Source of the DNA: a virus
Reading direction: 5' to 3' (one strand)
Length of the DNA stretch: 24,123 nt
Virus record (IMG/VR): IMGVR_UViG_3300005534_000047
Location: 1-24,123 of that record
Part shown: positions 1-24,123 of the stretch, in pieces
How positions within the stretch are numbered: position 1 is the first letter of the stretch
Layout of the letters: each line of letters opens with the position of its first letter
Made by a program: the position numbers and the translations under genes
Notes under the pieces: model-generated
Database searches by the model: none
Told to the model about the DNA's origin: nothing
The model's input: the letters and a program-made list of their open reading frames with translations, nothing else

Positions 1-858
1 CGTTTCTTCCTCCAGCACATCGAAACCATGGCCAACCGCGTGTCTGGCGCGGGCGACACGCTTTCGGGCGAGCCGGTGGGCAGCAACGAGACGGCGCGCG
101 CAGCGATGGCTCGATACGAGCAGGCGCAGAAGCAGATTTCGGTACTGGCGGCGCGCGTGATCGGCTACCTGACGTGCGACGCGCGCATTTGGTGGCGGCT
201 GTTCGCGACGTTCCTGGACGAAAGCGAGTACCACGACGTCGTCGACAGCATGGGCAAGCCGCGCCAGGTGAAGATCGGGCGAGGCGACTTCATCGCCGAC
301 GCGCGGGTGATGCCGACCGCCGACGCGCGCCTGACCAGCCGCGCCCAGCGCATCGGCGAGGCGCAAGACTTCTTCCAGTTCGTGTCGACGACGCCATCGC
401 TCGCCAGCAACCCGGCCGTCGTGCGGTCGGCGATCGAGCGCGTGCTGTACGCGATGGACGCGCACGAGACGATCGACCTGCTGGGACCGCCGCCCGGGCC
501 GCCGCAGCCCCCGCCGCCCAAGCCGCAGTGGGAGGAAAACGCGGGATTCCTGCGCGACCAAGATCAGCCGGTCAATCCACAGGACGACGACGACGCGCAC
601 TTGCTCGAGATGCAGCACTTCGACACCGACCCGCTGGGCGCCGTCATGCTGAGCCCGACCGCCCAGAAGATGTACGAAAACCACCGCCGCGGCCACTACG
701 CCGCCAAGCTCGAAAAGGAGCATCAAGCGCATGAGCAGCAGCAGCAGGCCGCCGGACTTCAGGGACCTCAAGGAGGAGCAAGTCCAGGAATGGCGCCTCC
801 AATTCCAAACGGACCTATTGGTCAAGTCCCTAGCGGCGGTCCGCCAGCAATCGCTTGA
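1..858 (+). CDS. Portal protein, C-terminal part (5' end outside window)
   Basis: The reading frame is open from base 1, so the ATG at 28 is probably an internal Met of a longer gene. The visible 286 residues start with a helical stretch (RFFLQHIETMANRVSGAGD) of the type seen in the lower portal region. An acidic segment, a Pro-rich linker near residues 160-175 and a Gln/Gly/Pro-rich tail follow. In the capsid the portal forms the dodecameric ring for DNA packaging and for attaching the tail. The call rests on the overall sequence character and on position immediately before co-chaperonin, scaffold and capsid genes; no catalytic motif exists to confirm it. The last 128 bases overlap the next gene in another frame. 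Confidence 0.72.
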   Translation, partial: RFFLQHIETMANRVSGAGDTLSGEPVGSNETARAAMARYEQAQKQISVLAARVIGYLTCDARIWWRLFATFLDESEYHDVVDSMGKPRQVKIGRGDFIADARVMPTADARLTSRAQRIGEAQDFFQFVSTTPSLASNPAVVRSAIERVLYAMDAHETIDLLGPPPGPPQPPPPKPQWEENAGFLRDQDQPVNPQDDDDAHLLEMQHFDTDPLGAVMLSPTAQKMYENHRRGHYAAKLEKEHQAHEQQQQAAGLQGPQGGASPGMAPPIPNGPIGQVPSGGPPAIA

Positions 859-1012
859 GGCATGCGCGGCTCACACATATCGCGGCGAGCTGGCACAGGC
901 CGCCTGGCAAGCCGGCATGGCCGCCGGCCTGGACGACGTAATCCATTCCATCGTTGACAAGCGGGACGACCGCAAGGAATCGACCATGACCACAACCGCA
1001 GAGGTGAAATGA
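731..1012 (+). CDS. Small unknown protein overlapping the portal gene
   Basis: This encodes 93 residues with no family I recognise. It is mostly helical and charged, with an Ala-rich centre (AWQAGMAAGLDDV) and a polar Thr-rich end. The start is well supported: AAGGAG at 715-720 sits 10 bases before the ATG, inside the portal gene. The first 128 bases are therefore read in two frames. The stop overlaps the next start (ATGATG), implying translational coupling to the GroES-like gene. A small head or assembly accessory protein is possible, but that is inference from position only. Confidence 0.7.
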   Translation: MSSSSRPPDFRDLKEEQVQEWRLQFQTDLLVKSLAAVRQQSLEACAAHTYRGELAQAAWQAGMAAGLDDVIHSIVDKRDDRKESTMTTTAEVK

Positions 1013-1590
1013 TGGGCGAGGCAGCAGCCAAGAAACGCGCGTTCGCGCTGGTGTCGCCGCTTGGCGATCCTGTATCCGCCGGCCCGCAGCGCTCGCACCC
1101 GGTCACGCGCGACGGGATTCCGTTGCCGTTTTTTCCCGTCGGGACGCGCCTGTGTGTCGAGCGCTTGCCGCCTGACACCATGGTCGCCGGCCTCCACATC
1201 CCGGACTCCGCGCAGGAAAAGTTGCAGTACGGAACGCTGATCGCCGCCGGGCCGGCCGCGCAGGGGATGCTCGACGACATGGGCATCGACATCGGCGACA
1301 CCATCTGTTTTGGCAAGCACGCAGGGTTGGAATGGACGTGGCTCAAGCACGAGCCAGAAGACACGCCCATCGACAAGCGCGAGCCGACAGTGAAGCGCCG
1401 CCGCAGCGTCGAGATCATCCGCGCTGAGGACATTCTCGGCGGCAAGGAGCTGGCCGAGAAGATGATCGATGGGACCAAGGCGATCGCCCTCTACTGCCCC
1501 GACTGCGGCGGCATGAAGGACGACGCCAAGCACGAAAACCACACCGGGACCGTGGAGTACCGGTTCTTTGAACAAACGGGGATGAAGTAA
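1012..1590 (+). CDS. GroES-like (Cpn10) co-chaperonin with zinc-binding tail
   Basis: GroES forms a seven-fold lid on GroEL and closes the folding chamber. Residues about 42-144 follow the Cpn10 pattern: an opening VGTRLCVERL strand, a mobile-loop segment (MVAGLHIPDSAQEK), the turn GTLIAAGP, then GDTICFGKHAG and a closing EIIRAEDILGG strand. Phage-encoded GroES analogues such as T4 gp31 support capsid-protein folding, which suits this location between portal and capsid genes. An extra C-terminal part carries CPDC followed by HENH (C-x2-C-x8-H-x2-H), a possible zinc site absent from ordinary GroES. ATG occurs at both 1009 and 1012; GAGGTG at 1001-1006 is spaced better for 1012. No GroEL partner is present in the window, so a host GroEL is the likely partner. 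Confidence 0.82.
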   Translation: MGEAAAKKRAFALVSPLGDPVSAGPQRSHPVTRDGIPLPFFPVGTRLCVERLPPDTMVAGLHIPDSAQEKLQYGTLIAAGPAAQGMLDDMGIDIGDTICFGKHAGLEWTWLKHEPEDTPIDKREPTVKRRRSVEIIRAEDILGGKELAEKMIDGTKAIALYCPDCGGMKDDAKHENHTGTVEYRFFEQTGMK

Positions 1591-2495
1591 TGGCAAACGA
1601 AGATTCCGAACTGCCTCCCGAGATTGCCGCCGAAGCCGCGCGTATCCGCGCCGAAGGCGAGACTGGCGCCGAGCCCGCGCCCGTCGAAGAGGTGCAGGTC
1701 GAAGCCGTCGAGGAGCGGCCGAAGTCTCGGCGCCAGCAGGCCGAAGAGGAGCGCGCCGCCCAGCTCAAGGCCATCGACGAGCGCGCCGCGAAGGCGGCCG
1801 AGATCGCCGAGAAGACGCGCCAGGAGCTGGCCGAAAGCATGGGGCAAATGCGCTCCATGTTGGAGCAGCAGCGCCAGCCGCAGTACTTCATTCCGCCCCA
1901 GCAGCAGCAGCCGGAGAAAGAGAAGGACTGGCGCGACAAGCACGCTAAGGCCATGAAAAAGGCCGAAACGGCGCTGGCCGAGGGCAAGCTGGGCGACTAC
2001 CACGACCATCTGCGCCGCGCGCTGCGGATCGAGATGGAGGCGGAATTCAAGCCGAAGATCGAAGACGTTTCGCAGCGCGCGCAAGCGTTCCAGCAGCAAC
2101 AGCCGATGCAGTTGCCGTCGTGGATCCCAGCCGTCGAGTCGTCGTTCTCGGACGTGCTCAAGAATCCGCAGGGCCGCGACATGGCGATCACGTTCGCCCG
2201 CATCGAAATGTCGAAGACGCCCGGCGCCATGTTCAACGCGCAAATCTTAGAGAAGGGCTTCGAGCGCGCGCGCCAGGAACTCGGATTGAGCCGCCAGGCG
2301 CCCGAGCCGACCGAGCGCGCCAAGCAGCTACTGAGCGGCGGTGCCGTCAACGGCGGCTCCGGTCGCGCGCCCGCGTCGGCCAACGGCAAGCCGAAGGTGA
2401 GTGTGCCGAAGGACTACAAGGAGATCGCGCGCCGGGTCGGCATGACGCCCGAGGAGTACGTGCGCCAGGCTGCAGCCATGCAGAGCAACAAGTGA
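1590..2495 (+). CDS. Putative capsid scaffolding / assembly protein
   Basis: The product is 301 residues, highly charged, rich in Glu, Ala, Arg and Gln, and predicted mostly helical. A long coiled-coil-like stretch spans about residues 45-95. Gln runs occur near 103-107 and 168-171, and a second helical block covers 115-172. A small C-terminal helical domain (KDYKEIARRVGMTPEEYVRQ) ends the protein, typical of scaffolds that use a C-terminal helix to bind capsid protein. It lies between portal and major capsid genes, the usual scaffold position. No protease is visible in the window to remove it. Sequence alone does not prove the role. The ATG overlaps the preceding stop (TAATG). Confidence 0.65.
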   Translation: MANEDSELPPEIAAEAARIRAEGETGAEPAPVEEVQVEAVEERPKSRRQQAEEERAAQLKAIDERAAKAAEIAEKTRQELAESMGQMRSMLEQQRQPQYFIPPQQQQPEKEKDWRDKHAKAMKKAETALAEGKLGDYHDHLRRALRIEMEAEFKPKIEDVSQRAQAFQQQQPMQLPSWIPAVESSFSDVLKNPQGRDMAITFARIEMSKTPGAMFNAQILEKGFERARQELGLSRQAPEPTERAKQLLSGGAVNGGSGRAPASANGKPKVSVPKDYKEIARRVGMTPEEYVRQAAAMQSNK

Positions 2496-2740
2496 AACGA
2501 CGCGCGCGCGCCAAGGAGGTACCGCCGGCCGCCGAGCCAGACCCGCAGCCCTGCCCGCGCTGCGAAGGCACCGGCAAGACATTCGCCGAGTGGGGCCGCT
2601 ATCCCGTGAGTTGCGATGATTGCCGGGGCACTGGCCTCAAGGAGTGGCGGCACCTCATGTGCCCAGAATGCGGCGGATCAGGCTTCAACCAAGGGACCTG
2701 CGAAACCTGCATGGGCGCGGGGATGAAAAAAAGTCCTTGA
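2492..2740 (+). CDS. Stand-alone DnaJ-type cysteine-rich zinc-finger protein
   Basis: This 82-residue protein carries four CxxCxGxG-type motifs in the order and spacing of the DnaJ central zinc domain: CPRCEGTG (21-28), CDDCRGTG (41-48), CPECGGSG (57-64) and CETCMGAG (70-77). All eight cysteines are present, so two zinc sites are expected. There is no J-domain (no HPD) and no DnaJ substrate-binding C-terminal domain. In DnaJ this module helps hold unfolded substrate. The GTG start at 2492 overlaps the scaffold stop (GTGA), and an upstream in-frame extension would lie entirely inside the scaffold gene. Together with the GroES-like gene it suggests help with folding or assembly of head proteins, which is inference. 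A run of seven A's near its end is described separately. Confidence 0.8.
   Translation: MKRRARAKEVPPAAEPDPQPCPRCEGTGKTFAEWGRYPVSCDDCRGTGLKEWRHLMCPECGGSGFNQGTCETCMGAGMKKSP
2726..2732 (+). other. Seven-A run at the end of the DnaJ-type finger gene
   Basis: ATG is followed by seven consecutive A's two codons before the TGA of the zinc-finger gene. Removing one A, or a +1 shift here, would continue translation in the frame that stays open from 2727 to the TAA at 2925-2927. Such runs are known sites of transcriptional slippage and sequencing indels. Which of these applies cannot be told from one sequence. Confidence 0.4.
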
Positions 2741-2892
2741 CGGAGAGCAACGTTTCGGATCACGCTCGTCATTAAACAGAACGCCATTCCGTCGCTGGGA
2801 AGTCCCAGGTCAGACGTGGTTCTGCTCACAATCCTGCGGATCGCGCGAGTCGCAAGCGATGGCCGCATGTAAAGCGCGACGGTGCTTGATGC
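2741..2892 (+). other. 152-base gap with a start-less open frame
   Basis: This is the only sizeable gap in the head block and is visibly less GC-rich than its neighbours. No convincing promoter was found; TTGACG at 2737-2742 has no acceptable -10 at normal spacing. One frame is open across the whole gap from 2727 to 2927 and would encode a basic, Trp- and Cys-containing tail (including RRWEVPGQTWFCSQSCG), but it has no ATG, GTG or TTG until ATG 2859. Its third-position GC is only about half, lower than true genes here, so it may be a remnant or a frameshift extension of the zinc-finger gene. Confidence 0.4.
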
Positions 2893-3411
2893 GTGAGCGA
2901 ATCCAAAGTAGTCGGCGGAAAAGGTAAGCGTCGAGATCCTGTCAGCGTCGCCGTTATCACCAACTGGCAGACCGACATCATCGACAACCGGGACCCGGAC
3001 TACGTCTACGAGTTCCCGCTGGAAAGTCAGCTCGGCGCGCGCCTGCGCCCGACGCGCATCCAGCTTTTCAACTACTCGACCGGCGAGTCGGAAATCCACG
3101 ACATCCCGGCCTGGCAGGTCTGCCACCGCGAAACCGGCCCCGAGGAGCTGGCCGGCTTCCGCCCCGACGAGGGAAAGCCCGTCGACACGGTCCTGCGGCA
3201 TGGCCCACACGTCGCCGTGCGCATTCACCGCAAGCACTGGGAAATCTTGCAGCGCGTCCAGGAGCAGCGCGCGGATTCCTACGATCAGCGGCTGAACAAC
3301 AAGGCGCAGCACGAGTTCGACATCAACGGCTCGTCAACGAACGTCGGCACTGGCGCGAAAGTCACGCCAGGCCACATCCGCATGACCACCGAACCACTGG
3401 CGAGGGTGTAG
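2893..3411 (+). CDS. Unknown head-block protein
   Basis: This encodes 172 residues of no family I can name. The N-terminus is Lys/Gly-rich and a mixed alpha/beta body follows (NWQTDIIDNRDPDYVYEFPL, then PTRIQLFNYSTGESEIHDIP). The C-terminal segment is polar and Ser/Thr/Gly-rich. No transmembrane segment or catalytic motif is visible. The start must be the GTG at 2893 because an in-frame TGA lies at 2887-2889; the upstream Shine-Dalgarno match is weak. It sits just before the decoration-like and major capsid genes, so a head-assembly or virion role is likely but unproven. Confidence 0.75.
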   Translation: MSESKVVGGKGKRRDPVSVAVITNWQTDIIDNRDPDYVYEFPLESQLGARLRPTRIQLFNYSTGESEIHDIPAWQVCHRETGPEELAGFRPDEGKPVDTVLRHGPHVAVRIHRKHWEILQRVQEQRADSYDQRLNNKAQHEFDINGSSTNVGTGAKVTPGHIRMTTEPLARV

Positions 3412-3414
3412 CAA

Positions 3415-4029
3415 ATGGCAAATCCGTCTTTCACCGGCTTTCATCCCTGGGCCAACGCGGGGAGCACGTCGACGCAGCTCATGCGGCGCAAGACCGCCAG
3501 CAACAACGGAACGGCGATCTTCCTGGGCGACTGCCTGAAGTACACCGCCGCCGGTGTCGTCGGCCTGGCGACTGCGGGCGCGGGCGTCACGACCATCTCG
3601 CAGGGCTGCGAGTATTACGACTCGACGATCAACGGCCGGCGGTTCAACACGTACCTGCCGGCGTCGACCACATACAGCGGCTCCGTCTTCGACGACTGGG
3701 GCAACACCGACGAGTCGATGATTCTGTGTACCGCCGACCCGGTCAACACCCGGTTTCAGGCGCAGTACAGCGCGAGCACGCCGGCTCTGACCGACGTCAC
3801 CAAGAACGCGAACTTTACCGCCGGCTCCGGGTCGACGACCACGGGAATCAGCGGCCACGCGCTTGACCAGACGACTCTGGCGACCACGGCGAACCTCGAT
3901 TTCCGCGTTCAGGACCTGAAGCGGAACGTGCTCAATGACCCGACCGTGGCGTCTGTCGCGAAGGTCATCGTGCAAATCAACACGGGCCTCGTGCCGCCCT
4001 TCAACTCCGCCGGAACGGCGGGGGTGTAG
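3415..4029 (+). CDS. Probable capsid decoration / head structural protein
   Basis: The 204-residue product is rich in Thr, Ser, Ala, Gly and Asn with few charges, as in beta-rich virion surface proteins. It has hydrophobic beta-type stretches (KYTAAGVVGLATAGAGVTT) and a Phe/Trp-containing N-terminus. It starts four bases after the preceding stop and ends just before the major capsid gene. Small proteins in this position often trim or stabilise capsid lattices, which is the basis of the call. No specific family motif was recognised, so a different virion role is possible. Confidence 0.55.
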   Translation: MANPSFTGFHPWANAGSTSTQLMRRKTASNNGTAIFLGDCLKYTAAGVVGLATAGAGVTTISQGCEYYDSTINGRRFNTYLPASTTYSGSVFDDWGNTDESMILCTADPVNTRFQAQYSASTPALTDVTKNANFTAGSGSTTTGISGHALDQTTLATTANLDFRVQDLKRNVLNDPTVASVAKVIVQINTGLVPPFNSAGTAGV

Positions 4030-4031
4030 TC

Positions 4032-4931
4032 ATGATCAACTCAGCAGCGATTTACCGCTCCATCGAACCGGTCGTCCGCCACTTCTGGGGCTTGGAGCTG
4101 GACGGCGAGAAAAACCCCGGCGTCTTCGACAAGATTTTCGATGTCGAAGAGACGGACGAGCCGGTGATGGAGGCCACCGAGTACGGCGGCCCCGGCGCCA
4201 TGTCGTACAAGCCGGAGAACGAGCGGATCATCTTCGACACCATCGCGCAGGGCGGAACCAAGCGCTGGGTGGCGGGAACCTGGGCGACCGGGATCGAAAT
4301 CTCGCTGGAGGCGGCCGAAGACACCAAGTACCGCGCCATCCGGACGGCGGCGACCAGCCTTGGCCGTGCGGCCAAGCTGACGCCCGAGTACCTGACGGCG
4401 CAGTACCTGGACCGCGCGTTCAACACCTCGTACGTCGCCACCAACGACGGCTTGCCGATCTGTTCGGCCTCGCACGTCGTGCCCAAGGGCGGCACGTACT
4501 CCAACTTGCTCGCCAACGCCTACTCTCTTTCGGAGTTCGCGCTGGAGCAGGTTTTCCAGAACCTGGCGACCATCCCCGGCCCTGACGGGATGATCACGCC
4601 GCTGATGCCGAAGACGCTGATCGTTCCGCCGGCTCTCGGGCCGCTGGCCTGGAAGCTGGCCGCGACTCAGTTGCAGGTTGGCAGCGGCAACAACGACCGG
4701 TCTTTCATCGCCGGCAAGTTCGACGTCATCGTCAACCCGTACCTGGGCAGCAACACCAGGTGGTTCGTGAAGACCGACGCGCAGGACGGCCTGTTCTGGA
4801 AGTGGCGAGTCAAGCCGCAGTTCATGCGGGACAACATCGACGCCGTGACGATGGCGCTCTACATGTGCCGCTTCCGGGCCTACTGGGGCATCGTCGACGG
4901 TCGCGGCATCTACGGGTCCAACGCCTCGTAA
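4032..4931 (+). CDS. Major capsid protein, Mu gpT-like
   Basis: The product is 299 residues, about the size of Mu gpT. The order of blocks matches that family. An N-terminal helix region leads to the VFDKIFDVEET segment, followed by a GT-x4-GIEISLEAAED-like stretch, the helix around LGRAAKLTPEYLTAQYL, then the turn NDGLPICSASHVVPKGG-TYSN, and finally a C-terminal strand region carrying FWKWRVKPQF. It should form the HK97-fold icosahedral shell. The gene follows the decoration-like gene with a two-base gap and precedes beta-helix genes. The assignment to gpT type is by pattern memory rather than alignment. Confidence 0.8.
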   Translation: MINSAAIYRSIEPVVRHFWGLELDGEKNPGVFDKIFDVEETDEPVMEATEYGGPGAMSYKPENERIIFDTIAQGGTKRWVAGTWATGIEISLEAAEDTKYRAIRTAATSLGRAAKLTPEYLTAQYLDRAFNTSYVATNDGLPICSASHVVPKGGTYSNLLANAYSLSEFALEQVFQNLATIPGPDGMITPLMPKTLIVPPALGPLAWKLAATQLQVGSGNNDRSFIAGKFDVIVNPYLGSNTRWFVKTDAQDGLFWKWRVKPQFMRDNIDAVTMALYMCRFRAYWGIVDGRGIYGSNAS

Positions 4932-4940
4932 GGAGACACC

Positions 4941-5945
4941 ATGCCTCAGACGAACTTTCCAGGCGGCGTCTCATCTCTCGGGTTCCCGGTGTTCCCGGGC
5001 ACCATCTACGAGGTTCCGCAGGGTCGCGTGTGGTTCGTCAACAACAACCGCACGCAGGCGTTGCAGGCGAGCGGCGACGGCACCACGCGAGACACCGCTT
5101 TCGTGTCGGTCGCCGACGCGCTGGCCAAGATCGCGACGACTAACCCGACGAAGGGCGACATCATCCTGGTCGGCGCCGGGCACACCGAAAACGTGACCGG
5201 CTCGAACATCTGGGGAAACTCGCTGGTCAACACGACCGCGCAGGCCATCCCGCAGGGAACGCGCATCATCGGCGAGGGCATCGGATCCTCGCGCCCGACG
5301 ATCACGTTTACGGCGACGGGGTCGACCATCGCTTTCGCGAACCAGGACTGTTCGATCGAGAACATGGTGCTGACGGCGCCCGCCGGCAGCGTGTCGGTGA
5401 CGGCCGCCATCACCAGCACGTCGTCGGGCCTCATCGTCCGCAACAACTGGTTTGCGGCGATCACGGGCACGGCGTCGCAGTTCACGACCAGCGTCCTGCT
5501 GGCGTCGGGGTCAAACTTCTCCTATATCCTCGACAACTACGCCTATGCGGTGGCCGGCACGGGCGCGCCGACCAACTGGGTGGCGACGACCGGCACGACG
5601 GGACCGACCAACGTCTACATCCAGCGCAACACGGCGCAGCTCGCGCTGTCTGCGACGACCGCCGGGCTGGTGGACGTCTCTTCGGCATCCGGCACGGCGC
5701 CGACCAACTGGCTGATCTCGGACAACACGTTCGTGAATCAGATCGCGTCGGCGACGGTGTGCATCAAGGGCGTCGCCGGCTGGACGGGGACCGCCTGTTA
5801 CAACAACTTCGGCGGCGGCGTCACCACGAACATGACGACCACGGCCATCAACACCCCGGCGTCGCTGATGTCGTTCCAGAACTTCTGCGGGAGCGGCGGC
5901 AAATGGGCAATCGTCGGCGGCGGAACCGCGGCGCAGACCAGCTAG
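4941..5945 (+). CDS. Beta-helix virion protein A
   Basis: The protein has 334 residues and is rich in Thr, Ala, Gly, Asn and Ser, with repeating short strands and Asn-containing turns typical of right-handed parallel beta-helices (TRIIGEGIGSSRPTITFTAT, then IENMVLTAP, LIVRNNWF and VYIQRNTAQL). The N-terminus has a sheet-like segment (GRVWFVNNN) before the helix starts. No catalytic acid cluster stands out, so a structural or decorating role fits as well as an enzyme. A strong AAGGAG precedes the ATG. It is clearly related to the next gene: both share an N-terminal VN-strand, a DA-x-ALA-type helix, a GT-RxxGxGxxxxRPT turn and an IEN strand. Confidence 0.72.
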   Translation: MPQTNFPGGVSSLGFPVFPGTIYEVPQGRVWFVNNNRTQALQASGDGTTRDTAFVSVADALAKIATTNPTKGDIILVGAGHTENVTGSNIWGNSLVNTTAQAIPQGTRIIGEGIGSSRPTITFTATGSTIAFANQDCSIENMVLTAPAGSVSVTAAITSTSSGLIVRNNWFAAITGTASQFTTSVLLASGSNFSYILDNYAYAVAGTGAPTNWVATTGTTGPTNVYIQRNTAQLALSATTAGLVDVSSASGTAPTNWLISDNTFVNQIASATVCIKGVAGWTGTACYNNFGGGVTTNMTTTAINTPASLMSFQNFCGSGGKWAIVGGGTAAQTS

Positions 5946-5953
5946 GGGGTTAA

Positions 5954-6745
5954 ATGGCGAGCCCAATCGTATTTGGGCAAGGACTGGCCGGGACGGGCAT
6001 CGATTCTGCGACGGCCTTTCCCGACTATTTCGCCACCAACGTCATCTGGGTCAACTCGGCCACCGGCAGCGACGCGAACGCCGGCACCGAGCCCGAGCTG
6101 CCGCTGGCGACCCTTGCGCAAGCCATCACGAACGCCAGCGCGGGCGCCGTCATCGCCATCGCGGCGACGCACGCGCAGACCATCTCGGTCACGCTGGCGG
6201 CGAACAAGGCCGGCCTGCGCTTCGTCGGCTTCGGCACCGGCACGGCGCGCCCGACGCTGACCCCGGCCAGCGGCGCCACGTCGGTATTCAACATCACCGC
6301 CGCCGACGTCATCATCGAAAACATCTATTTCAAGGCCGCCGCGGCGACCAGCGGCACCGGCGGCCGCATCGTCTCGACGGCGAGCGGGACCGGCGTGCTT
6401 GCTTGCCAGTTCGACTGCGGCGCGAACGACCAAGAGGCGGTGTTGCTGAACGCCAGCGCCGACAACGCCACGATCGACTCATGTACGTTCACGGCGACGG
6501 CGGCGCGGCCGACGCGCGCGATCGGGCTCGCCGGCAGCAACACGAACGTCAAGATCACGAATACCACCGTCGATGGCGCTACGTTCGGGTGGGCCGGCAA
6601 CGCCGTCACCTGCAACTCGGTCACGCGCATGGTGATGAAGAACATCACGCTGGCCGGCAACGCCGACATCAACGGCACGACGACGACCAGCTATCAGCTT
6701 TTTGGCATCTCCTGTTCAGGGGCTTCGCGGGTGACCCTGTCGTGA
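5954..6745 (+). CDS. Beta-helix virion protein B, paralogue of protein A
   Basis: This 263-residue protein repeats the plan of the preceding gene: a VNSATGSDANAGT opening, the helix PLATLAQAITNA, the turn GFGTGTARPTLTPASGAT, an ADVIIENIYF strand, and rungs such as TIDSCTF and NVKITNTTVDG. Openings of the type GSDxNxGT-xxPLATLxxA are common in pectate-lyase-like beta-helix proteins. It is shorter than protein A and ends abruptly at the GTGA overlap with the next gene. Tandem duplication and divergence explains the pair. Location directly after the capsid gene suggests a virion surface protein. Confidence 0.72.
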   Translation: MASPIVFGQGLAGTGIDSATAFPDYFATNVIWVNSATGSDANAGTEPELPLATLAQAITNASAGAVIAIAATHAQTISVTLAANKAGLRFVGFGTGTARPTLTPASGATSVFNITAADVIIENIYFKAAAATSGTGGRIVSTASGTGVLACQFDCGANDQEAVLLNASADNATIDSCTFTATAARPTRAIGLAGSNTNVKITNTTVDGATFGWAGNAVTCNSVTRMVMKNITLAGNADINGTTTTSYQLFGISCSGASRVTLS

Positions 6746-8568
6746 GCTACACCCGCCCTGCCACGTTCGAGCCCGGCACGTTTTTGCGAACGTGCGACAT
6801 GTGCGGCATTCGCTATCGCGCGAACCAGTTGCGCAAGGGCGAAGACGGCTTCTGGCGGTGCGTGCAGTACTGCCTCGAGGTGCCGCCGCTCACGCGCGAC
6901 CGAATCAGCGCCGAGAGCCAGAAGCGCAAGGAAGCGCCGCCGCCCCCGCACGGAATCGTCACCTACGACGCGCGCGGCAACATGCCCAACGGCGTTCCGC
7001 GCAGCGCGTATGCCGAAGAGGAGATCGTCTTCAACTTCCTCGCCGACCAGCCGGTGCGCGACGCGGCCTGGGCGGGTGGCATTCGCTACGGTGTCCCACC
7101 GCACAATTTCATCGATGCCAGCACCGGCGGCGCCGGCGCCCCAGCAGCCGATCCAGCGACTGGCGACGTCGCCTATTCGATCTTGGCGACCGGCGAGGCT
7201 ATCCGCTACCTGGCGAACATCGTCATCGAAGCGAAGCGCCCGCAGAACTGGCGCACGCGCGCATCGGCCAAGGTGCGCGAGCTGGCCGACTGGCTGATTA
7301 CGTTGCAGCGCGGGTTTGGCACGGCGCCAACGTCGACGAAGACGAATGACGGCCTGTGGGGCGGGATCATCAACCAGGACTCGTTGACGGCAAACTATTT
7401 CACCACGGACAACGCCGCCGCCGGCTATGCGTTCCTGCTGGCTTACCGGACGCTGGGCGACGCGAAATATCTGACCAGCGCGCAGGCATCGGCATCATTC
7501 CTGCGCAACATGCAGGCGTCGCCAGTGACGCCGTACCTGGGCGCGCTTCCTCTCAATGTGGACAGCTTCGTGGCGGCGACGCGTTCCTATTACCCGTCCG
7601 GACTGCTAGCGGTGGAGTTCTGGAACGAGCTGCTGGAAACGTCAGGAGACGGCCAGTATGGCAGCGATGGCACGCCGGCGCCTTTCGCGACCGTGCCGCA
7701 GCAGTTGCTGTCCCAGTGCATCGCCGACGCGCGCGCGTTCTGGTCGGTCGGGGCGTTCGACGCCAGCGCGGGGCAGTCCATCAACGGGCTTTCATCGGCC
7801 ACGGCGTGCGAGTACTACAACGGATCGAGCCAGCACTGGATTCGGGCCGACAACCTGGCCTATCCCGACGGCACGCTGATCACCGGCCAAAACTGGGCGA
7901 TCGGGCTGCGCGGCCTTTTCGCCTTCGAAGGCTTCTCCTCGCAAGTCGCGGACTGCTGGAACTACCTCATGAGCTTCGGGACGAATGCATCTTTCGTCTC
8001 GCCAGCTAACACACTCGCCATCGACTACCCGTGCGCCTCGACGTCGAACGCCGCCAACCCGCCTGCGCCGCCCGTCGGACAGGGCAACATCATCGCGCCC
8101 GGCTATGACCCAACGCTGGCGCTGACCACGAACCTTCAGATCACGGCGCCGCCGAAAAACGGCGTCGACTTCTTTTGGTCCAGCATCACGGCGCCGGCAC
8201 AGCAGCGGTCCACCTACGATTGGACGACCGCCGGCCTGCTGGCCGCGATCCAATCAAGCCGCAACAGCGGCGCTTTCCGCAAGGCCAAGATCGCGGCCAT
8301 CACGGGCCGCATGCGCACGCTGATTCCGTTCGACGGCGCGCCCACGCCCATCACCGACACGCCGCTTTTGCGGGGCTCGTCGGGCCTGGCGTTCCAGATG
8401 AACCACTTCGACGACGTCGACGCCAACGGCAACCCCGTGCGCCGGCTGTGGTCGGCGCTGGCCGCCGCGCTCATCGGCAACCTCTTCCGCTACCAGCCGC
8501 AGGCATTCAGTGGCGCGCCTGCGCCGGGACCGCCCTACGCCCAAGCGCCGCCGGGAGTGGTGATCTGA
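6742..8568 (+). CDS. Zinc-knuckle protein with helical, possibly glycosidase-like body
   Basis: The start is the GTG at 6742, overlapping the previous stop (GTGA); the frame is open further upstream, but that part only shadows the beta-helix gene. The product has 608 residues. Residues 18-44 form a four-cysteine zinc knuckle (CDMC, then CVQYC). A Pro-rich linker follows. The long body is helix-rich, with hairpin-like blocks such as GYAFLLAYRTLGDAKYLTSA and NWAIGLRGLFAFEGF, resembling six-hairpin (alpha/alpha toroid) glycan-active enzymes. No catalytic residues could be fixed. The C-terminus is Pro/Ala-rich. It may be a virion-bound polysaccharide-degrading or glycan-binding protein; the fold is an inference. 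Confidence 0.62.
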   Translation: MSYTRPATFEPGTFLRTCDMCGIRYRANQLRKGEDGFWRCVQYCLEVPPLTRDRISAESQKRKEAPPPPHGIVTYDARGNMPNGVPRSAYAEEEIVFNFLADQPVRDAAWAGGIRYGVPPHNFIDASTGGAGAPAADPATGDVAYSILATGEAIRYLANIVIEAKRPQNWRTRASAKVRELADWLITLQRGFGTAPTSTKTNDGLWGGIINQDSLTANYFTTDNAAAGYAFLLAYRTLGDAKYLTSAQASASFLRNMQASPVTPYLGALPLNVDSFVAATRSYYPSGLLAVEFWNELLETSGDGQYGSDGTPAPFATVPQQLLSQCIADARAFWSVGAFDASAGQSINGLSSATACEYYNGSSQHWIRADNLAYPDGTLITGQNWAIGLRGLFAFEGFSSQVADCWNYLMSFGTNASFVSPANTLAIDYPCASTSNAANPPAPPVGQGNIIAPGYDPTLALTTNLQITAPPKNGVDFFWSSITAPAQQRSTYDWTTAGLLAAIQSSRNSGAFRKAKIAAITGRMRTLIPFDGAPTPITDTPLLRGSSGLAFQMNHFDDVDANGNPVRRLWSALAAALIGNLFRYQPQAFSGAPAPGPPYAQAPPGVVI

Positions 8569-8939
8569 TGGGACCGTACGACCAATTTTTCCAGCAGCGC
8601 CAGGCGCAGCAGATGCAACGGCCGATGCAGGCGAATCAGATGCAGCGCCCGATGGGACCGCAGGGCGCGCCAACGATGGGCATGCAGCCGGGGATGCCCG
8701 GCCAAGGAATGCCGCCGCAGGCGAGCCCGCAAGCGCTGGCTGCGCTCCAGGCGATGCGGCAGCGCGCAGCCATGCCGATGGGCCCGCAGCGTCAGCCGCC
8801 GCAGGGGATGGACGCATACGCGAGCCTGCTCCAGCAGGGCCAGCGCCAGCCGATGTTCCCCGGCGCGCGACCGATGGGAGCCGGCGGGATGGCCGGTCAG
8901 CCGCCGACGGGCATGCCGAACAGGGGGCCGCAGCGGTAA
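8568..8939 (+). CDS. Met/Gln/Pro/Gly-rich low-complexity protein
   Basis: This encodes 123 residues dominated by Met, Gln, Pro and Gly (for example MQRPMQANQMQRPMGPQ), with one helical segment in the middle (QALAALQAMRQRAAM). No domain is visible and the protein is probably disordered. The ATG overlaps the preceding TGA and a GGGAGTGG sequence lies just upstream. It is followed directly by the adaptor gene. A flexible linker or assembly protein of the virion is possible, with no direct support. Confidence 0.65.
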   Translation: MGPYDQFFQQRQAQQMQRPMQANQMQRPMGPQGAPTMGMQPGMPGQGMPPQASPQALAALQAMRQRAAMPMGPQRQPPQGMDAYASLLQQGQRQPMFPGARPMGAGGMAGQPPTGMPNRGPQR

Positions 8940-9689
8940 ATGGCCCTCGCGTCGACCACCACGTACAACGCCACCGCGCAGCGCCTGATTGACCTGGCGC
9001 TGATCGACATCGGCGTTGCCGGCCAGGGCGGCAGCCAAGGCGCTGCGGTCGATGCGAACCTGCGCCCGCAAGCGCTGGACCTGCTGAACATCGTGTTGAA
9101 GGAGTTCGACAGCCTGGGCATGCTGACGTTCGACGTGCAGAGACGCACGCAGACGCTCACGGCCGGCGTGGCGTCGTACACGCTGAGCAACGACGTGACC
9201 GACGTTGACGATCCGATGCGGTACACGCAGTCGGGCGCGACGGTCGGCAGCCAGGTCACCATCATGTCGCGCGACGAATACATGTATCAGCCCGACCGGA
9301 CAATTCAGGGGCCGGTGTACCGGTTCTTCCCGGAGAACAGCTTCGACGCGAACGGCATCCAGGTCATCACGTTGAACCTGTTTCCCGTGCCGCCGAACAC
9401 CGGCGATACGCTGGAATACGCCGCCGCCATCCGGGTCAAGGACGTCACCGACTACGGGCAGACGATCGGCGTGCCGCAGAAGTGGCTGAACGCCATCACG
9501 CTGACGCTGGGCGCGCGCCTGGCGCCGAGTTACTCGCTTGGCGTTGATCGGCTCTCGTACCACAACGCGCGCGCGAAAGAGGCGCGTGACCAGGTCATGA
9601 ACGACAACGGCGAGCGCGGTCCGGTGCAGCTCGTGCCATTTGGCCAGACCTACGGCTTCGGCTGGGGCGCCAGAGTTGGATATCGATAA
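8940..9689 (+). CDS. P22 gp4-like head-tail adaptor (tail accessory factor)
   Basis: The protein has 249 residues, larger than P22 gp4. The N-terminal helices (RLIDLALIDIGVAG, then QALDLLNIVLKEFDSLGM) and a following beta segment (RRTQTLTAGVASYTL) match the gp4-like pattern. So do the motif MSRDEYMYQPDRTIQGP, the FPVPPNTGDTLEY strand pair and the QKWLNAITLTLGARLAP helix. In P22 this protein forms a ring under the portal and closes the DNA channel while docking gp10. Its position upstream of the tailspike and gp10-like gene agrees. It starts immediately after the preceding stop. Confidence 0.82.
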   Translation: MALASTTTYNATAQRLIDLALIDIGVAGQGGSQGAAVDANLRPQALDLLNIVLKEFDSLGMLTFDVQRRTQTLTAGVASYTLSNDVTDVDDPMRYTQSGATVGSQVTIMSRDEYMYQPDRTIQGPVYRFFPENSFDANGIQVITLNLFPVPPNTGDTLEYAAAIRVKDVTDYGQTIGVPQKWLNAITLTLGARLAPSYSLGVDRLSYHNARAKEARDQVMNDNGERGPVQLVPFGQTYGFGWGARVGYR

Positions 9690-11255
9690 ATGGCCGCTCA
9701 ACTGCTCGGCGACCTGTTCCTGAACGGCATTGCCGCCGCCAGCTCGGGCACGGCGCGCTTTTACCAGCCGAACACACTGGTTCCCGTGACCGTGTACAGC
9801 GACGACGCCGCTACGCAGGCCATCACGCAGCCGGTGCCTCTGGACGGCTCTGGCAAGTCGATCGTGCCGGTGTACCTCACCGGCCCGGCGCGGATGATCG
9901 TGTATACGTCGAACGGCGCCCAGTATCTCGACGTCACGCGCGTGGATGGCGTTCGCGCTGAGTCGACCGCCCTGTCCAACGCGCTTTGGCCCAGCGTGAG
10001 CAGCCTCGACGCCATGGCCACCGCGCTGGCGACGTCTCTGGGCGGCACGTCGGGCAACTTCAAGGCGAGCGGGACGGGCGCTGTCAATCGCTCCGTGCAG
10101 AGCAAGAACTCAGAGCAGGTGTCGGTGAAGGACTTCGGCGCGGTCGGAAATGGCGTGGCCGATGACACCGGCGCGTTCGTGTCTGCGATCGCATATGCGA
10201 AGGCCCTCGGCGGTGCGGTGATATTCCTCCCGGCCGGGAACTATCTGATCTCGTCCGCGCTGACCCTGAACAATGATGGAGTCTCGCTCAAGGGCACCGG
10301 GAGCCTGACGTCGGTCATTACGCAGTCTAGTTCGACTGCGAACGGAATCATAGTCGCCGGCAATCGGCTGTTTCTTGAGGACATCGGGATCGTCGCCTCA
10401 ACAACGTCGACCGGGATTGGTGTCACGCCAAGCGGGACACTCTCTTTTATTACATTGTCTCGGGTGCGAATCGTCAATTTCGGATATTGCGTCTGGGACA
10501 ACTCGCAGGTGACGACGCGTCTCAATATTCGCGACTGCGAGTTAATCGCCGATCCCGCCCAGGCGCTCGCGTGCATCCGCCTCGCCGTGGCCGCTGCTCC
10601 GACGATAACAAATAACTATATGTCGACTGCCGCTTCTGGCGTGAGCGCCGACGCCATCCTACTGAGCAACTCGACGGCCAACGCGACCATCGTTGGAAAT
10701 TACATAGCCCAGGCGGCCTCTGGCATTGTGCTTCAGGGCGTCAGTGGCGTGGCGATGGTCGGCAACACGTTCGCGTCGGCAGTTACTACTGCCTGGTCCA
10801 TGGACGCCACCACGACATTTGTTACGGACGTCGGAAACACCGTGATCAATCTGTCGACGTCCTATTCCGACAACAGCACGGCCGGATCGAATACGTATGC
10901 GTCGCCGCTTTCTGGGCGCTGGTCGGCAGGGTACACGGGCACATCGACATCGATCGCGGTCACGTCGACATTTACGCCCAACAATCAAAAGTTCAACTAT
11001 CAGCGGTGCGTCGGTACGGCGGGCGGTATCACGATCACGGTAGCCAATCCGACCATCACCCCGCAGCGGTCCGGGCCGTCGCTTTTGCTGTTCCTGGAGA
11101 ACCAGTCGGGCGGCGCTGTGACCTGGTCGTTTGGCTCGCAATACCGCACGTCGGCTGCCGTCAACCCGGGCACAGGCACCGGTATCGCACTGACCTTTGT
11201 TTGGGACCAGGCGGTTACCAAGTGGGTCGAGATGAACCGGAGCGCGGCCGTCTAA
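9690..11255 (+). CDS. Tailspike with pectate-lyase-type beta-helix
   Basis: The product has 521 residues. The N-terminal 100 or so residues look like a virion-attachment domain. Residues 145-188 carry the pectate-lyase superfamily entry motif: VSVKDFGAVGNGVADDT, then a helix and an IFLPAGNYLIS strand. A beta-helix with rungs such as NATIVGNYI and VAMVGNTF follows to about residue 370, and a separate beta-rich C-terminal domain ends the protein. It probably binds and may cleave host surface polysaccharide. Codons around 10330-10700 are richer in A and T (TTT ATT ACA TTG, TTA) than in neighbours, which suggests the helix part was acquired by exchange. The stop overlaps the stop of the opposite-strand gene by four bases. 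Confidence 0.85.
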   Translation: MAAQLLGDLFLNGIAAASSGTARFYQPNTLVPVTVYSDDAATQAITQPVPLDGSGKSIVPVYLTGPARMIVYTSNGAQYLDVTRVDGVRAESTALSNALWPSVSSLDAMATALATSLGGTSGNFKASGTGAVNRSVQSKNSEQVSVKDFGAVGNGVADDTGAFVSAIAYAKALGGAVIFLPAGNYLISSALTLNNDGVSLKGTGSLTSVITQSSSTANGIIVAGNRLFLEDIGIVASTTSTGIGVTPSGTLSFITLSRVRIVNFGYCVWDNSQVTTRLNIRDCELIADPAQALACIRLAVAAAPTITNNYMSTAASGVSADAILLSNSTANATIVGNYIAQAASGIVLQGVSGVAMVGNTFASAVTTAWSMDATTTFVTDVGNTVINLSTSYSDNSTAGSNTYASPLSGRWSAGYTGTSTSIAVTSTFTPNNQKFNYQRCVGTAGGITITVANPTITPQRSGPSLLLFLENQSGGAVTWSFGSQYRTSAAVNPGTGTGIALTFVWDQAVTKWVEMNRSAAV

Positions 11256-11713
11256 TGGTCCAGCGCTTGCCATTCGGCCATGTCGACATCGGTCAAAACG
11301 GGCCTGTTGTAGTGATAGGTTCCCGCCGACGTATTCATCACGGCAGGACCGGCGTCGGTGTGGCGCATTCCAAGCGCGTGGCCGATTTCGTGGGCCACGG
11401 TGGTCTGCAACATCGCTGCATTCTGCGGCCACGCCACGTTAACAGTCGCTTGCAGCGGAAACGTGTACGGGTATTCATGCCCGAGCGCCGCGGAAGGGGA
11501 GTTATCGGCGAAGCCCGTTATCAGCAAATCGGCTTCGCTTCGATCGGCGGCTTGGCTACACGGTACGCCAATGGCAGTCCAGGCCTCGCACCCGCCCGAG
11601 ATTGCCTCACCACTGACCGCACCATCGGACCAGACAGCCACCCGCGCTACCATGGTGCTCTCGGGCTGGCCGCACGCGCCCAGCAGCAACACCCCCAAAA
11701 TCAGCTTCTTCAT
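11252..11713 (-). CDS. Secreted lipoprotein metzincin (matrixin-like) metalloprotease
   Basis: This 153-residue protein is the only full-length minus-strand gene recognised in the window. Residues 1-14 are a lipoprotein signal peptide (MKKLILGVLLLGAC; Cys14 is the lipidation site), with no Asp at +2, so outer-membrane sorting is expected in a Gram-negative cell. The zinc site HEIGHALGMRH (108-118) matches HExxHxxGxxH of metzincins, and PAVMN (Met126) fits the Met-turn. The protein is short for a matrixin and has no clear propeptide. GAAAGGGG lies 8-9 bases before the ATG. Placed alone, antisense and between two tail genes, it looks like a moron expressed from its own promoter. A role in altering the infected cell surface is inference. 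Confidence 0.88.
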   Translation of the reverse strand: MKKLILGVLLLGACGQPESTMVARVAVWSDGAVSGEAISGGCEAWTAIGVPCSQAADRSEADLLITGFADNSPSAALGHEYPYTFPLQATVNVAWPQNAAMLQTTVAHEIGHALGMRHTDAGPAVMNTSAGTYHYNRPVLTDVDMAEWQALDH

Positions 11714-11732
11714 GACGATGCCCCTTTCGTCG

Positions 11733-11769
11733 CCCCGAGGTTAGGCGGGGAAGCCGCCGGGGCGGCGGC
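11733..11769 (-). promoter_or_regulatory. Two tandem GC-rich hairpins in the protease leader
   Basis: CCCCG at 11733-11737 pairs with CGGGG at 11746-11750. GCCGCC at 11753-11758 pairs with GGCGGC at 11764-11769. On the minus-strand transcript both lie just upstream of the ribosome binding site of the protease gene. No T-run follows on either strand, so a simple intrinsic terminator is unlikely. They could shape translation or block read-through from the plus strand. Confidence 0.4.
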
Positions 11770-11858
11770 CGGTCGCCAGGCTCATGACTTCCTGGCTATC
11801 CCCACATGGAAACGTCCCACGCGGCGCGTATTCCCGCAAGTTGACCGCGCGTTCAGTG

Positions 11859-11887
11859 GCTGTACAAGCGTTCACCAGCTATGTAAA
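11859..11887 (-). promoter_or_regulatory. Candidate sigma70-type promoter for the antisense protease
   Basis: Read on the minus strand, TTTACA (5 of 6 matches to the -35 consensus) is followed after 17 bases by TACAGC (about 3 of 6 to the -10). It sits about 150 bases before the protease ATG and is the best match in the divergent gap 11714-11909. No equally good plus-strand promoter was seen for the gp10-like gene. The -10 is weak, so this is a candidate only. Confidence 0.25.
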
Positions 11888-11909
11888 CTTTGCATAGGGC
11901 ACGACATCG

Positions 11910-13415
11910 ATGTCAGAGTCGACGATTCCTATTGACGAGGGCCAAAAGGCGAGTGCGAACGACTCGCCGGGCGCCGCACGCCTGACGATCAACTGGATGG
12001 TCGATAGCAACGACACCGTCACGCTGCGCCCCGGTATCACGAACAAGACGCTGGACCCGGGCACGTACACCCGCACGACCGGAACGAACACCGGCATCAT
12101 CGGCGCGTACGTCTGGCGGTCAGTCTTCAACTCGCGCGACTACCTGGTGTACGTCCGCCAGGACCGCACGATCTGGGCGAAGGACTTGGTAACAAACGTC
12201 GTTTCGGCGCTGTCCGACACGACGACGCCGACGCATCTCGACGGCTCGGCGACGGTGGCGATCTTCGCCGAAGACTCGCAGCGGCTGGTGATTGCCGGCG
12301 GCGGGCAGCTCCAGGTGTGGTCCGGCAACGTCGCCACGCTCACGGCCCGCATCGCGGCGACCGTGTTCGGCAGCAACCAGCCGCCGCTGAGCGCGACTCA
12401 CGTCGTCAACCTGACGAACTATTTGGTGGCGAATCAGGCGGCGCTGCCGGGGACGAACAATCAGATCATCTGGTCGGGGCTGGGCGACTCGAATCACACG
12501 ACGTGGAATCCGCTGAACTTCAACACCGCCGACGCAGATCCCGATCCTGTCGTCGCCATCGCCGCCAACCTGCGCGAGGTGTTCGTATTCGGCACGAAGA
12601 CCGTGCAGGCGTTCGGCGTCGGCTCTGACCCGACGCTGCCGTTTTCGGCGTCGGCGTCGCTGGCGGTCGGCTGCGTAGCGCCGTACTCGGTGATTCAGAT
12701 CGACGGCCAGTTCGCCTGGATGGACGCCGCGCGCCGGTTCATGGTCAGCGACGCGCGCTATCAGACGCACATCAGTCAGGACGTCGACAAGCTGCTGCGT
12801 GACTTCGGCACGGTCAGCGACGGCTTTGGCTTCCGCCTGCGCATCGGCTACTGGGATTTGCTCACCTGGGTTTTCCCGACCGAGGGCAAGACGTACGCGT
12901 ACGACCAGGCCAAGAAAAGCTGGTGGCAGTGGCGCGGCTGGAACGGCATCGACGACTACTCGGCGATCCGAATTGCGGCGTATGCGTACTGGGCCGCCGG
13001 GAACATGCACATCGTCGGCGATCCTCTGTTCGAAAACCTCTGGACGCTCGACGTCAACGCGAAGTCTGACATCGGGCCGAACCTGCCGATCGTCGCCGAA
13101 CGCGTGACCAACCGCCTCGACCAGGACACCAGCGCCCGCAAGCGCTGCCAGAAGGTACGTTTCCTGCTCAAACGCGGCACGACGGCGCAGCCGGCGACGC
13201 TGCCGGCGTATCTCGACCTGGCGAAGAAGGACGACGATTCCGATTGGTCGGTGTCGCAGCAGATCGACCTTGGGATCGCGGGCGACAACAGCTCGCACAA
13301 GGACTGGTTTCCCGGCGGCATCTACCGGCGCCGTCAGTATCGCGTCCGCTTCTCGGGCGGCGTCGATGTCGCGCTCACGAAGATGACCGAGTTTTGGGAG
13401 CCGCTCAGCGGCTGA
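11910..13415 (+). CDS. P22 gp10-like tail hub / packaged-DNA stabilisation protein
   Basis: The protein has 501 residues, close to P22 gp10. Diagnostic blocks are a receptor-like N-terminal strand region (DTVTLRPGI), YLVYVRQDRTIWA, the segment IWSGLGDSNHTTWNPLNF, the block VVAIAANLREVFVFGTKTVQAF (214-235) and VGCVAPYSVIQIDGQFAWMD (253-272). In P22 this protein forms the hexameric knob that bridges the gp4 ring to the tail needle and keeps DNA in the head. AGGG lies about 10 bases before the ATG. The antisense protease gene separates it from the tailspike, so its transcript either reads through that gene or begins in the 11714-11909 gap. Confidence 0.82.
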   Translation: MSESTIPIDEGQKASANDSPGAARLTINWMVDSNDTVTLRPGITNKTLDPGTYTRTTGTNTGIIGAYVWRSVFNSRDYLVYVRQDRTIWAKDLVTNVVSALSDTTTPTHLDGSATVAIFAEDSQRLVIAGGGQLQVWSGNVATLTARIAATVFGSNQPPLSATHVVNLTNYLVANQAALPGTNNQIIWSGLGDSNHTTWNPLNFNTADADPDPVVAIAANLREVFVFGTKTVQAFGVGSDPTLPFSASASLAVGCVAPYSVIQIDGQFAWMDAARRFMVSDARYQTHISQDVDKLLRDFGTVSDGFGFRLRIGYWDLLTWVFPTEGKTYAYDQAKKSWWQWRGWNGIDDYSAIRIAAYAYWAAGNMHIVGDPLFENLWTLDVNAKSDIGPNLPIVAERVTNRLDQDTSARKRCQKVRFLLKRGTTAQPATLPAYLDLAKKDDDSDWSVSQQIDLGIAGDNSSHKDWFPGGIYRRRQYRVRFSGGVDVALTKMTEFWEPLSG

Positions 13416-13780
13416 TGCCATGGAAAGCCCCATACCCGCGCGACGACTGGACCAACAAGGAGAAGGGCAACTTCTCCCGCGAAATCTGGGTGCGCCTGCG
13501 CTTCGGATCGGTGACGTTCACGCCGCTGCTGCTGGCGCCTGCGGCGGCGCAGACGTTCCTCATCGCGCAATCGGGGGGCGACGTGACCAGTAGCGCGGCG
13601 GTCGGCCTGCGCGCCGGGCAGGCGGTCACGGTGACGTGGCCAAGTGCACCGGCCACGGGGCTGGTCGTCGATGCGTGGTGCGACGCGAACGACACGCTGA
13701 AGATCCGCTTTCAGAACTTCGGCGCGGGCAACGCTACGCCGCCGGCTGGCGCGTACGCGTTCAAGGGAATGGTGCTATGA
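13415..13780 (+). CDS. Small beta-rich tail-associated protein, unknown
   Basis: The real start is the ATG at 13415, which overlaps the gp10-like stop (TGATG); an earlier ATG in this frame at 13244 lies wholly inside the gp10-like gene. The 121-residue product begins with a Trp/Pro-containing segment (MPWKAPYPRDDW) and continues as a beta-rich small domain with two similar halves ending in FKGMVL. I recognise no family. Its place between the hub protein and the ejection-protein candidates suggests a minor tail component. Confidence 0.68.
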   Translation: MPWKAPYPRDDWTNKEKGNFSREIWVRLRFGSVTFTPLLLAPAAAQTFLIAQSGGDVTSSAAVGLRAGQAVTVTWPSAPATGLVVDAWCDANDTLKIRFQNFGAGNATPPAGAYAFKGMVL

Positions 13781-16140
13781 GCATCCGACCTACTAGCGGA
13801 GCCAATACAAAGACGGCGGCGCGCTCTGCGACGGCCACTGGGCAGCCGCAAGATCAGTCGTTCGCGCCGACCTACGGCGACGCCGGCGGTTTTTACGGGC
13901 ACGTCCAATCGCTCGACGATAACGCCAACACCTGGCAGGGCGCGCTCCAGGGCGTCGGCGAGGTGGCCGGCGGCATTCTGGGCGCCGTTGCCGGCGGTCC
14001 CGCCGGCGGCTTGGCCGGCGCGCGCCTGGGCTTTGGCCTGGGCGGCTACGCCGGCAGTGCCATCGATCCGTCGAACGCAAATTACAAACTGCCGTCGGGC
14101 TATCACCTGGATTCAAACGGCCAATTGGTGGCGCCATTGAACGGCAACGACCCGAGCCAGATCGCGACCGACGCTGCGGCGGCGGCATCGCGGCAGGGCG
14201 CGGCAGCCGCCGGGGCTGTGGCCAGCGGAACAAACGGCAGCGGCAGCAGTGGGGCACCCATGGGCAGCTACGACACGTCCTCGCTGAACGGGATCGCCCA
14301 GGAGGCTTTCGGCTACGGCGCGCAAAACCGCGACTGGTTGATGAACCAGAATCAGACCGCGCAGGGCTACTACAACCCGGCGGCCAGTCAGTATCAGCAG
14401 CTTTTCGGTGCCGACGGTTCCCTGTCGAACCCCGGCCAGGGCGAGCAGGCTTTCAGCCAAGTCGGCCAGAACATCCTGAACCCGACCGACATCCAGAATT
14501 TCTACGGCCAGGCCGCGCCGGGGCTCTCGCAGCCGGGCGCGGGTCAGCAGGCGTATTCGCAGGTCGCGCCGTACCTCCAGCAGCAGGGCAGCTTCGAGGG
14601 GCAGGCCGGCGCCTACCAGGGCGCGCTCGCCGGTAACAACGCCGCCAGCAACTATTACGCCCAGAACGCGGGCGGCCTCGCGCAGCCGGGCTCGTTTGAA
14701 CAGTCGTACCAGGGCCTGAACAGCCAGCTTGCCCAGCCGGGCGCCGCCCAGAACTATTACAGCCAGAACGCGCGCCAGTTCGGCCAGCCGACGCAGGCCG
14801 CCCAGACTTTCGGCCAGACGCAAGGACAGCTCACGGGACCGAACGCGCTCCAGCAGGCATACGGCAGCCTGCAAAGCCAGTACGCGCAGCCGGGGCAGCT
14901 CCAGCAGCAGAGCGGCAACATCGCCGCCCAGCTTGGGAAGCCGGGCCAACTTGAGCAGTTCGCCGCCAGCGACGCCGCCGGCAACAACCCCTATTACGAC
15001 CAGCTCCGCACGCAGACGAACGCCGCGCTGGACCAGGAGTTCAACGCGGGCGGGAATTTCAACTCGGGCGCGCGCATGGCGGCGCTCGGCAAGGCGGACA
15101 GCAACCTGGCCGCCCAGCAGTACCAGCAAGAGGCCCAGCTCCAGGGGCAGGCCCAGCAGGCGACCAGCCAGCGGCTTGGTCAGCAACAGGGACTGTACGG
15201 CGCCGCCGACACCGAGGCGCTCCAGCGCATCGGATCGCAGGGCGAGCTCGCCGGGGCACTATCGGGCCAGAACCTGTCCTACCTCAACAGCGCCAACAGC
15301 CAGGCCCAGGGTGTCACGTCTGCACAACTTGCGCAGCTCGGACTGGGCGGGAACCTTGCGCAGAATGCGCAGCAGGACGCGTACGGCAACATCATGGCCC
15401 AGGGCAACCTGTCCCAGCAGGCCCAGCAGGACTACCTGAACCGCATCAACACCGGAGGCCAACTCGCACAGACCGCGCAGGCCGGCAACCTCGCCAACCT
15501 CACCGCCGGCGCGAACATCGGCCAGCAGTCGCAGTCGGACGCGATGGCGCGCTACCAGGCGCTGATCTCGGGCGGCATGCAGTCCCAGGCGGCCGGCCTG
15601 GCGAACACCTCGCTGGCGGGCCAATTGGCGAACCAGAGCACGCAGGCGCAGTTCAACCAGTACAACGACTTTTTGAACCAGGCCGGTCAGGCCCAGGCAC
15701 TTTCGCAGGGCCGCCAGCAGCTCGGCTACACCGACGCCTTCGGCCTTGGGAACGCGCAGGCGGGGTTGCAGCAGGGCTTCGCCACGAACGCCAGCGACGC
15801 CTACGCGCAGATGATCAACGCCGGGATGGGGGCGCAAGTCAACGCGCTGGGGCTCTCCATGCAGCAGCAGCAGGCGCAGCAGGCGTATCAACTGGCGATG
15901 CTGGGGCTGGGGGTCAAGGGCTACAGCGCCTTGTTCCCGAATGGGTTCCCGGGCGGCGGTGGCGGCGGCGGCGGAACGCCCAACGTGAGCTTGCCTGGCT
16001 CCGCTGTGCCGGGTGCGTCGACCGATACCACCTACACCCCGGGCACCGACTACGGCCCCGGCACGACCGGAATCGACACCAGCGGCGACGGGCAGATCGA
16101 TCCGAGCCTGACGCCCGACAACCCATTCGGGACTGGCTAA
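13777..16140 (+). CDS. Large Gln/Ala/Gly-rich repetitive protein, probable ejection protein
   Basis: The start is the ATG at 13777 (ATGA overlap, AAGGGA upstream), giving 787 residues; upstream codons in the same frame only shadow the preceding gene. Residues 58-93 form a glycine-zipper-like hydrophobic segment able to enter membranes (GEVAGGILGAVAGGPAGG). Imperfect repeats with QPG and YYxQNA follow. The second half is helical and Gln-rich, including NPYYDQLRTQTNAALDQEF. Near residue 725 there is a run of glycines, then a Thr/Pro/Gly-rich tail. Proteins after gp4 and gp10 in P22-like phages are ejected with DNA to build a channel across the envelope; this gene fits that place. No lytic enzyme motif is seen. 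Confidence 0.65.
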   Translation: MSIRPTSGANTKTAARSATATGQPQDQSFAPTYGDAGGFYGHVQSLDDNANTWQGALQGVGEVAGGILGAVAGGPAGGLAGARLGFGLGGYAGSAIDPSNANYKLPSGYHLDSNGQLVAPLNGNDPSQIATDAAAAASRQGAAAAGAVASGTNGSGSSGAPMGSYDTSSLNGIAQEAFGYGAQNRDWLMNQNQTAQGYYNPAASQYQQLFGADGSLSNPGQGEQAFSQVGQNILNPTDIQNFYGQAAPGLSQPGAGQQAYSQVAPYLQQQGSFEGQAGAYQGALAGNNAASNYYAQNAGGLAQPGSFEQSYQGLNSQLAQPGAAQNYYSQNARQFGQPTQAAQTFGQTQGQLTGPNALQQAYGSLQSQYAQPGQLQQQSGNIAAQLGKPGQLEQFAASDAAGNNPYYDQLRTQTNAALDQEFNAGGNFNSGARMAALGKADSNLAAQQYQQEAQLQGQAQQATSQRLGQQQGLYGAADTEALQRIGSQGELAGALSGQNLSYLNSANSQAQGVTSAQLAQLGLGGNLAQNAQQDAYGNIMAQGNLSQQAQQDYLNRINTGGQLAQTAQAGNLANLTAGANIGQQSQSDAMARYQALISGGMQSQAAGLANTSLAGQLANQSTQAQFNQYNDFLNQAGQAQALSQGRQQLGYTDAFGLGNAQAGLQQGFATNASDAYAQMINAGMGAQVNALGLSMQQQQAQQAYQLAMLGLGVKGYSALFPNGFPGGGGGGGGTPNVSLPGSAVPGASTDTTYTPGTDYGPGTTGIDTSGDGQIDPSLTPDNPFGTG
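14422..14964 (+). repeat. Imperfect in-frame repeats in the Gln-rich protein
   Basis: The coding DNA repeats a unit of about 25-35 codons with the core pattern Q-P-G-x(2-3)-Q-x-Y and often YY-x-QNA. Examples are LSQPGAGQQAYSQ, LAQPGSFEQSYQG, LAQPGAAQNYYSQ, YAQPGQLQQQSG and LGKPGQLEQF. Roughly eight divergent copies are visible. This points to expansion by unequal exchange within the gene. Confidence 0.6.
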
Positions 16141-17874
16141 ATGGCGTCACTTCCCTACATCCAGCTACCGCAATCCCAGGCGCCGGCCATCATCGGCGAC
16201 ATCGGCGACACGCTGGTCAACGCCGCCCGCGCGAAGCAGGAGCGCGAACAGATGGCCGCGCGCAACCTGCTCGACCAGCAGCGCCTGGCGGCCGATCAGG
16301 CGCGGATGCGTGCCGAGGAGTCGCGCGCGCAGGCCGAGGAGCACCGCGCGGCAGCAGCGGAAGCTCGCCAGCAGCACCTGGACGAGGCTCAGCGTGCCGA
16401 AAGTGTTCGCGGCGGCCTGGAGGCGTTCCAGCAGCACATGATGGCCGGCGACCAGGCCGGCGCCGAGGCCATCGCGCAGGCCACGCCGGGGATGAAGGCC
16501 ACCCAGCGCGCGCTGGCCACGCCAGATCCCGGCGCTGCGCCGGCATCGCCGCAGGCGCCCACGCAGACGGCCGACATGAGCGATGCATCCTATGACGCCC
16601 AGAACCTGATGCGAACGCCGCAGCAGGGACCGAGCGACGTCATGGACCAGCAGCAACAGCAGGTCCAGCAGCAGGCCGCCGAGCGCGACCAGTACGCCCA
16701 GGCGCTCGCCGATCACCCCCGGCTGGTGGCCGAGCACGCGCAGCGGCTACAGGCGTTCCAGCAAGCCAAGCAGAACCCGGTGTACGACATCGAGACGCCA
16801 TACGGCAAGTCGACGTTTGACCTGGGGGCGGTGCGGCAGCACCAGCAGGCGCAGGCGCAGTCAGAATCGCAGGCGTACCCGCCGCAGTACCAACTGCGCT
16901 ACGCGGCTTTGCGCCAGGCTAGTGGCGACCCGCAGAAGGCAGACGCCGCCATTCAGCGCGCGATGCAGGAAGACCAGCACAAGCAGGAAATGAGCGACTT
17001 CCACATCCCGGCCGCCGAGCAGATCCGGCTGAAGGAGGCCGAGATCGCCGCGCGTCGCCACGCGGCCAAAGCCGGCGGCGCTGACGGCGGCGCCGGGCTG
17101 GGCGCGAATGCCGCCGAGCTGGCAAAGCGCATCGCCGCCGGCAACAACGGCCAGCCGCTGAGTCAGGCCGAGATGATTTCGGCCGCGACTGAGCTGGGCA
17201 TCCCGCTGGAGGCCAAGGCAGGCCGCGTCTCGCTGGCCACCATCGCCAAGGAGTCCCGATTCAACGCCGACAATGCCCGCAAGGACGCCAGCGGCCAAGG
17301 CGGCGCCACGGCCGACGTCAACAAGTGGGCGATCACGAACGGCATCGACGCGATCGGCAAGTCCCAGCGTGAACTGGGCGCGCTGCAAAAAGAGCTGACC
17401 GACAACGCGCACAACCCGTTGCAGCAGGCGCTCGCTGTTGAAAAGGCCGTCTCGGCGGCGCGTGGTGGCGCCGCCAGTCGGCAAGCGCTCGCATTGGCGC
17501 TGCAACACCTGGGCGGCTCGCTCGACAACGCGGAGGGCATCATCTCGAAGATCCGAAGCGGCGAACTGTCGCCAGGGCAGATGAAGAACTTCACCGACTT
17601 CGTCAACGGGCAGCTCGGCGCGGCCCAGCAGCAAGGCAAGGATGCGTACGACAACTATCAGAAGTACGTCGCGTCCCTTCCGCCGGAAAAGCAGCGCGCG
17701 GCGAAGGCCCAAGTGGGCCGCCTGTTCTCCGGGTTCCACGGATTCGGCGGGAAGGGTGGCGGCGGCGATATTGCCCACCACCCATCGACGGCGCCCATCG
17801 GCGAAATCAGGGTTCGGGCTGATGGCTCGAAGATTCGCAAGGTTGGTCCGAACCAATGGGAGCCGGTCCAGTGA
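16141..17874 (+). CDS. Coiled-coil Gln/Ala-rich protein, probable ejection protein
   Basis: The product has 577 residues and starts directly after the previous stop. Residues about 25-90 are a strongly charged coiled coil (AADQARMRAEESRAQAEEHR). Gln-rich helical segments follow, then an Ala/Gly linker and a second helical domain including LATIAKESRFNADNARKD and KAVSAARGGAASRQALALAL. The end has a Gly-rich stretch and a short basic tail, IRKVGPNQWEPVQ, resembling C-terminal tags seen on several phage internal proteins. It is likely packaged in the virion and ejected. A transglycosylase function was considered because of the KESRFN segment and not accepted. Confidence 0.62.
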   Translation: MASLPYIQLPQSQAPAIIGDIGDTLVNAARAKQEREQMAARNLLDQQRLAADQARMRAEESRAQAEEHRAAAAEARQQHLDEAQRAESVRGGLEAFQQHMMAGDQAGAEAIAQATPGMKATQRALATPDPGAAPASPQAPTQTADMSDASYDAQNLMRTPQQGPSDVMDQQQQQVQQQAAERDQYAQALADHPRLVAEHAQRLQAFQQAKQNPVYDIETPYGKSTFDLGAVRQHQQAQAQSESQAYPPQYQLRYAALRQASGDPQKADAAIQRAMQEDQHKQEMSDFHIPAAEQIRLKEAEIAARRHAAKAGGADGGAGLGANAAELAKRIAAGNNGQPLSQAEMISAATELGIPLEAKAGRVSLATIAKESRFNADNARKDASGQGGATADVNKWAITNGIDAIGKSQRELGALQKELTDNAHNPLQQALAVEKAVSAARGGAASRQALALALQHLGGSLDNAEGIISKIRSGELSPGQMKNFTDFVNGQLGAAQQQGKDAYDNYQKYVASLPPEKQRAAKAQVGRLFSGFHGFGGKGGGGDIAHHPSTAPIGEIRVRADGSKIRKVGPNQWEPVQ

Positions 17875-19451
17875 CCGATGAAGAAGTAGCAGCCGGCGGA
17901 TTCAAGCCGCTTCCGGCACACCTCACCGACGACGACGTGGCGGCGGGCGGATTCACGACCGCGCCGGCTGCGCCGCCGGTCGCGCAGAAGGGAGCCCTAC
18001 GTCGCGCATGGGACTGGGTTACCGACACTGGTGGCGAGTCCGTGATTCCAAGCAACAAGCCGTTGCCTGTCGATTCGCCTGAGTACAAGGCGGCGTACGA
18101 GCACGCGCGCACCGCGACCAGAAAGCAACTGTCCGAGGAGGCCAACCCGGTCGCGAATGACTGGATCGCCCAGAACGTCATCGGCGGTGTGGCCGGCGGT
18201 GCCGCCGGCCGTCTTGTCGCCCCAGCGGCGACCAGGCTTCTGGGCCCCCTGGCACGGTTCGCCACCAACGCCACGGAGGGCGCGGTGTCGAGCAAGGTGC
18301 AGGGCGGCGATGCACTCACGGGCGCATTGATTGGTACGGCGACCGCCGTTCCGTCGGTGGTATCAGCGGGCGCGAAAGCGGCGCGGACGGCCTTGCGGAA
18401 TCCGCAGGGCGAGATCGGGCGGACGATTCGCGCCCTCGACGAAGCCAAGGCCAGCGGCATCACCAAAGACCCGACGTTCAAGGCTCTGCCGAAGGGCGCC
18501 GAAGGCTTCAATCAGGCCGCCAGCGAGGCCGAAGAGAAGCTCGCCAGCCACAACGAACAGCTTCTGAAGCAGGCCCGCAAGGACTACGGCGACTCGCTGG
18601 ATCAGGTGCTCAAGGACCACGCGGACCGACCCCATGTGGTTTCAGAGACGCACAACGCCCTAAATCAGATGGAGGCAGAAAACAGCGTCAACGGCGAAAC
18701 GATCAACGACAACCTGGCCAAGGCCATCAACAAGACGCGTCGGATGCTGACGATCGACACGAACGAAATAGACCGCGCACACCTTGCGGCCACTGGAAAC
18801 GTTCGGACGCTTAGGCGACCAGAGGTGAAGGTGGGCGACCTGATGAAGGTCAAGCGCGCCGTCGCCGATCTCGCCGAATACGGCATCCCGGCGACCCCGG
18901 AGACGCGGCCCTATCGGATCATCGATAAGACGATCGCGCGTGAACTGGAGACAATCGACCCGCGCGTGGCCGAGATGAACAAGAAGTACGCCGCCACCAT
19001 GGGCCAACTCGAAGAGTCGAACGACATTTTGTATGGTTCGCAAAACCCAGACGTGGTGCGGTCGACGTCGAAGCAGAAACGCGCGCGAGGGCTACTCGGC
19101 CGCGTTGGCGACTCCACCCAGGCCGCCACGCTCGCCCGCGATGACATCGAACGGCTGAAGGAACTGGACCCGGCGTACAAGCAGGCGATCGCGCCCGTCG
19201 AGGCAAAGAAGGCGATCGAACGCACGCGGTTCGGCCTGCCGCACGTCTCGCGGCGAATCGAACACCTCCCGTTCGCGTTCGCGCAACAGAACCTCGACGC
19301 CCTTGGTGCACGCGTGGCCGATCCGATCCTCGGGCGCCTGGCCGGCGCCGAAGCCAAGTCGCCGTCGGCGGCGATGCAGCTATTCAATGCGGCACGAGAG
19401 CAGCGGCGCCGCGACGCGGAAGCAGCCGCGAGACTTCAAGGAGGCATGTAA
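17871..19451 (+). CDS. Third large internal/ejection-type protein with membrane segment
   Basis: I prefer the GTG at 17871: it overlaps the previous stop (GTGA) and GGGAG lies eight bases upstream; an ATG at 17856 in the same frame would add five residues. The product has 526 residues. It opens with a duplicated motif (DEEVAAGGF at 3-11, DDDVAAGGF at 20-28). A glycine-zipper segment (VIGGVAGGAAGRLVAP) and hydrophobic stretches occupy roughly residues 100-165, and a long helical, charged body follows. The C-terminus is Arg/Ala-rich. It completes a set of three proteins in the position of P22 gp7, gp20 and gp16. No enzyme motif is visible. Confidence 0.62.
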   Translation: MTDEEVAAGGFKPLPAHLTDDDVAAGGFTTAPAAPPVAQKGALRRAWDWVTDTGGESVIPSNKPLPVDSPEYKAAYEHARTATRKQLSEEANPVANDWIAQNVIGGVAGGAAGRLVAPAATRLLGPLARFATNATEGAVSSKVQGGDALTGALIGTATAVPSVVSAGAKAARTALRNPQGEIGRTIRALDEAKASGITKDPTFKALPKGAEGFNQAASEAEEKLASHNEQLLKQARKDYGDSLDQVLKDHADRPHVVSETHNALNQMEAENSVNGETINDNLAKAINKTRRMLTIDTNEIDRAHLAATGNVRTLRRPEVKVGDLMKVKRAVADLAEYGIPATPETRPYRIIDKTIARELETIDPRVAEMNKKYAATMGQLEESNDILYGSQNPDVVRSTSKQKRARGLLGRVGDSTQAATLARDDIERLKELDPAYKQAIAPVEAKKAIERTRFGLPHVSRRIEHLPFAFAQQNLDALGARVADPILGRLAGAEAKSPSAAMQLFNAAREQRRRDAEAAARLQGGM

Positions 19452-19876
19452 TGGCGTACAGCGGCAAGAGTGAACAGCGATTGGCGGCGTCTCTCAGCTA
19501 CAAGGGCGCCACCGGCACCCTCGACAGTTCCAATGTGAAAGGACCACGCGACATGGGCAACAACGGACCAAGCCGACTTGTCGGCAGCATGAGCACCCCC
19601 GGCCGCAACAGCGACGGCATCGGCAAGCGCGGCCTCTACGCGCAGACGGTCAGCGGCACCGCCTCGGGCGTCACCGGCCCCATGTCGGGCAACGGCTACC
19701 CGAGCGGCCCGAAGTGGAAGCGCGCCATGGAGCCCGGCGAGTTCAAGCCCGGCAACTACGCGCAGGCCAAGAACACAACCCGCATGACGCCCGGCAAGGG
19801 CGACAAGTCGACGGTCATGAAGTCCACCGGCACCACGCCGAAGGCTCTACGCGGGGGCGGCCGTGGCCCTCGGTAA
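19451..19876 (+). CDS. Small basic Gly/Ser/Thr-rich protein
   Basis: This encodes 141 residues, basic and rich in Gly, Ser, Thr, Lys and Pro, with little predicted secondary structure and no recognised domain. A near-perfect AAGGAGG at 19438-19444 precedes the start. The ATG overlaps the preceding stop by one base. The end is strongly basic (RGGGRGPR). Such proteins may bind nucleic acid or be minor virion parts; neither is shown. Confidence 0.65.
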   Translation: MAYSGKSEQRLAASLSYKGATGTLDSSNVKGPRDMGNNGPSRLVGSMSTPGRNSDGIGKRGLYAQTVSGTASGVTGPMSGNGYPSGPKWKRAMEPGEFKPGNYAQAKNTTRMTPGKGDKSTVMKSTGTTPKALRGGGRGPR

Positions 19877-20090
19877 GGCGCAGTTCGGCGCGATGAAGCA
19901 CCGGGACGCGCGCAAGTTCACCGGCATTGTCGGACGCCAGTCCGCGAAGATCAGCGGAAAACAGGGCATCCACCATCACCCGCAGATGGCCCAGCTTGGC
20001 GAGGGACTGGCGGGCGGCATGACGATCGAGAAGGGACCGTACACCCCGCCGGCGCCGCCCGCGCCGGGAACCCCGTTCGGAAAGAAGTGA
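19863..20090 (+). CDS. Small basic unknown protein
   Basis: This encodes 75 residues starting at a GTG inside the end of the preceding gene (14-base overlap). The N-terminal half is basic and helical (FGAMKHRDARKFTGIVGRQ), then an HHH cluster and a Pro-rich tail (YTPPAPPAPGTPFGKK). No family is recognised. It is packed in the same direction between two other small genes, which supports it as a real gene. Confidence 0.55.
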   Translation: MALGKAQFGAMKHRDARKFTGIVGRQSAKISGKQGIHHHPQMAQLGEGLAGGMTIEKGPYTPPAPPAPGTPFGKK

Positions 20091-20094
20091 CGTG

Positions 20095-20529
20095 ATGCTT
20101 GATGCAGCGACAAACCGACCAGTCGTAATCGCCAAGGGCAAGCTGTCTCCGACGGACAACGAAACCGGCGGGGCCATCGGGCCGCCAGCCAGCGGCGCGA
20201 CGATCACCCTGTACGACAGTTCGAAGGACTACGGAAATTTGAACCTGCCCGCCGCCGGGCCGCCGTTCTCGCGCATCGTCCTGACGATCAACTCGTCGGC
20301 CGACGGCGCGGCCAGCGGAATCGTCTTCTCTGAAGCGATGGACGGCGTCAATTTCGACACGGCGGCGACCGCCAGCTACACGACCGCCAGCGGCCTGTCG
20401 ACCTTCGATTTCCTGGTCCGGTCGCAGGGCGCGGCGCTCAAGCTGACCTATCAGAACAGCGCGAACACGCTGACCGTGTGGCGCTTCGTGCTCACCGGGA
20501 TCATCGGAGACCGCAACCCAGGCGCGTAA
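20095..20529 (+). CDS. Small beta-rich virion-type protein
   Basis: The protein has 144 residues from the ATG at 20095; GTG at 20092 is a possible start one codon earlier. It is beta-rich (IVLTINSSADGAASGIVFSE, then FLVRSQGAALKLTYQNSA), ends in a hydrophobic strand and has no catalytic motif. Similar compact beta-sandwich-like proteins are common among tail fibre or decoration components. No family name is assigned. Confidence 0.6.
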   Translation: MLDAATNRPVVIAKGKLSPTDNETGGAIGPPASGATITLYDSSKDYGNLNLPAAGPPFSRIVLTINSSADGAASGIVFSEAMDGVNFDTAATASYTTASGLSTFDFLVRSQGAALKLTYQNSANTLTVWRFVLTGIIGDRNPGA

Positions 20530-20532
20530 AGC

Positions 20533-21345
20533 ATGTCGACGTACCAGAAATTCCCGTCATCGGTCACGGCACCGACGCATTACACCAACTCCCCATCGTC
20601 TGTGTTCGTGCCGCTGACGAACTACACGAACCTGCCGGCGGTCGGTGCGCCTCCCGGAACGGCGTCCGCTTGGCTCGACGGGCAAGACATCAACCTGTCC
20701 GGCAACGCCGGCATCAACGACACCGACCCGATCGGAACCTGGAAAAACAAGGGCAGTCGAGGATCGGCGCTCGACGTGCTCCAAGCCGTCGGCGCAAACA
20801 AGCCGCTGTTCGCCAAGGTCGCATCGGCCGGCAAGATCAACAACCTCTCCGCCGTGCGGTTCAACGGTACGTCAACGTTCATGCGGTCGGCGACCATTTC
20901 CGACGCCGCGCAGCCCAACATATTTGCCATCGTCGCCATGTCGACCGTTGTCAACGACGCGACCAACAGAGTCGTGGTCGACGGCGCGGTCAACGCGAAG
21001 TTTCACGAAATCTACAAGAGCACCACCGGCCTGATTTCGATGTACGGCGGCAATGCGCTGTCATCCGCCGTCAACTGGCAGGCGAACAAATACAGCCAGC
21101 TCAACGCGACATTCAACGGCGCCTCGTCAATCCTCCACGCCGACAAGACGAGTATCGCCAGCGGCAACGCCGGGACAAACGTGATTAGCGGCATCACCGT
21201 CGGGAGCGACGCTGTCAGCGCCGAGTTCTGGTCGGGAGACATCGTCGAGGTTCTGCTCTACCTGTCGGCCGATGCCGCACTCCCGACGCTCGCGAGCATC
21301 GAGGCTTACTTCGACGCGAAATACGGGTCGTCATGGCCCCAGTGA
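20533..21345 (+). CDS. Concanavalin-like (LamG-type) lectin-fold virion protein
   Basis: The protein has 270 residues. After a 40-residue Thr/Pro-rich N-terminus, residues about 45-265 follow a concanavalin A-like/LamG pattern: AWLDGQDINLS, then IGTWKNKGSRGSALD, KINNLSAVRFNGTSTFMRS, IFAIVAMSTVVND, a long mid-section, and the closing strand-helix EFWSGDIVEVLLYLS plus a helix with IEAYFDAKYG. Domains of this kind often bind carbohydrate in phage tail or capsid proteins. Receptor binding or surface attachment is plausible but unproven. Confidence 0.65.
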   Translation: MSTYQKFPSSVTAPTHYTNSPSSVFVPLTNYTNLPAVGAPPGTASAWLDGQDINLSGNAGINDTDPIGTWKNKGSRGSALDVLQAVGANKPLFAKVASAGKINNLSAVRFNGTSTFMRSATISDAAQPNIFAIVAMSTVVNDATNRVVVDGAVNAKFHEIYKSTTGLISMYGGNALSSAVNWQANKYSQLNATFNGASSILHADKTSIASGNAGTNVISGITVGSDAVSAEFWSGDIVEVLLYLSADAALPTLASIEAYFDAKYGSSWPQ

Positions 21346-21356
21346 GCGGAGTCGCA

Positions 21357-21632
21357 ATGAGCACCATCGCCGCCGTCAAAGGAACGACGACCCAGTCTTG
21401 TACGCCGTCCATTCTGGCTCAGGTAACGCCGACAGCGCATGTGTGGACCAGCATCGGATCGCCCGGCGTCGTCGTGACGAAGGACCACAAGAGCGCCGAA
21501 CTTCAGTCGGGCACGGTGTACCAGTTTCCGACGGGAAGCACTGACACGCAGATGGCCCTATTGTCTGACGTCGCGCAGAACGTCGACTACCAGGAGCTGG
21601 CAAAGCCTGTTGGTTCGGTGGTCAGGACATGA
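21357..21632 (+). CDS. Small beta-rich unknown protein
   Basis: From the ATG at 21357, which has GGAG five bases upstream, the product has 91 residues. An ATG at 21333 in frame would add eight residues and overlap the lectin-like gene, with a poorer ribosome site. The protein is polar and beta-rich (PTAHVWTSIGSPGVVVTKDH) with no recognised domain. Its stop overlaps the next start (ATGA). Confidence 0.58.
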   Translation: MSTIAAVKGTTTQSCTPSILAQVTPTAHVWTSIGSPGVVVTKDHKSAELQSGTVYQFPTGSTDTQMALLSDVAQNVDYQELAKPVGSVVRT

Positions 21633-21838
21633 GCTCCCACGACTGGAAATCTGTCATCCTGGTCGCCATCGGTGCGGGCCTCGCGGCATCCGCCGGTTTC
21701 AGTCATTGCGACGACAAACTGCTGTTTGTCGCCGTGGTGATCATCAGCGGCGCGCGGGGCATGAGCGTCCCGGGCGTGTCGCGCGATCCAGCTTCTCGCA
21801 CTCGCATTACTGATTCACCCAATGGAGGAAAGTCGTGA
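21629..21838 (+). CDS. Small membrane protein, holin candidate
   Basis: This encodes 69 residues with two hydrophobic segments, about residues 8-24 (SVILVAIGAGLAASAGF) and 31-44 (LLFVAVVIISGARG), separated by a short loop with SHCDDK and followed by a polar tail. Two membrane spans in a small protein just before endolysin-type genes fit a class II holin, but the second segment is short. It is translationally coupled on both sides (ATGA and GTGA overlaps). Confidence 0.55.
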   Translation: MSSHDWKSVILVAIGAGLAASAGFSHCDDKLLFVAVVIISGARGMSVPGVSRDPASRTRITDSPNGGKS

Positions 21839-22083
21839 GCAGCACCGAAGACACCCCCGTTGAAATCCCCACCGCCACCCTGTCCGCCAACCGGCCGATC
21901 GTGATGGCCGTGCTGAATGCGGCGACCGCCCTGCGCGGGACCTGCGACCGCCTTGCGGCCATCGGCCATGATGTCCGCGTGGCAACCGAGCCCGTTGCGT
22001 CGGCGACATTGCATCGGCTGGCGGACGCGTTCGCCGAGATCAAAACCATCGGCGAGACCGCCGAAAAGGAGATTCGACCATGA
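21835..22083 (+). CDS. Small helical unknown protein of the lysis block
   Basis: This encodes 82 residues from a GTG start preceded by GGAGG. The protein is acidic at the start and then helical (IVMAVLNAATALRGTCDRLA, then ATLHRLADAFAEIKTIG). No transmembrane segment or motif is seen. It overlaps its neighbours by four bases at each end and shares their transcript, so a link to lysis or virion assembly is only positional. Confidence 0.58.
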   Translation: MSSTEDTPVEIPTATLSANRPIVMAVLNAATALRGTCDRLAAIGHDVRVATEPVASATLHRLADAFAEIKTIGETAEKEIRP

Positions 22084-22547
22084 AGCGCGCGATCAACGTC
22101 ATCGGGATCCTGCTCGCCGTCGCCAGCGGAATCCTGGCCGAAGTGTCGAAGGATACCCACTGGGCGCACGCCGGCATCGCGATCGCGCTGGTGACGAACC
22201 TGCGCACGGCACTCGTTGGCCTGGGCGGCGGCGGGACTGCCGTCATGCTGCTGGCGGCGGCGCTAGGTGCGGGCTCGTGCGCGCACGTCAACCCCGTGGT
22301 CGTCGACTGCGCCAAGGAAGTCTCTCCCGACATCCTGCCGGCGGTGGAGTCGGCGCTGGTGGCGGACGACTGGGCGACGCAGTTGGCGGCGCTGGTGCCG
22401 AAGTTCGGCTTGTGCGTCGTCAACAAGGCCATCGCCCAGATCATGGGCGAAGCGATGCAGGACAAGTCGTTCGCGAGCGGCGATAGCCTGGCGGTGCTCA
22501 AGGTCGACCACGGCAACGCCTGGCTCGCCGCGCACCCGGTGCAGTAG
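22080..22547 (+). CDS. Multi-span membrane protein with embedded lipoprotein-like half
   Basis: The protein has 155 residues. The first 50 hold two hydrophobic segments (VIGILLAVASGILAEV, AGIAIALVTNLRTAL), like a small holin. A third hydrophobic stretch, MLLAAALGAGSCAHVN, looks like an independent lipoprotein signal leading to a soluble helical domain with Cys residues (VVVDCAKEV, then FGLCVVNKAI). An in-frame ATG at 22245 begins exactly at that signal, so a second short product is possible. The residues before the Cys (AGS) are a poor lipobox. It may be a fusion of a holin-like and a lipoprotein gene, or a lysis accessory protein. Confidence 0.6.
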   Translation: MKRAINVIGILLAVASGILAEVSKDTHWAHAGIAIALVTNLRTALVGLGGGGTAVMLLAAALGAGSCAHVNPVVVDCAKEVSPDILPAVESALVADDWATQLAALVPKFGLCVVNKAIAQIMGEAMQDKSFASGDSLAVLKVDHGNAWLAAHPVQ

Positions 22548-23231
22548 ATGGAGATCGCTTGCCAGATGAACAGCCGCGTTCTGTCGGACGCGGATTTCGC
22601 GTTCCAGGCGCGCGCTGTCAACCAGCAGATGGAGCAGCACTGGGCGCCGGCCTATGAGGATGAGCCCTGGCCGGTGCGCTCATATGCGACGCTGCAAGGA
22701 TTGCCGGCCGGTACCTTCTGGCCGATCGCGATCCTGGACGACATCGACAAGCCGGGCGCGGCTGGCTTTCACGACGACGTCGCGGGGCTCGTCTTCGGCC
22801 GCGTCCAGGCGAACGCCGACCCGACCGACGCGACAACGCTGTCGCATGAGGCGCTGGAGCTGCGCGGCGACCCGACGTGCGACGTCTGGCTACCGATGCC
22901 CGACGGCCGCCAGGCCGCGAGAGAGCTGTGCGATCCGTGCGAGACGGACCGGTACCAGATCGAGGTGACGATCGGTGCCGAGGCGCGGCGAATCTGGGTG
23001 TCTGACTTCGTGCTGCCAGCCTGGTTCGTGCCAGGCGCGCCCGGGCCTTACACATACCTGGACACCGTCGACGCGCCATTCGGCCTGAGCCGCTCGGGCG
23101 GCGGCTACCGACTGATCCGAGACAAGTACGGCGCCATCAGCAGCGACTTCGGGCGTCTGGTCACGCGCGAACACATGGGCCGCAAGCTGCAAAACCCGAT
23201 GTCGCGGACGTACCGCAGGGGGTTACGCTAA
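22548..23231 (+). CDS. Zincin-like protein of the lysis region
   Basis: The protein has 227 residues from the ATG at 22548; ATG 22566 is an alternative. A helical N-terminus leads to the strand AGTFWPIAILDDIDKPGAAG and then the motif SHEALELRGDP (99-109), an HExxE-x3-D pattern of the zincin type. I recall similar SHExLExxxDP segments in phage proteins of unknown role. A second half with beta segments (RRIWVSDFVLPAWFV) follows. If catalytic, H100 and E101 would be key. The third zinc ligand is uncertain. It sits directly upstream of the endolysin, so a virion or lysis peptidase role is possible. Confidence 0.55.
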   Translation: MEIACQMNSRVLSDADFAFQARAVNQQMEQHWAPAYEDEPWPVRSYATLQGLPAGTFWPIAILDDIDKPGAAGFHDDVAGLVFGRVQANADPTDATTLSHEALELRGDPTCDVWLPMPDGRQAARELCDPCETDRYQIEVTIGAEARRIWVSDFVLPAWFVPGAPGPYTYLDTVDAPFGLSRSGGGYRLIRDKYGAISSDFGRLVTREHMGRKLQNPMSRTYRRGLR

Positions 23232-23680
23232 TGCCGCTCATTTCGACGCACTTTGGCTACTCCGAGTTCGCATGTCACACGGGCGCGCCGTACCCGCCCG
23301 AGTGGATCGACGAGCGCCTCCAGCCGCTATGCACCACGCTGGACGCAATCCGCGAACGCTGGGGCGGTCCGATCGTGGTCGTCTGCGGCTACCGGACGCC
23401 CGAGTACAACGAGCAGCTGCGCGCGCGCTCAAGCGGCGTGGCGGCGAACAGCCAGCACCCGCAGGGTCGGGCGGCCGACGTCGGGCCGGTGCCAAGGACG
23501 CCCGAAAACGTGCGCCGGCTGGCGGCCATCGTCGACGGCATGATTCAGGGGGGCGAGCTGCCGCTGCTGGGCGGCTTCGGAAAGTACAGTGGTTGGATTC
23601 ACGTTGACTGCCGACCGAAGCCGGACGACGGCCATGTCGCACGATGGGACGGACAAGGGTTCGGTAGCGAGCCCGTCTGA
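23231..23680 (+). CDS. M15-family peptidase endolysin
   Basis: The protein has 149 residues, typical for a single-domain M15 peptidoglycan peptidase (D-Ala-D-Ala/L-Ala-D-Glu type). The zinc-binding motif SQHPQGRAADV gives His76 and Asp83, and WIHVD gives His124 with Asp126. The YRTPEYNEQLRAR segment before the first ligand is also family-like. There is no N-terminal signal or cell-wall-binding domain, so export would depend on a holin. It should cut peptide cross-links of the wall to free progeny. The start overlaps the preceding stop (TAATG). Confidence 0.88.
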   Translation: MPLISTHFGYSEFACHTGAPYPPEWIDERLQPLCTTLDAIRERWGGPIVVVCGYRTPEYNEQLRARSSGVAANSQHPQGRAADVGPVPRTPENVRRLAAIVDGMIQGGELPLLGGFGKYSGWIHVDCRPKPDDGHVARWDGQGFGSEPV

Positions 23681-23846
23681 CGACGCGACGACCCGCGCCG
23701 TTTGCGCAACCTGCGGCGGCGAGGCGATCAAGGGCGGCCCGATCGTGCCCGATGAAGCGATGGTCAGATCACGCTGGGCGTTCTGTTCGTTCGGCGATCG
23801 CTGGAGCTGGTGCCGGCAGGACGGCGGTCGGTTCAAGCGGTCTTAG
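23634..23846 (+). CDS. Small putative zinc-ribbon protein
   Basis: This encodes 70 residues from ATG 23634, overlapping the endolysin end by 47 bases; an earlier in-frame ATG at 23589 would lie wholly inside the endolysin gene. It has CATCGGEA and two further cysteines (FCSF, WCRQ), a possible zinc site, and a basic end. The ribosome site is weak and no family is recognised. The cysteine pattern favours a real gene over a shadow, with moderate doubt. Confidence 0.45.
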   Translation: MSHDGTDKGSVASPSDDATTRAVCATCGGEAIKGGPIVPDEAMVRSRWAFCSFGDRWSWCRQDGGRFKRS

Positions 23847-23926
23847 TGGACGTCGGCCGATTTGAACGGCATAGAGGCGCGCCGATCCCCGGCTGCGCGT
23901 GGTCTACCCATTGACCCACGACGTCC
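23847..23926 (-). tRNA. tRNA-like element (non-canonical, anticodon not assignable)
   Basis: On the minus strand GGACGTCG (23926-23919) can pair fully with CGACGTCC (23855-23848), an eight-base acceptor stem. TG follows, then a D-arm with GGTC/GACC and the loop AATGGGTA, which has the conserved A, GG and final A. The T-arm is GCCG-TTCAAAT-CGGC. Between D and T arms lies a long hairpin (stems GCGC and GCCG with a bulged A, loop GGGAT) where a normal seven-base anticodon loop with U33 cannot be placed. The 3' end has A, but no encoded CCA. The acceptor core GACGTC is self-complementary, which raises the chance of coincidence. It could be a degenerate tRNA, a tRNA mimic or an unusual 8/4 tRNA. 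Its central hairpin (23877-23898) could also end convergent transcription. Confidence 0.42.
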
Positions 23927-23965
23927 GTGCGATCCAACCCTACCACCAGCGGCCAGCGGCGGGAG

Positions 23966-24123
23966 TCATGCCAGCAGTCCAACCGCGCGTAGCGCATCCT
24001 CGACGGTGCGGACCACGGCAACCGGGGAGCCGCGCCAAGCCACATGCCAAGCCACCTGAGCAGGAGATAGTCGCCCAAGCTTCGGCCGCTTAACCTCAAG
24101 AAGGAACGTCTTACCGCTCCTGC
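23966..24123 (-). CDS. VRR-NUC-type nuclease, C-terminal fragment (5' end outside window)
   Basis: A minus-strand frame enters from the right edge (first full codon 24121-24119) and ends at the TGA at 23966-23968, giving 51 residues. The segment FLLEVKRPKLGRLSPAQVAW matches the end of VRR-NUC (PD-(D/E)xK-like) nucleases: E-V-K is the catalytic ExK, followed by the K/R-rich turn, LSPAQ and W-H. The VVRTVEDALRAVGLL ending is also typical. In phages such nucleases lie among replication and recombination genes. It shows that the neighbouring block is transcribed toward the lysis genes. The next frame over holds an 88-residue ORF that I take to be a shadow. Confidence 0.75.
   Translation of the reverse strand, partial: RSGKTFLLEVKRPKLGRLSPAQVAWHVAWRGSPVAVVRTVEDALRAVGLLA

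What the first reader, a model, noticed from the sequence alone, without database searches (positions are those of the whole stretch)
1012..2740. Two chaperone-cofactor modules flank the scaffold gene
A GroES-like protein and a stand-alone DnaJ-type cysteine-rich domain lie on either side of a scaffold-like gene, between portal and major capsid genes, and all three are translationally coupled. Phage GroES analogues (T4 gp31 type) are known, but a DnaJ zinc module without J-domain paired with one in a head operon is, to my knowledge, unusual. Together they may form a dedicated capsid-folding system that borrows host GroEL and DnaK or holds substrates alone.
Basis: partly seen in the sequence, partly recalled or inferred. 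Interest (0 to 1): 0.72.

Follow-up and report, generated by a model that had tools for sequence, protein, structure and literature searches.

The report
Phage GroES plus zinc-only DnaJ-like protein
This virus carries, beside its shell-building genes, its own version of the bacterial folding-chamber lid GroES, which nearly all its relatives also have, plus a small zinc protein resembling part of the chaperone DnaJ that only one close relative shares and whose job is unproven.

Summary
Between portal and major capsid genes lie a GroES/Cpn10 gene (1009-1590), a scaffold-like gene (1590-2495) and an 82-aa protein with four CxxCxGxG motifs (2492-2740), with overlapping start/stop codons.

The two 'chaperone modules' differ in evolution. 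GroES upstream of the scaffold is a trait of the whole phage lineage: 59 of 60 head operons collected by capsid similarity alone have it there, and all 15 records searched with the Cpn10 model encode it. It is a published core gene of HTVC023P-type phages. The zinc-only gene occurs in just 2 of the 60, the window and L002. It sits in a ~380-400 nt insert between scaffold and the next gene, together with a conserved non-coding, probably structured RNA element.

So there is no obligate GroES+DnaJ system. GroES almost certainly caps host GroEL. The zinc protein has no J-domain, so recruiting DnaK is unlikely. A BSD2/ZnJ2-like holdase or assembly role is my best guess; regulatory or unrelated roles are not excluded: its motif spacing is not DnaJ's, its Pfam score is just under cut-off, and its model is uninformative. 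New variant of a known kind; moderate interest.

The parts
28..858 (+). C-terminal part of portal protein (5' end outside the record)
   Evidence: phrog_156 portal E 1.8e-7; P22_portal weak, E 0.0029; 78% identical to the 778-aa portal of L002
731..1012 (+). 93-aa small protein of unknown function, coupled to GroES (ATGA overlap)
   Evidence: conserved in L002, 57% identical; no family above noise
1009..1590 (+). GroES/Cpn10-like co-chaperonin, 193 aa, with a lineage-specific N-terminal extension and a C-terminal tail CPDCGGMKD..KH..H
   Evidence: PF00166 E 2.8e-8; AlphaFold2 model and fold search; tail present in 2 of 73 homologues
1590..2495 (+). scaffold-like protein, 301 aa, charged/Gln-rich
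   Evidence: position between GroES and the capsid genes, 49% identical in L002; no family match
2492..2740 (+). zinc-only DnaJ-like protein, 82 aa, four CxxCxGxG motifs, GTG start overlapping the scaffold stop
   Evidence: PF00684 30.2 bits, cut-off 32.7; conserved Cys/Gly in L002; pS 0.80, pN 0.34
2777..2899 (+). conserved non-coding element, predicted structured RNA leader; closing stem holds the GTG start (2893) of the next gene
   Evidence: 102 of 127 columns identical with frame-breaking indels; 33 of 33 pairs kept, two double changes; found only in window and L002
2893..3411 (+). 172-aa protein, unknown function; counterpart at the same place in relatives
   Evidence: 62% identical in L002, 13-20% in distant relatives
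3415..4029 (+). 204-aa head protein upstream of MCP (possibly decoration)
   Evidence: phrog_37556 E 7e-5; homologues next to MCP in seven distant relatives
4032..4931 (+). major capsid protein
   Evidence: PF25209 Phage_capsid_4 E 9.7e-10

Best explanation
The GroES-like protein is a phage co-chaperonin that caps the host GroEL chamber while head proteins fold. It is a fixed part of the head operon of this phage lineage (fold and conservation shown; GroEL binding and substrate inferred). The zinc-only protein is a later addition in the small clade of the window and L002. It most likely acts as an ATP-independent holding or assembly chaperone for a head protein made from the same message, in the manner of the J-domain-less BSD2/ZnJ2 proteins, without DnaK (inferred, not shown).
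For: GroES: Pfam and fold matches; present some 2-4 kb upstream of MCP in 59 of 60 operons gathered by MCP only; Cpn10 in 15 of 15 records, Cpn60 in 0 of 20; GroES reported in the 13-gene core of HTVC023P-type phages (PMC9599517). Zinc protein: four intact CxxCxGxG motifs under selection; translationally coupled to the scaffold gene in both phages; next to genes whose products must fold and assemble. Precedent: ZnJ2 has four such motifs, no J-domain, prevents aggregation and is not synergic with DnaK (PMC5818400). BSD2, an ~8 kDa zinc hairpin, stabilises RbcL8 downstream of chaperonin (PMC5859369).
Against: The zinc gene is in only 2 of 60 operons, so the head pathway works without it. Motif spacing 20-16-13 differs from E. 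coli DnaJ 17-22-14. BSD2_CRD scores only 13.5 bits against a cut-off of 27. The AlphaFold2 model is too poor to judge (pLDDT 48.8). RtpA/anti-TRAP and Q-antiterminator zinc regions score about as well as DnaJ. No substrate evidence.
Confidence: 0.42

Rival explanations
1. The zinc protein is a small nucleic-acid or regulatory zinc protein (like anti-TRAP or the zinc region of Q-type antiterminators) that acts on expression of the downstream capsid genes, perhaps through the structured RNA inserted beside it.
For: Zinc gene and RNA element form one insert of 397/376 nt where 12 annotated relatives have -1 to 29 nt. The RNA element contains the start codon of the next gene in its closing stem and is retained in both phages. 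RtpA is the best NCBIfam match (E 1.6e-5, below cut-off); Q-like proteins appear in PHROGs, plasmid and phage searches.
Against: All these matches rest on the shared CxxCxGxG pattern and are below cut-offs; anti-TRAP acts on a protein, TRAP, and the rest of Q is absent; only two sequences support the RNA fold.
Confidence: 0.25
2. The zinc gene is a moron-like passenger whose function has nothing to do with the head; the position only provides late expression.
For: Sporadic presence, 2 of 60; weak CxxCxGxG matches occur outside the head operon in relatives, e.g. G004:35152-35283 and W07:10792-10872.
Against: Translational coupling to the scaffold in both phages; no separate promoter found upstream by a consensus scan.
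Confidence: 0.22
3. The zinc protein works with host DnaK as a split DnaJ.
For: The zinc domain of DnaJ contributes to substrate binding and to DnaK activation (PMC3486835, which makes a similar suggestion for RB43).
Against: No J-domain or HPD in the 82 aa and no family match to one among neighbouring head genes; ZnJ2 without J-domain gave no synergy with DnaK; motif spacing differs from DnaJ.
Confidence: 0.06
4. The zinc protein is a thiol-disulfide oxidoreductase acting on head proteins.
For: Four CxxC pairs; DnaJ shows redox activity (PMC5818400 introduction).
Against: CxxCxGxG is a zinc-binding pattern; the substrates are cytoplasmic; a cysteine-deficient ZnJ2 mutant kept its holding activity.
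Confidence: 0.05

Closest known systems
GroES/Cpn10 of HTVC023P-type and related phages (e.g. HTVC023P gp36, Planktothrix phage Pag-Yong1, Alcaligenes phage vB_Af_QDWS535)
   Same: Cpn10 domain, same place between portal and scaffold, homologous MCP
   Different: window and L002 proteins are longer, 193 and 184 aa, most others about 107-178; C-terminal CPDCGG..KH..H tail is unique to them
T4 gp31 co-chaperonin
   Same: Cpn10 fold (1g31 Z 7.6, 2cgt Z 8.3); serves head assembly with host GroEL
   Different: 11-13% identity in those alignments; the present protein is a recognisable Cpn10 family member by sequence and is linked to the head operon
RB43 ORF179c and ORF191c (stand-alone DnaJ zinc-domain proteins of a T4-related phage)
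   Same: small phage proteins with similarity to the DnaJ zinc domain and no J-domain (PMC3486835)
   Different: uncharacterised small ORFan genes not described as part of a head operon; sequences not compared here
BSD2 / ZnJ2 (plant and algal Rubisco biogenesis)
   Same: J-less protein with four zinc motifs, works in a pathway that also needs a chaperonin and its GroES-like cap
   Different: BSD2_CRD model 13.5 bits, cut-off 27; different substrate; no functional data here
DnaJ cysteine-rich domain (PF00684, 1exk)
   Same: four CxxCxGxG motifs
   Different: spacing 20-16-13 instead of 17-22-14; below Pfam cut-off; no other DnaJ part

Membership tests
GroES/Cpn10 co-chaperonin | Cpn10 sequence family (PF00166) above curated cut-off | tested here: met
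   34.1 bits, cut-off 21.1; L002 41.8
GroES/Cpn10 co-chaperonin | GroES beta-barrel fold | tested here: met
   model residues ~36-147; Z 9.2, rmsd 2.6 over 84 residues to 4pkn_X; Foldseek's 26 best hits are GroES/Cpn10-type chains, gp31 included; unrelated hits have E above 1
GroES/Cpn10 co-chaperonin | mobile loop with hydrophobic tripeptide binding GroEL | tested here: inconclusive
   loop aligns (VAGLHIPD against GGI-type in relatives) but is low-confidence in the model
GroES/Cpn10 co-chaperonin | heptamer that caps GroEL and supports folding | not testable with these tools
   needs biochemistry
DnaJ / J-domain protein | J-domain with HPD | tested here: not met
   82 aa, no HPD in the sequence, no J-domain match
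DnaJ cysteine-rich domain (PF00684) | four CxxCxGxG motifs | tested here: met
   C21, C41, C57, C70 start the four motifs; all kept in L002
DnaJ cysteine-rich domain (PF00684) | family score above curated cut-off | tested here: not met
   30.2 and 29.7 bits, cut-off 32.7
DnaJ cysteine-rich domain (PF00684) | canonical motif spacing and fold | tested here: inconclusive
   spacing 20-16-13 against 17-22-14 in 1exk; model pLDDT 48.8
BSD2/ZnJ2 zinc-only chaperones | BSD2_CRD profile above cut-off | tested here: not met
   13.5 bits, cut-off 27
BSD2/ZnJ2 zinc-only chaperones | holding activity without DnaK | not testable with these tools
   needs biochemistry
Anti-TRAP (RtpA) | family score above curated cut-off | tested here: not met
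   PF15777 21.3 against 32; NF058604 24.9 against 65

The most novel reading that the evidence does not exclude
The zinc protein and the structured RNA beside it are one regulatory cassette: the protein senses or binds unassembled head protein or the RNA leader and so sets translation of the capsid genes, coupling chaperone supply to capsid synthesis.
Probability: 0.07. Interest if true: 0.7.

Novelty: new variant of a known kind. Interest (0 to 1): 0.36.

Why it matters
It separates a known, lineage-wide phage GroES from a clade-specific J-less zinc protein in the same head operon. If the zinc protein holds or assembles a head protein, it would be a phage counterpart of the chaperonin plus BSD2 arrangement of Rubisco biogenesis, testable with two small proteins. 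The 59-of-60 linkage of GroES to the capsid operon makes this lineage a good place to ask why some phages need their own GroEL cap.

Tried and rejected
tblastn of the GroES and zinc proteins in 50,697 phage records gave nothing. A single-sequence IMG/VR scan with GroES gave nothing; scans with pair alignments of GroES, zinc protein and scaffold found only L002's contig, plus a full-length DnaJ with J-domain in a 211-kb contig, L017. The genome-contig scan gave one weak capsid match, L099, not pursued. Structure prediction of the zinc protein was useless, so no fold search was made with it. The sigma-70 scan found no promoter at the conserved TTGAC-16 nt-ATCAC upstream of the RNA element, so I do not claim one. 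The RNA element has no Rfam match; its folding energy is not unusual against shuffles (z -0.89 and 0.00), and the shuffle control for covariation is not significant with two sequences (121 of 500), so the support is comparative and modest. A 15-base core of the element hit 20 other contigs, but the RNA model found no true copy there. Considered whether the zinc ORF is a chance overlap: rejected, because all motif Cys and Gly are kept while synonymous sites are saturated. No metagenome scan was available.

Full report
What is there. The record is a 24,123-base IMG/VR virus contig. Reading rightwards it has the end of a portal gene (28-858), a 93-aa gene (731-1012), GroES-like (1009-1590), scaffold-like (1590-2495), zinc protein (2492-2740), a 172-aa gene (2893-3411), a 204-aa gene (3415-4029) and the major capsid gene (4032-4931). 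The first four junctions overlap, and the three that concern the finding are ATGA, TAATG and GTGA.

GroES. Pfam Cpn10 matches at 2.8e-8, above its cut-off. A model from 30 aligned homologues has a mostly confident core from about residue 36 to 147. Its best structural matches are GroES/Cpn10 chains (Z up to 9.2), with T4 gp31 also found; medium-chain dehydrogenases, which contain a GroES-like domain, follow at lower Z. I collected relatives by capsid (and portal) similarity only, so that GroES could not bias the sample: 13 named phage records, L002, and 80 IMG/VR loci. Of 60 loci with at least 3.5 kb upstream of the capsid gene, 59 have a GroES open frame on the same strand some 2-4 kb upstream. 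The one exception, L014, has a Cpn10 elsewhere in its genome; all 15 records searched encode Cpn10. None of 20 records encodes Cpn60, so the cap must use host GroEL. This is published in part: GroES is in the 13-gene core of HTVC023P-type pelagiphages (PMC9599517). The head-operon GroES is thus real, conserved and known.

What is special in this clade. The GroES of window and L002 carries extra N- and C-terminal segments. The C-terminal one has CPDCGGMKD..KH..H, a possible CX2C...HX2H metal site, and none of 71 other GroES frames has a CxxC. Between scaffold and the next gene the two phages have 397 and 376 nt where 12 annotated relatives have -1 to 29 nt. This insert holds the zinc gene and a conserved non-coding element.

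The zinc protein. It has four CxxCxGxG motifs and nothing else recognisable. Window and L002 copies are 47% identical with every motif Cys and Gly retained; synonymous sites are saturated (pS 0.80) while pN is 0.34, so it is a selected protein. PF00684 scores just below cut-off in both. Motif spacing is 20-16-13, against 17-22-14 in the E. coli DnaJ domain 1exk, and the profile aligns to 1exk out of register. The AlphaFold2 model is uninformative. It is present in 2 of 60 operons.

How it may work. For GroES the mechanism follows from family knowledge: a ring that caps host GroEL during folding of head proteins, as gp31 does for T4 gp23. Which head protein needs it here is unknown; the capsid protein is only about 33 kDa, so a larger chamber as in T4 is not an obvious reason. 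For the zinc protein I favour holding or assembly of a head protein. ZnJ2 is the nearest characterised analogue: four motifs, no J-domain, prevents aggregation, no synergy with DnaK (PMC5818400). BSD2 stabilises a Rubisco assembly intermediate after chaperonin folding (PMC5859369). This is an analogy, not a membership: the BSD2 profile does not match. T4-related RB43 already shows stand-alone DnaJ-zinc proteins in a phage (PMC3486835); their function is also unknown.

The RNA element. Bases 2777-2899 are conserved in L002 with indels that break all frames. A hairpin plus a three-way junction fits both sequences: 33 of 33 pairs kept, two pairs changed on both sides, 5 of 66 paired against 17 of 57 unpaired positions different. 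The closing stem includes the GTG start of the 172-aa gene. With only two sequences the shuffle control is not significant and folding energy is ordinary, so I regard the structure as likely but not proven. It is found nowhere else in the loci searched.

Verdict. The GroES gene is an ordinary member of a conserved phage trait. The zinc-only gene is a clade-specific addition of unknown function, interesting mainly for its place and for the RNA element inserted with it.

Noticed in passing
window 2777-2899 (L002 6715-6834): Conserved, probably structured non-coding RNA element upstream of the 172-aa gene, with that gene's GTG start in the closing stem and no clear Shine-Dalgarno; no Rfam match; only in the two phages.
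   Followed up: partly
window 1492-1587: C-terminal tail of GroES with conserved CPDCGG...KH..H, a possible zinc site, in 2 of 73 phage GroES homologues.
   Followed up: partly
window 2737-2763 (L002 6676-6702): Conserved TTGAC(G/A), 16 nt, ATCAC just upstream of the RNA element; looks promoter-like but fails the sigma-70 scan.
   Followed up: partly
window 20637-20728, minus strand: ARAGORN calls a tRNA-Ile (gat) of 92 nt antisense to an ORF; probably a false positive.
   Followed up: no
L017 7578-8687: A 211-kb IMG/VR contig encodes a full-length DnaJ with J-domain (HPD) and zinc motifs.
   Followed up: no
window 6403-8568: A long ORF contains a CDMCGIRYRANQL...CVQYC zinc-finger-like stretch; L015 has a CEVCGQRIRRNR...CSDC stretch near its capsid gene.
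   Followed up: no

What the first reader, a model, noticed from the sequence alone, without database searches (positions are those of the whole stretch)
11252..11909. Antisense lipoprotein metzincin inserted in the tail operon
A complete secreted protease gene with lipobox, HExxHxxGxxH and a Met-turn lies antisense between tailspike and hub genes, with its own leader and a candidate promoter. This is the hallmark of a moron expressed when late genes are silent. A surface-anchored phage protease could change host surface proteins, exclude other phages or affect host behaviour. I know of no standard phage role for a matrixin-like lipoprotein.
Basis: partly seen in the sequence, partly recalled or inferred. 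Interest (0 to 1): 0.72.

Follow-up and report, generated by a model that had tools for sequence, protein, structure and literature searches.

The report
Antisense surface-protease gene beside phage spike
A soil-type phage carries, on the opposite strand right next to the gene for its host-binding spike, a gene for a small protease predicted to be anchored in the host's outer membrane; related phages keep other surface proteins in the same spot, so it is probably an exchangeable anti-rival or lysis tool matched to the spike.

Summary
A 153-aa ORF (11252-11713, minus) encodes a matrixin-type metzincin (Pfam M10 above cutoff; HEIGHALGMRH, Met-turn) with a short lipoprotein signal. Its stop overlaps the spike stop; the downstream neighbour is a head-closure Hc3 protein, not a hub.

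The larger finding is the slot. In relatives the spike-Hc3 junction is empty (G007, G009, L106/L107, L112, L113) or holds a different antisense lipoprotein: an unrelated 141-148-aa family (L006, L007; dN/dS 0.32) or an HExxH protein with its own consensus sigma70 promoter (G008). All four antisense occupants have lipoboxes, against 2 of 393 other antisense ORFs. In the closest pair (G008/G009) the spike's receptor-binding half and the antisense gene change as one block. The window shares with L006/L007 a promoter-like motif and a structured antisense leader.

This matches T5 llp, T1 cor and Rtp rtp45: superinfection-exclusion lipoproteins next to, and antisense to, the receptor-binding protein gene. 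Best reading: a receptor-linked exclusion lipoprotein that cleaves rather than blocks (0.45). Main rival: lysis accessory, since G008/G009 carry another lipoprotein metzincin beside the endolysin. A lysogenic role is unsupported. New variant of a known kind.

The parts
11252..11713 (-). Metzincin lipoprotein gene, 153 aa
   Evidence: ORF, Pfam Peptidase_M10 above curated cutoff
11672..11713 (-). Short lipoprotein signal peptide with lipobox LLGAC (Cys14, +2 Gly)
   Evidence: sequence; pattern test. Outer-membrane sorting is inferred from the E. coli +2 rule
11360..11392 (-). Zinc site HEIGHALGMRH (residues 108-118)
11336..11338 (-). Met-turn methionine 126 (PAVMN)
   Evidence: sequence; aligns with the matrixin C-terminal part
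11721..11728 (-). Shine-Dalgarno-like GAAAGGGG, 7 nt before ATG
   Evidence: sequence
11745..11805 (-). 61-nt three-way-junction leader RNA; same fold on the antisense strand in L006 and L007 with compensatory changes in the outer stem
11811..11840 (-). Promoter-like two-block motif CTTGCGGGAA-N14-GACGTT (TTGCGG-17-GACGTT), exact in L006 and L007 with diverged spacer; 5 nt before the leader structure
   Evidence: no match to the sigma70 consensus, so promoter function is inferred
9690..11255 (+). Tailspike (pectate-lyase-like); residues 1-165 conserved, the rest exchanged together with the slot
11910..13415 (+). Head closure Hc3, right flank of the slot
   Evidence: phrog_578 E 1e-34
8940..9689 (+). 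SU10-type adaptor, left of the spike; its junction with the spike is a second insertion point in L114 and L095
   Evidence: PF24175

Best explanation
The gene is the current cargo of an exchangeable antisense slot that belongs to the phage's host-recognition module. It is made from its own leader, opposite to the late operon, exported as a lipoprotein, probably to the outer membrane, and acts there as a zinc endopeptidase. The most likely role is superinfection exclusion of the Llp/Cor/Rtp45 kind: it removes the receptor used by the neighbouring spike (or a protein that presents it) from the surface of the infected cell and debris, by cutting it instead of plugging it. Shown: the ORF, its family and motif, the lipobox, the slot with different cargoes or none, joint exchange with the spike domain in one sister pair, selection on a homologous cargo family, and a conserved antisense leader. 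Inferred: promoter activity, localisation, catalysis, substrate and the exclusion phenotype.
For: Slot survey: spike-Hc3 junction empty in G007, G009, L106/L107, L112, L113; filled antisense in the window, L006, L007 and G008. Of 397 antisense ORFs of at least 95 codons in 12 loci, 6 carry a lipobox and 4 of these are the 4 antisense slot genes (hypergeometric 1.5e-8, or 1e-6 counting L006/L007 once). L006/L007 cargo dN/dS 0.32. G008 cargo has TTGACA-17-TACCAT just before its ATG. G008 against G009: spike N-terminus 93% identical, middle 28%; DNA similarity stops inside the spike and resumes 12 nt beyond the antisense promoter. Conserved motif and leader in the window, L006 and L007. Precedents with the same anatomy: T5 oad/llp, T1 cor, Rtp rtp43/rtp45, each with the exclusion lipoprotein on the strand opposite to the receptor-binding or tail-tip gene, with demonstrated exclusion (PMC9586334, PMC12685063) and joint exchange of RBP and a non-homologous lipoprotein between T5 and BF23 (PMC4728585).
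Against: Known exclusion lipoproteins are about 75 aa and block; none known to me is a protease, and no paper found describes one. The host and the receptor are unknown; the spike looks like a polysaccharide lyase, so the primary receptor may be a glycan that a protease cannot cut. Related phages carry another lipoprotein metzincin in the lysis cassette, which favours a lysis role. The L006/L007 cargo has no enzyme signature. The signal peptide is short (Cys14). No expression data.
Confidence: 0.45

Rival explanations
1. Accessory lysis protein: an outer-membrane-anchored metzincin that weakens the envelope by cutting tethering or cell-wall proteins, helping release of virions. It sits in the antisense slot here but in the lysis cassette in relatives.
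For: G009 (L101 6381-6905, +) and G008 encode a different lipoprotein metzincin (MTRLILAVLLLASC...HELGHVLGLGH, M10 28.5 bits) just downstream of a GH24 lysozyme and upstream of an Rz-like gene. In Listeria a phage-derived metzincin with a TIMP-like lipoprotein sensitises cells to phage lysins, and prophage copies lie downstream of holin and lysin (PMC8235301).
Against: The window gene is antisense, far from its own endolysin (23231-23680), and shares the slot with non-enzymatic lipoproteins. The two metzincins are only remotely alike. Lysis genes are normally late, and this gene opposes late transcription.
Confidence: 0.27
2. Lysogenic conversion moron: expressed in the dormant state to change the host surface or behaviour.
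For: Own leader, presence/absence, low codon-usage score.
Against: No integrase of the tyrosine type and no CI-like HTH_3 above cutoff in the window or relatives; only a small resolvase in G008/G009. The window itself is an incomplete genome, so temperate genes may be missing from it.
Confidence: 0.13
3. Receptor blocker that merely uses a matrixin scaffold; catalysis irrelevant.
For: Other slot cargoes (L006/L007) show no enzyme motif, so binding may be the shared property.
Against: All zinc ligands, the catalytic Glu and the Met-turn are kept, and the G008 cargo also has an HExxH motif.
Confidence: 0.1
4. Antisense background: a chance ORF in a spacer.
For: Coding score is low for this phage.
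Against: Pfam match above the curated cutoff, lipobox, SD, best of six frames, homologous-slot genes under purifying selection.
Confidence: 0.02

Closest known systems
Exclusion lipoproteins Llp (T5, BF23), Cor (T1), Rtp45 (Rtp)
   Same: Small lipoprotein gene next to the receptor-binding or tail-tip gene and on the opposite strand; in T5 with an annotated promoter; exchanged with the RBP between T5 and BF23 (PMC4728585)
   Different: Those are about 75-aa non-enzymatic blockers; this cargo is a 153-aa matrixin, and no sequence similarity was shown. Here the slot is between a podophage-type spike and Hc3
Listeria phage-derived Mtz/Tim pair (PMC8235301)
   Same: Phage-linked exported metzincin
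   Different: Mtz is secreted and paired with a TIMP-like lipoprotein, near holin/lysin; here the protease itself carries the lipobox, has no partner gene beside it and sits by the spike
Matrixins, Pfam PF00413 / MEROPS M10 (e.g. karilysin, MMP-20)
   Same: HExxHxxGxxH, Met-turn, C-terminal helix region; PF00413 above cutoff; best PDB hit MMP-20 E 0.001
   Different: No propeptide or cysteine switch seen; very short; lipidated; phage-encoded
Lysis-cassette lipoprotein metzincin of G008/G009 (this work)
   Same: M10-type, MxxLILxVLLLxxC signal, same phage clade
   Different: Sense strand, beside lysozyme and Rz-like genes; only 33% identity over the 45-aa zinc region

Membership tests
Metzincin / matrixin (M10) | HExxHxxGxxH zinc site | tested here: met
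   HEIGHALGMRH, residues 108-118
Metzincin / matrixin (M10) | Family profile score above the curated cutoff | tested here: met
   PF00413 31.8 bits against 24; 31.1 bits in the genome search
Metzincin / matrixin (M10) | Met-turn methionine below the zinc site | tested here: met
   Met126 in PAVMN, by sequence only
Metzincin / matrixin (M10) | Metzincin fold | tested here: inconclusive
   Single-sequence AlphaFold model unusable, pLDDT 39.9
Bacterial lipoprotein | Signal peptide with lipobox and cysteine | tested here: met
   LLGAC, Cys14; one residue shorter than the usual PROSITE limit of 15
Bacterial lipoprotein | Acylation and outer-membrane location | not testable with these tools
   +2 Gly fits outer-membrane sorting by the E. 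coli rule
RBP-linked superinfection-exclusion lipoprotein (Llp/Cor/Rtp45 kind) | Lipoprotein gene beside and antisense to the receptor-binding protein gene | tested here: met
   Window and G008, L006, L007; compared with T5, T1 and Rtp annotations
RBP-linked superinfection-exclusion lipoprotein (Llp/Cor/Rtp45 kind) | Own promoter | tested here: inconclusive
   Consensus sigma70 site in G008; only an unclassified conserved motif in the window
RBP-linked superinfection-exclusion lipoprotein (Llp/Cor/Rtp45 kind) | Sequence homology to Llp/Cor/Rtp45 | not tested
   No direct comparison made; no PHROG matched. Llp proteins of T5 and BF23 are themselves non-homologous (PMC4728585)
RBP-linked superinfection-exclusion lipoprotein (Llp/Cor/Rtp45 kind) | Blocks or removes the receptor and excludes phage | not testable with these tools
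   Needs an infection assay
Listeria Mtz/Tim lysis-sensitising pair | Adjacent TIMP-like partner gene | tested here: not met
   No second gene in the 654-nt slot
Listeria Mtz/Tim lysis-sensitising pair | Location beside holin/lysin | tested here: not met
   Between spike and Hc3; met instead by the G008/G009 metzincin
Lysogenic conversion moron | Carried by a temperate phage | tested here: inconclusive
   No tyrosine integrase or CI-like repressor found; small resolvase in two relatives

The most novel reading that the evidence does not exclude
A phage receptor-destroying enzyme: an outer-membrane-anchored metzincin that proteolytically removes the phage's own receptor from infected cells and debris, encoded antisense in an exchangeable host-recognition module so that protease and spike specificity travel together.
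Probability: 0.35. Interest if true: 0.85.

Novelty: new variant of a known kind. Interest (0 to 1): 0.62.

Why it matters
Exclusion lipoproteins beside receptor-binding genes are known from a few coliphages, as small blockers. A slot that keeps lipoproteins of at least three unrelated kinds, two with zinc-peptidase motifs, next to and antisense to the spike in uncultured soil-type phages would show that the arrangement is general, that it can be used to discover exclusion factors by position alone, and that some phages may destroy their receptor enzymatically. The substrate of the protease would also point to the receptor of the neighbouring spike.

Tried and rejected
Homologues of the window metzincin: no good match in named phages (the only hit, in an Acinetobacter record, is in a bacterial chromosome fragment with dnaK, purK and mpl). 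The Streptomyces hits are AbsR1-like HEHQSP metzincins, only 28-40% identical over the zinc region, and do not identify a donor. PHROGs, NCBIfam equivalogs: none above cutoff. Rfam: nothing in the leader. AlphaFold on single sequences for the window protein and the G008 cargo failed (pLDDT 40 and 42), so no fold search was made. Sigma70 scan at the window, L006 and L007 loci: none. The EcfG-type reading (GGAA...CGTT) was considered and dropped because the spacing is off and the host is unknown. Searching bacterial genomes for a host by phylum was not possible. The leader may serve Hc3 instead: the plus strand of the window folds less well and differently (z -1.2 against -2.8), but L006/L007 plus strands also fold well, so strand assignment is favoured, not proven.

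Full report
What is there. The window is a whole 24,123-base viral contig carrying portal, capsid, adaptor, spike, head-closure and downstream late genes, all on the plus strand. On the minus strand, between spike (9690-11255) and Hc3 (11910-13415), lies an ORF of 153 codons (11252-11713). It has one possible start, a Shine-Dalgarno-like GAAAGGGG, a lipoprotein signal MKKLILGVLLLGAC, the zinc site HEIGHALGMRH and a Met-turn methionine. Pfam Peptidase_M10 scores 31.8 bits against a cutoff of 24; the best PDB sequence hit is MMP-20 at E 0.001. The stops of spike and protease overlap. The neighbour called a hub is a head-closure Hc3 homologue (phrog_578, E 1e-34). The codon score in the protease frame is the best of the six frames but below that of every structural gene used for training, as expected for acquired DNA.

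Relatives. Searches with Hc3, capsid and adaptor proteins gave about ten distinct related phages. At the spike-Hc3 junction, five have spike stop and Hc3 start touching or 80 nt apart (G007/L095, G009/L100, L106/L107, L112, L113). L114 has 121 nt and no gene there. L110 has a plus-strand ORF. Three besides the window have an antisense gene: L007 (7436-7861) and L006 (4789-5235) share a 141-148-aa lipoprotein family of no known domain (49% identical), and G008/L096 (18164-18631) has a 155-aa protein with a signal ending in VSC and a HEFAH motif (Peptidase_Mx1 only as a non-significant hint). L114 has an antisense lipoprotein-like gene (MRALFCFSVMYLMGCGG..., 2538-2834) at the neighbouring adaptor-spike junction, and L095 an antisense HNH endonuclease there.

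Is the lipoprotein theme more than chance? Among 397 antisense ORFs of at least 95 codons in 12 loci, 6 have a lipobox start, and 4 of the 6 are exactly the 4 antisense slot genes. The hypergeometric probability is 1.5e-8, or about 1e-6 if L006/L007 count once. The pattern was mine and allowed Cys at position 14, so this is a post hoc test. The L006/L007 pair gives dN 0.46 and dS 1.44, ratio 0.32, so these are maintained genes.

Exchange with the spike. Window against L006 or L007: DNA similarity stops inside the spike near 10,141-10,186 and resumes at 11,925 in Hc3; between them the blastn comparison with L006 finds only short matches, the largest being 11810-11858, which holds the promoter-like motif. 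In G008 against its sister G009, spike residues 1-165 are 93% identical, the middle 28%; DNA similarity (83%) stops inside the spike and resumes (90%) 12 nt beyond the antisense -35 box. In that pair the antisense gene is present in one and absent in the other within a single replaced block. This is one clean pair, not a statistical test.

Own expression. In G008 the antisense gene has TTGACA-17-TACCAT ending 7 nt before the ATG (0.1 such sites expected in shuffles). In the window, L006 and L007 there is no sigma70 match, but CTTGCGGGAA-N14-GACGTT is exactly conserved with a diverged spacer and is not repeated exactly elsewhere in the parts searched. Five or six bases downstream begins a 61-62-nt element that folds on the antisense strand into the same three-way junction in all three, z -2.8, -4.1 and -3.0. 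The outer stem is fully paired with three double compensatory changes. With only three sequences this is suggestive. I read it as a structured 5' end of the antisense mRNA; that is inference.

A second metzincin. G008 and G009 encode another lipoprotein metzincin on the plus strand, between a GH24 lysozyme and an Rz-like gene (the Rz match is weak, E 0.36). It is only remotely similar to the window protein. Lipoprotein metzincins thus occur twice in this clade, once in a lysis context. Listeria prophages also place a metzincin downstream of holin and lysin, where it sensitises cells to lysis (PMC8235301). This is the main rival.

Closest known arrangement. In Rtp, the exclusion lipoprotein rtp45 (with rtp44) lies directly after and antisense to the J-like tail gene rtp43. 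In T5, llp lies beside and opposite to oad, with an annotated promoter. In T1, cor lies opposite to the tail genes, two genes after the J-like tail gene. Llp and Rtp45 are shown to prevent RBP binding (PMC9586334, PMC12685063), and T5 and BF23 exchange RBP and a non-homologous Llp as a module (PMC4728585). The window has this anatomy with a protease as cargo.

Lifestyle. No tyrosine integrase or CI-like HTH_3 above cutoff was found in the window or four relatives; G008/G009 have a resolvase-type recombinase. G008 has a 110-nt exact terminal repeat, so absence there is informative; the window and G001 are fragments.

Verdict. The gene and its slot are real. The slot is a known kind of arrangement in a new phage group; the metzincin is a new variant of cargo. 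Receptor-cleaving exclusion is my best explanation at 0.45, lysis help at 0.27. Host, substrate and expression remain unknown.

Noticed in passing
L110:6074-6140 and L118:2712-2790: The spike ORFs of two relatives carry an in-frame N-terminal lipoprotein signal (MKKLVCLLVAVIAFTSC... and MRALTSIAIAILLYSAC...) ahead of the usual spike start: possible lipid-anchored spike forms.
   Followed up: partly
L101:6381-6905 and G008 contig ends: A second, sense-strand lipoprotein metzincin in the lysis cassette between GH24 lysozyme and an Rz-like gene.
   Followed up: partly
L095:15630-16151: Antisense HNH endonuclease at the adaptor-spike junction, with AT-richer composition than the phage; likely a homing element.
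   Followed up: partly
L114:2538-2834: Small antisense lipoprotein-like gene at the adaptor-spike junction; misses the strict lipobox pattern.
   Followed up: partly
window 20637-20728 (-): ARAGORN reports a tRNA-Ile inside and antisense to a late gene; no support from Rfam at gathering score, so probably spurious.
   Followed up: partly
window 22080-22547: ORF with two N-terminal hydrophobic stretches and an internal MLLAAALGAGSC, resembling a holin and an overlapping lipoprotein (o-spanin-like) start, two genes before the M15 endolysin.
   Followed up: no
L110:7610-7915 (+): The same slot is filled by a sense-strand 101-aa single-TM, coiled-coil-like protein in L110.
   Followed up: no
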